The notes under the pieces: generated by a model
The model's database searches: none
What the model saw: the letters and a program-made list of their open reading frames with translations, nothing else
Told to the model about the DNA's origin: nothing
Program-made: the position numbers and the translations under genes
NCBI GenBank assembly: GCA_027487315.1
Contig: JAIYDW010000207.1
Coordinates: 1 to 60,554 of the forward strand
Reading direction: 5' to 3'
Length of the DNA: 60,554 bases
Origin: Verrucomicrobiaceae bacterium
GTDB lineage: Bacteria; Verrucomicrobiota; Verrucomicrobiia; Verrucomicrobiales; Verrucomicrobiaceae
In this document: one piece after another, positions 1 to 60,554 of the stretch
Numbering within the stretch: position 1 is the first letter of the stretch
Layout of the letters: each line of letters starts with the position of its first letter

Positions 1-174
1 CGCATCCGCCTGTTCAGCGAAGCCATCGCCCTAGGCTCCAAAGACTTCGTCGACGAAGTCTTCCAAACCCAACGCCACAAATTCGGCCCCAAACGCCAAC
101 AAGGCGCCCGCCCCGTCACTCAATACCACTCCCCCCTCTTCTCCATCAAACGCGTTCACCGTTGGGATACATGA
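1..174 (+). CDS. REP-associated tyrosine transposase (RAYT), C-terminal end only
   Basis: An open frame enters from the left edge and stops with TGA at 172-174. Its 57 residues read as the conserved tail of Y1-type (IS200-like) REP-associated transposases: a GSKDFVDEVF block, then KFGPKRQQGARP, which closely resembles the tail of many verrucomicrobial RAYT proteins. The catalytic HUH and Tyr motifs would lie upstream of the window. RAYTs are usually single-copy domesticated transposases linked to REP palindromes; no clear REP lies in the 100 bases that follow. The family call rests on a short tail and is recognition, not a search result. Confidence 0.6.
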   Translation, partial: RIRLFSEAIALGSKDFVDEVFQTQRHKFGPKRQQGARPVTQYHSPLFSIKRVHRWDT

Positions 175-281
175 CACCGACTCAAACCAACCGCATGGAT
201 GCCGTTCACACAACATGCGCTCATCACCGACAAAAGCGCATCTGACGATCACTCACCCCTTCGTTGTGCGTTCTTGTCGGG

Positions 282-2024
282 ATGACATTTCCCCACTGGA
301 CCCTCTACGCCCCGATACTTCTCGCATCCACCTTGCAGGCTGAGACCTGGCCGCTGGATAAAGTGGACGGCACCATGATCGTGCACGGCGAGGCCAACAC
401 AGCTGCGGGCGCACTGGCACAAAGCTTGGTCCTAGATGGCAGCTCAGTGATCGAACTGAAGGACACAGCAGCCCTCAATGCTGAGCCCGGTTTCACCTTA
501 TCCATCTGGTTCAATCCGTATGTGGTCTCAGGCTCTCAACAGGTCATCGCAGGGAAGACTCGTTACTCGCTGAACGAAAGGCAGTGGACCCTCGCCTTAG
601 AGCCGGATGGCAAACTCAAAGCATTCTTTCAGCAAGACGGCTGGAAAACCATCAGCAGCAGTGAACCCCTCAAGGGCGGACATTGGCATCTCGCAACCCT
701 CACCGTCAGCTCCAAAATCGCGACACTCTATCTGAACGGCAAACGTGCGGGTGAGACCATCCTCAAGAAGCCGCTGCCCGTCACGCCGTCACCCATCACA
801 CTCGGAGGCATAGCGGATGCGGGCCACTTGAAACAAACGTTCTCCGGTGCCCTCGATGAGTTCCACTACGAACCGCGCACGCTCACCGCAGCGGAGATCG
901 CACAGAGCTTCCGACCCGTCACAGCCACACATGATCTGCCCAAGCCCCTTTTATCAGACACACCGTTATGGGACGAGCGCGTGCCTCTGCTCAATGCCGC
1001 TGAACTACCCGTGCTTGAGGACGTGGCGTTTCATGTCATCAAGAACCCTCGACCCGACACCGATGAGTGCAAGTGGACCCTCGGAGTCGGCCTCGCATGG
1101 CACAAGGGTCTACTCTTCGCCTCTTACGGCTTCAACAAAGGCGAAGAAAACACCCCCACCGAAGAAGCGCACGTCCGCATCAGCAACAATGGCGGCCAAA
1201 CCTGGGGCAAGCCTGTCGTCATGGATTCGGGTGAAGGCAATCTCGGCGTCAGTCACGGCGTCTTCCTATCCCACAAGAACAAGTTGTGGGCGTTCTTGGG
1301 CGCGTTTTACGATCGATTCCAACGCACCCACACCCGCGCCTACTTGCTCGATGAAGCGACAGGTCAATGGCAGGCAAAAGGTGTGGCGCTCGAAGGTGGC
1401 TTCTGGCCCATGCAAGAGCCTCAAAAAATGGACGATGGCAATTGGATCATGGCCGGAGCCAACATCGGCGATCGCAACCCCGCAGCCGTGGCGATCAGCC
1501 AGGGCGATGATTTCACCCAATGGAAAAAAATCATCATCCCCGTCTCGAAGAAGCTGAACATGTGGGGGGAGTCCACCGTCATCATCAACGGCAATCGCAT
1601 CACCAACATCTCCCGCTATGGCGCCCAACCCATCGCACTCATCGCCACCAGCGAAGACTTCGGGCGCACGTGGAGCACCATGCTACCCTCAAACCTCCCC
1701 ATGGCGACCAGCAAGCCCTACGCAGGCACCTTGAGCACCGGCCAGCGCTATCTCGTCTGCACCACCACCGCCGACAGCCGCGGCAAGCGCTCGCCATTGA
1801 CCATCGCCGTCAGCAAACCGGGTGAATCCGTGTTCAGCAAGGTCTTCGTGATTCGCCACTCCGTCTACCCCAATGGCCCCGGTGTCTCCGATCCCCGGGC
1901 CGACTTCAGTTACCCCTATGCCATCGAACACGACGGAAAGCTCTACGTCGGTTATACCCACAAAAGCCATGCTGCAAACGAACTAGCCGTCATTCCAATC
2001 GAAAAACTCCGCCTCAACCCATGA
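282..2024 (+). CDS. Secreted LamG-domain sialidase (GH33-like)
   Basis: Probable exported exo-sialidase or related glycosidase acting on host or algal glycans. I place the start at ATG 282, which gives a short signal peptide ending near LQAETW; a TTG at 264 is in frame but adds only six residues. Residues about 30-200 look like a LamG/concanavalin-type jelly roll (a FTLSIWFNPY strand and a LYLNGKRAGE strand). Residues about 240-575 form a BNR six-bladed propeller with Asp-box-like repeats SNNGGQTW near residue 300 and SEDFGRTW near 456. The jelly roll probably binds carbohydrate. It is followed on the same strand by a secreted esterase, which suggests joint removal of acyl and terminal sugar groups. 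Substrate specificity cannot be read from sequence. Confidence 0.8.
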   Translation: MTFPHWTLYAPILLASTLQAETWPLDKVDGTMIVHGEANTAAGALAQSLVLDGSSVIELKDTAALNAEPGFTLSIWFNPYVVSGSQQVIAGKTRYSLNERQWTLALEPDGKLKAFFQQDGWKTISSSEPLKGGHWHLATLTVSSKIATLYLNGKRAGETILKKPLPVTPSPITLGGIADAGHLKQTFSGALDEFHYEPRTLTAAEIAQSFRPVTATHDLPKPLLSDTPLWDERVPLLNAAELPVLEDVAFHVIKNPRPDTDECKWTLGVGLAWHKGLLFASYGFNKGEENTPTEEAHVRISNNGGQTWGKPVVMDSGEGNLGVSHGVFLSHKNKLWAFLGAFYDRFQRTHTRAYLLDEATGQWQAKGVALEGGFWPMQEPQKMDDGNWIMAGANIGDRNPAAVAISQGDDFTQWKKIIIPVSKKLNMWGESTVIINGNRITNISRYGAQPIALIATSEDFGRTWSTMLPSNLPMATSKPYAGTLSTGQRYLVCTTTADSRGKRSPLTIAVSKPGESVFSKVFVIRHSVYPNGPGVSDPRADFSYPYAIEHDGKLYVGYTHKSHAANELAVIPIEKLRLNP

Positions 2025-2105
2025 GTCTCATCCATGCCCGCCTTACCTTCCTGCTACCCGCGGAAGCAGGCTGAGAGAGTTCACCTCCAAAAACGTTCAC
2101 CCGTC

Positions 2106-3038
2106 ATGTCACAACGCCTTCTCACCCTTCTCATCTTCGCATCCATCCTGCCAGTGCTCGCTGCGAAACCGAAAATCAAAGCCACCCAAACAAACTCGGA
2201 CGACATGTGGGTCACTTCACCCGTGCCCGAACTGCCGACCCATGTAACGCATCACACTTTTCGCAGCGCATCCATGAATCGCGACATTGGCTACTGCATC
2301 TACCTGCCACCAACCTACGACCAAGACACCAATCAACGGTTTCCGGTGATCTATCATCTGCATGGCGCAGGTGGAAATGAGACTCGCAGTGTGTATTCAG
2401 CGACCGTGCTGCATGAAGGCATCATGGCCGGGAAGTTGCCCAAAATCATCATGGTCTTCCCCAATGGAGGGCGCTCGACAATGTATCAGGATTCCGGCGA
2501 TGGCCGCTTCATGGCCGAGACAATGATGGTCCATGAACTCATTCCTCACATCGACGCGACCTATCGCACCCTCGCCGACCGCAAGGCGCGCTGCATCGAA
2601 GGCTTCAGCATGGGCGGGCGTGGCTCCACCAATCTGGTGATGAAACATCCGCAAATGTTCGGCTCGCTCTTCAATCAAAGCGGCAACGTCTATCACGTCT
2701 CTGATCCTTCAAAGCTGCCCAACGCCTACCTCGGCGACGACCCCGAGCGCCTGCGTGCCAACGATGCCTTCCTGAACCTCAAAAAGAACCTCGATTTCAT
2801 CAAAGCCAACCTCCGCATCCAGGTTGCCTGCGGCACCGCCGATCCAGAGCATCTCGTTTCGGTGCGGGAATTCCACCAAGCTCTCACTGAGGCAGGCATG
2901 CCTCACAGCTACTTCGAAGTCGAAGGCCTGGATCACAATCAGAAGAAGATGATCGACGGACGCAAAGCGACCTGGTTCGATTTTCAAATCGAATCCCTCA
3001 AGCTCAACCAAGTGCCACTCCACTACCTTCAACCATGA
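2106..3038 (+). CDS. Secreted esterase, esterase D/enterochelin-esterase fold
   Basis: Alpha/beta hydrolase of the putative esterase family (PF00756 type, often annotated as enterochelin esterase or feruloyl/acetyl-xylan esterase). Start chosen at ATG 2106 because it opens a clean signal peptide (SQRLLTLLIFASILPVLA); the frame extends further upstream without a signal. The oxyanion region HLHGAGGNE, the nucleophile elbow GFSMGGRG (Ser near residue 168), an acidic residue in GTADPEH and a histidine in GLDHNQ (near 276) supply a complete catalytic triad. It follows the sialidase by about 80 bases and probably acts with it on decorated glycans in the periplasm or outside the cell. The acyl substrate is unknown. 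Confidence 0.8.
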   Translation: MSQRLLTLLIFASILPVLAAKPKIKATQTNSDDMWVTSPVPELPTHVTHHTFRSASMNRDIGYCIYLPPTYDQDTNQRFPVIYHLHGAGGNETRSVYSATVLHEGIMAGKLPKIIMVFPNGGRSTMYQDSGDGRFMAETMMVHELIPHIDATYRTLADRKARCIEGFSMGGRGSTNLVMKHPQMFGSLFNQSGNVYHVSDPSKLPNAYLGDDPERLRANDAFLNLKKNLDFIKANLRIQVACGTADPEHLVSVREFHQALTEAGMPHSYFEVEGLDHNQKKMIDGRKATWFDFQIESLKLNQVPLHYLQP

Positions 3039-3130
3039 CCCTTCGTCTCTCGAAGGGGAAGGCCAAGTGAGTGCAACCGGTTGACAAACACGCCACCGGC
3101 CAGACGGGTGCCCCTTGGCCTTCTTCAATC
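3039..3130. repeat. Degenerate REP-like palindromic block between two genes
   Basis: The gap after the esterase holds a perfect 7-bp hairpin (CCCTTCG, five-base loop, CGAAGGG, 3039-3057). It is followed by a pair of 10-bp inverted arms, GAAGGCCAAG and CTTGGCCTTC, about 50 bases apart, with the palindrome CAACCGGTTG inside. On the minus strand it reads much like the widespread intergenic repeat of the CTCACCC-GGCCC-TCTCCC type. It has no U-run, so it is not a standard intrinsic terminator. It could be a decayed REP copy or a transcript-end hairpin. Confidence 0.35.
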
Positions 3131-3142
3131 GGCTAATCCACC

Positions 3143-4468
3143 ATGCCAACTGTCGACATCCCCTTTGAGCAAGGCGTTCTCTCCGTTCCACTGCCGGAAG
3201 GTTGGCAAGTCGTCGATACCATACGCCCCTTGCCGCACGCCAAACTCGAGGACGAAAGCGCCGGCCTCATCGCAGCGCTGGAGAAGCCCATTGGAACCTC
3301 GCCCTTGCGAGACAAAGTTCTGGCCCAAAAACGCATCGTCATCTGCATCGACGACATCAGCCGCCCCACCCCCACTGCCAGGTACTTCGGCACCCTGCTC
3401 AACTATCTGGTCGCCCATGGCGCCAACCCCGGGAACATGCTGATCCTCTTCGCCCTGGGCGTGCACCGCGACATGACCGCGGAGGAAGCTCGCCAAAAAA
3501 TCGGTGACATTGATCTGCTCGGCATCCCCTGGCGCAATCACTCCAGCACCGATGTACGCGAACTCGCCACTCTCGGCACCACCACTCGGGGCACTCACAT
3601 CGCTCTCAATCGCCACCTGGTTGACGCTGACCTCATCATCACCCTTGGCGCTGTCGATCCCCACCTTTTGCTTGGCTTCAGCGGCGGCTGCAAGATGATC
3701 CTCCCAGGCCTGGCCTCCGCTCGCACCATTGCCGAAAACCACATGCAGGGCGTCAGTCATGCCCAATACAACTACATCGGCATCGCCGACAGTCCGATGC
3801 GCCTCGACCTTGAGGAAGGCGCCGGCATGCTGGGCAAAGAAATCTTCATCATCAACGCGGTGATGAATGAATCACTGGAGGTCTGCGCTTTTTTCGCCGG
3901 TCACCCCGTTGCTGCGCATCGCGAAGCAGTCCGCGTCGTTCAATCGATTAACGCACGCCCGGTCCAGGCACCCGTGGACGTTGTCATCGTCGCCTCAAAC
4001 CCCATGAACGCAGATCTGCGGCAGGGCTTGAAATGCATCGGCAATGTGGAAGCCAGCGTGCGCCCTGATGGATTGATCATCGGTTTTCTGGAGTGTCGGA
4101 ACGGCATCGGTGACATTACCATCCCAACCTCCAAGTCCCTGCCGAACAGGGTGCTTCGATTCCTCCTGAAATGCATTGGCAGCAAGAGAGTGCTGGGGCT
4201 GATCGACCGGGTCAAAAAAGGCGCCGGCATCGAAGAGCGTTTTTTGGCTCACTTTTCAATGCAGCTCGCCCGCAACTGCCAAATTTTTGTCCACTCACGC
4301 CAACTTCCGGCCGACATCGGCAAAAGGGTTGGCTTGTTCGTTCAGTTTGCCACGGTTGAAGCCATGATGGCCGCTGCCCGCAAACGAGCCCCAAAAAAGG
4401 CCAGCGTCCTCGTGTATCCCTACGCAGGCGCGACGTATCCCACTCTCTCAAAAGATCGCCAACCATGA
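3143..4468 (+). CDS. LarA-family nickel-pincer racemase/epimerase
   Basis: Homolog of the lactate racemase LarA (DUF2088 plus C-terminal domain), about 441 residues, the usual length. The key residues of Lactiplantibacillus plantarum LarA are present at the same numbers: Lys184 (covalent anchor of the pyridinium-thioamide cofactor, in GFSGGCKMILPG), His200 (nickel ligand), and the acid/base pair His108 and His174. The DDISRPTP motif near residues 70-77 matches the substrate-contacting Asp/Arg region. The enzyme therefore looks active and would need LarB, LarC and LarE to make its cofactor; none is in this window. LarA homologs act on various 2-hydroxyacids, so lactate is not assured. Its stop overlaps the start of the GH105 gene by four bases (ATGA), implying translational coupling and a role near sugar-acid degradation. 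Confidence 0.85.
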   Translation: MPTVDIPFEQGVLSVPLPEGWQVVDTIRPLPHAKLEDESAGLIAALEKPIGTSPLRDKVLAQKRIVICIDDISRPTPTARYFGTLLNYLVAHGANPGNMLILFALGVHRDMTAEEARQKIGDIDLLGIPWRNHSSTDVRELATLGTTTRGTHIALNRHLVDADLIITLGAVDPHLLLGFSGGCKMILPGLASARTIAENHMQGVSHAQYNYIGIADSPMRLDLEEGAGMLGKEIFIINAVMNESLEVCAFFAGHPVAAHREAVRVVQSINARPVQAPVDVVIVASNPMNADLRQGLKCIGNVEASVRPDGLIIGFLECRNGIGDITIPTSKSLPNRVLRFLLKCIGSKRVLGLIDRVKKGAGIEERFLAHFSMQLARNCQIFVHSRQLPADIGKRVGLFVQFATVEAMMAAARKRAPKKASVLVYPYAGATYPTLSKDRQP

Positions 4469-5688
4469 TTCATCGCACTTGCACCCTTGCATCGCTTCTC
4501 TGCCTCACCGCAGTTCAGGGGTCCTCTTCGGCCGCAGAGAACGAGTCTGCGGCGCAACTGCGCGTCGTCGCTGAACATGTGTTAACGCAAACGACCCGCC
4601 GGATGATTGATCGGAGCAGCGGACAGACCTTTGAAGAGACGACCGGCCTCGCACCGAAGCCGGAGATCAGTATCGAGAGCAAATTCAACGCGTGGTTTTA
4701 CCAGACGTGGCTGCTCACGGATGGAATGCGACGTGCTGCCGCCGCTCTCAATGAACCGCGATACCACGAATACGGCGAACAGAATCTGGAATTCATCTTC
4801 CGGCACATGGACTACTTTCAGCGTCAGCATGATGCACGCATCAAGGCTGCTCCCGTCGGAGACGGAAAGCTTTCGCCAATCGGCTTCTACTTCGACATCA
4901 CCGCACTCTGGCACACCGGTCTCGCTCCGCTCGTGCTGGAGCGCTCCCAAGCAACAAGTGAGCCGAAGTACGATCCCTTTCTGAGACGAATGAGACACTT
5001 CATCACCGAGTGCCCCCGTTTCGACGACGGCCTGCTCTACCGCAAAGGCAAAGGCGCAATGACGGATGATCCGTTCATGACCGTCCCCTTCCTCGTTCGG
5101 GAGGCGCGCTTTGATGAGGCGGTCGCGCAGGTGCTCGGCACGCACAGACGTCTGCTCGATCCAGACAAACATCTTCTTCGGCATTTGTGGGATTCAAAAA
5201 CGCAAAAGCCCGCTGGTGAGTTTTGGGGACGAGGCAATGGCTGGACCGTTCTCGCGCACGTCGAACTTCTCGCCACCATGCCGAAAGATCATCCTCGCAG
5301 AGACGAGGTTCTGGCGGCTTATCAAAAGCACCTGACCGCAATCCGCGACTGCGCCGACCCAAAAGGCGGCTGGCATCAGGTGCTGGATCATCCAGAATCC
5401 TGGCTGGAGACCTCCGCCACCGGCATGTTGACCTATGGCATCGCTCGTGGCGTCAATGAAGGCTGGCTGGACGCTTCATTCACCGAAACCGCCCGCAAAG
5501 GCTGGGCCGCGTTGCAAACCAAGGTCCTGCCCGATGGCGATCTGCTCGACGTTTGTGGTTCGACCGATACTGGCGACTTGGACTATTACCTCAAGCGCCC
5601 TCGACTTCAGGGAGATCTCCACGGTTTTGGCAGCTACCTGCTGGCCGGTGCCGAAATCGTCCGTCTGCAATCCAGCCACTCCAAGTGA
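4465..5688 (+). CDS. GH105 unsaturated glucuronyl/galacturonyl hydrolase
   Basis: Secreted hydrolase resembling YteR/RhiN (GH88/105). These enzymes hydrate the 4,5-unsaturated uronic acid left by polysaccharide lyases, for instance on rhamnogalacturonan or ulvan oligomers. There is a signal peptide at the N-terminus. An alpha/alpha toroid fold is indicated by the repeated motifs MTDDPFMTVPF (catalytic Asp region, near residue 200), EFWGRGNGW (near 253), GGWHQVLDHPESWLETS and GDLHGFGSYLLAGAE near the end. About 407 residues is normal for a secreted member. It overlaps the LarA-like gene by four bases. No polysaccharide lyase is next to it, although the beta-helix protein at 28.3 kb is a distant candidate partner. 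Confidence 0.8.
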   Translation: MIHRTCTLASLLCLTAVQGSSSAAENESAAQLRVVAEHVLTQTTRRMIDRSSGQTFEETTGLAPKPEISIESKFNAWFYQTWLLTDGMRRAAAALNEPRYHEYGEQNLEFIFRHMDYFQRQHDARIKAAPVGDGKLSPIGFYFDITALWHTGLAPLVLERSQATSEPKYDPFLRRMRHFITECPRFDDGLLYRKGKGAMTDDPFMTVPFLVREARFDEAVAQVLGTHRRLLDPDKHLLRHLWDSKTQKPAGEFWGRGNGWTVLAHVELLATMPKDHPRRDEVLAAYQKHLTAIRDCADPKGGWHQVLDHPESWLETSATGMLTYGIARGVNEGWLDASFTETARKGWAALQTKVLPDGDLLDVCGSTDTGDLDYYLKRPRLQGDLHGFGSYLLAGAEIVRLQSSHSK

Positions 5689-5767
5689 TCCCCTTGAACC
5701 GTTTTGACAGGGCTTCAATGATCGCATGAGCGGTTGAATTGCAGTCGTTTTAGCGCACAGATTTCGC

Positions 5768-7630
5768 ATGTCGCGCGCCCGATCTTCCAAACCATCACCT
5801 CCTCTCGTCTACCTGGGTATCGAAGGAGGTGGCACCCGGACCACCGTGCGCTTGGAGGCTGAAAACGGTTCGGTTTTGGCCGAGTTCGCAACGGGTCCCG
5901 CCGTGCTTTCTTTGATCTCGGACCGGGAGTTGCAATGGCACCTCCGCGATATCGCCGAACGCCTCCCCTGCACACCCTCTGCCATCGGCATTGGACTCGC
6001 CGGTGTGCGGACCGAAACCGATGCCGAACGCCTGCGCCGTGCCGCTTCGCGGATCTGGCCAGAGATACCATGCGTCGCGACCAACGATCTAGAGACCGCC
6101 CTCGCCGCCGTGCCCATGTCGAGAGTGCCGAGCTCTCGAGTCTTGGTGCTGAGCGGCACCGGATCCTGTTGCTTTGGCCGCTCCTCCGATGGACGCACCG
6201 CTAAAGTCGGTGGCCGGGGTCACGTCATCGGCGATCGCTCCAGCGCCTGCGACATCGGCCTGCGGGCTCTCCGCGCTGTCATCGCAGATCTGGATCATTC
6301 TGGAAAAATGGGACCGCTCGGTGCCGCCATGCTGAATGCGCTGATGTTCAATGAGCCAGAGCAACTCATCCCCTGGTCCGTGCAGGCTAGCAAAACGGAA
6401 ATCGGGAATTTGGCAGTGACCGTTTTCGTTGAAGCTGCCAAGGGGGATGCACTCGCCAAAAAACTGCTAAGCGATTCCGCAGCCATGCTTGCCGAAGATG
6501 CCAGTGCCTGCGCGCTCCAACTCAAGCGCGATGCCGAGCCCATTGAGTTTGTTTTCAACGGTGGCGTGCTGCTCAAGAACCCGCCCTTCCTGAAAGAAGT
6601 CTGCCGCCGACTCCGAGTCGCCGTTCCCGGAGCCAAGATGATCCCGTTGACCGTGCCTTCAGTCTTGGGCGCCGTGGCGCTCGCACGCGCTCAAGGCGTC
6701 GTCGGCCCGGCTCAGGCGCATAGCCCAGCACGGGCATCCTTTCGCACCTTAACGTTGCCAGCTCCGTTAGCAGACTTAGGCGTGCTGGCCTTGTCACCCA
6801 CCGAGCGGCGCAACACACGCAGCCTGAAGCTCGACAAAATGCCGGTGGAAAAGGCCGTCGAGTTGATGCTGAGCGAAGACACTCTGATTCCTGCTGCCGT
6901 TGAAAAGGAGAAACGTGCCATCGCCGCTCTAGCAAAGCGGGTCGCACACGCTTTTGCTGCGGGCGGGCGGTTGTTTTACGTCGGAGCGGGCACCAGTGGC
7001 CGTCTGGGGGTCCTGGATGCCAGCGAGATTCCTCCCACTTTCCGAGCGCCACGCGAGCAGGTGCAAGGCATCATCGCCGGTGGTCGCCAAGCGCTATGGA
7101 GCGCGGTGGAAGGCGCCGAAGACGACGTCCAGGCCGGAGCAGCGGCGATCACCCATCGCCGTGTCGGAAAAAAGGATGTGGTCATTGGCATCGCCGCTAG
7201 CGGACGCACCCCCTTTGTCTGGGGAGCTTTGCACGAAGCTCGGCGGCGAGGAGCACACACGGTGATGCTCTGTTTCAATCCCGCCATGCGTCAGGCAGTT
7301 ACTAAATTGAAAGGCCCGGACCAATCCTGGGCACCCGACCTCCTCCTGGCATTGGACCTCGGCCCGGAGGTCTTGACTGGCTCCACGCGTCTCAAATCCG
7401 GAACGGCAACCAAACTCGTACTGAATTTGATCTCCACTCTCGCCATGGTGCAATCCGGCAAGGTGATTAGCAACCTCATGGTCGATTTGAACCCTTCCAA
7501 CGTCAAGCTGCGCGACCGTGCCGAACGCATGGTTGCGGAACTCACACAGCGCTCCCTCGAAGATGCTCACGACGCCCTAACCGCCTCCGGATGGGTCGTC
7601 AAAAAGGCCTGCGCCAAGCTAGGTCTTTAG
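5768..7630 (+). CDS. Fused MurK-like sugar kinase and MurQ etherase
   Basis: Two enzymes in one 620-residue chain. Residues about 10-320 are a BadF/BadG-type ASKHA kinase (GIEGGGTRTT phosphate-1 loop, LSGTGSCCFGRS and GGRGHVIGD loops), the family that includes N-acetylglucosamine and N-acetylmuramic acid kinases such as MurK. Residues about 345-610 are MurQ, which cleaves the lactyl ether of MurNAc-6-phosphate to give GlcNAc-6-phosphate and lactate. It shows TERRNTRSLKLD, the SIS loop VGAGTSGRLGVLDASE (catalytic Glu near 419), AVEGAEDD (Glu near 448) and LTGSTRLKSGTATK. The chain could phosphorylate MurNAc and pass it straight to the etherase, a complete cytoplasmic peptidoglycan-recycling step. 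There is no signal peptide, consistent with the cytoplasm. The kinase could instead prefer GlcNAc. Confidence 0.88.
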   Translation: MSRARSSKPSPPLVYLGIEGGGTRTTVRLEAENGSVLAEFATGPAVLSLISDRELQWHLRDIAERLPCTPSAIGIGLAGVRTETDAERLRRAASRIWPEIPCVATNDLETALAAVPMSRVPSSRVLVLSGTGSCCFGRSSDGRTAKVGGRGHVIGDRSSACDIGLRALRAVIADLDHSGKMGPLGAAMLNALMFNEPEQLIPWSVQASKTEIGNLAVTVFVEAAKGDALAKKLLSDSAAMLAEDASACALQLKRDAEPIEFVFNGGVLLKNPPFLKEVCRRLRVAVPGAKMIPLTVPSVLGAVALARAQGVVGPAQAHSPARASFRTLTLPAPLADLGVLALSPTERRNTRSLKLDKMPVEKAVELMLSEDTLIPAAVEKEKRAIAALAKRVAHAFAAGGRLFYVGAGTSGRLGVLDASEIPPTFRAPREQVQGIIAGGRQALWSAVEGAEDDVQAGAAAITHRRVGKKDVVIGIAASGRTPFVWGALHEARRRGAHTVMLCFNPAMRQAVTKLKGPDQSWAPDLLLALDLGPEVLTGSTRLKSGTATKLVLNLISTLAMVQSGKVISNLMVDLNPSNVKLRDRAERMVAELTQRSLEDAHDALTASGWVVKKACAKLGL

Positions 7631-7636
7631 GGTCCC

Positions 7637-8554
7637 TTATCCCAGCTTCGCGCCAAGTCGCGTCAACATCGCTTCCAGCATTCGGCCATACTTGACGTAG
7701 CTGTCATACTGCTCCTTGGCCTTCTGCTCGGGGGACAATCCATCGGCCGCGCCGGCACCATGAAACACCACTGCCACATGCGGTTCGATGCTGATGTAAC
7801 CCTCATAACCGGTTTCCACGAGGTCCTTCATGATGCGTTCCGTCTGGCCTTCGCCCTCGCCTGGATAGGTGTAGATGGCATCGTTTTTCGCCGTGTCCCA
7901 GACGCCATCCTTGACGTGAACATGCGCCATGAAAGGTTTGACGGCTTGATACATCGCCCACGCATCCTGCTTGTGCCCTGGGCGGTCACGGTCGTCAATA
8001 AAGACAGGGTTGCCGGTGTCGAACACCCACTTCATGCCTGGAACCGCCTCCGCCATGCGCTGGACGTAGCTCGGGCTCATTCCACCCCAGTTCATGCAGT
8101 TCTCATGGATCACGGTTAGACCCGCGTCAGCAAAACGCTTGTTTATTTCAATCATGCGTTTGATGCGCTCCGGTGCGAATTGCTCTTCCAAATCCTTGCC
8201 GTCATCGTCCTTGCACACGGCGTAGCTCATCACCCGGATCAACTTGGCGCCGAGACGCTGCATCCGCGGGATCGCCCGGCTGATTTCAGCTTCGGTGATG
8301 CTGAAATCATCGGTGATCTTCTTCGCCCAGTTGCCAATGAGCGATCCAAAGCCACTCACCTTCATGCCCTTTTCCTCAAGGTGGGCCACGACCTTGTCGA
8401 ACACACCGTCAGGGATCTCATGCAAATTGCCCTTCACTCCGTCAAATTCCACGCCTCGCGCTTCGATGCTATCCCAGCCAAGGTCCTTGTGGGCTTGAAT
8501 CTGCACGTCGAGGGGTGCGCCTGCTTCGTCTGCAATACCGGTAAGTTTGATCAT
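7637..8554 (-). CDS. Sugar phosphate isomerase/epimerase-like TIM barrel
   Basis: AP-endonuclease-2-type TIM barrel (xylose isomerase-like family), 305 residues. It begins MIKLTGIADEAG, with strand/loop blocks GWDSIEARGVE, VIHENCMNWGG, WVFDTGNP, MAHVHVKDG and GYISIEPH. The Glu, Asp, His and Glu residues at the ends of these strands are the usual divalent-metal ligands. There is no signal peptide, so it is cytoplasmic. Members isomerise or epimerise ketoses or inosose-like sugars; the substrate cannot be fixed from sequence. It converges on the MurK-MurQ gene with a six-base gap, so the two are neighbours but not one operon. Confidence 0.75.
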   Translation of the reverse strand: MIKLTGIADEAGAPLDVQIQAHKDLGWDSIEARGVEFDGVKGNLHEIPDGVFDKVVAHLEEKGMKVSGFGSLIGNWAKKITDDFSITEAEISRAIPRMQRLGAKLIRVMSYAVCKDDDGKDLEEQFAPERIKRMIEINKRFADAGLTVIHENCMNWGGMSPSYVQRMAEAVPGMKWVFDTGNPVFIDDRDRPGHKQDAWAMYQAVKPFMAHVHVKDGVWDTAKNDAIYTYPGEGEGQTERIMKDLVETGYEGYISIEPHVAVVFHGAGAADGLSPEQKAKEQYDSYVKYGRMLEAMLTRLGAKLG

Positions 8555-8728
8555 GAGATTTAGAAATGGGAAGTCCTACCTTTAGCGCGGGGGCGGCGGG
8601 GTCAAGTGAGAATGCCTTGCCGGTTGTGCCTGTCTTCCGGTCTCATTCCCCTGATTCAACACGCTGTCACTGAATGAAATGCAACTGCGTGCTTGAAGTG
8701 CAGAAGGCGAATCGATTACACTCCCGTC

Positions 8729-9211
8729 ATGAGTCAAAAATTTGCGATGAAGGCTGTGCCGTTTTTGGCGTTTGGACTGGTTCTTTGGGTCCTGCCGAGC
8801 TGTTCGAAAGAAAAACAAGAGGCTGCGGCGGGTTCGGCACCCGCGACTGCGGCGGTGGCAACCATGAAAGAGCCGGATAGCGCCCCTGTTCCGGCCCCAA
8901 GCAACACCGGATCGGTGACGGTGCGTGCCCGCTTTGACGGTTACGCCGCCCGGGTGGCCAAGGGTTTATGGCAACCCGTGCCCCTGACCGCCGAAGTCGC
9001 AAACTTCGGGCTGATCACACCACTGGAATCCATTTCGGCAGAGTCAGGATTGGTGGTGGAAGGTGGACCTGAGGGTTTAGCTGTCGGAACGTCGGCAGGA
9101 ACGTTGCAAACGACGGATGGGCGTCCGTTGTTGGCAGGGCGGGAGTACTCGTTTTCGTTCAGCAAAGGCGCGGATGCGATCTGGTCTGTTGAGATCAAGC
9201 CAGCACCGTAG
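8729..9211 (+). CDS. Small lipoprotein of unknown function
   Basis: About 160 residues. The start is set at ATG 8729, which gives a short basic N-terminus, a hydrophobic stretch and a lipobox-like LPSC, after which Cys would be the lipidated residue. A frame extension to TTG 8693 would bury the signal and is less likely. An Ala/Pro-rich linker (about residues 30-60) leads to a domain of roughly 95 residues with alternating polar and hydrophobic segments suggesting beta structure. I do not recognise the family. Confidence 0.6.
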   Translation: MSQKFAMKAVPFLAFGLVLWVLPSCSKEKQEAAAGSAPATAAVATMKEPDSAPVPAPSNTGSVTVRARFDGYAARVAKGLWQPVPLTAEVANFGLITPLESISAESGLVVEGGPEGLAVGTSAGTLQTTDGRPLLAGREYSFSFSKGADAIWSVEIKPAP

Positions 9212-9254
9212 GTGTGCTGCGCGCGAACCCTGGTCCATTCAGTCTGTCACTCAT

Positions 9255-10079
9255 CTAGTCCCCACCTCCGCCACAACCTCCACCCCCACAGCCGGAGGAA
9301 CTACAGCCTGACGAACCTGAATCGGAGTGGTTCGAACAGCCTGAGTCGGAGCGGTTCGAACAACCTGAACCACAACCGCCTGTCGACCCTATGCCACTGG
9401 TGCAACCGCTGCTATCATTGCGGTTCTTGGGTCGAGTTCCCGGCGTTCGACTAAAGTTGAACAGGAACACCACCGTCAGGGTCACGCCCAGCACAAGGAT
9501 AAACAATACATCGCCTATACCTGACTTGGTGCAGGCAATGATTCCGAAAAGACAAAGTGTGGATAGGGCTACGGCCGCAGCGAATCGACGAAGCGTGACC
9601 TTGGGAATCAGCCAGTGGGCACTGGTGTCCATACGAGCAAACCGGCTTCCTGGCGCAAAACGTTCTTCGGTTGATGGCCAAATGTCAGCGGGCGGTTCCA
9701 TCTCAAACAAGCGTCGATAACTGTCGAGGGTGGCTGCATACCAGTCGCGGTATTTCTCGTCTTCCTGAGTGCCGCCTTGCGTCGGGCCGTGGTGCAGCGG
9801 TTTGCCAAGAACCGTGCTGCAAAGTCCATCCCAGTAGGACCGGGTGTAAGTGAGGTGCAGATGCCAAGCCTGATCCACCGCGTCAGACGGCGTGACTGGG
9901 TGACCGGCGCGCATGGCGAGATAAACAAATCTTCGGTATTCCTGAACCACGCGGTGCGCATGTGAAAGCGTCCAGGCATTCTCCCGCGCCAACCGAGCCG
10001 CGAAAGTGAGTTCCACAGGAACAGGATCGAATTCAAATCCTGACAACTTCTGCCAGAGCAAATCGTCGTTTGGAAACAT
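9255..10079 (-). CDS. Membrane protein with Cys/Gly/Ser-rich C-terminal tail
   Basis: About 274 residues. ATG 10079 is preferred over a GTG eleven codons upstream. Residues 1-150 are a soluble helical domain with W- and H-rich blocks (VDQAWHLHLTYTRSYWDGLC, DEKYRDWYAATLDSYRRLFE) like the glycine-rich-domain (GRDP-type) family. Two adjacent hydrophobic segments follow (about 170-215), then a tail of about 60 residues made almost only of Gly, Ser and Cys and ending in a GGGGCGGGGD run. The topology resembles TIGR04222-type proteins. The Cys-rich tail could bind metal or cross-link; this is not shown. The gene lies next to the lipoprotein gene but on the opposite strand. Confidence 0.6.
   Translation of the reverse strand: MFPNDDLLWQKLSGFEFDPVPVELTFAARLARENAWTLSHAHRVVQEYRRFVYLAMRAGHPVTPSDAVDQAWHLHLTYTRSYWDGLCSTVLGKPLHHGPTQGGTQEDEKYRDWYAATLDSYRRLFEMEPPADIWPSTEERFAPGSRFARMDTSAHWLIPKVTLRRFAAAVALSTLCLFGIIACTKSGIGDVLFILVLGVTLTVVFLFNFSRTPGTRPKNRNDSSGCTSGIGSTGGCGSGCSNRSDSGCSNHSDSGSSGCSSSGCGGGGCGGGGD
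9319..9366 (-). repeat. Two 24-bp tandem repeats inside the Cys-rich tail
   Basis: Two adjacent 24-bp units (9319-9342 and 9343-9366) differ at only three positions and encode the octapeptides CSNHSDSG and CSNRSDSG. The period is a multiple of three, so copy-number change would keep the frame and alter only tail length. Confidence 0.8.
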
Positions 10080-10127
10080 GGCCAGAGTGAAACGGTGTTG
10101 GGATGAAAACACAAGTCGAATCCAGCC

Positions 10128-11123
10128 TCAGAACCCACCGGATTCATTGAGCAGCGGCGCGTAAATGGCGGTCATCATGCTAATGATGCGACTCGCAACA
10201 TAGAGTGCAACGATGGCGTAGAGGACTTTGGGGAGCCATGCAGCAACGCGATCCATGGATTCTCGGGCCTCGTCGGCTTCAAGTTGTGCCCACCGGGCCA
10301 TTTCATGATCAAGGGTTCCAGTTTCTTCGGCGGTATCGAGGGAGTCGACGAAGTATTTGGGAAATCCCCCACCGGCTCGGAGCGAGGAAGCAATGGGTTG
10401 ACCGTCGGCGATGAGGTTGGCCGCCGCCTGGGAACCCGCCTGGAATTGGCCACTTCCCGAAGCCTCACCGGCAAGTCGGATCCATTCTTGAGGTCGAAGA
10501 GCCGCTAGGAGCGCGGAGTGAGCCACCTGCGTAAAGCGAGCCAGGGCCCAGTGCTGGCGCATGGGCCCGAGGAGAGGCAGCCTGCTGAGCAAACGATCCG
10601 TGGCGGGGGAGGTCTCGGCACTCTTGGACAGGGCTTTCCAGCCCCTGAAGACGAGGAAAAGGATAACCCAGAGAATCCCGAGTCGGGATAAGATTCGAAG
10701 GGGCAGCTCAGCGAGGGAGTCCCCCGCGATGGCGGCGGGAAGTTCTGGCAAAATGACCCCCAAGTGAGCCAGGATCAGCGGGTAAATCATGGCGCTACGC
10801 GCTTTTCGAGCACTCTCGACGACGGATTCGTAATACCGTGCCAGAAGCGTGAAGCTTTGTGCCAAACGTCCGCTGTTTTCGCCTGCGGCGACCAGGGCAA
10901 GATCAAGGGCATTCAGGCCTCCTTGTTGACCCTGTCGAAGGGCTTCAGTCACACCTGAACCGGAACCAAGGCGCTCTTGGGCCGCCCGAAGAAACTGCGC
11001 GAGGGCGGGCTTCGGGTTCTGATTGAGCAGCAGGTCAAAAGAGCGATCGAGGTGGAAGTCTGCCTTCAGCAATTTGGCTAACTCGCGAAAGACGGTGGCT
11101 TTTTCAGGATCAGTCATGGCCAT
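10128..11123 (-). CDS. GspF/PilC-like type II secretion inner-membrane protein (orphan)
   Basis: Inner-membrane platform protein of the type II secretion/type IV pilus superfamily, 331 residues, shorter than the usual 390-410. Two T2SF helical domains are visible: one around residues 10-110 (DLALVAAGENSGRLAQSF is the conserved AGE-SG motif) and one around 190-290 (DSLDTAEETGTLDHEM). Hydrophobic segments lie near 115-165 and at the C-terminus (VLYAIVALYVASRII). No GspE ATPase, pilin or secretin gene is near, so its partners must be elsewhere. The N-terminal cytoplasmic extension is short, which explains most of the length difference. Confidence 0.78.
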   Translation of the reverse strand: MAMTDPEKATVFRELAKLLKADFHLDRSFDLLLNQNPKPALAQFLRAAQERLGSGSGVTEALRQGQQGGLNALDLALVAAGENSGRLAQSFTLLARYYESVVESARKARSAMIYPLILAHLGVILPELPAAIAGDSLAELPLRILSRLGILWVILFLVFRGWKALSKSAETSPATDRLLSRLPLLGPMRQHWALARFTQVAHSALLAALRPQEWIRLAGEASGSGQFQAGSQAAANLIADGQPIASSLRAGGGFPKYFVDSLDTAEETGTLDHEMARWAQLEADEARESMDRVAAWLPKVLYAIVALYVASRIISMMTAIYAPLLNESGGF

Positions 11124-11214
11124 GCCGGGAAAGAAATTTAAGCGATGTGAAAGATAATGCTTTATGAATTTTCTGATTTTCGCTAATCTTTAATTATTCT
11201 TCCCGATTTGCCCC

Positions 11215-11520
11215 ATGAAACAAGACATTCCTCCTCGTTCTCACCGACGCCCTGCGACGTCGCGCTCATCGGCATTTGAGTACTCAACGGCGGAGGTCCC
11301 ATATCGGCCACTCCAACTGACACGTCACCCCGTGACGATGCCGGAAGAGGCGTCACCTTTCTTGAAAAGTGTTTGGAAGCGGCTTTTGCTTCTAGCGGTC
11401 ATGGTCGGGTTCGGTGCCATCTGTGTCCATGGTGGAGCAGCCAGAGCGGTCATCTCCTGGGCCCGTTCGTTGAGTGGCTATGAGTCAACGCAGCAGATGG
11501 CCTTTGAGTCGGGCCGATAA
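11215..11520 (+). CDS. Small single-pass membrane protein, unknown
   Basis: A 101-residue frame starting at ATG 11215, divergent from the GspF-like gene with about 90 AT-rich bases between them. Residues 1-50 are polar, Arg/Ser-rich and probably disordered; one transmembrane helix follows (about 58-78, RLLLLAVMVGFGAICVHGGA), then a short polar end. There is no known domain. The AT-rich upstream region and the clean start support a real gene, but the call is not secure. Confidence 0.45.
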   Translation: MKQDIPPRSHRRPATSRSSAFEYSTAEVPYRPLQLTRHPVTMPEEASPFLKSVWKRLLLLAVMVGFGAICVHGGAARAVISWARSLSGYESTQQMAFESGR

Positions 11521-11531
11521 CAGCCCATCCA

Positions 11532-11906
11532 CTACTCAAGGCCCATGTTGGCGACTTGATCCTCGTTCAGGCCCAAATAATGGCCGAGTTCATGGAGGAG
11601 GGTAATGCGAACCTCTTGCCGAAAAATTTCGGGATCTCCCTCAGCGTAGTCCCAAAGGCTATCCAGGAACAAGCGGATCCGAGGTAGGCTGTCTAAATCA
11701 TCCGGCGTGGGATCACTCAGAGACGCGCCTTCAAAGAGGCCCAGAAGATCGTCGCCAGGAAGGTCTTCTCCGGCTGCAAGGCAATCGTCAATCCATTCCA
11801 GCTCGATGCGACAGGGGCGAACAGCCGTTTTGATCCGCTCAGGCAGATGATGCATGGTGACGCGAACCACCCGCTGGGCCAGCTCTTCGAGGCGTTCAGG
11901 GCGCAT
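11532..11906 (-). CDS. Zincin-type metallopeptidase family protein (PF06262-like)
   Basis: A 124-residue single-domain zincin. The zinc-binding motif HELGH (His105, Glu106, His109) is followed by YLGLNEDQV, in which the acidic residue is the likely third ligand, as in the small MMPL-like Zincin_1 family. Family length is 110-140, so the protein is complete. It starts 13 bases after the trpS stop and is probably the last gene of a cupin-PNP-trpS-metallopeptidase transcript. The physiological substrate of this family is unknown. Confidence 0.75.
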   Translation of the reverse strand: MRPERLEELAQRVVRVTMHHLPERIKTAVRPCRIELEWIDDCLAAGEDLPGDDLLGLFEGASLSDPTPDDLDSLPRIRLFLDSLWDYAEGDPEIFRQEVRITLLHELGHYLGLNEDQVANMGLE

Positions 11907-11919
11907 GCAAGAGCCAGGG

Positions 11920-12891
11920 CTAATCTCCGAGACCTACGGCGGAGCGGACACGAGTGAGGGTTTGCCGGGCAACAGCGCGGGCTTTTTCAGCCCCTTCCGC
12001 CAGCACCCGCTCGACGTAACCCGGCTTCGCAAGGATTTCAGCGCGGCGTTCACGCATCGGAGCAAAGTAGGTGGTGATGGACTCGAGGAGCCGTTTTTTG
12101 AAATCGCCGTAGCCAATCCCACCACGCAGGTGATCTTCAATCATCGCATTGTACTCCGCCTCGGAGGCGACAAGTTTGTATAGGGGCAGAATCGTGCTGC
12201 CTTCAGTGGGCTTGGGCAATTCGAGGGCGGTGCTGTCCGTGACCAGCTTTTTCATGATCTTCTTTTTGAGATCGGCAGGCTCCTCGAAAAGTTGCAGGGT
12301 GTTGTCGTAACTTTTGCTCATCTTCTGGCCATCAAGACCCGGAATGACCGCCGTTTCTTCACGGATGCGCGGTTGCGGCACCTTCAATAGGCCTTCGCCA
12401 AAGGTTTCATTCATCTTGATGGCGAGATCACGAGTGACTTCGACATGCTGTTTTTGGTCCTTTCCTACAGGGACAACATCCGAATCGTAAATGAGGATGT
12501 CGGCGGCCATCAAGACGGGGTACGCAAACAGACCATGGGAAGCGACGAGACCGCGCGCGACCTTGTCTTTGTAGGAGTGGCAGCGTTCGAGCAAACCCAT
12601 GGGCGTGACAGTGCTGAGAATCCAGGCGAGTTCGGTGTGCTCAGGAACATCACTTTGCCGAAAGAAAACGCATTTTTCGGGATCGAGGCCACAGGCGAGA
12701 AAGTCGATAGCGAGGTCTCTTACATGACTTCGAAGCAGCTTGCCATCCTGAATGGATGTCAGGGAATGATAATCGGCGATGAAGTAGTAGGCGTCGCCCT
12801 CGTGTTGCAGGCGCAGGGCCGCGTCCATCATACCAAAATAATTGCCGATGTGGAGTCGCCCGCTGGGTTGGAGGCCGGAAAGGATACGCAT
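11920..12891 (-). CDS. trpS: Tryptophanyl-tRNA synthetase
   Basis: Class I aminoacyl-tRNA synthetase charging tRNA-Trp. The signature loops are present: HIGN near residue 15 (in SGLQPSGRLHIGNYFGMM) and KMSKS near 200 (GLDGQKMSKSYDNT). The start is ATG 12891 because the family begins MRILSGLQPSG; an upstream in-frame start at 12942 would overlap the purine nucleoside phosphorylase gene. Length of about 323 residues is normal. It lies 34 bases after the PNP stop and 13 bases before the metallopeptidase. Confidence 0.95.
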   Translation of the reverse strand: MRILSGLQPSGRLHIGNYFGMMDAALRLQHEGDAYYFIADYHSLTSIQDGKLLRSHVRDLAIDFLACGLDPEKCVFFRQSDVPEHTELAWILSTVTPMGLLERCHSYKDKVARGLVASHGLFAYPVLMAADILIYDSDVVPVGKDQKQHVEVTRDLAIKMNETFGEGLLKVPQPRIREETAVIPGLDGQKMSKSYDNTLQLFEEPADLKKKIMKKLVTDSTALELPKPTEGSTILPLYKLVASEAEYNAMIEDHLRGGIGYGDFKKRLLESITTYFAPMRERRAEILAKPGYVERVLAEGAEKARAVARQTLTRVRSAVGLGD

Positions 12892-12925
12892 AAGCCCGAA
12901 GTGATGGGACGGGGCAGGCGGCAAG

Positions 12926-13702
12926 TCAAGCCAACGCCGCATGAAGCAGGCGCGCTAAGTTCTGGCCAGCCGCCAGACCCACTTCGACAACTTCGCTATG
13001 GTGAAGGGTCGCAGGCGCAAGACCTGCGGCCCAGTTAGTAAGCAGGGAGATGCCGGCAACCTCGAGACCAAGAGCACGAGCCTGAATGGCTTCGGGGACG
13101 GTCGACATGCCGACGGCGTGCGCCCCGAGCGTGCGGAACATCCGGATTTCGGCCGGAGTCTCATATTGCGGACCGGGAACAGCCGCGTAAACGCCATGGT
13201 GAAGGCGCTGACTGAGCTTTTCGGCCGCATTCATAAACGCCTCACGAAGCTTGAGCGAGTAAACCACGCTCATGTCATGGAAGTGCGGCCCGCCAGTGAG
13301 AGGTGAGACACCGAGAAGGTTAAGGTGATCGGTAATGAGCATGAGACCACCAACGTGAAAAGTAGGATCAATGGCACCCGCCGCATTGGTCAGAATGAGG
13401 CGTTTGACTCCAAGTTGCTGAGCAAGGAACCGAACGCCCGCGGTCACTTCACGCGCAGAAATCCCTTCATACAAATGGCTCCGCCCCTGAGCGATCACGA
13501 CTTTTTGGCGTCCGCCTGGTAGCGTGCCCAGAACAAACTTGCCGGCGTGGCCAGGAACTTTCGATTGAGGTAGCCCAGGCACATCTGAATAGGGAACCGT
13601 CAATATCGGAGAAAAAGTCTCCGCGACGGCACCCAGCCCTGAACCCAGGATAATCGCAGTGGAAGGTTGCGCGGCGACGAGTTGATCCAGAGCAGAAGGC
13701 AT
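12926..13702 (-). CDS. punA: Purine nucleoside phosphorylase, trimeric type
   Basis: Phosphorolysis of purine nucleosides in salvage. The trimeric (PNP/MTAP-II) motifs are in order: ILGSGLGAVAE (phosphate loop), AQGRSHLYEG, LTNAAGAI, VPGPQYETPAE (purine-site Glu), VGMSTVPEA and LTNWAAG (the Asn contacts the base). At 258 residues it is slightly shorter than the 270-290 of most members but no motif is missing. It lies 65 bases downstream of the cupin gene and upstream of trpS on the same strand. Confidence 0.93.
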   Translation of the reverse strand: MPSALDQLVAAQPSTAIILGSGLGAVAETFSPILTVPYSDVPGLPQSKVPGHAGKFVLGTLPGGRQKVVIAQGRSHLYEGISAREVTAGVRFLAQQLGVKRLILTNAAGAIDPTFHVGGLMLITDHLNLLGVSPLTGGPHFHDMSVVYSLKLREAFMNAAEKLSQRLHHGVYAAVPGPQYETPAEIRMFRTLGAHAVGMSTVPEAIQARALGLEVAGISLLTNWAAGLAPATLHHSEVVEVGLAAGQNLARLLHAALA

Positions 13703-13767
13703 GTCTCATGTAGGCTCGGTTGAAGGGAATTGCAACTCACTGAAGCAGTCCAGGCTGTGGGTTCTCG

Positions 13768-14247
13768 CTATTCCTCTTCAGCATAGTAATCGGTGTCCTC
13801 AACGACAACTACCCGGCGCTCAGGACTCAGCCAACGTTTGCCGGTTCTGGTATACGTGCCCACATCGGCAGGATGGTGGTCGGAAATGACGTAGAAAATC
13901 AGGGGCTCGTTGCCATCGTTTTCGATCTGATGGGCGTCACCTGGATGACAAATGAGGTGGTCACCAGCGACGAGGCGTTCCTGCCGATCATGCTCGCCTC
14001 GAAGCAGGCCCGTTCCGGAGAGAATGATGTAATACTCTGTTTGGGCAGCATGCGAGTGCATCGGAAAATTGACTTTGCCAGGCGCTAGCTTGGTCAGCTC
14101 AATATCAAATGGATGGCCGCCCGCCCAAGGTCCCTTGTCTTTCAGGCCGCCAAGTGCCAGCGACACATGTTGGCGCTCAAGCTCAAAACGTCCTTTGGGC
14201 GACTGACGGTGCTCGATGGGCACAGCACTGAGATGGATTTTTCGCAT
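13768..14247 (-). CDS. Single-domain cupin protein
   Basis: About 159 residues folding as one beta-barrel cupin. The metal-binding motif runs from HSHAAQTEYY to a downstream His in HPGDAHQIENDG, giving three His and one Glu as in mannose-6-phosphate isomerase-like and dioxygenase-like cupins. The start is ATG 14247, where the conserved fold begins; AGGAGG lies just upstream, although unusually close (one base). In-frame ATG 14265 is the alternative. The acidic tail ends YYAEEE. It heads the transcript leading to PNP and trpS. The function is undetermined. Confidence 0.72.
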   Translation of the reverse strand: MRKIHLSAVPIEHRQSPKGRFELERQHVSLALGGLKDKGPWAGGHPFDIELTKLAPGKVNFPMHSHAAQTEYYIILSGTGLLRGEHDRQERLVAGDHLICHPGDAHQIENDGNEPLIFYVISDHHPADVGTYTRTGKRWLSPERRVVVVEDTDYYAEEE

Positions 14248-14422
14248 CCCTCCTACGGTGGCCATAGATGACGAACATTCAACCTGAACCCCAGCGCGCT
14301 GATCTCGACTTGAGCCACTCCCGTGACGATAAAAGCTCGGGAAGGCACTAATCTTTAGTCGACCCGTTCGTTCTTGTCTCACCTTCAGATCTTCTGCATA
14401 CTGTGATTCGATTCAACACGCT

Positions 14423-16501
14423 ATGAAAACGCTCCAAGTGATTCCCCTGCTCCTTATCATCGGCGCAATGTCCAGTCTCGCTGAAAATCGCACTTGGACG
14501 GACACCCAGGGCCGCAAACTCGTCGGTGCCTACACAGGGCGGGAGGGAGAAAAGGTTCTGGTCACAGATGCATCGGGACGACTCATCGCCGTTCCTCTGG
14601 AACGGCTGTCTCCCGAAGATCAGAAATGGCTGGAAACAGCCCCCGCTCCTGTCGTCTCGATTCCAGTCGACCAAACCGTCGCGGCCGCCGCTGCCAAAAT
14701 CGATGAACTGATTGACCGCAAGTTGGCCCAAAAAAGCATTCAACCTAATCCACCCGCGTCAGACGAAACCTTCGTTCGCCGCGCCTATTTGGACATCGCC
14801 GGGCGCATCCCCAGTCGGGCGGAAACGGTGGCTTTCCTCGACGACACCTCCACCCAAAAACGCTCGCAATTGATTCGCACCTTGTTGAATTCGGACGGCT
14901 ACACCAGCCATCTCTACAACTATTTCGCCGGAATGCTCCGGATTCGCGACCCGGACAATGGCGGCCTCATGAAAGCCGAGCCCTACGTTGCTTGGATCAA
15001 GCAGCAAATCCGCGAAAATCGGCCTTACAATGAAACGGTCGCCGCCATGCTCACCGCCACAGGCAAGCTTTGGAGCAACGGCGCCACCGGCTACCTCCTG
15101 CGTGACTCCGGTATGACTCTGGACAATCTCGCCAACACCTTTTCCGTCTTTCTTGGCACCGACGTTGCCTGTGCTCAGTGCCACGACCATCCCTTCTCCG
15201 AATGGACCCAAAAACAGTTCTACGAATTGGCAGCCTTTTTTGGTGCCACCGCCACAGGTGACTACGGCGGCATGATGGGAGAGGATGTGGTGGAGCGCCT
15301 CATGACCGAATTGCGTAACACCACCGAAAAAAATGGCGGTGACGTGGAGAAAGTTGAGGGGGTCCGCAATCTGCTTTCGGACGTCATCAATGCCAATCGC
15401 TTCGTCGTGCGCGACACCAACGAAAACCGCCTCCGTCTCCCGAGTGACTATGCCTACAAAGACGGCAAACCCGGAGATCCTGTGAAACCCAAATTCATCC
15501 GCTGGGGTGGCGAGGACCGCTACAACGACGCCTATAAGCAAAACAAAAGCAACGAAGAGAAGCTGCGACTCGCCTTTGCAGGTTGGATGACCCATCCATC
15601 CAATCCCAGATTCTCCATCACGATCGCTAATCGCATGTGGAAACGTGCCTTTGGCGTCGGTGCGGCGGAACCTGTACGCAACGTTGATGATCCCACGGCG
15701 GCGGCAAACCCGGAATTGCTACGTCACTTGGGCCAGGAAATGGTCCGCTTGAAGTGGCAACTCAAAGACTTCATGGAAGTTGTCTATAATACCCGAGCCT
15801 GGCAACGCGAGGCCACCACCGCCGCGGTCGGCATGGGCGAACCCTACCACTTCCAGGGCCCGATCCTTCGCCGCATGAGCGCTGAGCAAACTTGGGACTC
15901 CTTCATGACTCTTGTCCTTGGTGATCCCGATTCTTATTCACCCAAAACGGTTGGCCAACAAATGCGCTCTCTCGACCTAGATGTCGAAAAGGCCACCGGC
16001 GAACTGGTTGCGTCAAAGCTCACCGGATTTATGGCGGCTCAGGAAGCAATGAACGAGCGTGGTGGCGGCTTGGCCACCGCTGCCATGGCTGAAGGCGGGA
16101 AGAAAATCCTCGAGCACAATGGCATGAAACTCCTGCGTGCGGCAGACCTCGAACAACCCGCGCCCGAGGGGCACTTTCTGCGCGAGTTCGGCCAGGGCAA
16201 CCGCGACCTCATTGACGGTAGCAACACAGCGGGAAGTCAACCTCAGGTGCTCATGTTGATGAATGGCGGCGTTCAAGAAATGCTAACCCACCCTGACTCA
16301 CTCATCCTCCGCGAAGTCCTGAAAAACGAACTGCCCAAAAAACAAGTCGAGACCGCCTTTCTCACCGTCCTCAACCGGAGACCCAGTGAGAACGAAAAGA
16401 AACTCGCTTTCGACCAACTCAACACTTTCGGTGACGCCGTCGGCATCTCCAACATCACCTGGGCTTTGCTGACCTCCCTGGAATTCATGTTTGTTCAGTG
16501 A
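14423..16501 (+). CDS. SHD1-DUF1549-DUF1553 secreted protein
   Basis: Exported 692-residue protein of the planctomycete/verrucomicrobial cytochrome-like family. Order: signal peptide (1-22), an SHD1 domain (about 23-75, RTWTDTQGRKLVGAYTG to LSPEDQKWL), DUF1549 (about 95-290) with one CxxCH motif in ACAQCHDHPFSEW, and DUF1553 from about residue 380 to the end (NRMWKRAFG, NTRAWQR). The PSCyt1 haem domain seen in most relatives is absent, replaced by SHD1. There is no DUF1501 neighbour, unlike the pair at 46-50 kb. Its role is unknown; relatives occur beside sulfatases and glycosidases. Its stop overlaps the stop of the convergent truA copy. Confidence 0.82.
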   Translation: MKTLQVIPLLLIIGAMSSLAENRTWTDTQGRKLVGAYTGREGEKVLVTDASGRLIAVPLERLSPEDQKWLETAPAPVVSIPVDQTVAAAAAKIDELIDRKLAQKSIQPNPPASDETFVRRAYLDIAGRIPSRAETVAFLDDTSTQKRSQLIRTLLNSDGYTSHLYNYFAGMLRIRDPDNGGLMKAEPYVAWIKQQIRENRPYNETVAAMLTATGKLWSNGATGYLLRDSGMTLDNLANTFSVFLGTDVACAQCHDHPFSEWTQKQFYELAAFFGATATGDYGGMMGEDVVERLMTELRNTTEKNGGDVEKVEGVRNLLSDVINANRFVVRDTNENRLRLPSDYAYKDGKPGDPVKPKFIRWGGEDRYNDAYKQNKSNEEKLRLAFAGWMTHPSNPRFSITIANRMWKRAFGVGAAEPVRNVDDPTAAANPELLRHLGQEMVRLKWQLKDFMEVVYNTRAWQREATTAAVGMGEPYHFQGPILRRMSAEQTWDSFMTLVLGDPDSYSPKTVGQQMRSLDLDVEKATGELVASKLTGFMAAQEAMNERGGGLATAAMAEGGKKILEHNGMKLLRAADLEQPAPEGHFLREFGQGNRDLIDGSNTAGSQPQVLMLMNGGVQEMLTHPDSLILREVLKNELPKKQVETAFLTVLNRRPSENEKKLAFDQLNTFGDAVGISNITWALLTSLEFMFVQ

Positions 16502-17265
16502 ACCTCAACCAGATACAGACCGCCAGCCGGGGCTGTTTGATGAGATTGCAGACCGGTCGGTGTTTCGAGCAATTCGGCAAACCACTCAAGCGTGGCACGA
16601 CCTCGGGCAACCTGGATCAAAGAGCCTATAATCATGCGCACCATTCGATAGAGAAAGGCATCGCCTTCAATCTCGATCTCCAACACATCGCCTCTTTCAC
16701 GCAACTCGACCCGGCGAATGGTTCGGGTTGATCCTGAAACATCTTCGCGCCGTTCCTCTTCCGACTGATTCCCGCGATTGGCCGAAAGGCGGACAAAATT
16801 GTGGGTGCCAATCAACAACCTGGCTGCGGTCTGCATGACCTCCATATCGAGGGGTCCATAAACATGCCAAGCACGATCCGCTTCGAACACGTTCATCTCA
16901 CGAGCACGCCAGATACGATAAAGATAAGTCTTTCCTTTGGCGCTGCCGCAAGAATCAAAACCCTCTGGAGCGTGATCGATCGCCAGCACCCGAATGGTGT
17001 CTGGCAGAAGCGCATTCAAACCGTCCGTCCAAGCTGATAGGGGTAGCGTAATCGACTCGGGCACATCAACATGAGCCACCTGAGCGAGTGCATGCACACC
17101 CGCATCAGTGCGGCTAGCACCTTGAATACGAAGGGGCTGCTTGACCAGACGCTGAATCGCCGACTCGATTTCATCCTGCACTGTCCTGCCTTCTGATTGA
17201 CTCTGCCAGCCGAGCCAGGGTGTGCCACAGTAGGCAAGAGTCATTTTCAACCTCTGATCAGGCAT
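16495..17265 (-). CDS. truA: tRNA pseudouridine synthase A, downstream copy
   Basis: Pseudouridine synthase for positions 38-40 of the tRNA anticodon stem. The catalytic Asp lies in GASRTDAGVHALAQV, and the family motifs KGKTYLYRIW, HNFVRLSANRG and GDAFLYRMVRMIIGSL are all present, so the enzyme should be active. Start at ATG 17265, which overlaps the stop of the upstream truA copy by eight bases; the first residues are MPDQRLKMTLAYCG. About 256 residues is normal. This is the second of two adjacent truA genes; see the neighbouring entry. Confidence 0.9.
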   Translation of the reverse strand: MPDQRLKMTLAYCGTPWLGWQSQSEGRTVQDEIESAIQRLVKQPLRIQGASRTDAGVHALAQVAHVDVPESITLPLSAWTDGLNALLPDTIRVLAIDHAPEGFDSCGSAKGKTYLYRIWRAREMNVFEADRAWHVYGPLDMEVMQTAARLLIGTHNFVRLSANRGNQSEEERREDVSGSTRTIRRVELRERGDVLEIEIEGDAFLYRMVRMIIGSLIQVARGRATLEWFAELLETPTGLQSHQTAPAGGLYLVEVH

Positions 17266-18073
17266 ATCTGACCTCCACCAGATAAAGCCCATCAGCCGGT
17301 GCCGCGATATGGCTTTTCGGTTCCTCGCGCGGACGTTCCAACAAATCCCGAAACCACCCCAGATCTTCCTTGCCTCGGGCCACATGCATCAAGCTGCCAG
17401 TAAGCAGACGAACCATCTTGTAAAGAAACCCATCACCTTCGAATTCCAGTTCCATCACATCCGAGTCGATGCCGAAGATTTCAACACGCTGAATGGTTCG
17501 AGTCGTGCTCAGCGGGTCTTGTCGCCGTTCAGCTTCTTTCTCACCAGCACGATTGGCCGAGAGCCTGGCAAAATCGTGAGTCCCCACCAAGAGCGCCGCC
17601 GCGTTTCGCAGTGCCGCCTCATCGAGACACCCATAGACCTGCCACGCCCGGCCTACTTCAAAGGGACTCATGACCCGATGCCTCCAAATTCGGTAGCGAT
17701 AGATCTTACCCTGCGCATCAAACCGCGCATGAAAGGTCCGCTCTGGTTCGGTCACTTCTTGAACTCGAATGCTCGACGGCAGGCAGGCATTCAAAGCATT
17801 CGTCCAGGATTCCAACGAGAGTGAAGCCGTTTCGGGAACATCGGCATGAGCCACCTGTGCCAAGGCATGAACTCCCGCGTCGGTTCGTCCAGAGCCATAC
17901 GTTCGCACAGGAACCCCCACCACTTTCTCAAAAGCCACATGCAATGCGTCCTGAATCGTCTCTCCATGCGGCATCGATTGCCAACCGCGCCATGGCCTCC
18001 CATCATACGCCAGCGTCAGCCGCAGACGTTTAAAGCCCGGGGGCGCAGCAAAGCGTGATCGATCAGTGTCCAC
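17258..18073 (-). CDS. truA: tRNA pseudouridine synthase A, upstream copy (GTG start)
   Basis: Second complete TruA, about 271 residues. Motifs: LTLAYDGRPWRGWQS, GSGRTDAGVHALAQV (catalytic Asp), GKIYRYRIW, HDFARLSANR and GDGFLYKMVRLLTGSL. The frame is open far upstream into ruvX, but homology begins only around the ruvX stop and no ATG exists before LTLAYDG. The start must be one of two adjacent GTG codons (18076 or 18073), which overlap the ruvX end by about 9-12 bases. Translation is therefore probably coupled to ruvX. The two TruA copies are clearly paralogous but differ throughout, so this is an old duplication or an independent acquisition. Confidence 0.88.
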   Translation of the reverse strand: MDTDRSRFAAPPGFKRLRLTLAYDGRPWRGWQSMPHGETIQDALHVAFEKVVGVPVRTYGSGRTDAGVHALAQVAHADVPETASLSLESWTNALNACLPSSIRVQEVTEPERTFHARFDAQGKIYRYRIWRHRVMSPFEVGRAWQVYGCLDEAALRNAAALLVGTHDFARLSANRAGEKEAERRQDPLSTTRTIQRVEIFGIDSDVMELEFEGDGFLYKMVRLLTGSLMHVARGKEDLGWFRDLLERPREEPKSHIAAPADGLYLVEVRYA

Positions 18074-18569
18074 CACGGCGACGTCGTTCTCGGCTGGTGT
18101 CAGAAGGCCATCCCAAATCAATGCCTTCGTCAGGTAAAAGATAGCCCTCTGGCCCACGGCTGCTGTTAAGATACTCCTGAAGAATGACCATTGCGGCAAG
18201 TTGATCCACCACCTCCCGCCGAGCATGTCGATCCGTAATCCCAGCTCGCGATAGACTTGCTTCCGCCTCCACGGAAGAAAGTCGCTCGTCCACCATTTCG
18301 ATCGGAACTTCATGACGAAGTGCCTTGCCGAGCTGTTCGACAAATCGTTCCACTCGCGCCGCCGCTTCTCCATGCTGCCCATTCATATGCAATGGCAGTC
18401 CAACGATGATCTTTTCCACTCCCCGTGCCCTCACGATCTCGACAATCACTTCCAAAGGCTCAGCAGCAGCATCCAACGTCTTCAACGGACTCGCCACCAA
18501 TTCCATCTCATCACTAATGGCCAACCCGATGCGGGCTGTACCATGATCAATGCCAAGAATACGCGCCAT
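18063..18569 (-). CDS. ruvX: RuvX/YqgF putative Holliday junction resolvase or rRNA-processing nuclease
   Basis: RNase H-like fold nuclease, 168 residues. It begins ARILGIDHGTARIGLAISD (first metal Asp), then KIIVGLPLHMNG, then MVDERLSS (Glu) and the last acidic residue in DQLAAMVILQEYL. In Escherichia coli the family is essential and implicated in 16S rRNA 5-prime-end maturation; the resolvase activity is inferred. An Arg-rich tail ends GGH. It lies between manC (20 bases upstream) and the two truA genes. Confidence 0.9.
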   Translation of the reverse strand: MARILGIDHGTARIGLAISDEMELVASPLKTLDAAAEPLEVIVEIVRARGVEKIIVGLPLHMNGQHGEAAARVERFVEQLGKALRHEVPIEMVDERLSSVEAEASLSRAGITDRHARREVVDQLAAMVILQEYLNSSRGPEGYLLPDEGIDLGWPSDTSRERRRRGGH

Positions 18570-18589
18570 ACAAATTTACCAGGCAGATC

Positions 18590-19663
18590 TTAACGCAGTT
18601 TGGCAGGCAAAGAATCCACCAACTTCTTGATGCTCTCAGCATGACTCTTGCTGGCGATCAGAAGCGCGTCCTTGGTTGCCACCACAATCAAATCCTTCAC
18701 TCCTAGCAAAGCCACATGCTGGTTCGTTTGAGCAAAGACCAAGTTGTCTTGCGACTCTGCCTCGGACAGGGCGCAGTTGTGACAGTTGCCAGCTTCGTCT
18801 TTTTGCAAATAGCCACCCACGGAAGTCCAATTGCCTACATCATCCCAATCAAACGTCGCCTCAATGTTCAACACGTGAGACGCTTGCTCCATGAGGGCAT
18901 AGTCGATCGAGAGTTTTGGCAATCGTCCAAACTGATGCTGGATCGTCGCGCCAACATCCGTTGATGTCCTAAGCTCGGAAACAAAATCCGCCAGATCGGG
19001 GCAGTGACGACTGAACTCACTGAAAATCGCTGGGATCGTCCAGATGAACATGCCTGCATTCCAACTGAAGGTGCCTTGTGAAAGAAAAAACTCCGCCAAT
19101 TCCGGGTTTGGCTTTTCACGAAACCGCTCAACCTCAAACACTCGCACATGGTCCACGTCTGGAATCGCCGCCTTGCGACCCCTCTCCACATAACCATAAC
19201 TCGGACAAGGCCACGTCGGCTTGATGCCGATGGTCACCAGACTGTTACTGCGTTCCGCCGCTGTCATCGCATTGAACAGCACCTTCTGAAACTCGGTCGT
19301 ATCCTGGATCAAATGATCCGCCGGAAGCACCATCATCGTCGCATTCGGATCCCGTCGAACGATCAGCCCCACCGCCAAAGCGATGGCAGGTGCCGTGTCG
19401 CGTTTCTCAGGCTCCGCAACAATGTTCTCTGCGGGTAGTTCAGGGATCAAAGCCCGAACTGCCTTTTCCTGGACTTGATTGGTGAGAATGATGATGTTCT
19501 CCTTCGGCACCAACCCTTCCAGTCGATCAATCGTCAATTCGAGCAATGTTTTTTCGCCAAAGAGTTTGAGCAACTGCTTCGGCAACGAATCCCGGCTAAG
19601 AGGCCAAAAACGTTGGCCGCTGCCACCAGCGAGAATAAGGGCGTAACGATGAGAGGTAGACAT
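18590..19663 (-). CDS. manC: Mannose-1-phosphate guanylyltransferase
   Basis: Makes GDP-mannose from mannose-1-phosphate and GTP for polysaccharide or glycan synthesis. Nucleotidyltransferase motif LILAGGSGQRFWPLSRDSLPKQ near residue 10, VLPADHLI near 110, EKPNPELA and WNAGMFIW near 190-205, and FDWDDVGNW near 290. At 357 residues it is the short form without the C-terminal phosphomannose isomerase domain. It is the first gene of a probable manC-ruvX-truA-truA transcript. Confidence 0.9.
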   Translation of the reverse strand: MSTSHRYALILAGGSGQRFWPLSRDSLPKQLLKLFGEKTLLELTIDRLEGLVPKENIIILTNQVQEKAVRALIPELPAENIVAEPEKRDTAPAIALAVGLIVRRDPNATMMVLPADHLIQDTTEFQKVLFNAMTAAERSNSLVTIGIKPTWPCPSYGYVERGRKAAIPDVDHVRVFEVERFREKPNPELAEFFLSQGTFSWNAGMFIWTIPAIFSEFSRHCPDLADFVSELRTSTDVGATIQHQFGRLPKLSIDYALMEQASHVLNIEATFDWDDVGNWTSVGGYLQKDEAGNCHNCALSEAESQDNLVFAQTNQHVALLGVKDLIVVATKDALLIASKSHAESIKKLVDSLPAKLR

Positions 19664-19747
19664 GATTGAAGTGAGACGGCGACGCTAGATCGGGTTTCAG
19701 CGAATTTCCACTTTAGGCTTTCACAATCTGGCGCTATATTTGCATTC

Positions 19748-20068
19748 ATGACCGAATCTTCCGCTCCCAACCGCTATGAGGCCTATGCATCCGTCATCGC
19801 ACCCGCTGCCGCAGGCGTCGCTCTGGGCATGCTTTTTGGCCGGGATATGGAACGAAAGACCTCCAATGTGATTGCGTTGACCCTCCTATCTGCGGCTGCG
19901 GCTGTCGCAGCCCCCGTTTTGACGGACCTGATCCAGCGCGCAGCGAATCGCCCCAGCACCGCCCGCGGCAGCCGCCTCCGACTCCAAGGCATCCGCAACG
20001 GCGCCCTGCCAGATCCTGAAACCGAAGAGTTCTTCGTTCTGGACGATGATCTCCTAAAAGTCAGTTAA
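19748..20068 (+). CDS. Small membrane protein, unknown
   Basis: A 106-residue protein starting at ATG 19748, divergent from manC. Two hydrophobic helices rich in Ala (about 16-30 and 41-62) form a hairpin, followed by a basic stretch and an acidic end (PDPETEEFFVLDDDLL). I do not recognise the family. An alternating basic/acidic cytoplasmic tail is the only other feature. Confidence 0.55.
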   Translation: MTESSAPNRYEAYASVIAPAAAGVALGMLFGRDMERKTSNVIALTLLSAAAAVAAPVLTDLIQRAANRPSTARGSRLRLQGIRNGALPDPETEEFFVLDDDLLKVS

Positions 20069-20136
20069 GCCAGTGCTAATGGCAGCCAAATCCTGATCCC
20101 CTGCAATAGACTGGCACGGATCTCGTTTTCAGGACG

Positions 20137-20943
20137 ATGAAGTTTTGGACCCTCTGCTTTCTTTCCGCTACTGCCTGCACCCTTCCGCTTTACAGCGCTG
20201 ACATCACTCCTCCTGCTGGATTTGAGGCCATCTTCAATGGCAAGGACTTAACCGGCTGGGAGGGCAGCAAGGAATACTGGTCTGTCGAAGACGGTGCCCT
20301 CACAGGGGTCACCGACGGCTCACTCAAATACAACCGTTTCATCACATGGAAAGCGGGCAAAGTCCGGAATTTTGAACTCCGCGTGAAGGTGAAGGTGACG
20401 CCTGATGGAAACAGCGGCCTTCAATACCGGGGCCTGGAACGCCCCGATCTTGGTGAATGGGTCGTCACCGGATATCAATGCGATGTCGTCCCGAAAAACC
20501 CTGACTACAATGGCATGCTCTATGAAGAACGCGGCCGCCGAATTCTGGCTCATACAGGCGAAAAGGTCATCATTGATCCCGCTGGCCAGCCTTGGGTTGT
20601 CGGCAAGATGCCCACTCTAAGTTTTCCGGGCGATGAATGGCATGAGTATCGGGTTCGAGTCGAAGGCAATCACCATCAACACTGGATCGACGGCGTTCCC
20701 ACCGTGGATGTGGTCGATTTGGATGAGAAGGGCCGCGCTCTCGAGGGCGTCATCGCTGTGCAAGTTCATGTCGGGCCTGCGATGAAAATCCAATATCGTG
20801 ACTTCTTTTTGCAGCATTTGCCGCCTGACCTTCCACTACTCACCTCATCAGATCGTCCCATCCCTACCGATGCTGTCAAGGTAGTCCCCCAAGGCGGAGG
20901 TGCGGGGAAGGGCAAAGCCTCAAACAAGAAGCCCGCTAAATAG
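20137..20943 (+). CDS. Secreted DUF1080 (3-keto-disaccharide hydrolase-like) protein
   Basis: Signal peptide (1-22), then a DUF1080 concanavalin-like jelly roll: GFEAIFNGKDLTGWEG, WSVEDGALTG, FELRVKVKVTPDGNSGLQYRG and a C-terminal sheet with HEYRVRVEG. Members bind or hydrolyse 3-keto-glucosides or other carbohydrates; many are only annotated as domains. An AGGA precedes the ATG. The last 20 residues are Gly/Lys/Ala-rich (GKGKASNKKPAK), a low-complexity tail echoed in the sulfatase 75 bases downstream, so the two are likely co-expressed and exported. Confidence 0.82.
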   Translation: MKFWTLCFLSATACTLPLYSADITPPAGFEAIFNGKDLTGWEGSKEYWSVEDGALTGVTDGSLKYNRFITWKAGKVRNFELRVKVKVTPDGNSGLQYRGLERPDLGEWVVTGYQCDVVPKNPDYNGMLYEERGRRILAHTGEKVIIDPAGQPWVVGKMPTLSFPGDEWHEYRVRVEGNHHQHWIDGVPTVDVVDLDEKGRALEGVIAVQVHVGPAMKIQYRDFFLQHLPPDLPLLTSSDRPIPTDAVKVVPQGGGAGKGKASNKKPAK

Positions 20944-21018
20944 GCAACTTCTCCTGTTCCCTGACATCGAGTCTGTTTTTGTGCAATGACACGCATGCCG
21001 TCCACGTTTCCCACTGCC

Positions 21019-22599
21019 ATGTTTCGCCGCTTCCTCCTCTCTTCGCTGTTGTCACTCGCTGGCTTTTCGCAAGCAGCCAGCCAGCCCAACATCCTTTTCA
21101 TCTTCTGTGATGACCTCACAACACAAGCCATCAGCACCTACGGCGACAAGCGCAAACTCCTTCAAACCCCTGGAATGGATCGCCTGGCCAAAGAAGGCAT
21201 TCGCTTTGACCGTTGCCTGGTCACCAACTCCATCTGTGGACCCATGCGCGCCGTCATTCAAACCGGCAAGTACTCCCACCTCAACGGCTTCTACAACAAC
21301 AGCAATAGCACATTTGACAGCACCCAACAGACCTTCCCTAAGCTTTTGCAAAAAGGCGGGTACACCAATGCAGTCATCGGTAAGTGGCACCTCATGACCG
21401 ACCCTGTTGGGTATGATTACTGGCACGTTCTGCCAGGCCAGGGTGCCTACTACAATCCCCCGATGATTGACAACGGCAAACCCGTCAAACACTCAGGCTA
21501 CACCACCGACATCATCACCGATCTCAGCTTGGAGTGGCTCAAAAACCGCGACAAAACCAAACCCTTCATGCTCATGATGCAGCATAAGGCCCCTCACCGT
21601 GAATGGGAACCGCCCATCCGACACCTGGGCCACGACAACGACCGGGTCTACGAAGAGCCCGAAACGCTCTTCGACACCTTTGAAGGCCGCACCAAAGCCG
21701 TGAGCGACCATGACATGGGCATCGAACGCACCATGACAGAAGGCGATCTCAAACTCAAGCCGCCGGGTGGGCTCACAGAAGATCAACTCAAGTATTGGAA
21801 CGAATACTATGAGCCCCGGAACGCCAAGTATCATGCCGCCAACCTCACCGGTAAAGAACTCGTCAAATGGCGATATCAGCGCTACATGCACGATTACACC
21901 GCATGTGTGAAAGCGGTCGACGATAGTGTCCAACGCACCCTTGATTACCTCGACAAGGAAGGCCTGGCTGAGAACACCATCGTCATTCTCAGCAGTGACC
22001 AAGGCTTCTATTTGGGAGAACACGGTTGGTTCGACAAACGCTGGATCTTTGAAGAGTCCCTGCGCACACCATTCCTAGTTCGTTGGCCAGGCGTCAGCAA
22101 GGCCGGAACTTCTAACGGAAAAATTGTTTCCCTGCTGGACCTTGCCCAAACGTTCCTGGACATCGGCGGTCAGCCTCAACCTGCAGACATGCAAGGCCGT
22201 TCCCTCGTGCCGCTTTTCAAAGGCGAAGAACCCGCCGACTGGCGCAAATCCTTTTACTATCACTACTACGAGTTCCCCGCCCCCCACCGCGTTCGTCCGC
22301 ACTATGGAGTCATCACGGATCGCTACAAACTCGTCCACTACTACAAACCCGACGTCGATGACTGGGACCTTCTGGATCGTGAAAAAGACCCTCTTGAAAC
22401 GAAGAACTTCTACAACGATCCCGCCTATGCCGAAACCGTGAAAGAGCTCAAAGTCGAACTCGCCCGCCTGCAAACTGAAGTCAAAGAAACCTTGCCCCCA
22501 CCTCGCAAGGCTCACGGCAACAAGGCCTTTGATGGTGAACCCGAAGCTTCCGCCCCAACGAAAAAGGGCAAGGGTAAAGCCAAGGCCAAAGCAAACTGA
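21019..22599 (+). CDS. Sulfatase, formylglycine (S1) type
   Basis: Exported arylsulfatase-family enzyme, 526 residues from ATG 21019, which opens directly onto a signal peptide (FRRFLLSSLLSLAGFSQA). Motifs: metal ligands IFCDDLTT, the maturation motif CGPMR (C-x-P-x-R; Cys becomes formylglycine) followed by QTGKY, GKWHL, and SSDQGFYLGEHGWFDKRW near the C-terminal half. Formylglycine formation needs a separate maturase not found in this window. The sequence resembles N-acetylglucosamine-6-sulfatase or iduronate-type S1 subfamilies, but the substrate is not assignable. The C-terminal tail is Lys-rich (KKGKGKAKAKAN), as in the DUF1080 neighbour. Confidence 0.88.
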   Translation: MFRRFLLSSLLSLAGFSQAASQPNILFIFCDDLTTQAISTYGDKRKLLQTPGMDRLAKEGIRFDRCLVTNSICGPMRAVIQTGKYSHLNGFYNNSNSTFDSTQQTFPKLLQKGGYTNAVIGKWHLMTDPVGYDYWHVLPGQGAYYNPPMIDNGKPVKHSGYTTDIITDLSLEWLKNRDKTKPFMLMMQHKAPHREWEPPIRHLGHDNDRVYEEPETLFDTFEGRTKAVSDHDMGIERTMTEGDLKLKPPGGLTEDQLKYWNEYYEPRNAKYHAANLTGKELVKWRYQRYMHDYTACVKAVDDSVQRTLDYLDKEGLAENTIVILSSDQGFYLGEHGWFDKRWIFEESLRTPFLVRWPGVSKAGTSNGKIVSLLDLAQTFLDIGGQPQPADMQGRSLVPLFKGEEPADWRKSFYYHYYEFPAPHRVRPHYGVITDRYKLVHYYKPDVDDWDLLDREKDPLETKNFYNDPAYAETVKELKVELARLQTEVKETLPPPRKAHGNKAFDGEPEASAPTKKGKGKAKAKAN

Positions 22600-22647
22600 C
22601 CCTTTCAATCAATCCCTGAACGTCACGCGACAGGACGAAACCACCGA

Positions 22648-25182
22648 TCACCCAAACAAAGACAACTGGTCTGCATGGGCGACCTTCGGAGCCTTCGTCC
22701 TGCGCGGCCTCACTGGAACACTCGAGGGCGATGGAACATTTCCCACGCTATCGGCAGGTGGGTGTCCCGCTTCAAGTTGCGTCAAAACTTCACGGGCTCT
22801 GCTGATGACAGACTCAGGCAGTCCCGCCAACCTCGCCACCTGAATCCCGTAACTCTTCTCCGCGCTACCTGGAATAATCTTCCTCAGAAAAATGATCTGC
22901 TGATTCCACTCCTTCACTGCCACATTGTAGTTTTGCACCCCTTTGCGACTTTTTGATAGCGCTGTGAGCTCATGATAGTGCGTCGCAAACAGCGCCCGCG
23001 CGCCGATGTGATCGTGCAAATACTCCGCCACGCTCCAAGCAATACTCAAACCATCAAAGGTCGATGTTCCTCGCCCAATCTCATCCAAAATCACCAGGCT
23101 GCGCTCCGTCGCGTTATTCAGAATGACAGACGTCTCATTCATCTCCACCATGAAGGTACTCTGCCCCCTCGCAATGTCATCACTGGCTCCGATGCGGGTA
23201 AAGATGCGATCCACCAGCCCAATCTCGGCGCTCGCTACCGGTAAGTAGCTGCCGATCTGTGCCATCAATGTCAAAAGCGCCACCTGTCGCAAATACGTGC
23301 TCTTGCCCGCCATGTTCGGTCCTGTAATCAGCAGGAGCCGGTTCTCCTTTGGCTCCAGCGTCACATCGTTCGGCACAAATCGATCTCCTCCCGTAAGATT
23401 CTGATCAAGCACGGGATGCCGCCCGTCCCGAATGAACAGATTCCCCGTCTCATTCAACAAGGGACGGTTGTAACTGAATAAATGCGCAGTCTCCGCCAGT
23501 GAGACCAATGCATCCAGGGTGGCAATTGCTTCGGCCGTCTCTTGAATCGCCATCAAATGCTCCAGCACCCTTCCCCGCAGCGCCAGAAATTCCTCATACT
23601 CCACCGCCTTCGAACGCTCCTCTGCCCCCAAAATCTTATCCTCCATCCGCTTCAGCTCATCCGTGATGTATCGCTCGCCATTCGCAGTGGTTTGCTTGCG
23701 ATGATAATCCGTCGGAACAGCGCCGGTATTCGCTTTGGTAATCTCAATGAAGTACCCAAAAACCGCGTTGTACTTGATCTTCAAGCTCTTGATTCCGGTG
23801 CGCTCAATTTCTCGCGTTTGCAAATCCGCAATCCACTGCCGCCCCAGGGTGGATGCCGCACGCAATTCATCCAGATGCTCATTCCAACCCTGACGGAACA
23901 ACCCTCCCTCCTTGATGTGCATCGGCGGCTCAGGCACGATCAAATCATTGATCTGGCCTGCAATCACACTCAAATCGTGAAGCCGCCCCAGCAACTGGGC
24001 AGGCAGGGAGGTTGGATCCTGCGGACGTGGGTGGGCTCGCTCAATGAGCGTCTGCAAAAGGGTTCGGAGCGCTGGCACCACTTCAAGCGACTGTGCCAGC
24101 ATTAACAAATCCCGGGCATTGCCGCTGCCCTGGCTGAGCCGCCCACTGGTGCGCTCCAAATCCCGCACCTCCTTCAACAAAGTGCGCACCTGAGACTGCA
24201 ACATCGACTCCTCTAGAAAACTAGCGATCACATCCTGCCTCTCCACAAGCGCATCAAGATCTCGCAGCGGATGCAAAACCCAGTGTCTCAGACGACGAGC
24301 ACCCATTGGCGTGCAGGTTCGGTCCAGCGCTCGCAGCAGCGAATGCTGTGGCCCGGACCGTGTGTCCACCAATTCCAGGTGGCTTTGACTCGCCGCATCA
24401 ATCAGCACACAGTCGCTCGTTTGCGCCACACGCAAGCGCCGGATATGATCAACACTCCGGCGCAATTGATACTGCACATATTGCAGCACCGCACCAGCCG
24501 CGCACAACGCAGCACTCATGCCTGTGCAACCAAACCCATCCAACGACTGCACCGCAAAATGCGTCGTCAGACTATGCGTGGCCTGATCGAGCAAGAAATA
24601 ATAACTCTCGCAAGCCAGGGCCGAAGGCGGGCGACCCAGCACCTCAAGCAAACCCGGTTGCTCATCACTGTGCAGCAACTCGGATGGCCGAAGCCGCTCC
24701 AGTTCATCCGCCAAATCCTCCCCACTCCCGAATTCCGCCACCTCAAATTCCCCCGTTGTGTGATCCACGTAGGCCAGGCCAAATTTCTTCCCTTCTTGAA
24801 ACACGGCCGCCAAATAATTCGACCGATCCGCATCCAGCAAATTCAGATCATCCACTGTGCCCGCCGTGATAATCTGTGCGATTTCCCGCTCCACCAATTT
24901 TCCAGGCTGCGGGGCCGTCGTCTGCTCAGCAATCGCCACCCGTTTGCCAGCCTTGATTAACCGCGCAATGTATCCCTGAGCGGCGTGATAGGGTACTCCA
25001 CACATCGGAATCCCATTGCGCTTCGTCAGCGCGACATTCAGAATCGGCGACGCCGTTTTGGCATCCTCAAAAAACAACTCGTAGAAATCTCCCAACCGAA
25101 AAAACAGCAGCACATCCTCCGGCAGCTCCCGCCGCATCGCGAGGTACTGCTTCATCATCGGAGTGCTGGTGGCGTCGGCCAT
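22648..25182 (-). CDS. mutS: DNA mismatch repair protein MutS
   Basis: Full-length MutS, 844 residues. The N-terminal mismatch-recognition motif is GDFYELF (Phe-x-Glu wedge) after MMKQYLAMR, then connector, lever and clamp domains. The ATPase has Walker A GPNMAGKSTYLRQ, Walker B/signature VILDEIGRGTSTFDGLS, and FATHYHEL. The C-terminus ends ADQLSLFG, similar to the usual beta-clamp-binding or tail motif. It converges on the sulfatase gene with about 50 bases between. Confidence 0.97.
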   Translation of the reverse strand: MADATSTPMMKQYLAMRRELPEDVLLFFRLGDFYELFFEDAKTASPILNVALTKRNGIPMCGVPYHAAQGYIARLIKAGKRVAIAEQTTAPQPGKLVEREIAQIITAGTVDDLNLLDADRSNYLAAVFQEGKKFGLAYVDHTTGEFEVAEFGSGEDLADELERLRPSELLHSDEQPGLLEVLGRPPSALACESYYFLLDQATHSLTTHFAVQSLDGFGCTGMSAALCAAGAVLQYVQYQLRRSVDHIRRLRVAQTSDCVLIDAASQSHLELVDTRSGPQHSLLRALDRTCTPMGARRLRHWVLHPLRDLDALVERQDVIASFLEESMLQSQVRTLLKEVRDLERTSGRLSQGSGNARDLLMLAQSLEVVPALRTLLQTLIERAHPRPQDPTSLPAQLLGRLHDLSVIAGQINDLIVPEPPMHIKEGGLFRQGWNEHLDELRAASTLGRQWIADLQTREIERTGIKSLKIKYNAVFGYFIEITKANTGAVPTDYHRKQTTANGERYITDELKRMEDKILGAEERSKAVEYEEFLALRGRVLEHLMAIQETAEAIATLDALVSLAETAHLFSYNRPLLNETGNLFIRDGRHPVLDQNLTGGDRFVPNDVTLEPKENRLLLITGPNMAGKSTYLRQVALLTLMAQIGSYLPVASAEIGLVDRIFTRIGASDDIARGQSTFMVEMNETSVILNNATERSLVILDEIGRGTSTFDGLSIAWSVAEYLHDHIGARALFATHYHELTALSKSRKGVQNYNVAVKEWNQQIIFLRKIIPGSAEKSYGIQVARLAGLPESVISRAREVLTQLEAGHPPADSVGNVPSPSSVPVRPRRTKAPKVAHADQLSLFG

Positions 25183-25528
25183 GAGCCGTCACAGTCGAAA
25201 GCCCCGCCCCGCCGTCAACCGCCAAACTTCGCCGGAACAGCCAACTTCAATTCGGCACCGCGCCCGATACTTGAGCAAAATCAATTCAAAGCACCCATAA
25301 GAGCCAACGTGTCTCTTTATCCGCGCCAAGGAAACTAATCATTTGCGCCATTTTGGCTTTCCCAGATCCGGACAACCAACTCGCCATGTTCGCTAACTGG
25401 TTCATTTGCAATGACTTATGTCAGTCTATTCAGCCCTGGCACATTCCATGCAACACAATGGATTGAGAATGGAAACCCACTTTGGGCTTCTCCAAACTGA
25501 ACCTAAAACAATCAAACCCAAAAACACC
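25183..25528. other. Gene-free 346-bp region upstream of the heat-shock genes
   Basis: No coding frame is convincing here. The right half is AT-richer than the flanks and contains the candidate sigma-54 promoter listed separately. I see no CIRCE-type repeat with the spacing expected for HrcA control. Confidence 0.5.
25436..25452 (+). promoter_or_regulatory. Candidate sigma-54 (RpoN) promoter
   Basis: CTGGCAC-ATTCCA-TGCA matches the RpoN consensus at the invariant GG (-24) and GC (-12), with the correct 12-base separation and a full YTGGCAC left half. The downstream transcription start would fall near 25464, about 65 bases before the first hsp20 ATG. The match is good, but a single site can arise by chance, and the needed activator is not in the window. 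Confidence 0.45.
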
Positions 25529-25975
25529 ATGAGACTGACCCATTGCCAACCCGTTGCTACTGCAAACATCACCCGCCACCCCCTTCAAGGTCTGTTCCGG
25601 CATCCTCTCGCCGGACTCCCCGCCTTTGAACAACTCTTCGATTTGGCCAGTTTCCCGGCCTTCAACTCGCAGACTTCCGCCACCCTGGCGGTCGATGTCT
25701 ACGAAGACGAGGGCAACTACTATGCCCGCTTCGAAGTGCCCGGCGTTAAAAAAGAAGACACCAAAGTCGAACTCGAAGCCCGCAGACTTGCGGTTTCCGT
25801 GAGTCGGAAAACCGTGACCTCTGAGAGCGAATCCAGCTTTGAACTGTCTCGCACTCTCACCGTTCCCGATGGCATCCACGTGGAGGCCATCTCGGCAAAA
25901 CTCGAAGATGGGCTGCTCACTGTGACCCTCCCGAAAGCTGAAACACGCAAACCTCGAGTCATCGAACTGAACTAA
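25529..25975 (+). CDS. Small heat-shock protein (Hsp20/alpha-crystallin)
   Basis: ATP-independent holdase chaperone of about 148 residues. The start is ATG 25529; a longer in-frame extension lacks homology and runs through the promoter region. An N-terminal flexible arm (1-50) is followed by the alpha-crystallin domain (about 50-145): VDVYEDEGNYYARFEVPGVKKED, then the conserved LEDGLLTVTLPK motif. The tail IELN lacks a clear I-x-I. It pairs with a second hsp20 gene 32 bases downstream. Confidence 0.9.
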   Translation: MRLTHCQPVATANITRHPLQGLFRHPLAGLPAFEQLFDLASFPAFNSQTSATLAVDVYEDEGNYYARFEVPGVKKEDTKVELEARRLAVSVSRKTVTSESESSFELSRTLTVPDGIHVEAISAKLEDGLLTVTLPKAETRKPRVIELN

Positions 25976-26007
25976 CCCCAATCGAAATTCCAACCCATTC
26001 AAAAGCC

Positions 26008-26391
26008 ATGAACAATACCTGCACCAATCCCCAAACCACCATTGCCGCCCCCGCTGTCGAATCCCGACCTGCACGCCGTCCGCGTTACCAGATCGAAAAC
26101 AGCCCGGAGGCCCACACCGTGAAAATCGAGCTGCCCGGAGTCGTGAAAGCGGCTGTCCAACTCAACTTGGACGACGGCATCCTTCACCTCAGCGCCCAAC
26201 GCGCCAACACCGTACCCGAAACATGGAAACCACTTCACCGCGAGCTTTCGGACATCGGTTATGAGTTGCGCTTGAAACTCAATGACCGCGTTGATGAGGC
26301 TGGCCTAACCGCCAATCTGGCAGACGGCATACTCACTGTGGTATTGCCAGTCAAAGAGGCCGCGAAGCCCCGTTCCATCACGGTTCAATAA
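26008..26391 (+). CDS. Second small heat-shock protein (Hsp20)
   Basis: A 127-residue alpha-crystallin-domain protein, second gene of the pair. PRYQIENSPEAHTVKIELPGV opens the domain and LADGILTVVLPV is the conserved C-terminal strand, followed by the tail RSITVQ, which carries an I-x-V motif. The N-terminal arm is Ala/Pro/Arg-rich and differs from the first copy. Bacterial sHSP pairs often form hetero-oligomers. A strong terminator follows within 20 bases. Confidence 0.87.
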   Translation: MNNTCTNPQTTIAAPAVESRPARRPRYQIENSPEAHTVKIELPGVVKAAVQLNLDDGILHLSAQRANTVPETWKPLHRELSDIGYELRLKLNDRVDEAGLTANLADGILTVVLPVKEAAKPRSITVQ

Positions 26392-26405
26392 GCCGACCCA
26401 CAGCG

Positions 26406-26438
26406 AGCGGTCTCCGATCTCTTCGGAGACCGCTTTTT
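26406..26438 (+). terminator. Intrinsic terminator after the hsp20 pair
   Basis: Perfect 12-bp stem (AGCGGTCTCCGA with TCGGAGACCGCT), five-base loop, and a T5 run beginning at the stem end (26434-26438). It starts about 15 bases past the second hsp20 stop. Confidence 0.93.
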
Positions 26439-26559
26439 GCGCTGAAGTGAGTCGTGGCCAATACCCAAAGACCGCTTTTCCACAGCCCGCTGACCATCTC
26501 GTCAGACTCCAAACCTGCCCCTCGACAATCTGACAAGTCACAGGAAAATGACGGCTCTC

Positions 26560-27318
26560 ATGAAGCTCTCTACCTGGAACGTCAACGGCATGCGCGCCGC
26601 CCTCAACAAGGGCCTCAAAGATTATCTCCTCAACACCGACGCCGATGTTGTCTGCCTCCAAGAAACCAAAGCGGAAGGTCATCAAGTCGATCTTTCATTC
26701 CTCCAAGGCTGGCACGCTCTCTGGAACAGCGCCGAAAAAAAAGGGTATTCGGGCACTTGCATCCTTACCCGGGAACCCGTGAAATCCCATTCCTTTGGCA
26801 TCCGCGTCCCACAACACGATACCGAAGGCCGCGTCATCACCGCGACTTTCCCCACTTTTCATGTCGTGAATGTTTACACGCCGAACGCCAAGGCCGAACT
26901 CGCACGATTGTCTTACCGCCTCGATTGGGATAGTGCCTTTCGCACTTACCTGAAACAGCTGGAGGCCAGCAAACCCGTTCTGGTATGTGGCGATCTCAAC
27001 TGCGCCCACCAGGAAATCGATCTCGCCAATCCAAAATCCAATCGCAACAACCCCGGCTTCAGCGACGCCGAACGTGCCAGCTTTACGCAACATCTGGAGG
27101 CCGGTTTCCTGGATGTCTTTCGGGAATTCGACCCAAACCCAGGACGTTTCACTTGGTGGACCATGCGCACCGGCGGTGCCGCTCGAGAAAAAAATATCGG
27201 CTGGCGGCTCGACTACTGGCTCGCTTCAACAGGCCTGCGCCCAGCACTCAAAAACTGCCTCATAAGGTCCGATGTCTTTGGCTCCGACCACTGCCCTGTC
27301 GAATTGATGATCGATTGA
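26560..27318 (+). CDS. xthA: Exodeoxyribonuclease III
   Basis: AP endonuclease and 3-prime exonuclease of base-excision repair. The ExoIII motifs are complete: LSTWNVNG, CLQETKA (metal Glu), NVYTPNA, CGDLNCAH (Asp/Asn), DVFREF, WWTMR and GSDHCP (catalytic His). Length of about 252 residues is normal. Start at ATG 26560 where homology begins; ATG 26548 is four codons upstream and is preceded by AGGA, so it could be used instead. Confidence 0.93.
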   Translation: MKLSTWNVNGMRAALNKGLKDYLLNTDADVVCLQETKAEGHQVDLSFLQGWHALWNSAEKKGYSGTCILTREPVKSHSFGIRVPQHDTEGRVITATFPTFHVVNVYTPNAKAELARLSYRLDWDSAFRTYLKQLEASKPVLVCGDLNCAHQEIDLANPKSNRNNPGFSDAERASFTQHLEAGFLDVFREFDPNPGRFTWWTMRTGGAAREKNIGWRLDYWLASTGLRPALKNCLIRSDVFGSDHCPVELMID

Positions 27319-27330
27319 AAGTCTTCGTGA

Positions 27331-27349
27331 TTCGCATTTTTCATGCGAA
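27331..27349 (+). terminator. Weak hairpin after xthA
   Basis: TTCGCAT, loop TTTTC, ATGCGAA form a perfect 7-bp stem 12 bases past the xthA stop. There is no U-run, so it may be a 3-prime-end stabiliser and not a true intrinsic terminator. Confidence 0.35.
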
Positions 27350-27444
27350 CCTGATTTAACCTGTTGATTCAGGCAAATGGCAGGACCTCCCTTGCCAAAG
27401 CCGTATAAATTCTCGACGCATATCCGCGTTTGATCCCATTCCCC

Positions 27445-28320
27445 ATGAATCGTTTTCTGCTTACCCCTTTAGTCATCCTCGCCAGCTGCTCAACTCAGCC
27501 AGGAAGCTCGCAGGGCAGTTTGCCACCAAGCCCAAGCGGCATGCCCCAAATCATTAACGTTTCGGCCTATGACCCCAAGGAACGTCAACGTGAAGGCAGC
27601 AGTTTCTCAGAACACGACGTCTCTGCGCTTCGCATGAACGGCGCCAGCGGCCTAATCGCGCGCGCTGGCAAGGGTGGAAACCTGGATGAAAAATGCGCAA
27701 ATTTCTTGGCTTCGGCAGATCGCAACGGAATGCTTCCCGGCATTTACTATCGAGTCCAGCGGCATGTCGATGCCGTGGCGCAGGCGGATCAAATGGTGAA
27801 CCGGGCACTCGCTCTGGCTCGTGGCCGCGCTTGGAATGCACCATCGCTACTGCTCTGCGGTGATTTTGATGGCGACCTGCCGCTTTCATCCATTGTACGC
27901 TTCATGGACCGCGTGGAAGCGCGCACGGGGGTCGTGCCGGTTGCGTATCTAGAGAATAGCACGCAGCTCAAGCAAACACTCAGCCGTGCCGATGCGGCAA
28001 CCAAGGCCAAACTGCGTCGCATGCCGTATTGGTTGGCGTTGTATGCGCACGATAGCGGTGCGGGTCCAGTATATCCAGCCCCCGGAAACCCACGCGGTTT
28101 GGTGAATCAATACGGCGTCTGGTCAAATTGGACAATGTGGCAATACGGCGGTGTGGACTGGCAGGGCGGTCGCTCTCGTCCGAAAGTCTACAATCACGGC
28201 TCGTATCGCTTCAGCCCCTACTTTGGCAACCTCGATCGCCCGACCGAGCGAAACGTCTTCAATGGCTCCCAGGCAGGCTTGCAGTCGTTCTGGCAACAAC
28301 ATGGCCTACCGCTTCGTTGA
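27445..28320 (+). CDS. GH25 lysozyme-like lipoprotein with altered active site
   Basis: Lipoprotein of 291 residues: the signal FLLTPLVILASC has the lipobox LASC. The remainder follows the GH25 (Chalaropsis lysozyme) pattern: INVSAYD first strand, GLIARAGKGG, GIYYRV, a central LLLCGDFDGD strand, TGVVPVAYLEN, YWLALYA and a late TMWQYGG. The catalytic Asp-x-Glu of GH25 reads DFD here and the first-strand Asp is Asn. The protein may therefore be a binding variant or have shifted chemistry. ATG 27445 is used, since it opens the signal peptide directly. A beta-helix gene follows ten bases downstream. Confidence 0.65.
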   Translation: MNRFLLTPLVILASCSTQPGSSQGSLPPSPSGMPQIINVSAYDPKERQREGSSFSEHDVSALRMNGASGLIARAGKGGNLDEKCANFLASADRNGMLPGIYYRVQRHVDAVAQADQMVNRALALARGRAWNAPSLLLCGDFDGDLPLSSIVRFMDRVEARTGVVPVAYLENSTQLKQTLSRADAATKAKLRRMPYWLALYAHDSGAGPVYPAPGNPRGLVNQYGVWSNWTMWQYGGVDWQGGRSRPKVYNHGSYRFSPYFGNLDRPTERNVFNGSQAGLQSFWQQHGLPLR

Positions 28321-28330
28321 GCAGCGGTAG

Positions 28331-29296
28331 ATGAAGACGACGTTGACTCTCACACTCCTACTGATATCGGCCTCGTTTGCAGCCGATACGCCCAACCTCG
28401 CTGGAACCAAGGGCAACGTGGGCACGGGCGAACAACCGAAGCTCGTTCATCGATTGGAAATCACAAAGCCAGGTGTGTATGAAAACTTCCGCGTCGACGC
28501 TCAGGGCAAAGGCGGCAACATCGTCAAAATCACCGCAGACGATGTCACCTTGAGAAACTGCGAGATCTTCAACGGCAGCGGAAATGGTGTCGGCGTCTTT
28601 GGTGAACGGGTCCTGATCGAAAACTGCCGCATCCATGATCTGCTGAGCGGAACCTTCGAAGATCAGCACGATGCCCATGGCATCACTGGCAGTTGGGGTG
28701 ATGTGACCATCCGCAACTGTGACATCTCGCACATCTCTGGGGACTGCGTGCAATTTGATCCAGATCGTAAATCGCGTGGCCGTGTCACTATCGAACACTG
28801 TCATCTTTGGGCAGGTCCACTCGCAGAAGACGGCCCTGGATTCAAGGCCGGACAGAATCCAGGCGAGAACGCATTCGACTCCAAAACAATGCCCGATGGC
28901 GAGCGCTGCCAGCTGATCATTCGCCATTGCTACATGCACGGCTGGAGCCAACCCTCACAGATTCAAAATCGCGCAGCGCTGAATTTGAAAGAGCATATTC
29001 ATGCGGTGATCTCAAACTGTGTCTTCGATGACAATGAGATCGCCATCAGAGCCCGCGGGCCCGGTGGACGCGGCAATGCGCATGTGACCATCAAGGATTG
29101 CGCGATCTTCAACACGCAAATTGGGGTGCGCGCCGAAGACAAGATCGAACAGCTCAAAATCAGCGGCATGGGCTGGGGTCCGGGTGTGAAGTCACGCATA
29201 GAGCGACACAACGGCAAGGAGCTTCCAGGCTTCGAAAGCAATGGCGATCACGATGCAGCACCAATTAGCGAACTCATTTCAAAACCAACACCTTAA
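28331..29296 (+). CDS. Secreted right-handed beta-helix protein
   Basis: Signal peptide (1-18, TLTLLLISASFAADT), then repeated PbH1 coils of about 22-25 residues each: VTLRNCEIFNGSG, VLIENCRIHDL, VTIRNCDISHISG, VTIEHCHLW, HAVISNCVFDDNE and VTIKDCAIFNTQ. The regular Asn/Asp-Cys positions suggest internal ladders. The fold is shared by pectate lyases, polysaccharide epimerases and other glycan enzymes, but no specific catalytic signature is recognisable. It starts ten bases after the GH25-like gene and is probably co-transcribed with it. Confidence 0.72.
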   Translation: MKTTLTLTLLLISASFAADTPNLAGTKGNVGTGEQPKLVHRLEITKPGVYENFRVDAQGKGGNIVKITADDVTLRNCEIFNGSGNGVGVFGERVLIENCRIHDLLSGTFEDQHDAHGITGSWGDVTIRNCDISHISGDCVQFDPDRKSRGRVTIEHCHLWAGPLAEDGPGFKAGQNPGENAFDSKTMPDGERCQLIIRHCYMHGWSQPSQIQNRAALNLKEHIHAVISNCVFDDNEIAIRARGPGGRGNAHVTIKDCAIFNTQIGVRAEDKIEQLKISGMGWGPGVKSRIERHNGKELPGFESNGDHDAAPISELISKPTP

Positions 29297-29302
29297 GTTC
29301 AG

Positions 29303-30199
29303 TCACGTCGTCATTTCAGCAGCCACCTGCTTCAGCGCATCCACAAAGGCGCGCGTCGATGTCGACGCACGGCCCCTCTGCCAAAGGACAATGAAGTCCC
29401 AAGTGGCTCTCGCATCGCTGACTGGCACAAAGGTCACACCAGGATGTGATGCCCTGAGAAAATACTCAGGCAGCAGTGTCACCGCGGACTCTGCCACAAC
29501 CTCAGAGAGCAAATTTGTGAGGCCATCCACAATCAAGGCAAAGCGTGGCTTGAAACCCGCCAATTTGCAAAGCGCGATCATCCAGCGATTGCGGCCAGGC
29601 ATTTGATCCTCGTCCAAACCGATGAAATCTCGCCCCCTGAGCTCGTTGAGTGCGACATTTTTTTTCGCGGCCATCGGATCACTATCAGAAAAAGCCACGC
29701 AAACACCCAAAGAGCGAAGTTTGGCACAATGAAACTCTTTGGCCGCAACAACACCTTCTTGTCCGATCAAAGCGATGTCGAGTTCGCCTGCGTTCAAGCC
29801 GTCAATCTGCTCGCGTGGAGACATGTCATTCAGCTTGAGCTTCAAATTCGGCTGTGTTTTGCGAAGCCTCGCCAATGCGGGTGTGAGCACCAATTGCGCC
29901 GCCGACCCGAGATAACCGATGCGTAGCTCGCTTCGCTCACCGCGTGCCTGACGGCGCAGTTCGGCCATCGCTCCGTCGTAGTTTTCGACAATTGGCAACA
30001 TGGACTTCACCAAGGCGTGACCGAGCCCAGTGGGCTTCACGCCGCTCGATTCACGTTCCAGCAACTTGCCACCGATCTCATTTTCTAAGGCTTGCATCTG
30101 CCGACTCAGTGCTGGCTGCGTGATGCGCAATCTCACGGCGGCACGATTCACACTGCCTTCTTCAATGACTGTGAGCAGGGCTCGGATGCGATCGATCAT
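29303..30199 (-). CDS. LysR-type transcriptional regulator, divergent from dsrE copy 1
   Basis: About 298 residues. The winged helix-turn-helix at residues 1-60 has IRALLTVIEEGSVNRAAVRL and QPALSRQMQALENEIGGKLLER; the effector-binding domain follows (LRIGYLGSAAQLVLTPALARL). Start chosen at ATG 30199, where the DNA-binding domain opens; ATG 30226 is in frame. It is divergent from a DsrE gene across about 130 bases, the classic LysR arrangement, so that gene is the likely target. The co-inducer is unknown. Confidence 0.87.
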   Translation of the reverse strand: MIDRIRALLTVIEEGSVNRAAVRLRITQPALSRQMQALENEIGGKLLERESSGVKPTGLGHALVKSMLPIVENYDGAMAELRRQARGERSELRIGYLGSAAQLVLTPALARLRKTQPNLKLKLNDMSPREQIDGLNAGELDIALIGQEGVVAAKEFHCAKLRSLGVCVAFSDSDPMAAKKNVALNELRGRDFIGLDEDQMPGRNRWMIALCKLAGFKPRFALIVDGLTNLLSEVVAESAVTLLPEYFLRASHPGVTFVPVSDARATWDFIVLWQRGRASTSTRAFVDALKQVAAEMTT

Positions 30200-30330
30200 G
30201 GCGGGTAGGCTATGTGCAATCGGCATACCTGCAACGTCGAAGCGGTATTACCCGCGATTGCGTGAAGGGCGCATCATCTGCGCATCGGCAAATACACCGA
30301 TTCAAACTCAAACATCAAACACCCCCATCC

Positions 30331-30705
30331 ATGAAAATCGCCATCATCATCATCGCAGACACCAACGCCAACACAGACGACACCAATGGCCGCGCCTTCA
30401 ATGGCCTCAGCCTCGCCCTCGAAAGCAAGCAGAAGGGAGACGATACTGCCGTCATCTTCATCGGAGCCGGCACGCGCTGGCCTGCTGCGCTGAGTAACCC
30501 AACTCACCCCTTCTTCGGACTCTACAATGAAGTGCGTGATGTCGTGCGCGGTGCCTCATGCGGTTGCGCAGCAGTCTTTGGTGCCACCGAAGGCGTCGAA
30601 GCCTGTGGTCTTCCCCAGCTAAAGGACAATGCTGTCCCGAGAACACCCGGCCTCGCCAGCGTGCGTCAGTTCCTCGCCCTCGGCTACCACACGCTCGTCT
30701 TCTAA
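30331..30705 (+). CDS. DsrE-family protein, copy 1
   Basis: 124-residue DsrE/DsrF-like fold. It begins KIAIIIIADTNANTDD and carries a CxC motif in RGASCGCAAVFGATE plus a third Cys in EACGL. DsrE-like proteins act in sulfur transfer or redox sensing in the cytoplasm. Copy 2 at 33.5 kb has the same Cys pattern, so both are probably active paralogs. It is read divergently from a LysR gene and convergently with another. Confidence 0.82.
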   Translation: MKIAIIIIADTNANTDDTNGRAFNGLSLALESKQKGDDTAVIFIGAGTRWPAALSNPTHPFFGLYNEVRDVVRGASCGCAAVFGATEGVEACGLPQLKDNAVPRTPGLASVRQFLALGYHTLVF

Positions 30706-30773
30706 GGCCCACATCGCTGAGCCCGGCGGCCACTTGTGCCGCTGGGGTCACGTCCCAAGGGCGATGCTTGGTT

Positions 30774-31673
30774 CTATCTCTTCACCTTCTTGGCTGCGTG
30801 CCGGACATAGTCGCAAAAGTTCTCACCCGCAGGAGTGACATCGCCCTTCAACGCACGGCCAAGGCCCACTTCCTGAAACACTTCCGTGTCTTGGATCGAG
30901 CGAAACGCTAACCGTGCCCCGATAACGCGTTCGGCGAGTCTCGATACTAACGCGATGCCGCGTCCTCCCGCCACTTCCGTAACAAGGCTGCTCATGCTGT
31001 CGCATTCGACTGCGATACGTGGGGGCGACTGCCCCAGGAAGACCTCATTCAGCATGTGATGATAGTCCGAGTAATCATCCCGGCGGAACACGACCAGCGG
31101 ATGATCCAGGAGCTGGTGAACCTTCACGCGCGGTAGCTTCGCGAGTGGATGATTCGGAGCGCAGGCGACCACGAGCGGAACCCGCAGCAAGGGTTCGAAG
31201 GTCAAGCCCTCGGCATTCGCTTTCAAGGGGCGGACCATCAGGCCCAATTCGAGTTCACCTCGACGAAGACCGGCGGTGATTTCATCACCAGCCAGATCGT
31301 GTAGGTTCACCGTCACACGCGGCACCGCTTTGCGAAACGCAGCCAGCGCGGGGGGAAGCATATCCACAGTGGGGGACGGTGCGTAGCCGACTTGCAAAGT
31401 GCCGTATTCACCACGGGCCAGTGCTCGCACGTTCTCCACCGCTGCGTCGGTATTGGCCAGGATTTGCTTTGCTTCTGCAGCGAAGAGTTTCCCCTCAGCA
31501 GTGAGAGTCACACCGCGCGGTCCGCGCAGAAGCAAGTCCACGCCGATCTCGTCTTCCAAGTCCTGCACCTGTCTGCTCAGTGCCGGCTGAGCAACACGCA
31601 GCGCCGCAGCCGCCTTGGTGAAGTTCAAATCCTCCGCCACTCGAACGAAGTATCTCAGGTGTCGCAATTCCAT
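30774..31673 (-). CDS. LysR-type transcriptional regulator, divergent from SDR
   Basis: About 299 residues. The helix-turn-helix (MELRHLRYFVRVAEDLNFTK, QPALSRQVQDLEDEIG) is followed by the periplasmic-binding-like effector domain (LQVGYAPSPTVDMLPPALAAF), close in style to CatR/CbbR-like regulators. Start at ATG 31673. It faces an SDR gene across about 136 bases and converges on the first DsrE gene. The two LysR genes here are distinct in sequence. Confidence 0.88.
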   Translation of the reverse strand: MELRHLRYFVRVAEDLNFTKAAAALRVAQPALSRQVQDLEDEIGVDLLLRGPRGVTLTAEGKLFAAEAKQILANTDAAVENVRALARGEYGTLQVGYAPSPTVDMLPPALAAFRKAVPRVTVNLHDLAGDEITAGLRRGELELGLMVRPLKANAEGLTFEPLLRVPLVVACAPNHPLAKLPRVKVHQLLDHPLVVFRRDDYSDYHHMLNEVFLGQSPPRIAVECDSMSSLVTEVAGGRGIALVSRLAERVIGARLAFRSIQDTEVFQEVGLGRALKGDVTPAGENFCDYVRHAAKKVKR

Positions 31674-31809
31674 GCGCGGAGAGTCATGCCCGAAAAGCAT
31701 CGCTGCGCAAGGATCAAGGTATTGGGCACTTCCACGAGCACCCGCGATGATCGCTCGTCACGAACAAGCGTCCGCTGACGAATCAAACAACAATAGCATC
31801 TCAATACCC

Positions 31810-32532
31810 ATGAAAACCACGCTCGAAAACAAAGTCATTCTCATTACCGGAACCAATCGCGGCATTGGCCGCGCACTTGTCGAAGTAGCCCTCCGCCATA
31901 ACCCAAAAAAAATCTACGCCACCGCTCGCAAGGTGAGCGATCTGCCCGACTTCGGCGATAGTCGTGTCGTGCCGATGACGCTGGACATTACCGATGCCGC
32001 GCAGGCCCAAAAAGTGGCTGAAATGTCGGGCGACGTCCAAATCGCAATCAATAACGCCGGCGCACTCGCATTCGGCAGTGTGCTGGGTGACACCGTCCAG
32101 AGTCTCGAGAGCGACATGCGGGTGAACTACTTCGGCACGCTGAACGTGGCACGCGCCTTCGCTCCGATTCTCTTGGCTCAGGGCGGCGGGGCGATTGCCT
32201 CCGTCAGCTCCATCGTCGGTCTCGCCAGCATGGCGGGCATCGGTGGCTACTGCGCATCAAAAGCGGCATTGCACTCCGCTATTCAAGCCATGCGTGCGGA
32301 GCTGAAGCCCAAAAACATCGCGGTCTTTGGCATCTATCCGGGGCCGATCGACACAGACATGGCGAAAGAGATGCAAATGGATAAGACAAGTCCAATCACG
32401 ACAGCCGAGAACATCTATGCTGGCTTCGCCGCTGGAACCGAGGAGATCTTCCCCGATCCTATGTCAACGCAGATGGGCGCCATCTATGCGCGCAATCCGA
32501 AGGAACTGGAGCAGACGTTCGCCTCCTTCTAA
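31810..32532 (+). CDS. Short-chain dehydrogenase/reductase (SDR)
   Basis: Rossmann oxidoreductase, 240 residues. Cofactor loop TGTNRGIGRA (TGxxxGIG), NNAG at about residue 80, the catalytic Ser in ASVSSIVG and the YCASKAA motif (Tyr-x3-Lys). The Arg after the loop, with acidic positions lost, suggests NADP(H). Substrate unknown. Divergent from a LysR gene and 31 bases upstream of DUF1330. Confidence 0.88.
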   Translation: MKTTLENKVILITGTNRGIGRALVEVALRHNPKKIYATARKVSDLPDFGDSRVVPMTLDITDAAQAQKVAEMSGDVQIAINNAGALAFGSVLGDTVQSLESDMRVNYFGTLNVARAFAPILLAQGGGAIASVSSIVGLASMAGIGGYCASKAALHSAIQAMRAELKPKNIAVFGIYPGPIDTDMAKEMQMDKTSPITTAENIYAGFAAGTEEIFPDPMSTQMGAIYARNPKELEQTFASF

Positions 32533-32563
32533 CCCCAGCCATCGCGTCACAATACCTGCGATT

Positions 32564-32848
32564 ATGATTACTGTTGGAGATCTCGCGCCCGGCGGCGAAG
32601 CTCACCTTGAGCGATACGCCACCGGAGTCATTCCTCTCCTTCACGCCGCTGGGGTAAAGATCATTGGTCGCTACCGCGGCATCGAGCCACTGGTTGGGAA
32701 CGAAGCTCTCGATTTGGTGTCGATCATGGAATTTGCCAGCGTCGAAGCCATGAAAGAGTTCCTGACCAGCGAAGCTTACCTCGCGGAAGTGCCGCACCGG
32801 CAGCGCGCGTTCCGCGATCTCAAGACATTCGCTTGCGAGACATTGTAA
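32564..32848 (+). CDS. DUF1330-type small ferredoxin-like-fold protein
   Basis: 94 residues. The fold resembles DUF1330/dimeric alpha-beta barrel proteins: ITVGDLAPGGEAHLERYATGVIPLL, IIGRYRGIEPLVG, LVSIMEFASVEAMKEFLTSEAY. Start at ATG 32564, 31 bases after the SDR stop, so it is likely in the SDR transcript. No function is known for this family. Confidence 0.62.
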   Translation: MITVGDLAPGGEAHLERYATGVIPLLHAAGVKIIGRYRGIEPLVGNEALDLVSIMEFASVEAMKEFLTSEAYLAEVPHRQRAFRDLKTFACETL

Positions 32849-32863
32849 GCGACATATGAAGGT

Positions 32864-32877
32864 CCCGAGCGCTCGGG
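32864..32877. repeat. 14-bp perfect palindrome in an intergenic gap
   Basis: CCCGAGCGCTCGGG is self-complementary and sits 16 bases after the DUF1330 stop. As RNA it forms a 5-bp stem with a GCGC loop and no U-run, so it could be a weak transcript end or a protein-binding site. I cannot tell which. Confidence 0.35.
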
Positions 32878-33011
32878 GCTATCATGTTAAGGGTTTCTTT
32901 CGCTTGGCACGTTGTATTGCCAAAGCCCCATCAGGCTATGCACGAACGGCATAGCGGCAACTAGGAACTGGCATTACCCGACGAACACAACTGAACGGAG
33001 GATGGTCTCGC

Positions 33012-33455
33012 ATGAAAGCACTCAACCTCACCACCCGCCCTCCTCGTAGTCCCCGCGTCCGCCTCGGTGGATACACCATCCTGCCACGTCTGCTCGACAA
33101 AGCCCGCGCTGTCATCGCTGGCACGGCTGGCGAATACAAATACAATAACCCCAACGACGGCCATTTCTTCCGCTTCACAGGCATAGCGCCGGATGCGCTG
33201 ATGGAGCAGGTGAAAACTGGCGCGGGTGACTGGGACATGCTGCTTTGGGTGAATGCGAACACACCACTCAAACGCACGCCTTTGGAGATCAGCCAGTGGT
33301 CCGACTGGACGGAGACGGTGGCCTTCAATGATGTCGAAATGCGCGAGTGGTTCACTGAGCAAATCAAACGCCTCAACCCCGCACGCGAAGACCTGCGCGG
33401 CACCTTCGACTACCTCGATCTCGATGACTACGTCAGCTTCGGCGGCGTTGCATGA
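33012..33455 (+). CDS. DUF5069 protein
   Basis: 147 residues of the DUF5069 family: LGGYTILPRLLDKARAVIAGTAGEYKYN, FFRFTGI, DWDMLLWVNA and YLDLDDYVSFGG. These proteins are frequent in Verrucomicrobiota and Planctomycetota, without a known activity. The gene sits 52 bases upstream of the second DsrE gene on the same strand, so the two are likely co-transcribed. Confidence 0.72.
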   Translation: MKALNLTTRPPRSPRVRLGGYTILPRLLDKARAVIAGTAGEYKYNNPNDGHFFRFTGIAPDALMEQVKTGAGDWDMLLWVNANTPLKRTPLEISQWSDWTETVAFNDVEMREWFTEQIKRLNPAREDLRGTFDYLDLDDYVSFGGVA

Positions 33456-33507
33456 TTCATCACCTTCCTCCCCGAAAACCAATACCCACACAAAGCACAA
33501 CATAACT

Positions 33508-33879
33508 ATGAAAACAGCCATCCTCATCATCAGTGACCCTAAAGCAGGCGAAGAAGCGCTTGCACGAGTGTTCAACGGTCTCGCCGTTGCCGCCGAAGGC
33601 AAACAAGCAGGAGACGAAGTCGAAGTCAGCTTCATCGGCACCGGCACACGCTGGCCTGCAGAACTCTCGAAGGTCACCAGCCCGGTCAACGGCCTCTACA
33701 ACGCCGTTCGCAATCTCGTCGTCGGTGCCTCATGCGCCTGCGCCGCCGTTTTCGGTGCCACCGAAAGCGTGAAGGCCTGCGGCATCGAAGAAAAGAAAGA
33801 CAATGCACTCAGCGGAACTCCTGGCTTGCTGAGTCTGCGTCGTTACCAGACGGAAGGCTGGCAAATTCTGATCTTCTAA
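33508..33879 (+). CDS. DsrE-family protein, copy 2
   Basis: 123 residues, clearly paralogous to the copy at 30.3 kb: KTAILIISDPKAGEEAL, SFIGTGTRWPAELSK, the motif GASCACAAVFGATE and KACGI. All three Cys positions are shared with copy 1, so a dithiol/persulfide chemistry is plausible in both. It lacks an adjacent LysR gene and follows DUF5069. Confidence 0.83.
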   Translation: MKTAILIISDPKAGEEALARVFNGLAVAAEGKQAGDEVEVSFIGTGTRWPAELSKVTSPVNGLYNAVRNLVVGASCACAAVFGATESVKACGIEEKKDNALSGTPGLLSLRRYQTEGWQILIF

Positions 33880-33896
33880 GTCAGAATGTGTGCCGT

Positions 33897-34154
33897 ATGC
33901 CGCATTCGATAACCCAGCTCCGCAATCTAGGACCCCGCTGTGCCGAGTGGCTCGAACAGATCGAAATTCACGACGAAAATGATCTCCAGGCCATCGGCGC
34001 AGCGACTGCCTATCGAGAACTGGTCCAACGCGGTATCGTCAAACCACATCGCATGCTTCTCTACGCTCTAGGCGGCGCCATGATGGATCTCGACTGCATG
34101 AAAATGTCACGTCATCTCAGGCGCGATCTCGAAGATGAGGCCTCCATTAACTGA
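33897..34154 (+). CDS. TfoX C-terminal domain protein
   Basis: 85 residues matching the TfoX/Sxy C-terminal helical domain: ITQLRNLGPRCAEWLEQIEIHDENDLQAIGAATAYRELV. The helix-hairpin-helix-like start (LRNLGPRCAEWL) is the conserved part. The N-terminal TfoX domain is absent, so it is a stand-alone C-terminal module; such proteins are common and need not relate to competence. It follows the DsrE gene by 17 bases. Confidence 0.75.
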   Translation: MPHSITQLRNLGPRCAEWLEQIEIHDENDLQAIGAATAYRELVQRGIVKPHRMLLYALGGAMMDLDCMKMSRHLRRDLEDEASIN

Positions 34155-34174
34155 TCTCTTACTCTACCAAAACC

Positions 34175-34774
34175 ATGGCACATAAGTTCCTCGACATCGC
34201 TTTCACGCCAAAGGTGCTTGACGCACAGCAGCGCTTTTATGGACGGTCGCAGGTGCTCCCTCCTGCTCCTGGTGATGATCCTCTCGGGCCGGATGAAACG
34301 GCCTTCATTGAGGCACGCGATAGTTTTTACATGAGCAGTGTGAGCGAAACTGGCTGGCCCTATATGCAGCATCGCGGTGGACCAGTTGGCTTTTGCCAAG
34401 TGACTGGTCCAAACGATATCGTCTTTGCCGACTACAAAGGCAATCGACAGATGCTCACCACAGGCAACGTGGCCAGCAATGACCGAGTCTGCCTTTTCAT
34501 GATGGACTATCCACACCGCGAACGGCTCAAAATTTTAGGTCATGTCGAAGTGCTGGATGCTCGTGATCATCCTGAACTCGTTCAACAAGTCACCACGCCC
34601 GAGATGGCAAAAATCACCGAGCGCCTCTTTCGTATTCGTGTTGTCTCCTATGACTGGAACTGTCCTAAATACATTACTCCCCGTTTTACCGCTGCGGAAG
34701 TGAGCGAAGCCGTCACTCCGCTCAAAGCACGCATTACTGAACTCGAAGCCCAACTCAAAATGCGAAATCCATAA
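34175..34774 (+). CDS. Pyridoxamine 5-phosphate oxidase-like FMN-binding protein
   Basis: 199 residues, split-barrel flavin-binding family (PNPOx-like): [39 protein letters not shown] and [16 protein letters not shown] are the FMN-pocket strands. An N-terminal extension and a C-terminal helix ([14 protein letters not shown]) go beyond the core barrel. Such proteins reduce or sense small electrophiles or haem; the substrate is not known. It follows TfoX_C by 20 bases and precedes a decayed DUF1348 gene. Confidence 0.75.
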
Positions 34775-35197
34775 ACTCACGCCCGCCTCTGCCTCCATTC
34801 ACTGACGAAACCGCCACACAGAAAGTCCAAGCTGCCGAAGACGCTTGGAACAGCCGCGATCCTGAACGCGTTTCCCTGGCCTACACAGAAAACACCGAGT
34901 GGCGCAACCGCGATGAATTTCTCAACGGCCGCGAAGAAGTGAAGGCTTTCCTCAAAACGCAAATGGGCGAAGGAAACCGATTACCGGCTCAAGAAGACAC
35001 TCTGGGCCTTCACCGGCAATCGCATTGCGGTCCGCTTCGAATACGAATGGCATGATGAGGCAGGCCAGTGGTGGCGCAGTCATGGCAATGAGAACTGGGA
35101 GTTCGACGAGCACGGCTACATGGCCCGCCGCTTTGCCAGCATCAATGACCAAAGGATCGCGGAAGCCGAGCGCAAGTTCCGCTGGGAACGCGCTTGA
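34771..35197 (+). pseudogene. Decayed DUF1348 (NTF2-like) gene, frameshifted and start-less
   Basis: The first half reads [20 protein letters not shown] then [17 protein letters not shown] in one frame. The second half reads [20 protein letters not shown] then [21 protein letters not shown] to the stop at 35195 in another. Both are DUF1348 (nuclear-transport-factor-2-like) family blocks. The switch lies at an AAAA run (34954-34957): dropping one A restores FLKRKW, as the family expects. The reading frame also lacks a start; the expected ATG at 34771 is ATA, where ATGA would overlap the preceding gene. Two independent lesions argue for a real pseudogene. A run-length sequencing error could explain only the frameshift. 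Confidence 0.8.
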
Positions 35198-35273
35198 TCG
35201 ACCTGCCGTTTTCATCTCTTAGGTCAAACGCAAAACCTTGATTCGCGTCGAGTGTCGCGCCATGCTCTGACGC

Positions 35274-35834
35274 ATGATCCGTTTTCTCATTCCCAGCGTC
35301 TTGAGGCGTCCTCCCGTTTCGACAGGTGTGACACCGGCTCCTCGCACATTACCACCTGATTCGGATGGCTCACTCACCAGCATGGCTAAAGGTGTGAACG
35401 ACGTGCTCAACTACTATATTCAGGTGACTGACACGAAGGCAAGCATCTTCATAGCAGGCAGTGTAGCCGCGGCCTCTTTTTTGCTGATGAAATTTCCAGT
35501 GGGCTTCTGGCCTCGATCACTGTATTTTTTGGCAGCTTCAAGCCTTGGAACAACCTTGGTGCTCGCAACCTTGGTCGTTTTGCCTCGGCTTCCGGCACGA
35601 AGCGGCACAGGCAGCGTGTTCTGGGGTGACATTTCGGGCTGCACCGATTCGACAGACTATCGCGATCGTTTTGGCAAGACCGCTTCCTCTGGCCTTTTGG
35701 ATGAAGAGTATAGCGTGCTCAATTTCCACACGGCACGTATTTTGGAGAAAAAGATCCGAATCCTTCGTGCCGCGATTCTTTGCTTTCTCACCGGAATCTT
35801 AACGGCCCTTCCACATCACTTAATCAACTCCTGA
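35274..35834 (+). CDS. Pycsar-effector-like (DUF5706/PycTM) membrane protein
   Basis: 186 residues. The core matches the Pycsar effector (PycTM) fold: a helix containing VTDTKASIFIAGSVAAASFLL, a second hydrophobic helix (YFLAASSLGTTLVLATLVV), a GSVFWGDISG segment, a helix YSVLNFHTARILEKKIRIL and a C-terminal transmembrane helix. In Pycsar defence the effector disrupts the membrane when a cCMP/cUMP cyclase fires. No cyclase gene is within the window, so this is an orphan. The preceding gene is degraded, and the next is a histidine phosphatase 15 bases on. In-frame ATG 35382 is an alternative start that keeps the whole core. The family call is pattern-based and should be checked. Confidence 0.6.
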   Translation: MIRFLIPSVLRRPPVSTGVTPAPRTLPPDSDGSLTSMAKGVNDVLNYYIQVTDTKASIFIAGSVAAASFLLMKFPVGFWPRSLYFLAASSLGTTLVLATLVVLPRLPARSGTGSVFWGDISGCTDSTDYRDRFGKTASSGLLDEEYSVLNFHTARILEKKIRILRAAILCFLTGILTALPHHLINS

Positions 35835-35849
35835 GACCAGAAATTTCCC

Positions 35850-36524
35850 ATGTCCACCGTCACACGACTTTACCTCATCCGTCATGGAGCCACTGTGCTC
35901 ACTGCCGAAGACCGCTTTGCGGGTGCCACCAACGTTGCTCTTTCTAACGAAGGCCGCCGCCAAGCGTCTGCTTTAGCCGTTAGGCTCAAAGGCGTCAAAT
36001 TCAGCGCCATTTACGCTTCACCCTTGGATCGCACCATGGAAACCGCTTCCATTCTTGCTCAGCCCCATAAGCTGGAAGTTCAAGCCCGCGACGGTCTGCG
36101 CGAGATCTCCCATGGTCGATGGGAGGGCATGACGCGAGAAGAAGTGCTTACAGCGTATCCAGATGAAGTCGCCGCATGGGATGAGGATCCCTACACCTTC
36201 GCACCCGTTGGAGGTGAATCCGGACTTGCCGTCACTGCCCGAGCGCTACCTCCTCTCATGGAAATCTGCTCAGCCCACCGGGGCGAACATGTGGCCATAG
36301 TTTCTCACAAAGCCACCATTCGCTTAGTGATCAGCTCAATGCTTGGCTTTGATCCTCGACGTTATCGGGACAATTTGGATCAGTCCCCGTGCGCCCTCAA
36401 CATTGTGGATGTGCGTGGACCCACGTGTTTCCGGCTCACCCTCTTTAACGACACCTCTCACTACCTTGTAGAGGCAGGTGACGTGCCCCCAGTGCCCCAG
36501 CGACGCCTTTCAGGACATTGGTAG
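35850..36524 (+). CDS. Histidine phosphatase superfamily protein
   Basis: 224 residues. RHGAT (catalytic His near residue 11), an Arg in SPLDRTMETA, a Glu in LREISHGRWEG, and SHKATIR (second His) make a complete histidine-phosphatase active site. The order resembles alpha-ribazole phosphatase/phosphoglycerate mutase-like members. Substrate not determined. It begins 15 bases after the PycTM-like gene, so the two are probably co-transcribed. Confidence 0.82.
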   Translation: MSTVTRLYLIRHGATVLTAEDRFAGATNVALSNEGRRQASALAVRLKGVKFSAIYASPLDRTMETASILAQPHKLEVQARDGLREISHGRWEGMTREEVLTAYPDEVAAWDEDPYTFAPVGGESGLAVTARALPPLMEICSAHRGEHVAIVSHKATIRLVISSMLGFDPRRYRDNLDQSPCALNIVDVRGPTCFRLTLFNDTSHYLVEAGDVPPVPQRRLSGHW

Positions 36525-36535
36525 CACCAATTCAC

Positions 36536-37465
36536 CTATTGCAGGGCTTCCCTCTGCGAAGGCGTAAGATAGCTCATTGCCTTGTTCACGTCACTGCGTA
36601 TCCATGCGTTGACCTTCGTTGCCTGGGCCATCGAAAGGCTCAGTCTATCTGCAGAAGTTCCCGAAATTTGCTTTTTTTGATCGCTTGCTGGTGCAGCCCG
36701 ATAGCCCGCAATTTTAGCGACCTCTAACTGCGATGACTTCACGCTTTCCTTGTCGCTCTCAGGCACCCAAACCGAGTCAGCACACTTCACTTTCTCGGCA
36801 GCGACAATCAGTTTAGGTAGGGGAAGAATTCTTGGGTCATATCGAATGGCAGTTACCTCGCGTCCGCTCATAAAGCCAGCCTCGGTTGCAATCACCCCTT
36901 CAATCTGGCCCAGTGCCATCTCACCCGTCCAAAAACATGACATCGCAAACACCGCCGACTTCAGTCCCCCAAATGACTCACTCGCTAAAACGGTCAAATA
37001 TCCTGGCGCTGGACGATTCACCTTCTTCAAGGTAGCAATCATCCGCTCAGCGATCCCACCTATATCCCAGACTTGATCTTTGCGGGGAATGATGTCCGAG
37101 GCTTTGTTGTCTAGAAACCTTACCACCTGATAGTTCCAAGCTGGTTCACCAAATCGCTTGAGCACTTCGGCATCCTTGCCGGTCTTGTTGTTGTGAATAA
37201 GCAATGGTGTGAACTCCGATTCAATCGCCTCCACCAATAACCGGTTGGACAGCACTTCCCGCCCGAACTGCTGACAACCAACACATCCAGGAATCTCCTG
37301 GAACAGAGCAAACACAGGCTTCCCACTTGCTTGGCTCGAAGCCAAAGCAACGTCCAAGTCTCGCCCCCATAACACCCTGCCAGCTTCAATAGGTTGCTCC
37401 GCACAGCCCGCCTGACTTGCCAGCAAGGAACTGAGCACCAAGAAGATTGCCAATCTGCCATTCAT
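36536..37465 (-). CDS. Thioredoxin-fold lipoprotein with MsrA-like second domain
   Basis: About 309 residues. The start is set at ATG 37465 because it opens a signal and lipobox-like AGC (SLLASQAGC). The thioredoxin-like domain (about 30-150) has EIPGCVGCQQFG, a CxxC motif that resembles the VPGUxxT thioredoxin-like (seleno)protein family with Cys in place of Sec. The second half (about 165-235) looks like a shortened MsrA core: SAVFAMSCFWTGE (nucleophile-like Cys), GVIATEAGFMSG and IRYDP, but the usual resolving-Cys region is not evident. Likely a periplasmic thiol or methionine-sulfoxide repair factor. It is divergent from sulfatase 2. Confidence 0.6.
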   Translation of the reverse strand: MNGRLAIFLVLSSLLASQAGCAEQPIEAGRVLWGRDLDVALASSQASGKPVFALFQEIPGCVGCQQFGREVLSNRLLVEAIESEFTPLLIHNNKTGKDAEVLKRFGEPAWNYQVVRFLDNKASDIIPRKDQVWDIGGIAERMIATLKKVNRPAPGYLTVLASESFGGLKSAVFAMSCFWTGEMALGQIEGVIATEAGFMSGREVTAIRYDPRILPLPKLIVAAEKVKCADSVWVPESDKESVKSSQLEVAKIAGYRAAPASDQKKQISGTSADRLSLSMAQATKVNAWIRSDVNKAMSYLTPSQREALQ

Positions 37466-37582
37466 AGTCATTGGAAACACAAACTGCCCATTTATTCCCA
37501 TGAAATCCGACATCACAGCAAAATCAGACACAGAAATGGCTGAGATATAGTCGCGGTCAAGGCCGTTTGAGACCCTTACCCA

Positions 37583-39502
37583 ATGAAACAACAAGTTGCC
37601 TTTTTTCTATTCGCGATCAGCTATGCCATGTTCGGCGCGCCTACCTCAAATGTTCTCTTTATCCTGGCCGACGATCTCGGCTGGAGTGACACCACTCTTT
37701 ACGGACACACCCAATTCTATCAGACCCCCAACATTGAACGACTTGCCAAACGTGGCATGACTTTCACCCAGGCCTATTCGGCTAGCCCGCTTTGCTCACC
37801 CACCCGCTCTGCCATTCTCACCGGACTAAGTCCCGCCCGCACCGGCATTACCACACCCAATTGTCACGTTCCACAGGTTGTACTCAACGCGACCACCGGC
37901 AAAAAGGCGCCCGTCGATCACAAAGTGCTCCAGCCAAATCCAGTCACGCGCCTCAAGACAGACTACCCCACCTTAGCTAAGTCACTGAAAGCCGCTGGTT
38001 ATGCCACAGGCCATTTTGGCAAATGGCATCTCGGACCTGAACCTTATTCTCCATTGGAGCACGGTTTTGACGTCGATTTGCCGCACACGGCGGGACCGGG
38101 CCCTGCAGGCAGTTACGTTGCCCCCTGGAAGTTCAAAGACTTCGACCATGATCCCGATGTTCCCGATCAGCATATCGAAGATCGCATGGCCCTTGAGGCA
38201 TCGGCCTGGATGGAGAAAAATCATGGCTCTCCCTTTTTTCTCAATTACTGGATGTTCAGCGTGCACGCTCCCTTCGATGCAAAGAAGACTTTGATCGAAA
38301 AACACCGCACCCGGGTCAATGCCAAGGATCCTCAACGAAGTCCCACTTATGCCGCTATGATAGAAAGCATGGACGATGCCATCGGAACCCTGCTCGATAC
38401 GTTGGATCGGCTCAAAATCGCTGAAAACACCATCATCATTTTCACCGCAGACAATGGCGGCAATATGTACAATGAAATTGATGGCACGACACCAACAAGC
38501 AATGTCCCCTTGCGCGGAGGCAAAGCCACGATGTTTGAAGGCGGCACCCGAGTCCCCTGTGTCATTGCATGGCCGGGCATCACGACTCCTGGCAGCCGGA
38601 GTGACGCAATCGTGCAAAGCGAGGACTACTACCCCACACTACTCAGCGGCCTTGGCCTAAACCCCAGCCCAAATCAAGTTTTTGACGGCATCGACATTCT
38701 CCCCGCACTCAAAGGTGAAGCACTGGATCGCGAAGGGGTCTTTCAATACTTCCCCCACAATCCATCCGTCCCCGATTGGCTTCCCCCTGCCGTTTCCGTT
38801 CACCGGGGGAACTACAAGCTCATTCGGATATTCCACGGGGGCGAAGCTGGAGCACATCGACATCTCTTGTACAACGTTCGAGATGACATCGGCGAGAAAG
38901 AGAACTTGGCCCTTCAACAGCCGGAGTTGGTTACTGAACTCAATCTATTGATTGATGACTTTCTCACGGAAACCGACGCAGTCGTCCCCGTTCCCAACCC
39001 GGAATTTGATCCTGCCAAGTATCATCCCGAACTTGAGGGCATTCAAAAGCCCAAGGCTAAAGTCCCCGCCAAAGCTGTGGCAAAGTCCAGAACCGTAGGC
39101 CGTTGGAACCATAGTTCCGATGCCTCGCCCGAGCTCGTCGCTGGCAGAATCCAAATCAAAGCCACGGGCGGCGATCCCTGGATCAGCACCCGAGCCCATA
39201 TTCAAACTAATGAGGGCAAGCTCGTTGTGAACCTGACGTTCAGCTCCGAAGCGGCAGGGCCAGCCTCGATCTACTTCACTGAGTTGGATCAAACAGCCTT
39301 TCACAAAGACCAGTCCGTCAGCTTTGACACCCATCCAGACGGGTCACCCCACGACTATCAGGTGACCCTCCCCATCTCCAAACTCCACGCAATAAGGCTC
39401 GACCCAGCAGCCAAGAGAGGCCAAGTTAAAATCACTCGATTCACCATCAGCTCCCCTTCCAACAAGCAACTCCTAAACCTACTCGACGAGCAGGGTCGAT
39501 GA
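37583..39502 (+). CDS. Sulfatase, formylglycine (S1) type, with extra beta domain
   Basis: Secreted 639-residue sulfatase. Signal peptide, then [11 protein letters not shown] (metal ligands), [11 protein letters not shown] (CSPTR maturation motif), [10 protein letters not shown] and FTADNGG, all with active residues. After residue 490 a C-terminal domain of about 120 residues ([43 protein letters not shown]) looks like an added beta-sandwich, possibly carbohydrate binding. [15 protein letters not shown] linker separates it. It is divergent from the thioredoxin/MsrA-like gene over about 120 bases and follows no maturase. Confidence 0.88.
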
Positions 39503-39537
39503 TCGACCAGACTTGATCATGCTGAAGTTTATACGAG

Positions 39538-41586
39538 TCAGGGTTTCTCGATCCTAAAAGACTTACCGGATTCGAAAAGATCACCCATTGCTCTGAGGTT
39601 TTGAGTTGCTCCGTTTTGTCCCGCCGTAGAACTCCGTTGGATGGCGTGATCGATCGTTTCCACCGCCTTGCTGAAATCTCCAGCCTCGGCATACGCCGCA
39701 GCCAAACAACTTAGAACACCAACATCTTGATGTTTAGTCAGATCAGCAGCGCGCGAAGCAAGGGCCACAGCTCTCGCCCCATCTCGTGCGCCTTCATCAG
39801 CAGTGGTCGCTAGCATCCAAGCGTAGTTGGAAAGTGCGGCTAACTGATTTGGATCTGACGCCAGCGCGGCTTCAAAGCATTCTTTCGCCAGCAAATACTC
39901 CCCTTCCATATAGTAAACATTTCCAAGTGAAGTGTTTGCATTCGGGTTGCTTGGCCGTAGTTCCAAAGCTCGTAAGAAGTGCTTCTTCGCTTCTCCAAAC
40001 TTGCCACTTGTTAGCAAGAGATTGCCCAAATCATTGTGTGCGGCAAGAAAGTCCCCACGTTTCTCTATCGCCCGTCTCAGATCTTCTTCAGCTTCCTTTA
40101 ACTGTCCGATGTCCCTCAGTAGCGTCCCCCGATTATACAAAATCCCTGCATGATTCGGCAGCAATCTCAATGCCTCGTCATAACTATGCAAAGCATCTTC
40201 AAATTGTCCCCTCGCCTGCAAGATATTTCCTTGGTTCGAATGCCCTTCAGCAAAATGAGGCGCGAGTCGAATCGATTCACGAATGTGGAATAACGCCTCA
40301 TCTAATCGCCCTGCCACCATCAATGCATCGCTATACTCATTGTGCGCAACCCATGCATTCTTGTTCTCACTGATTGCCGCCATCCAAAACGTGTCCAAAT
40401 TACTGTAGAGGGCTGTTTGTTGTCGCGTTAGCTGAAAACTTACGAATGCGATGAAGACCGCAATGGTTCCACGCAACCAACTCGAACGAATACGCCAAAC
40501 AGCCACTCCCCCTAAAGCAAATAACGCAAGCGCAGGAAGCTGCACCCACCGATCCGCTACCCAGGCGTACCTCATCCCATATACACTCAAAAATCCTAGC
40601 ACCGGAAAAAGCGCCCCGACAAAGAATAGAAAGGCGGCCCAAATTCCCCTTTGACGCGACCACGCCAAAGTCACCATGATCATTAAAACTCCCAGGACAC
40701 CAGCCCACTGCGCCACTTGGGAAGCATCCAATTCCCATCGATAGTAGATAACACAGAGCGGATGGGGCCATGCGAGCTTAAGAATGTAGAAGCATATGGC
40801 CTGACCTGAAAGAACGAAACGATCAAGCCAAGAGATTTCGAAAATCTCGCCCTTCGCCCCTATATGGTGCGTCTCCATCCAGTTGATCGCTATTCCCAAG
40901 GCTATCGAAACCAAGAAGAGAGGTAGTGTGGGTATCAAGTCGCGCCGAAACCCGATTCGACCCGTCTTCCACCAGCAGATTACAAGAAGACTAGGAGGCA
41001 GAACAAAAGCAGTGATTTTGGAAAGCAGTGCCAAAATGAAAAGCAATGTCCCTAAAATCCACCATCGAGACTGCCTTCGCGAATCTACAGGGCTCCACCA
41101 TGACCAGTATCGACCAAAGGCGATTAGGGACGCCAAGAAGAAGAGCATCGCAAGAACATTTTTGCGTTCTGTAATCCAGCCCACCGACTCCACCATCATC
41201 GGATGCACCACAAGCAGCGTCGCAGCAAGCCAAGCCCCTGGAACTTCCAGACGCTTGAGGACCATGCCAAAAAACACTCCGCAAATGCCATGGGCAATCA
41301 CATTGGTCAGGTGAAAAGCAAATGGATTCCAACCCCAGAGTTGGTAGTCCAACCAAAATGAAGTGGCCGTTACTGGGTAATACTGCTGCAGGGTCGTCGG
41401 CACCATCCAGATCAACCGCAAACCATTAAGATCCTTCATGACCCATTCGACTTCCGTCGTCCAGTCTCTGTCATCCCACAAAAATGGTCCATGCATGCAA
41501 GGCCAATACGCAGACACGGCGACAACAACCAACAGCCAAGGTAGTAGGCGCGTCAGATTGCATCTGCTAAGAACTTGAGAATTCAT
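39538..41586 (-). CDS. TMTC-like multi-pass membrane protein with TPR repeats
   Basis: About 682 residues. Residues 1-410 hold 10-12 transmembrane helices with short loops (GPFLWDDRDWTTEV near the N-terminus carries the DD/DE-type loop expected of GT-C mannosyltransferases). Residues about 420-660 are five to seven TPR units (AEGHSNQGNILQARGQFEDA, ILYNRGTLLRDIGQLKEA, AHNDLGNLLLTSGKFGEA). The architecture matches TMTC/DUF1736 protein O-glycosylation enzymes or membrane sensors. The donor and target are unknown. Confidence 0.75.
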   Translation of the reverse strand: MNSQVLSRCNLTRLLPWLLVVVAVSAYWPCMHGPFLWDDRDWTTEVEWVMKDLNGLRLIWMVPTTLQQYYPVTATSFWLDYQLWGWNPFAFHLTNVIAHGICGVFFGMVLKRLEVPGAWLAATLLVVHPMMVESVGWITERKNVLAMLFFLASLIAFGRYWSWWSPVDSRRQSRWWILGTLLFILALLSKITAFVLPPSLLVICWWKTGRIGFRRDLIPTLPLFLVSIALGIAINWMETHHIGAKGEIFEISWLDRFVLSGQAICFYILKLAWPHPLCVIYYRWELDASQVAQWAGVLGVLMIMVTLAWSRQRGIWAAFLFFVGALFPVLGFLSVYGMRYAWVADRWVQLPALALFALGGVAVWRIRSSWLRGTIAVFIAFVSFQLTRQQTALYSNLDTFWMAAISENKNAWVAHNEYSDALMVAGRLDEALFHIRESIRLAPHFAEGHSNQGNILQARGQFEDALHSYDEALRLLPNHAGILYNRGTLLRDIGQLKEAEEDLRRAIEKRGDFLAAHNDLGNLLLTSGKFGEAKKHFLRALELRPSNPNANTSLGNVYYMEGEYLLAKECFEAALASDPNQLAALSNYAWMLATTADEGARDGARAVALASRAADLTKHQDVGVLSCLAAAYAEAGDFSKAVETIDHAIQRSSTAGQNGATQNLRAMGDLFESGKSFRIEKP

Positions 41587-42040
41587 GGTCAAAATCACAA
41601 AAGCCGTTTGGTCATGCTAAGATGTCTGCGAGTTTGAATCAATGCAAACGACCAGCCTTATTTGATCGAGTCGCGCTGTACATTGTATGTGACTGGCTGT
41701 TTGGATGCTTCGCAGTTAAGCGGAACACATGCGAGCAAGAATGACAGTCGCCGTCCACTCCTGTAAAGGGACCAATCAAACTCATTACTTCGTTTCAAAA
41801 GATCGGCCCAGCGGTTCCGAATATCTCGTCAAGACTGGGATTCCATAGGCTTAGGATCTCAAGGCACTTCGCGCTTAGGCCGTCTACCAAGAGTTCGTGG
41901 CCCGCAGATTCGTTTGCACAATCCGAATGCCTTTGTTTGCCTTGGCATGCGTAATCGAAGAAACGAACTGCGTTGACCTTTTCCTGATCAAATGTGCAAA
42001 AAGAAGAACCCTCCGGTCTTCGATGATTATCCCCGGGCCC
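41587..42040. other. Gene-free 454-bp region
   Basis: Between the TMTC-like gene and the 3-prime end of the 812-residue gene. No frame of more than about 90 codons has recognisable coding character. I see no tRNA, repeat or strong terminator. The region could hold the TMTC promoter, but I cannot point to boxes with confidence. Confidence 0.4.
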
Positions 42041-44479
42041 TCAATCATAGACAAGTTGGGCAGTTGCGACCGCATCACTGTTCGCAACGAATCGCAGCCA
42101 ATAAGCACCAAAGGCAGCAGGAAACGTATGCTGTGTTGGGCTGTCAGCCTGCACATCAAAAATCTTATAGGGCACCCAAAGCCCAGTGCCTGAGATGTCC
42201 ACTTCGACTGTCACCTGCACCAGTTTGTCGGCGGTAAGCGTGAGACGCTTGCGATCGTAGCCTGTGCAAAGATACGGATCACTAGGGACTCCGGTCTTGG
42301 TGGCCGTCCTCAGCCAGGGTCCTCCCTCACCCCGGACCTTACCAAACTTCCAAAGATCATCGACCGCACCTACCCAAAGGGCCGTTTTGCCGTCGCTCGA
42401 CCTAACGATACGCTCGCCTGCTGCATCACCGCGAACACCGCTTATCACCATCAAACCCCGGTAGCTGGCATAGTCCTTGATTCGACGATTGTGAGTCGCA
42501 ATTGGCCGGATCTTGGCAAAGCCTCCCGCATTTTCGGCTGGCAACTCAAAAAAGGTGCCCCCTGCATTGAACAAGTCTCGCTCAGTGCACACCTCACGAC
42601 AAACGCGCTCGGCTCCCAAAGGTCCCTCCTTGTCTAACCCCTTGTCACCGCGTGGCAGACGCCAACGACCCTTGTGATCCACATAAACGATCGATGCCTC
42701 GTCGTAGGAGAGGACCCCCTCAGGAATAGCCGCCTTTTTCGAGGTCCACTCGAGACCTTGTGGATCCTCCACAGGTTCCAGATCAAATGCAGTGCCCATA
42801 TCGTAAACCGCTTTCGACTTCCCTGGGGTGTTCGAGATGAATCGCAATGTCTTCAAGCCGCCTCCACGTGCCAGCAGTAATCCTCCCGTGACATCCGTAT
42901 CCGCTACCCCCGCTATCCCTTCAAACATGGCAGCAGCCTCATTCGTTCTCGGATCGTCATTGCGGTAGTGAAACATGGCGGTGATCTTCGGGCATTCGCT
43001 GGCGCACTTCACACGCACCCAGACTCCAACTTCCTCCGACTCAAACGCGAGGGTGACGTGCTCCTGGTTCGGCTCAGGACTTAGCACCCGAAGACTCTCC
43101 CACTTGCCGTTGCCCTTTCGGTCCACCTCCACCTCAATATCGCCTTTGGGATTCTCCCCCCATGTGAGGTGTAAGGAACGATGCTTATAACCCGCAAACA
43201 AAAAGGGTTCGCTTACCTCGCCTGCCTTCACCGGATCCTCCAACCAAACCGCCCCACGACCCATCACCGGTCCGAACTGATCAATCTGATCGGGTGCCAC
43301 AAACCACAAATTCGATTGGGACTGGCCTGGCCCGGCAAGCTCTCCTTTAGCCTTTCTGACGTTGAGAAATTCCTTGTTCGCGGAGTCATCACAGCCAAAG
43401 ACAATCCGATCCTGCCAGCGCGCAAAGTCACCGATCACTTTCAAGTAGTTGCTTCTTGGCAAAATGCCCGCGCTGCTGGTCGGCGTGAAACCCTTGGGAA
43501 AACGCCAGAACGCCCCATGCATCGTCATCAATAGATCGTTTTCACCAATGTCTCGAATGCGCGGCCACTCCGTGTTCCAGCCATGCGCTCCATCGTAGCT
43601 ATGGCTGGACTTGGGAAGCCTGTAGCTATGCCATCTCCCCTCGTATAGGCACATCAAAATCAATGACCGGTGATCCCAGCCCACACTCCAGATCGGGTCG
43701 GTTTCCGGGTTCGTATTGCCACGGATTCCGCCAGGACCTGACACCTCCGTGAATTGATTGCGCCGCACCAACTTCCAGTCCTCACCAGGTTTCGTCCATT
43801 CACCGAGCGCACCACTAGGCGTCGCCGGATCGGTGGTCACGCGCTTGTCGCGATCACCGTTATTCGCATACACCAGCCGTCCCTGACCGCTAAACAGCCC
43901 TTTGCCGTGATAGCCTGGCAGTTCCGATTTCAGGGTAGCTGGATGCTCCTCCTTGGAAAATCCGGGCTTCGGCGTGTTGCCATCCTGAATGAGCCCAGTG
44001 ACCTCCAACGTCTTCAAATCCACCTCGTAGAGCCCCTCCTCCATCGTCGCATAGTACGCTTTTCCAGCCGGATCGATCAAATGCCGCGCATTCCCCGTCA
44101 ATCGCCCTGGCATCTTCGCCGGGGGAATCACCCGCACCTGCCGTTCAGCATCAATCACATAGGGCCCAATGAGAAGCTGCTGGGTCTCTGGATGAATCAT
44201 ACGGTTCGCCGGCGTGCCCCCAACGCTTTCCGGCCGGATGACTTGCTGCAAATCCGGCATGATCTCATAAAGCTTGTCGCTCGATCCAAACGGCAGATGC
44301 GGCCCATAAGTGATCACCCAAAGCCGGTCTGCCCACGGCACCACCGCGCCCGTGCCGCACTCGCCCTCATTGTTAAACATCGCCAAGCTCGGATAGATAC
44401 CGCTGATCTGTTTCGGCTGCTCCGCGCGCAAGCAGACAGCAGCGAGACCCAGGCATGACAAAAGAAAAGCACATTTCAT
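42041..44479 (-). CDS. Large secreted protein of unknown family
   Basis: 812 residues with a clean signal peptide (KCAFLLSCLGLAAVCLRAEQP). The body has repeated Trp/Tyr-Gly-rich beta segments (ADRLWVITYGPHLPFGSS, GRLVYANNGDRD, DPIWSVGWDHRSLIL, YKHRSLHLTWGEN, YDRKRLTLTADK) consistent with a beta-propeller; two regions (about 420-450 and 755-785) look internally duplicated. I cannot name a family. The gene faces an AraC regulator over about 75 bases, so it is the likely target. No catalytic motif is recognised. Confidence 0.7.
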   Translation of the reverse strand: MKCAFLLSCLGLAAVCLRAEQPKQISGIYPSLAMFNNEGECGTGAVVPWADRLWVITYGPHLPFGSSDKLYEIMPDLQQVIRPESVGGTPANRMIHPETQQLLIGPYVIDAERQVRVIPPAKMPGRLTGNARHLIDPAGKAYYATMEEGLYEVDLKTLEVTGLIQDGNTPKPGFSKEEHPATLKSELPGYHGKGLFSGQGRLVYANNGDRDKRVTTDPATPSGALGEWTKPGEDWKLVRRNQFTEVSGPGGIRGNTNPETDPIWSVGWDHRSLILMCLYEGRWHSYRLPKSSHSYDGAHGWNTEWPRIRDIGENDLLMTMHGAFWRFPKGFTPTSSAGILPRSNYLKVIGDFARWQDRIVFGCDDSANKEFLNVRKAKGELAGPGQSQSNLWFVAPDQIDQFGPVMGRGAVWLEDPVKAGEVSEPFLFAGYKHRSLHLTWGENPKGDIEVEVDRKGNGKWESLRVLSPEPNQEHVTLAFESEEVGVWVRVKCASECPKITAMFHYRNDDPRTNEAAAMFEGIAGVADTDVTGGLLLARGGGLKTLRFISNTPGKSKAVYDMGTAFDLEPVEDPQGLEWTSKKAAIPEGVLSYDEASIVYVDHKGRWRLPRGDKGLDKEGPLGAERVCREVCTERDLFNAGGTFFELPAENAGGFAKIRPIATHNRRIKDYASYRGLMVISGVRGDAAGERIVRSSDGKTALWVGAVDDLWKFGKVRGEGGPWLRTATKTGVPSDPYLCTGYDRKRLTLTADKLVQVTVEVDISGTGLWVPYKIFDVQADSPTQHTFPAAFGAYWLRFVANSDAVATAQLVYD

Positions 44480-44555
44480 GCGTCACTTCAGCACAAACAA
44501 CGGCTGCAAGGCAAGACCACCCGCTTATGATCCACGGAAATCTGTTACACTTCAA

Positions 44556-45437
44556 ATGTCTGATCCACCTCTCCCTTACTCCCTCTGGCAGGGCCTCCAG
44601 TTTGAATGGCTTTGGGTCTATCATGGCGACGTGCCGCGGGTGGAGACCTGGTCGGGCGACATCACCGTCCCTGCAGGATGGTTCTGGGTGGATTGCGGTT
44701 TAGTCCGGATTGAGGTCGAGGGTCGGCTCATTACGGTCCGACCCGGACAGGGGTTCTTCTCCGCGCCTGGAACTCGTCGTCAATGGTTCGCCACGGGCAC
44801 TCGACTGCTTTCTGTCGGCCTGCGTTGCCTGACATCAAAAGGTCTGCCGCTGTTCCGGGAGGGATTGAATCTCACGTCGGCTCGCTCCGCCTCTGAACCC
44901 CTTCGGAAAGCCACACTCACCCTGCTCCGGGCGGTGCACGGTCGGCGGCGGCGCGTCACCTTCCAGGAAGCCAGCGCGCCTATCGCACGTTCACTGGCTA
45001 CTTGGTGTGATCACGAGGCCGCTTTCCGCGAATGGTTCCGCAGCTATCTTCTCGCATTGCAGCGCCTGGGAGTGCGGACGACCGCTTCAACCTCCTGCGG
45101 CGACCCGCGTCTAGACCGTCTCCTCAATGCCCTCAGCGACTGGCCGTTAGATCAGCCTTTGCGACTCGCCGAAATCGCCCACCAGTCAGGCCTTGGAGAG
45201 CGGCGTGCACGAGACCTGCTCCGCGCCCGGCTCGGTCTCTCCCCTCATGCTTGGCAGGATCGGCGACGACTGGATTTCGCGCAATCCGCCCTCAAGGAGG
45301 ACTCTCCACCCATCAAAGAAATCGCCTTCGCTCTGGGTTTCCGTCACGCACCGCATTTCACGAGCTGGTTCAAGCGCGCCACAACCCTGACACCCTCGGC
45401 CTTCCGCGCTTCCCAACGCATTTTGGAGGCCGCCTGA
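44556..45437 (+). CDS. AraC-family transcriptional regulator
   Basis: About 293 residues. N-terminal cupin-like sensor (GWFWVDCGLVRIEVEGRLITV), then the double helix-turn-helix at about 190-290: PLRLAEIAHQSGLGERRARDLL and PIKEIAFALGFRHAPHFTSWFK, with the usual conserved residues. ATG 44556 is chosen because upstream sequence in the frame has no homology. Divergent from the 812-residue secreted protein. The sensor resembles sugar-responding AraC members, but the ligand is unknown. Confidence 0.82.
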   Translation: MSDPPLPYSLWQGLQFEWLWVYHGDVPRVETWSGDITVPAGWFWVDCGLVRIEVEGRLITVRPGQGFFSAPGTRRQWFATGTRLLSVGLRCLTSKGLPLFREGLNLTSARSASEPLRKATLTLLRAVHGRRRRVTFQEASAPIARSLATWCDHEAAFREWFRSYLLALQRLGVRTTASTSCGDPRLDRLLNALSDWPLDQPLRLAEIAHQSGLGERRARDLLRARLGLSPHAWQDRRRLDFAQSALKEDSPPIKEIAFALGFRHAPHFTSWFKRATTLTPSAFRASQRILEAA

Positions 45438-45446
45438 AGAAAAAGT

Positions 45447-45890
45447 GGGTCGGCCTTCATAAGCCGGATTCTGTTCCTCGGGCTTCGCAGCCTCTGGTGT
45501 GGTCATTTGTCTGTCAGACCGGATCACCCGGCCCTCTTCCTTGCCTTCGAGAAGGTTCAGAATGCGACTATTACCCGGAGTTATCCATCCCGCCGAAGCG
45601 AAACTTGCGGCCGAGCCGGCCTTTCCCCTGTTCTGTCTTGCACCACGTGGGGTTTGTCCTGCCTCCTTCCTTGCGGTTGGAGCGGTGAGCTCTTACCTCG
45701 CCTTTTCACCCTGGCCAGACAAAGCCTAAGCCCTGCCTGGTGGTATGTTTTCTGTGACACTTTCCGTTGCCCCGGCTTACGCCAAAGACCCCCGCGTTTT
45801 CACGCGGCACGTTGCTCTGCGGTGTCCGGACTTTCCTCTCGTCCGCAACCGACCGAAGCCTGCCCGACGAGCGACCACTCCGGCCGACCC
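45447..45890 (-). ncRNA. rnpB: RNase P RNA component (M1 RNA)
   Basis: The catalytic RNA of RNase P, transcribed leftward. The universal 5-prime core GAGGAAAGTCCGGAC and the 3-prime core ACAGAATCCGGCTTA are both present at the expected order and separation. The ends close with a perfect P1 helix: GGGTCGGCC at the 5-prime end (45890 to 45882) pairs with GGCCGACCC at the 3-prime end (45455 to 45447). The span of about 444 bases fits a bacterial type A RNA. A T-rich run just past the P1 end (45441-45444) may terminate transcription. It is convergent with the AraC gene. Confidence 0.95.
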
Positions 45891-45896
45891 ATGGGC

Positions 45897-45925
45897 ACCC
45901 TAGGACACGTTAGACAACCACGCAA
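45897..45925 (-). promoter_or_regulatory. Candidate sigma-70-type promoter of rnpB
   Basis: TTGCGT (45925 to 45920) and TAGGGT (45902 to 45897) are separated by exactly 17 bases, and the -10 box lies six bases before the mapped P1 5-prime end. Both boxes are only partial matches, but spacing and position are right for a stable-RNA promoter. Confidence 0.5.
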
Positions 45926-45969
45926 CACGAAGACGCTTCTGCCATGCGAGCTCCGAGAGAACGTTCGCG

Positions 45970-47415
45970 CTATGCGATAATCCCCTTCACCGGATGGCCA
46001 TGCACATCTGTCAGACGAAACTGGCGCCCCTGGTAGCGGTAGGTGAGCGCTTCGTGATTGATGCCGCAAAGCTGCATGATCGTGGCCTGCATGTCATGGA
46101 TGTGCACCGGGTCTTTGGTGATGTTCCAGGCAAAGTCATCGGTCTCACCGACCACCGTGCCTGCCTTAACCCCACCACCGGCCAGCCACATGCTGTAAGC
46201 GCGGCCAAAGTGATCCCGGCCATTCGGCTTCGCAGGATCTCCCTGACCGAAAGGTGTGCGACCAAACTCACCGCCCCAAACCACCAGCGTGTCACTCAGC
46301 AGTCCACGCTCCTTCAGGTCCATCACCAGCGCCGCACTCGGAGCATCCGTGTCCTGACACTGGGCCTCGAGCTGGGTGAAGAGATTGTTATGCTGATCCC
46401 AACCCGCATGCATGCACTGCACAAAGCGCGTCCCGCGTTCCAGCAGACGCCGGGCAATGAGACAGTTGTTGGCGAACGTTCCTTTCACCAGTGCATCCGG
46501 ACCATAGCGTGCGATCACGTGTTTGGGCTCATCCGAGAAGTCCAGCAGATCCGGAACACTCGCCTGCATCTTGTAAGACATCTCGTATTGGGCGATGCGC
46601 GTGTCGATCTCTGGATCACCGTAATCACTCAAATGCGCTTCATTCATCGCTCGGAGATCATCGAGCAAGGAGCGTCGCTGTTCGCGACTCATGCCTGGAG
46701 GATTCTGCAGATAAGGTACCGGATCACCGACATTGCGGAAGCGCACGCCTTGATAACGGCTCGGCAGGAAGCCGCTGCCCCAGTAGTAATCATAAAAAAG
46801 TTGGCCGCAGGTCTTGCCTTTATCTGAAGAGGTCATGGCCACAAAAGCCGGCAACTCACTGGAGTCACAGCCAAGCCCGTAACTCAACCAAGCCCCAAGA
46901 CTCGGGCGCCCCGGCACCTGAGCTCCCGTCATGAAAAAAGTCACCCCAGGCGCGTGATTCACGGCTTCCGTGTTCATTGAGCGCACCAGACAAATGTCAT
47001 CCGCAATGGACCCGATGTTCGGCAACATGGAACTCATCTCGATACCGCTTTTGCCATACCGCTTGTAGGGCTTGATCGGCGGCGTGATCGGCCATTTGGC
47101 ATAGCTGGCTGACATCGTTGAAAGCCGTGTTGCTCCTCGAACACTCGCCGGGATGTCCTGCATGGCCATCTTCTGCAGCATCGGCTTCGGGTCGTAGAGA
47201 TCCACATGCGACGGACCGCCGCCCTGCCACAAACAGACCACTCGCTTCGCTTTGGGCGCAAAATGCGGCAAATCAGGAAGGCCGGGCACATTGGCCGTCG
47301 CCGTTCGCTCACCAAGCAAGGACGCCAGCGCAATGCCGCCAATGCCCTGCGCCGCATTGCCAAAAAGCTGACGCCGGGTGACGCGCTGTTGATTGAGAAG
47401 AAGTTCGTGATGCAT
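45970..47415 (-). CDS. DUF1501 Tat-exported protein
   Basis: 481 residues. The N-terminus carries a twin-arginine-type signal (VTRRQLFGNAAQGIGGIALASLL). The alkaline-phosphatase-like core has LWQGGGPSHVDLYDPKP, FFMTGAQVPGRPSLGAW, HAGWDQHNN and VVWGGEFGRTPF. DUF1501 proteins are nearly always adjacent to DUF1549/DUF1553 genes, as here (20 bases downstream of the PSCyt gene). Their joint role is unknown. The promoter of rnpB lies just after its stop. Confidence 0.87.
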   Translation of the reverse strand: MHHELLLNQQRVTRRQLFGNAAQGIGGIALASLLGERTATANVPGLPDLPHFAPKAKRVVCLWQGGGPSHVDLYDPKPMLQKMAMQDIPASVRGATRLSTMSASYAKWPITPPIKPYKRYGKSGIEMSSMLPNIGSIADDICLVRSMNTEAVNHAPGVTFFMTGAQVPGRPSLGAWLSYGLGCDSSELPAFVAMTSSDKGKTCGQLFYDYYWGSGFLPSRYQGVRFRNVGDPVPYLQNPPGMSREQRRSLLDDLRAMNEAHLSDYGDPEIDTRIAQYEMSYKMQASVPDLLDFSDEPKHVIARYGPDALVKGTFANNCLIARRLLERGTRFVQCMHAGWDQHNNLFTQLEAQCQDTDAPSAALVMDLKERGLLSDTLVVWGGEFGRTPFGQGDPAKPNGRDHFGRAYSMWLAGGGVKAGTVVGETDDFAWNITKDPVHIHDMQATIMQLCGINHEALTYRYQGRQFRLTDVHGHPVKGIIA

Positions 47416-47434
47416 GTCGGTAAGGGATCGGGTT

Positions 47435-49963
47435 CTATTCGCGAGTCAGGGCTTCGTCGAGATTGAGTAAAATCAGGCACACCGCCGTGAACGCAGCATG
47501 CTCAACAGGATTAAGTTTTTCATTCTTGGGCGCTGAGCCAATGGCAACCACTTCAGCCGCCGCCGCCGGGTCGGCCTGATAAATGGCCAATTGCTTGTCA
47601 AAGGCTTTGCCCAGCAAGGCCCGATCTCGATCTGCCAGCGAACGACCCAGAACACGGCGGAAGGCATAACTCAAGCGCTCATCCGTATTCTTGGCCGCCT
47701 CCATGCTGCGTGCTGCGAGCACTCGCGCCGCCTCAGCCCATGTCGGATCATTCAGCGTTGTCAGAGCATGTAGCGGTGTGTTGGTGATGTTCTGGCGCAC
47801 CTTGCAAACCTGACGGTTCGCAGCGTCGAACATGTTTGCAGGCCCCACCGTCCGCCGCCAAAACGTGTAAAGACTGCGGCGATACAAGTCCTTGCCGCTT
47901 GAAGTCGGGTAAGTGAAGTCGCGTTCTTTGGTGATGGCAAGCGACTCCCAAATTTGATCAGGCTGATAGGGATAAACGGGGGCTCCTCCAACCCGGTCAT
48001 CCAGCAGACCACTTGCCCCCAATGCCACGTCGCGCAGGATCATCGAAGGCATGCGGACTCGAGCACCACGGGCCAGCAGTCGATTCTCAGGATCCATCTG
48101 CACCAACTCCCGACTCACCTTGCTGCTCTGGCGATAAGTCGCGCTGGTGACGATGAGGCGATGCAGATGCTTCATGCTCCAACCGCGCTCGCGAAACTCG
48201 ACAGCCAGCCAATCCAGCAGTGTCCCGTGCACTGGCACTTCACTCTGCACCCCCAAATCTTCGACCGTCTTCACAAGGCCCGTCCCAAACAATGTCTGCC
48301 ACATCCGATTTACCTGCACGCGAGCCGTCAGCGGATGATCGGGTTGGAACAGCCATTGGGCAAAGCCCAGCCGATTCTGAGGTGATCCCTTGGTTGCAGG
48401 CGGCAAAAAAGCCGGGGTCGTTCCGAAGACCTTCTCTTTTGGTTTCAGGTATTCGCCGCGATCCAAAATGAAGGTATCGCGCGGCTTGTCATCACGCATG
48501 ATCATTATCCTTGGGATGCGTTCATTCTTGAACGTGGTCAGCTGAGTCTTCAGATCCTCCGCTTGTTTGGACGGCGCATCAGTCACAGCGATCTTTGGCC
48601 ACACATCGCTTTCGAACGCAGCACGAAGACTCTTTTGAAGCTCATTTTTTTGGGCTTCCGTCCGCTTTTCAGCAGGAATGCGCAGCAAAGTCGTGATATT
48701 CGGACGCAGCGGACGATCCAGCCGACCCGCTTTCGTCTCAGGCGTCACTGCAGCCTCCCACGCAGCAAAAGCGAGATCCTTTTTGACCTTCACCTGCCCC
48801 TCAGCTTCCACCTTGGCGCGTTTGGCCTCGATCTCAGCCATCTCACGTTTGTTTTCCTCAGTGAGCATCTCCAGAAAGGGGGCAGCGACACGCTTGGCAC
48901 CGCCTCCACCCCCTGCGCGACCATCTTCGGAGACCTGATTGAAAATCGACATCAGGCTGTAGTAGTCGCGTTGGGTCATCGGATCATACTTGTGATCATG
49001 ACATTGCGCACAAGCCATGGTCAATCCCAGCCAGGTGGTTGAAGTGGTATCCACCCGATCAAACAAAATGTTGAAGCGCTGCTCCTCAGGGATGGCACCT
49101 CCTTCCCCATTGAGCAGGTGGTTCCGATTGAAGGCCGTGGCAATCATCTGCTCCTGCGAGGCATTCGGCAGCAGGTCACCCGCTAGCTGCTCAATGGAGA
49201 ATTGACTGTACGGCATGTCCGCGTTCAGCGCTTTCACAACCCAATCACGCCAGACCCATTGAAATGTGTCACCATCCTGCTGGAAGCCGTTGCTATCCGC
49301 ATACCGCGCTGCATCCAGCCAGGGCAAAGCCATGCGCTCCCCGTAGTGCTCCGATTTCAACAGCCTCTCCACCAGTTTGTCGTAAGCGTCAGGTGCCGTG
49401 TCCGCCACGAACGCATCCACATCCGCAGGTGACGGCGGCAGACCGATCAAATCCAGAGACAATCGACGAATCAGAGTGGCATTGTCCGCTTCAGGAGAGG
49501 GTTGAATTTTCTTAGCCTCCAGTTTCGCCAGGACGAACCGGTCAATCTCATTGCGCACCCACCCAGTCTGCTTCACTTCCGGTAGCGGTGCCTTCACAGG
49601 TGCCGTAAAGGTCCAATGCTTCTCATAGTTGGCCCCCTCAGCGATCCATTGCTTTAGCAGGGCCTTCTGTTCCTCCGTGAGCTTTCGATTCGACTTCGCC
49701 GGCGGCATCAATTCATCGGGTTCATGAGAAAAGAGCCTCGCAACCAGCTCGCTCTCTTCAGGCTTCCCGGGCACAAACGCCCCAAACTCAACCGCAGCCT
49801 CCCGCACATCCAGCCTCAGATCCGCCTTCCTTTTGTTCGGGTCCTGCCCATGACAATAAAAACAATTCTCCGCCAGGATAGGCCGGACGTCCTGATTGTA
49901 GGACACTTCCGCCAGCACAGCAAAAGTGGGTATCAGGGTAAAAGATGAAAGAACGAACTTCAT
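47435..49963 (-). CDS. PSCyt1-DUF1549-DUF1553 cytochrome-like protein
   Basis: 842 residues, exported. The start is ATG 49963: GGAGG precedes it by five bases, one of the best Shine-Dalgarno sequences in the window. Order: signal peptide, PSCyt1 with CxxCH (NCFYCHGQD, near residue 35), DUF1549/PSCyt2 with a second CxxCH (ACAQCHDHKYD, near 320) and the DUF1553/PSD1 domain from about 550 to the end (NRMWQTLFGTGLV). c-type haem would attach at the CxxCH sites. The partner DUF1501 protein is next downstream. Confidence 0.9.
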   Translation of the reverse strand: MKFVLSSFTLIPTFAVLAEVSYNQDVRPILAENCFYCHGQDPNKRKADLRLDVREAAVEFGAFVPGKPEESELVARLFSHEPDELMPPAKSNRKLTEEQKALLKQWIAEGANYEKHWTFTAPVKAPLPEVKQTGWVRNEIDRFVLAKLEAKKIQPSPEADNATLIRRLSLDLIGLPPSPADVDAFVADTAPDAYDKLVERLLKSEHYGERMALPWLDAARYADSNGFQQDGDTFQWVWRDWVVKALNADMPYSQFSIEQLAGDLLPNASQEQMIATAFNRNHLLNGEGGAIPEEQRFNILFDRVDTTSTTWLGLTMACAQCHDHKYDPMTQRDYYSLMSIFNQVSEDGRAGGGGGAKRVAAPFLEMLTEENKREMAEIEAKRAKVEAEGQVKVKKDLAFAAWEAAVTPETKAGRLDRPLRPNITTLLRIPAEKRTEAQKNELQKSLRAAFESDVWPKIAVTDAPSKQAEDLKTQLTTFKNERIPRIMIMRDDKPRDTFILDRGEYLKPKEKVFGTTPAFLPPATKGSPQNRLGFAQWLFQPDHPLTARVQVNRMWQTLFGTGLVKTVEDLGVQSEVPVHGTLLDWLAVEFRERGWSMKHLHRLIVTSATYRQSSKVSRELVQMDPENRLLARGARVRMPSMILRDVALGASGLLDDRVGGAPVYPYQPDQIWESLAITKERDFTYPTSSGKDLYRRSLYTFWRRTVGPANMFDAANRQVCKVRQNITNTPLHALTTLNDPTWAEAARVLAARSMEAAKNTDERLSYAFRRVLGRSLADRDRALLGKAFDKQLAIYQADPAAAAEVVAIGSAPKNEKLNPVEHAAFTAVCLILLNLDEALTRE

Positions 49964-50020
49964 GGTCACCTCCATAATACGCCACCTTTAACCCATTCTC
50001 TGTTACGAGGGTTCGTAAAG

Positions 50021-50662
50021 TCATGCCTCGGCTATTAACCGCTCAGCCACCGCTTTCGAGACGGCTGCCGTGGCGCAATTCACGTGGAGCTTGCGGTAAA
50101 TGCTGCGGGTGACGTAATCGGCGGTGTGGGGATTCAGGCCGGTGACTTCCGCGATTTGTTTTCGTGGCATGCCCGCAACCATGCATTTCAAGACCGACTG
50201 CTCCCGCTCATCCAATCCGTAGTCTTTCCTTGCAGGGGCAAGCTTGGCGAACATCGACAGAACGCGTGTGGCAATACGAGGGTTCATCGGCGAACCTCCG
50301 GCGATCGCTTGATCAATCGCGGTGATGACCTGGGCCATGGGCTCAGACTTCAACAGGTAGCCGGAGGCTCCGGCGCAGATGGCACCGAAAATTTTGTCGT
50401 CATCTTCAAAAACGGTCAGGATGAGAATGCTGGTCGTTGGTGCACGACTTTTAAGATGAGCGATGCCTTCGATGCCATTCATACCGGGCAGACCGACGTC
50501 CAAAAGGATGACCTCGGGTGCCGAGTCTTCATCAAGCGCCAGGATCGCATCTTCACAGTTCACAAAGGCCCGCACCCGATGTTCATGCGGCTTCATGCTG
50601 AGCGCACGCTCGGTGCCACGGCGAAAGGCGGCATTGTCTTCGATGATCCAAACGTGGGACAT
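50021..50662 (-). CDS. LuxR/NarL-family response regulator
   Basis: 213 residues. Receiver domain (1-120): DNAAFRRG acidic pocket, phospho-acceptor Asp in VILLDVGLPGMNG (near residue 54), LTVFEDDD, and Lys in YLLKSEP. LuxR helix-turn-helix (about 150-205): MPRKQIAEVTGLNPHTADYVTRSIYRKL. ATG 50662 is preferred as the receiver starts there. Six bases or so separate the extended frame from the sensor kinase gene upstream, so the pair is co-transcribed. Confidence 0.92.
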   Translation of the reverse strand: MSHVWIIEDNAAFRRGTERALSMKPHEHRVRAFVNCEDAILALDEDSAPEVILLDVGLPGMNGIEGIAHLKSRAPTTSILILTVFEDDDKIFGAICAGASGYLLKSEPMAQVITAIDQAIAGGSPMNPRIATRVLSMFAKLAPARKDYGLDEREQSVLKCMVAGMPRKQIAEVTGLNPHTADYVTRSIYRKLHVNCATAAVSKAVAERLIAEA

Positions 50663-50695
50663 GGTAAGCGGGGGTGATAAGGAACTCAAACTGAC

Positions 50696-52657
50696 CTATC
50701 TGAGCGGGCACTGCAGAGTTAGCGTCGTACCTTGATGGGTTGAGTGAATTTGGAAAGTGCCACCTAGCTGTTTCGCCCGTTCCCGAAGACTGCTAAGACC
50801 CACCCCGGCAGGCACGTTGGCGGGATCAAACCCTTTTCCGTTGTCTTGAATGACGAGTTCAAAGGTGGCCCCAACAGCTTGAGCCGAAAGTTCGACTTGG
50901 GTCGCTTTTGCATGTCGTAAAATGTTGGTGATGGATTCCTTGAAAAAGAGAAACACCTGCCTTCGCGATTCCTCCCGCCAAGCCGTGGGCAATTCCGATG
51001 CTGTGACTTTCCAACGCACCTCATGATTCGGCAGCAAGCGCTTCGCTACCCTCTGCAATTGCTCCATGAGATCAATCCCAGACTCCTGGCGAGCCCCAAC
51101 AAGCCAAAGCACTTCCCGCATCGCGTCCGTGGTCTCGTGAGCGATCCGGTTGATCTCCTTCCAGTCTTCCCGGTCATGCTCCGGCAACTCACTGATCACC
51201 GCTATCCCCGCAAGATTACTGCCAATCTCATCATGCATGTCACGAGCGAGCTGGTTGCGGAGTTGCTCCCGATCTCTCGCCTGTCGCCGACGAGAGCGAA
51301 GCATCGCCCCAAAACCCAGGATGACGATCCCCAAGGCGAAAACCGCAACCATCCAAACAAAGCGCTGCCTAGCCGCTCCACGCAAAACAATCGCTCGAGA
51401 TTCCAAGGTCTGCAGATCGCGCATCAACGATTGCCGCAGCTCCCATTGGTCAAGCCACTGTGGCAATTCCAACAGACGCCCATAGCTCACGTGCCCATCG
51501 GTGAGCAATGAAAGCGGGCGCATGACCTCCCGAACCCGATCTCCTGAAGACGTCGCCGATTTCCCCCGCGCTACGTTTTGGTCACCCGAATAAACCTCTA
51601 ACTCAGAGAGCGCAAAACTTTCAAATGCGTCAGGAGACTCCAGCATCGTGATTCTGACAAATCGTCCCGACACATCATGCAGTGGCAAGGTGACCGGATT
51701 GTTTCCAGGGTTAGGAAATCCGGTTTCAGCGGATTGAAAGACCGTGACCGAGTCCTGCATGGACTGCGTCCTCGCAACTTCGACCCGAAATTTGACCGGG
51801 AAGCGGAATCCCGGCACATCCGCCCCCTGTCGCGCATGCAAGGGATGCAGGCGGATCTCATCTATCCCATATTCAGCACTGAGATCCACTTGCATCCAAG
51901 GCTCCGCCACATCGGGCTGCTTGATCGCAAACAGCGCATCAAACTCCGGAACAAACGAGCGATCGATAGGAGGGCCGAGGGGAGTGCGTCCATCGGTCAT
52001 GTTCTGTGCGAGCCAACGCGGTGGCAGGTTGGTGCCTCTGAGATGATTTACCTTGGCATCGATAGCGATATTGCGGTTTCCCCGGAAGACCATCATCTCC
52101 GACAAAGCAAAGGTCCATCGACCCTCCACCTTCGCCATCGTGGGAATGGTCAGTCGCAGGTAGCGCGCCTTCATGCCAGGTGCGTGTACAACCACCGGAG
52201 CAGGTCCAAAAGGCACTGCATCCTCATTCAGCTGGACTTTGAGTGGTGTGAAGGTGGCGAAGTTCTCGTCGTCCGAAGCATCCAGGCGGTAGCGGGGCGG
52301 AAAGGCATAGGCGGATTGCGTGAGAGACTGGAAATCGACCACCGCAGGGACGAGAGCGACCAAATCAAATGCGAGAGAATCCCCCAAATCCAATTGCACA
52401 AAGGGCGACTCCGGAGGTGAATCAAGCAGCATGGTATGTTGCAGCCCAAACTCCGGCACCGTCTGCCCGATCATCGGTTCCCCCAGTGCCTCCAGGGTCG
52501 CCCGTTTCACATTGATCGCCGCATCCGTCTGACGCAGTTCCGCACTCAACCACTCCCACTCCGCCTCAGCAGGCGCGCACAGGGAAAAGAGCAGCAACAA
52601 TGGCAACAAACGGTTCACACTCTGATTTTGCGGTATCTCACCTCGCTGGCAACTCAC
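50696..52657 (-). CDS. Sensor histidine kinase with discoidin-like sensory region
   Basis: 653 residues. Signal peptide, then a periplasmic region with two discoidin (F5/8 type C)-like beta sandwiches (about 60-200, ending ALSEMMVFRG; and 230-360, ending ALSELEVYSG), a transmembrane helix near 433-453, the HisKA_3 dimerisation helix with DMHDEIGSNL (phospho-His), and the HATPase (ESITNILRHA N-box, DNGKGFD). Typical NarX/DesK-type kinase. Discoidin domains commonly bind glycans, so an oligosaccharide ligand is plausible. The start is a GTG; a second in-frame GTG 13 codons on (52618) opens the signal peptide more closely. Confidence 0.85.
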   Translation of the reverse strand: MSCQRGEIPQNQSVNRLLPLLLLFSLCAPAEAEWEWLSAELRQTDAAINVKRATLEALGEPMIGQTVPEFGLQHTMLLDSPPESPFVQLDLGDSLAFDLVALVPAVVDFQSLTQSAYAFPPRYRLDASDDENFATFTPLKVQLNEDAVPFGPAPVVVHAPGMKARYLRLTIPTMAKVEGRWTFALSEMMVFRGNRNIAIDAKVNHLRGTNLPPRWLAQNMTDGRTPLGPPIDRSFVPEFDALFAIKQPDVAEPWMQVDLSAEYGIDEIRLHPLHARQGADVPGFRFPVKFRVEVARTQSMQDSVTVFQSAETGFPNPGNNPVTLPLHDVSGRFVRITMLESPDAFESFALSELEVYSGDQNVARGKSATSSGDRVREVMRPLSLLTDGHVSYGRLLELPQWLDQWELRQSLMRDLQTLESRAIVLRGAARQRFVWMVAVFALGIVILGFGAMLRSRRRQARDREQLRNQLARDMHDEIGSNLAGIAVISELPEHDREDWKEINRIAHETTDAMREVLWLVGARQESGIDLMEQLQRVAKRLLPNHEVRWKVTASELPTAWREESRRQVFLFFKESITNILRHAKATQVELSAQAVGATFELVIQDNGKGFDPANVPAGVGLSSLRERAKQLGGTFQIHSTHQGTTLTLQCPLR

Positions 52658-52696
52658 TGCATGAATGAATTGTTACGAAATCGCGTAAGGGATGCT

Positions 52697-54070
52697 TCAG
52701 GGTTGAATGGAGGGCAGCCCCTCGATTTTGGCAGCCAATGCGTTCACCACATCCGCATGCTGAGCAGAAACCTCATGAAGTTCTTCGGGATCCGCATCGA
52801 GATCGTACAGCTCCCGATGGCCATCGCTCCAGTGATTATAACGCCAGCGGGCGGTGCGGACACTCTGTCCATAGAGTTTGGAGCTGCGGGTGACAAGGGA
52901 GTAGGCTTCCTCCTTCACGCTGACAGTCGGATTTGCTAAAATGGGAAGAAGGCTGACTCCCGCCGCTGCGTGCGGCATCTTCAATCCGCACAGGTCCGTA
53001 ATGGTCGGGTAAAGATCAACAAACTCGACGAGTGAACGGCTTACTTGAGCGCCTTTCATACCGGGCGCCGCAATGATCAGAGGAGCCCGACAGGCGCGCT
53101 CAAACAGGGTGTTCTTGTTCCACCAAAGACGCTCACCCGTATGATATCCGTGATCGCTCACAAAGATGACAATGGTTTTATCCCAGAGCTTTCTTTCATC
53201 CAAAACATCAAGAACGCGACCCAATTGGGCATCCATGAAAGTGGTGCCAGCGCAATACGCGCGGAGGAGTTCGCTCCAATCATGATCCTTCAGCTTAGCA
53301 AAGGCTTCCCCATAAGCTCCAAAGCCAACGGAATCCTTTCGGGCAGGCGTCATATCCGCGGGATCTTGCCAGGATCTGATTGAATCCATGGGATAGAGGT
53401 CGAAGTATTTTTTCGGTGCAATGAAGGGGTCATGAGGCTTCATGAATCCGCATCCGATGAACCAGGGCGCATCTCCCAATGCTTTGATCTTAGCCACAGT
53501 GGCTGCCGCAATCTGCCCATCGGGTTGATCCTCATCCGTGCCATCAGCCGCCCCCCACTGACACCAGTTTAAGGCACCTCCGGTGACATTGCGACCTTCA
53601 AGGATCTTTTTGCCAGTCTTCGTGGCTTCATAGGCCTGCGCTGTTTGCCAGGACATGCCCAAATCCATCCAAGCCTGCTTGGCCTGAACGTTTTTGCCGC
53701 CACCCAAATGAAAAAGCTTTCCAAACGCATGCGACTGCCAGCCAGTCATCTTGCAAAGCTGAGGTAGCGTCACGATATCCGGTAGTTTTTCGCGCAGCTT
53801 CAGGTCATTCCCGACAATGCCCGTTTGTTCGGCGCGTAGTCCAGTCATCATGGAGCTTCGACTCGGATTGCACACCGGGTATTGCACATAGGCACGCTCA
53901 AACGATGTGCCATGGGCACGCAGGCGATCCATATTGGGTGTCTTCACCAACTCTTTCGTGTAGGCTCCTCCAAAGTCACGGAAGTCGTCTGCCATGATAA
54001 GCAGGACGTTTGGCTGATCTGCTCCAGCGACGAGCAGAGGAAATAGAGCTAGAATGAGAAGTAGTTTCAT
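52697..54070 (-). CDS. Sulfatase, iduronate-2-sulfatase-like
   Basis: 457 residues, exported (KLLLILALFPLLVAGADQP). MADDFRDF (metal), the maturation motif CNPSR in YPVCNPSRSSMMTGL, FGKLFHLGG (a GK-x-x-H variant) and FVSDHGYHTGERLWWNK give a complete S1 active site, in the style of iduronate-2-sulfatase or choline-sulfatase-type members. ATG 54070 is chosen because the upstream in-frame GTG overlaps the preceding gene. It lies two bases after the PhoPQ-related hydrolase stop, so the two are cotranscribed. Confidence 0.88.
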   Translation of the reverse strand: MKLLLILALFPLLVAGADQPNVLLIMADDFRDFGGAYTKELVKTPNMDRLRAHGTSFERAYVQYPVCNPSRSSMMTGLRAEQTGIVGNDLKLREKLPDIVTLPQLCKMTGWQSHAFGKLFHLGGGKNVQAKQAWMDLGMSWQTAQAYEATKTGKKILEGRNVTGGALNWCQWGAADGTDEDQPDGQIAAATVAKIKALGDAPWFIGCGFMKPHDPFIAPKKYFDLYPMDSIRSWQDPADMTPARKDSVGFGAYGEAFAKLKDHDWSELLRAYCAGTTFMDAQLGRVLDVLDERKLWDKTIVIFVSDHGYHTGERLWWNKNTLFERACRAPLIIAAPGMKGAQVSRSLVEFVDLYPTITDLCGLKMPHAAAGVSLLPILANPTVSVKEEAYSLVTRSSKLYGQSVRTARWRYNHWSDGHRELYDLDADPEELHEVSAQHADVVNALAAKIEGLPSIQP

Positions 54071-54072
54071 GA

Positions 54073-55509
54073 TCAGCGGACCCACCGGCGATAAGGCGAT
54101 GAGAAGTGAAAGGGAATGTGGTTTTCTTCGTGTTTGTGGGTCGAGATCACATCAATCGTTCCTGCGTCGGATGGAATGTCAATTTCACCGCTGAGCGTGT
54201 ATTCTGAAATGGCCTCCAATGGCATGGACTTCCAGAGATCATATTCAAAAGCAAAGGTGTATGGCGAATGACGATTGATACTCCATGATAGCTCACTTTG
54301 CTGTGGCAGACTGCCTTTGGCAAAGGTGACCGAAACATGGAGTTTCGAGCCGTTGATTTCGAGCTCTAGCTTTGGTGGGGAAGGCAATGATCGATGATTG
54401 AAAAAATGGTGCCGAGCAAAGGCCAACAGGTTTTCTGAGGCCTCGGGTTGGGTTGGTGTTTGTAGCGTGTAACCACTGGACTTGGGTCCGCCATGCTGAC
54501 CACCGGGAAGGATGTAGAGTGGAAAATCGGGTTGGCTCTCTCCAAGCTGGCGCAGGGCCGGACAGACATTGTCATTGCTGCCTACGTGATAAAAGAAATC
54601 GAGCCCTCTCTGCTTCACTGAATCGAAGTGCTTTGCGATTCGACAAGGATTCCATGCCTCATCGTTCATCCGAAGCATCTCGGCTTCCGTCCACCCTGCA
54701 GCAAGGGCTTGTTCCATGGTAATCGATTGATCCAAGCGTGTCTGTTCACGCTTTTCGAGCGCGTCCTTGGCTGTCGCAGGCAATTCTTTCGGCAGATTGG
54801 ATAGAAAGACTTCATTCTGCGCGCGCTCTTCGTGGAGGGCACTGCCGCGGACATAGGCTCCGCCAGGATTTCCGAGAATCGGGGCAACGACTGGCATGAT
54901 AGCCGTAAAGCGATCATCGTAGATGCCGCAAATGGCTGCACCGACGCCCCGCTTGGATCCGCCTGTGGCGAGCACTTTTTTCGGACGGAACACCCTGTCT
55001 TCAACCACGGCGGCGGTTAAAGCTCTCATGTTACTCATTCCCCAAATCCAGGCAGGGGTAAATCGGGCTTCTTTGGTTCTCAAAAGATGATCTTTCATGC
55101 CCAGATGCAGAGCACCCTTCGGCTCCATGGCATCGATTGTGCCCATGCCAACCATGACGATACCGACGCCGTAATCAGTGAGCAACTTCAAGTCGGCCCC
55201 AGCAGGCGAGGCAGGCTTTAAGGCCAAGCCCATGTTGGTAACGAGGATGTTCTCGCACGGCTTATCCGAATCCGGCGCACAAAACGTCACTGGCACCCTC
55301 ACCTTTTGCTCTGGCCACCATTCGCAGAGAGTGATCTCGATGAGCTTCTGTTTGACTCCCGGAACCTTGGGCATGGGTTGCCAATCCTGAATGATCCGGG
55401 TCTCGAGGGTCGAAATGTCTCGAATCTCAGCGAGATCAAAGGTCGCAGGAATGATGTCGGCGAAAGCACTGAACGTGAAGCCGCAGAAAAACATCAGGAA
55501 AAATTTCAT
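54073..55509 (-). CDS. Secreted PhoPQ-activated pathogenicity-related/acetylxylan-esterase-like hydrolase
   Basis: 478 residues with a signal peptide (FFLMFFCGFTFSAFAD). The alpha/beta hydrolase nucleophile motif is GGSKRGV (Gly-x-Ser-Lys-Arg-Gly, as in PhoPQ-related proteins), followed by DDRFTAIMPVVAP and a His in LPGGQHGG near residue 350. The Asp is likely in HVGSNDNVC. The C-terminal 100 residues look like an Ig-like beta domain. The substrate is unknown; being paired with a sulfatase suggests a glycan ester. Confidence 0.65.
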   Translation of the reverse strand: MKFFLMFFCGFTFSAFADIIPATFDLAEIRDISTLETRIIQDWQPMPKVPGVKQKLIEITLCEWWPEQKVRVPVTFCAPDSDKPCENILVTNMGLALKPASPAGADLKLLTDYGVGIVMVGMGTIDAMEPKGALHLGMKDHLLRTKEARFTPAWIWGMSNMRALTAAVVEDRVFRPKKVLATGGSKRGVGAAICGIYDDRFTAIMPVVAPILGNPGGAYVRGSALHEERAQNEVFLSNLPKELPATAKDALEKREQTRLDQSITMEQALAAGWTEAEMLRMNDEAWNPCRIAKHFDSVKQRGLDFFYHVGSNDNVCPALRQLGESQPDFPLYILPGGQHGGPKSSGYTLQTPTQPEASENLLAFARHHFFNHRSLPSPPKLELEINGSKLHVSVTFAKGSLPQQSELSWSINRHSPYTFAFEYDLWKSMPLEAISEYTLSGEIDIPSDAGTIDVISTHKHEENHIPFHFSSPYRRWVR

Positions 55510-55900
55510 GTCAGAACGTGAACGCCAAGAATCCGTACATGTGTCAGACGAATTGAGCGTTGAGATGGCATGCTCTCTCGCGTATTTTGAATGCTGTGGT
55601 TGATAACTTCCTTGGCGTATCCCAGATCGGGATACACGATCATCGTTGAGTTGCCATGCTCGGGCTCTGCGGGTCGATAGATAGTGAGCTGGAGGCGTTA
55701 GGATGTTTTCAAGGATTCGGTTCTACCCAGATTCCGACATCTGAGGTGCTCGAAAGTTGCAGAGGCTTGGTTGTTCAAAGCTTTGCTGCCCGCAGCGGCA
55801 GCACCTCCCATGATGCCCCCAAGGAAAGGGGAGCATTGAGCGACTCATGCTCAAACCTATCGAGTGCCTTCAATGTCGGGTTAAGTCCGAGCTCGTCGTT
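55510..55900. other. Gene-free 391-bp region
   Basis: Upstream of the hydrolase-sulfatase pair and downstream of the sialidase. No convincing frame or repeat; short open frames here have no recognisable content. It probably holds the promoter of the hydrolase gene. Confidence 0.45.
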
Positions 55901-56926
55901 TCACTTGATGAGCTTCGCGGGATCGAGCACGACGTGTTTTACCTTCGCCCGCTGCCAAGTGTAGGTGATGTGGATGAGGCCGTCTTTGGTCTGGATGATA
56001 GCGGGATAGCTGAACTCCCTTTTCGGCGCGTCTTCAAAGACCACCGCGGCTTCCCAGGTCTTGCCGTCCTTGCTCACGGCGAGGTTCAGCGGACTGCGGC
56101 CTTTGGCGGTGTGGTTGTAGATGAGCAGATGACGACCATCGGCGAGTGTCACGGCGTCGGTGCCGGAGTTGGGATTTGGCAGATCGGTGAGTGAAATCTC
56201 GCCCCAGGTCTTGCCCGCGTCTTCGGAGACGATTTGAAAAACCTTGCCCTGACGAGTGCGTCCGACGGCTAGCAGCTTGTCGCCGCCGAGGAAGAGGATG
56301 CTCGGCTGGATGGCGCTGATCTTCAAACCATCGTGAAGCAGCTCCGTGCGGCTCCATGTTTTGCCCAGATCTGAGGTGCGCTCGAAGTAGATCGCCCAGG
56401 CGCTGAGCTTCGTGTCGGTCTCGTTGCTCGTGGGGCAGAGGATGTCGCCATTCGCGAGCTGCACGGGCTTGTTCTTGATGGGGCCGAAGATGCCTTTCGG
56501 CAGCTTTTGAGCGGCGGACCAGGTTTTGCCGTCATCGGAGCTCGTTTTGAATTCACCCCACCACGTGCTCGGCGATGGGCCGACCTTGTAGAAGAGCATC
56601 AAGGGCGCATCCTTTGGCTGAAACAGAACCGGATTCCATGTCGGATGCCGCGTGCCGTCCGCTTGCACACCGTTGGCTGTTTCGACGCCTTCGGTCCATT
56701 TGCCATCGGGAAGCTGACGCGATACCCAGATGCACACATCCGGGTTTCTCTCCGCCGTGCCGCCAAACCACGCCGTGACGAGTCCGGTGGGCGTTTCTAC
56801 GATGGTGGTGGCGTGGATCTGCGGATAGGGGCCGGTATCATAGATATACTCGGTGGTGAGGACGGCGGGGTCAGCTCCGTACACGGAAGTGAGAAACAGG
56901 AATCCGATGAAATGGGTTAGCTTCAT
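55901..56926 (-). CDS. Secreted sialidase-like (BNR) protein
   Basis: 341 residues with a signal peptide (THFIGFLFLTSVYGADP). A six-bladed sialidase propeller: IHATTIVETPTGLVTAWFGGTAE (family start), and Asp-box-like repeats SSDDGKTWS, TSDLGKTWS and SEDAGKTWG at regular spacing. It is a stand-alone catalytic-type domain, shorter than the LamG version at the left of the window. GH33-like, but the active-site Arg triad was not checked; a rhamnosidase- or lyase-like propeller is possible. Confidence 0.75.
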   Translation of the reverse strand: MKLTHFIGFLFLTSVYGADPAVLTTEYIYDTGPYPQIHATTIVETPTGLVTAWFGGTAERNPDVCIWVSRQLPDGKWTEGVETANGVQADGTRHPTWNPVLFQPKDAPLMLFYKVGPSPSTWWGEFKTSSDDGKTWSAAQKLPKGIFGPIKNKPVQLANGDILCPTSNETDTKLSAWAIYFERTSDLGKTWSRTELLHDGLKISAIQPSILFLGGDKLLAVGRTRQGKVFQIVSEDAGKTWGEISLTDLPNPNSGTDAVTLADGRHLLIYNHTAKGRSPLNLAVSKDGKTWEAAVVFEDAPKREFSYPAIIQTKDGLIHITYTWQRAKVKHVVLDPAKLIK

Positions 56927-57007
56927 GACGAGGTGGTAATCATCATTCGAATGGATCGACGCCGCTATGTCAATGCTGCGGAGATGTCATATCCCGAAGT
57001 AACTTGT

Positions 57008-58078
57008 CTATTCTTGACATGGGGCATCACCTTCGAAGTCTCGTTTGCACTCGACTAACAGGGCCAATTCTCGAAGCAATGCTGTGGCGAAGGTTCCTCT
57101 TGGCAGGTTGAAACTCAATTGCAGGTCTCCCCCTTCCAGAACCACCAAATCCGAGTGCGTCGGGCGCAAACGCATCACCCTCCTTTCCTGTCGGAGTCCG
57201 GCGTCTTCTAGTCCCTTGGTGAGTTCGGGATATCGAGCCATGACTTCAAGTTCCATTTTTTGAACATCTTCAACCGTATGCAACTCCCCAGATCCCCAAA
57301 GAGGTGCAGTCAGTTCAACTCGACCGGCCGCGAAGCGTTCGGCTTCATCACCACGCTGGTTTCCGATCAGGAGTAGGGTGCCATTGTCTGGAAAACCATA
57401 GACTTCTCCTTTCAGGGCTCGATTCCAAAGGCCTTGCGCCATTCTTTCGGCTACCACGGCATTGAACAAATGACTGCGCACAGAAGAGAGCAAAATCCCA
57501 CGCAACAAACGATCACCTGGATTGAATTCGCCTCGAAACATGGCCAATGCCTTTCCTACATTGCGGCCTTCGTTGCCGAACCTTTGCTGACCAAAGACAT
57601 TCGGAACCCCCTCCCGGGTAATCAGGTCCCATCGCTCTTTAGCGGCGGTTGCCTTGAACTCACATTGACGCAGGCGAATAGTGAATCGATTGCCCAAATG
57701 GATCCCGCGACGGAGTTTCCGAGTGTTACGAGTCACTCGCAAAACCCGGAGCCCTTCCGACTCAAGTGCTTCGGGTTCCGGAGAAGGTTGACCTGGAATG
57801 TGAATGCTGAACCATTGCCGTGTCACCGCATTGCGATCCTTCAATCCGCAATGACTGACCAGTCGCCGCCGCAAACCCAACGCATCAGCCAGCCTGGCCC
57901 CGGCCGCATTGCTGTCCAAATCCCGTTTTTCGACCCAGACAAGGCAGTGTTCCCCCACACCTGAAGGTTCAAAGCCGAGCAATTCCTCAACGACAAAATC
58001 GTCTGGGATCGCCTTGAATTGAGCGCGCCCCAGAGGACTCCCGTGAAGAAACGGCGTTTCGATTGGGTCTTCTTGCAT
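57008..58078 (-). CDS. truD: tRNA pseudouridine(13) synthase
   Basis: TruD, 356 residues. The catalytic Asp is in CGLKDRNAVTRQW; the family blocks FKAIPDDFVVEE, KRDLDSNAAGARLA, GVPNVFGQQRFG and LPRGTFATALLREL are all present, with the TRUD insertion domain in the middle. It modifies U13 of tRNA-Glu and possibly other tRNAs. It joins the two TruA copies to make three pseudouridine synthases in one window. Confidence 0.93.
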   Translation of the reverse strand: MQEDPIETPFLHGSPLGRAQFKAIPDDFVVEELLGFEPSGVGEHCLVWVEKRDLDSNAAGARLADALGLRRRLVSHCGLKDRNAVTRQWFSIHIPGQPSPEPEALESEGLRVLRVTRNTRKLRRGIHLGNRFTIRLRQCEFKATAAKERWDLITREGVPNVFGQQRFGNEGRNVGKALAMFRGEFNPGDRLLRGILLSSVRSHLFNAVVAERMAQGLWNRALKGEVYGFPDNGTLLLIGNQRGDEAERFAAGRVELTAPLWGSGELHTVEDVQKMELEVMARYPELTKGLEDAGLRQERRVMRLRPTHSDLVVLEGGDLQLSFNLPRGTFATALLRELALLVECKRDFEGDAPCQE

Positions 58079-58198
58079 CAGGCCCGATCCTAGAGCGTCG
58101 TGAGTGATTCGCCAGCGTGGGATTTAGGCCGCCCAAGTCACGAAGTTCTTCCCAATACGAAGTTGACCCGCAGCGGAATCCCCTTTCATTGCAGAATC

Positions 58199-58771
58199 AT
58201 GAAACTACGTTCTTCCCTCGTCGGCGTTGGCCTTCTCGCTTTTGTCTCAAGCCTGCTCGGTGATGAGGTTGAGGACTCCATTAATGAGGCGTTAAAGCTC
58301 TACAAAGAGGGCAAGTACTCAGAGGCCTCCACCAGCCTGCAGGTCGCTGTGAATGGTATCAACGAAAAAAAGGGCGGCACCATCTCGAGCGCGCTGCCTG
58401 AGAAGATTGGCGAATGGAAAGGTGCTGAGATCAACAATAGCAACGCCCTTTCTGTGCTGGGCGGAGGTACGACGGTGGAGCGCAAATACACCAAGGGAGA
58501 TCGCGACGCCACCATCACCATCATTGCTGACTCTCCAATGATTGGTCAGGTGATTGGCCTCATGTCCAATCCCACGATTGCCGGACTCGCGGGCATGAAA
58601 ATGAAAAAAGCCGGTGCCAACACGGTCAGCATCCAAAAAGACCAAGGTATGGGACAGATCGTCGTTGATAACCGGTTCTTGATTCAGATTCAGGGTAGCG
58701 AGTTGAAAGAGGCGGATGTCCTGGAGCTGGCCGGTGCAGTGAAAACCGATGTGCTGAAGGAGATCAAGTAG
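58199..58771 (+). CDS. Small secreted protein of unknown function
   Basis: 190 residues. ATG 58199 opens a signal peptide (KLRSSLVGVGLLAFVSSLLGD). Then comes a TPR-like helix pair (INEALKLYKEGKYSEASTSLQVA) and a beta-rich region with TTVERKYTKGDRDATITIIADSP. I do not recognise the family. A strong intrinsic terminator follows, so it is a single-gene unit. Confidence 0.65.
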   Translation: MKLRSSLVGVGLLAFVSSLLGDEVEDSINEALKLYKEGKYSEASTSLQVAVNGINEKKGGTISSALPEKIGEWKGAEINNSNALSVLGGGTTVERKYTKGDRDATITIIADSPMIGQVIGLMSNPTIAGLAGMKMKKAGANTVSIQKDQGMGQIVVDNRFLIQIQGSELKEADVLELAGAVKTDVLKEIK

Positions 58772-58805
58772 CTTCACGAAGCCGCAACACGGCCCGTGAT
58801 TCGAT

Positions 58806-58837
58806 GGCGCCTCTTCACCTAAGAGGCGCCTTTTTTT
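58806..58837 (+). terminator. Intrinsic terminator
   Basis: A 10-bp perfect stem (GGCGCCTCTT with AAGAGGCGCC), five-base loop and T7 run (58831-58837), about 35 bases after the stop of the small secreted gene. Confidence 0.95.
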
Positions 58838-58872
58838 GTCTGCGGACTTGAGCTGGCTGGATTCTGCGGCAG

Positions 58873-60554
58873 ATGAGAGAGGTGATCATCCCACGAATGC
58901 CACCCATGAACTTTTTGGCGGCGGCGGAATTGCCGCCATTGTTTGTGCTGTTGGCGATCATGCTGATGGGGGTGGTGCTCGTTTCCCTGTTGCTGCTGCG
59001 ACTGCAACAGTCTCTTCTCGCAGGCTACTTCATTTGCGGGATCGTCATTGCCAATAGCGGGGTGCTGGATTGGCTCGGTGGTGGCACATTGCAGGCTGGC
59101 GTGGCGCAAATGTCAGATTTCGGGGTGATGCTACTCATGTTCACGCTGGGCTTGGAGTTCTCGTTGAGCGAGTTGAAATATCTGCGGCGCCTGGCGTTTG
59201 GTGGTGGCAGTCTTCAAATGGGGCTATGCGGCTTTGCGGGAGGGGCGTTGGCCATTGGATTTTGGGGTGTGGGCTGGCAAGCGGCGATCATCCTCGCTGT
59301 CGTGCTTGCCATGAGTTCCACCGCCGTCAGCTTAAAGACCTATCAGGACCTGCACCTCTCAACCAGTCCTGGTGCCCGCTTTGCCTTGGCAGTGGCCATC
59401 TTTCAGGACCTGTTCATCATCGTCTTTTTCCTGATCATGCCGGTCTTGCTGCCAACGGCGGCTGATGCCGAACCCGTGGGGACCCGCCTGACAGGGTTAC
59501 TCATGCGCGGCGGCCTGTTTGTTTTGCTGGCGATCGTATTCGCCAAGTGGATTATCCCATGGTTGCTCGGAGCAGTGACCCGAACGCGCAATCGCGAACT
59601 ATTCACTCTGACCGTGGTCGGTTGCTGCGTCGCCTTGGCGTTCGTTGGAGGCATGTTGGAACTCGGGCTGGCGCTGGGTGCCTTTGTGGCAGGCTTGGCT
59701 GTGAGTGAGTCGATCTACAAGCATCGAATTCTTGCGGATGTGCTGCCGCTGAAGGACCTTTTTCTCACGCTTTTCTTTGTTTCCGTCGGGTTGATGGTCG
59801 ATGTGAAAGTGGCGCTTGCCTTGTGGCAGCCTATTCTTGGCATGGCATTTTTGCTGCTGTTACTGAAGGGCACCCTCATTACGTTGATCGGGCGCTTCAT
59901 GGGGTTGGCTCCAAGGCAGGCTTTGATTGGGGGCCTTGGCTTGGCCAGTGCAGGCGAATTCTCATTGGTGCTGCTTCAAAAAGCGGGGCCTGCGGGTTTG
60001 TGGAGCAACGAAGCTCAACAAGTGCTCTTGGCAGGTGTCGCTCTATCAATGGGTGTCCTGCCTGCCCTGATGCGCCTCAGTGACCCCATCCACGACATCC
60101 TGGAGCGCTTGGGATGGGGGCGACGTGCGGTGCCTGTCAAAGATGACGCGATCCTGAGGAAACGAACCAAAAGCCTCTCCGATCACGCGATCATCTGCGG
60201 CTATGGTCCCGTGGGTCAAGCGCTGAACAAGGCCTTACTCGATGCCGGAGTTCCCACCTTGGTCATTGAGTTGAACGCTGAAACCGTCCAAGAACTGCAA
60301 CACGAAAAACAGCCCGTTCTGTTTGCCGACGCCAGCCACGAAGAAACCTGGGCGCTGGCTCGTCTTGCTACTGCGAGAATGGTCGCGTTTACGTTTCCCG
60401 CTGCGCCTGTGACGGTTCATGCCATGGAAATGGTACGGGAAGCTCGCCCTGACGTTCCCATCCTGGCCAGGGCCCGCTTCGCTTCAGACGTAGAGCGCCT
60501 CAAGCGTCTCGGCGTTACGGAGGTCATCAACGACGAAATCGAAGCCGGCCGCGC
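58873..60554 (+). CDS. Kef-type cation:proton antiporter with RCK domain, cut by window end
   Basis: Runs off the right edge at about residue 560. Residues 10-400 are the 12-13 transmembrane helices of a CPA2 antiporter: LLMFTLGLEFSL, SSTAVSLKTYQDL, FQDLFIIVFF and GLASAGEFSLVLLQ. From about 435 a TrkA-N (RCK) Rossmann domain starts: HAIICGYGPVGQALNKALL, then VIELN. It would move K+ or Na+ against protons and be gated by nucleotide binding. ATG 58873, 58897 and 58906 are all in frame; the last gives the start closest to the membrane domain. Confidence 0.88.
   Translation, partial: MREVIIPRMPPMNFLAAAELPPLFVLLAIMLMGVVLVSLLLLRLQQSLLAGYFICGIVIANSGVLDWLGGGTLQAGVAQMSDFGVMLLMFTLGLEFSLSELKYLRRLAFGGGSLQMGLCGFAGGALAIGFWGVGWQAAIILAVVLAMSSTAVSLKTYQDLHLSTSPGARFALAVAIFQDLFIIVFFLIMPVLLPTAADAEPVGTRLTGLLMRGGLFVLLAIVFAKWIIPWLLGAVTRTRNRELFTLTVVGCCVALAFVGGMLELGLALGAFVAGLAVSESIYKHRILADVLPLKDLFLTLFFVSVGLMVDVKVALALWQPILGMAFLLLLLKGTLITLIGRFMGLAPRQALIGGLGLASAGEFSLVLLQKAGPAGLWSNEAQQVLLAGVALSMGVLPALMRLSDPIHDILERLGWGRRAVPVKDDAILRKRTKSLSDHAIICGYGPVGQALNKALLDAGVPTLVIELNAETVQELQHEKQPVLFADASHEETWALARLATARMVAFTFPAAPVTVHAMEMVREARPDVPILARARFASDVERLKRLGVTEVINDEIEAGR

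Follow-up and report, generated by a model that had tools for sequence, protein, structure and literature searches.

We analysed a window of 60,554 nucleotides from a Verrucomicrobiaceae bacterium (the whole stretch of DNA, to which all plain coordinates below refer). It carries a gene for a homologue of LarA (LarAH), which lies among the following genes and features:

264..2024, + strand: LamG-BNR (sialidase-like) secreted protein, upstream neighbour (PF13385, PF13088)
2034..3038, + strand: CE1/esterase-D-type esterase, upstream neighbour (PF00756, 1.1e-23)
3143..4468, + strand: LarA homologue (LarAH), 441 aa (Lar_N; below all NCBIfam LarAH cut-offs; AlphaFold and VIA match)
4465..4468, + strand: ATGA overlap of the LarA stop and the GH105 start (sequence; kept in L006 and L007)
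4465..5688, + strand: GH88/GH105-family unsaturated-uronyl hydrolase, apparently exported (PF07470, 2.5e-57; PDB 3k11, yteR, GH105)
5768..7630, + strand: fused MurNAc/GlcNAc kinase (N-terminal) and MurQ MurNAc-6-phosphate etherase (C-terminal), predicted D-lactate source (NF003915, 8zo3, 4lzj)
7637..8554, - strand: sugar-phosphate isomerase/epimerase-like TIM barrel, convergent neighbour (PF01261, 1.2e-21)

The order of these genes (BNR protein, esterase, LarA, GH105, MurK-MurQ fusion, TIM-barrel protein) is kept in three species. The ATGA overlap with a glycan hydrolase gene, noticed in a preliminary description of the sequence, is confirmed, and two sister species retain it, with the LarA gene and the GH105 start at 3253-4578/4575 (L006) and 3264-4589/4586 (L007). 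The GH105 neighbour scores 194.9 bits with PF07470, above the cut-off, and the co-directional MurK-MurQ gene begins 79 nt past it. At the contig start, positions 1-174 hold the C-terminal 57 codons of an open reading frame without Pfam match; an 81-83% identical frame occupies the same place near contig ends in both sister species, which suggests a shared assembly-breaking repeat.

The product of 3143-4468 matches the Lar_N domain with 171 bits, against a Pfam cut-off of 23.3 (E 1.9e-50), and no match to LarA_C (PF21113) was found in it by the Pfam search. The AlphaFold model, computed from a nine-sequence alignment, has a mean pLDDT of 77.7, with low confidence at residues 323-361. The structures closest to the model are complexes of Isosphaera pallida LarA that contain D-lactate or D-2-hydroxybutyrate (9eia, 9eid), and the best VIA match is the D-lactate complex (Z 41.7, rmsd 2.8 over 417 aligned residues). 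The malate racemase Mar2 is matched at Z 36 (rmsd 4.7) and GntE2 at Z 29 (rmsd 3.8, 370 residues); unrelated folds begin at Z 5.4 in the VIA comparison. The modelled protein shows the two-domain LarA fold, spanning the LarA structures at Z 36-42, and its predicted fold matches them over almost the whole length, far beyond chance.

In LarA, which works with the nickel-pincer nucleotide (NPN) cofactor, D72 is the catalytic Asp, R75 the NPN-binding Arg, H108 (acid/base) and H174 further catalytic residues, K184 the site of covalent NPN attachment, and H200 the Ni ligand. The corresponding codons in the window, placed by alignment to the Lactiplantibacillus plantarum protein (LarA_Lp), are:

3353..3364, + strand: D71-I-S-R74 (LarA D72/R75), invariant in alignment A1
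3464..3466, + strand: His108
3662..3670, + strand: His174, then the pocket residues L175 and L176 (LarA F175 and F176)
3692..3694, + strand: Lys184
3740..3742, + strand: His200
4019..4033, + strand: R293-Q294-G-L296-K297 (LarA Y294-Q295-A-V297-K298)
4241..4246, + strand: F367-L368, side-chain pocket (LarA W358-T359)

Counted from the ATG, H108, H174, K184 and H200 are present in the 441-aa product, as the preliminary description had read, and the alignment identifies them as the true equivalents of the L. plantarum LarA residues, with no shift. Its broader statement, that every key residue stands at LarA numbering, holds exactly for these four and fails for the others: LarA D72, R75, Q295 and K298 correspond to D71, R74, Q294 and K297, each one lower, and Arg293 takes the place of Tyr294. 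The match of the four numbers is a coincidence of insertions and deletions, and it is the aligned residues that carry weight. The NPN-binding set (R74, K184, H200) and the catalytic set (D71, H108, H174, K297, Q294) are both complete, bearing out the reading of an intact nickel-pincer site. LarA and Mar2 carry the same residues at all eight positions, as do most of the LarA homologues fetched (66 compared), the commonest departure being Arg for K298 (20/66). For the window protein, NPN-dependent racemase or epimerase chemistry in general is highly probable. As for the substituted position, Tyr294 of LarA binds the substrate 2-OH, and the Y294A change abolished NPN in I. pallida LarA (PMC11851776).

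Published pockets of the family are F-F-W-E/Q in lactate racemases and E-V-A-H in gluconate epimerases; malate racemases are marked by H/Q-K at 358/359, and racemases of hydrophobic 2-hydroxyacids by F/Y at 358 (PMC11770544). At the specificity positions F175, F176, W358 and T359, the window protein has L, L, F, L (L175, L176, F367, L368), so that F367 bears the LarAH10 mark at the W358 position. Several named groups were tried and rejected: plain lactate racemase (equivalog NF033504, 223 bits against a cut-off of 460; F, F, W, E/Q absent), LarAH6 malate racemase (NF052593, the best NCBIfam score, 262 bits against 500; F, L instead of H/Q-K), gluconate 2-epimerase (GntE; L, L, F, L against E, V, A, H) and LarAH10 (NF052525, 228 bits against 540, under half of the cut-off). 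The LarAH5 score was also below its cut-off (205 of 462). Judged from the aligned residues, the pocket looks hydrophobic, yet it matches no named LarA group.

The preliminary description had stated that the family depends on LarB, LarC and LarE, and had named a genome without lar biosynthesis genes as refuting its reading; these genes do occur in the genome, as a single larE-larB-larC cluster (contig C126:30711-33531) in which all three score above curated cut-offs. The genome has one Lar_N protein; genome-wide statements such as these refer to targeted searches. Neighbours of larEBC encode an exosortase, an EpsI-type protein, glycosyltransferases and a PaaK-like ligase, then an acyltransferase and a DUF362 protein. 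Among 57 relatives, LarB was above the cut-off in 27 and Lar_N was found in 6, all six with LarB. Because many relatives have LarB without LarA, the presence of larBCE says little about whether LarA is active in this group. About 15% of genomes examined elsewhere carry larB, larE and larC without larA, and the NPN client in them is unknown (PMC11796402). In our set, loci L109-L111 (family f2) and L113 and L117 (family f6) have larB, larC and larE without Lar_N or a DUF362 of the type described below.

Three species of a single Verrucomicrobiaceae genus have close members of the subclade to which the protein belongs (94-96% identity), and one Omnitrophota genome (L008) has a 52% identical homologue. 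The search covered the genomes of 387 Verrucomicrobiota and 384 Omnitrophota, as well as plasmids, viral contigs and a genome collection; beyond those four genomes, no member closer than ~36% appeared in the 387 Verrucomicrobiota, the 384 Omnitrophota and the genome-contig scan. The combination that defines the subclade, Arg for Tyr294 with the hydrophobic L-L-F-L pocket, is confined to those four genomes among the sequences searched and adds to the family a small LarA subgroup whose active-site Arg is unusual. Of 66 sequences, 6 have Arg in place of Tyr294, four from the subclade and two from other Omnitrophota proteins (L051 and L053), which lie within surface-polysaccharide clusters. At the loci L183:8234-11722 and L184:8023-10810, a glycosyltransferase gene immediately precedes an Arg-bearing LarAH, and a fused cytidylyltransferase-NeuB gene follows at a short distance.

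MurQ cleaves MurNAc-6-phosphate to GlcNAc-6-phosphate and D-lactate. The MurQ part of the fusion scores 338 bits against 168 with NF003915 (5e-101), above the subfamily cut-off, matches the MurQ structure 4lzj at 2e-60, and keeps the Glu of each of the two MurQ motifs, DASE and GAED, which are separated by 31 residues; the stricter equivalog TIGR00274 was narrowly missed (288 against 302). The kinase part matches 8zo3 at E 3e-31. The same single-chain fusion, as one open frame with 50-69% identity, occurs in most family members searched. The preliminary description does not mention this neighbour, which would be a direct source of D-lactate in the cytoplasm. By inspection, the N-terminus of the GH105 protein resembles a signal peptide, and neither the LarA homologue nor MurK-MurQ has such a stretch.

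We tentatively favour a role in D-lactate salvage: the LarA homologue would act in the cytoplasm and, with NPN, racemise a small hydrophobic 2-hydroxyacid, for which D-/L-lactate is the likeliest candidate. In the cytoplasm, MurK-MurQ would convert MurNAc to GlcNAc-6-phosphate and D-lactate, and the LarA homologue would turn this D-lactate into L-lactate. NPN made by LarB, LarE and LarC would be tethered to Lys184, with its nickel bound by His200; His108 and His174 would take and give back the hydroxyl proton, while the C2 hydrogen would pass as a hydride to NPN and return on the opposite face. Both lactate forms could then be burnt while peptidoglycan-containing detritus is degraded.

In favour of D-lactate as the substrate are the Lar_N domain, the eight conserved positions, the fold of I. 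pallida LarA with D-lactate, the hydrophobic pocket, the presence of larE, larB and larC in the genome, and the order with MurK-MurQ conserved in three species. The genome also encodes LldD-like and GlcD-like 2-hydroxyacid dehydrogenases, both scoring below equivalog cut-offs. We keep the proposal tentative because MurK-MurQ is common without LarA in the family, which makes the link genus-specific, because the Omnitrophota relative L008 has neither GH105 nor MurK-MurQ as a neighbour, and because the tightest coupling, through ATGA, is to GH105 and not to MurQ. Further points against it are Arg293 in place of Tyr294, the scores short of every named LarAH equivalog, and the search for a LutB-type L-lactate oxidase, which found none in the LarA-bearing species and one in the congener G002, which is without LarA. 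No MurQ was found beside other LarAHs within the short flanks examined, and our literature search found no paper tying lactate racemisation to D-lactate from MurNAc breakdown. If the D-lactate reading is true, MurNAc breakdown becomes a possible physiological source of D-lactate for lactate racemisation.

The absence of both neighbours in the Omnitrophota relative, which lacks sugar and MurQ context, fits a racemase of another hydrophobic 2-hydroxyacid (2-hydroxybutyrate, 2-hydroxyisocaproate or an aromatic one) unrelated to the neighbouring genes, like the promiscuous LarAH10 enzymes. Phe at the W358 position with Leu elsewhere suits hydrophobic 2-hydroxyacid racemases (PMC11770544), and gene context does not help in every case (PMC7583248). 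We nevertheless hold this explanation to be somewhat unlikely, given the low LarAH10 score and given that it would make the adjacency of MurQ coincidental.

The preliminary description had suggested as substrate a sugar acid released by GH105. The ATGA translational coupling in three species, together with the esterase and BNR protein upstream, would agree with an epimerase of a sugar acid arising from GH105-cut glycans. However, the pocket is without the gluconate-epimerase signature, GH105 looks exported and the LarA homologue does not, and GH105 products are 4,5-unsaturated uronates, handled by KduI/KduD, which offer no saturated C2-OH. Because of pocket residues, compartment and product chemistry, we set this suggestion aside as the leading idea and consider it improbable.

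It is also quite improbable that Arg293 binds a second negative charge, making the substrate anionic (of malate, phosphoglycerate or sugar-linked lactyl type). The Arg shared with the Omnitrophota proteins L051 and L053, which lie beside NeuB/cytidylyltransferase and glycosyltransferase genes, and the top NCBIfam score of the LarAH6 malate racemase point this way; against it, H/Q and K are absent at 358/359 (F, L) and LarAH6 reaches just 262 of 500. Finally, an inactive or cofactor-less relic, with NPN going to another client, would agree with larEBC sitting in a polysaccharide cluster and tracking DUF362 rather than LarA across the family, but it is extremely improbable given the intact catalytic and NPN residues, the 94-96% identical sequences kept in three species, and LarB in every LarA-bearing relative.

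The gene beside larEBC is the following (region C126:28073-33531 corresponds to L079:3071-8538):

L079:3071-4546, - strand: DUF362 protein (PF04015)

The order larE-larB-larC-DUF362-PaaK recurs at larB loci. Among 36 family genomes, 19 have both LarB above the cut-off and this DUF362 and 17 have neither of the two, while LarA is in 6; the hypergeometric probability of this match is 1.2e-10, ignoring relatedness. The match is again exact when genus g8, in which DUF362 does not adjoin larB, is taken by itself (7/16, 8.7e-5). Other polysaccharide-cluster genes likewise travel with larB. DUF362 and Lar_N belong to a common Pfam clan, CL0471 (PMC11770544). In a gapless alignment, DUF362 DADVLINIPKLKC-H253...K263 falls on LarA DADLIITLGAVDP-H174...K184, with the same 10-residue spacing, and a third invariant DUF362 His (278) lies one residue short of LarA H200. 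The His/Lys may be general in DUF362. A profile comparison by hhalign did not match DUF362 to LarA, since too shallow an alignment was available for DUF362, and no PDB entry reached E 1 as a relative of DUF362.

In the seven g8 genomes, LarB and DUF362 occur without detectable LarC (DUF362 at L174-L176), and at the four larB loci that were read (L112, L116, L118 and L128) LarE adjoins LarB. Because no LarC was detected in them, the g8 cofactor may differ, either being without nickel or relying on another insertase. NF052623 (Npun_F2552 family) matches DUF362 residues 226-273, the region of the His-Lys motif, with 63 bits against a cut-off of 500; the family name presumably refers to a gene of Nostoc, which directs attention to the cyanobacteria. 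Cyanobacteria, too, have larBCE without larA.

We therefore raise, as a possibility short of an even chance, that in Verrucomicrobiaceae the NPN (or NPN-like) cofactor serves chiefly this DUF362 protein, which would bind it via Lys263 with His253 and His278, and that the LarA homologue of this genus is a second client. Our literature search found no paper joining a DUF362 protein to NPN as client. If true, DUF362 would be an instance of a non-LarA NPN enzyme that shares its supply with the LarA homologue. The co-occurrence and shared ancestry make the client question testable with existing co-expression systems, and this pattern matters more than the racemase, which is a modest novelty.

Compared with known systems, the window protein is structurally nearest to LarA_Ip/SAR of Isosphaera pallida, with which it shares the whole fold, the NPN and catalytic residues and a hydrophobic pocket. 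It differs from LarA_Ip in overall sequence (26% identity), in Arg293 for Tyr294 and Phe for Trp358 (LarA_Lp numbering), and in a diverged C-terminal domain without PF21113 match. With L. plantarum LarA (5huq, 6c1w) it has in common the H108, H174, K184 and H200 numbers and the D/R and Q/K pairs, but not the F, F, W, E/Q signature (NF033504, 223 of 460). By sequence, Mar2/LarAH6 (6d6z) scores best among families with a solved structure or a name (E 3e-47 in the PDB, 262 bits in NCBIfam), whereas the H/Q-K malate signature is absent and the cut-off of 500 is missed. The LarAH10-type racemases of hydrophobic 2-hydroxyacids share Phe at the W358 position and a hydrophobic pocket, with a score of 228 of 540. 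The DUF362 family (PF04015), of the same clan CL0471, matches the window LarA homologue weakly (3.6e-4).
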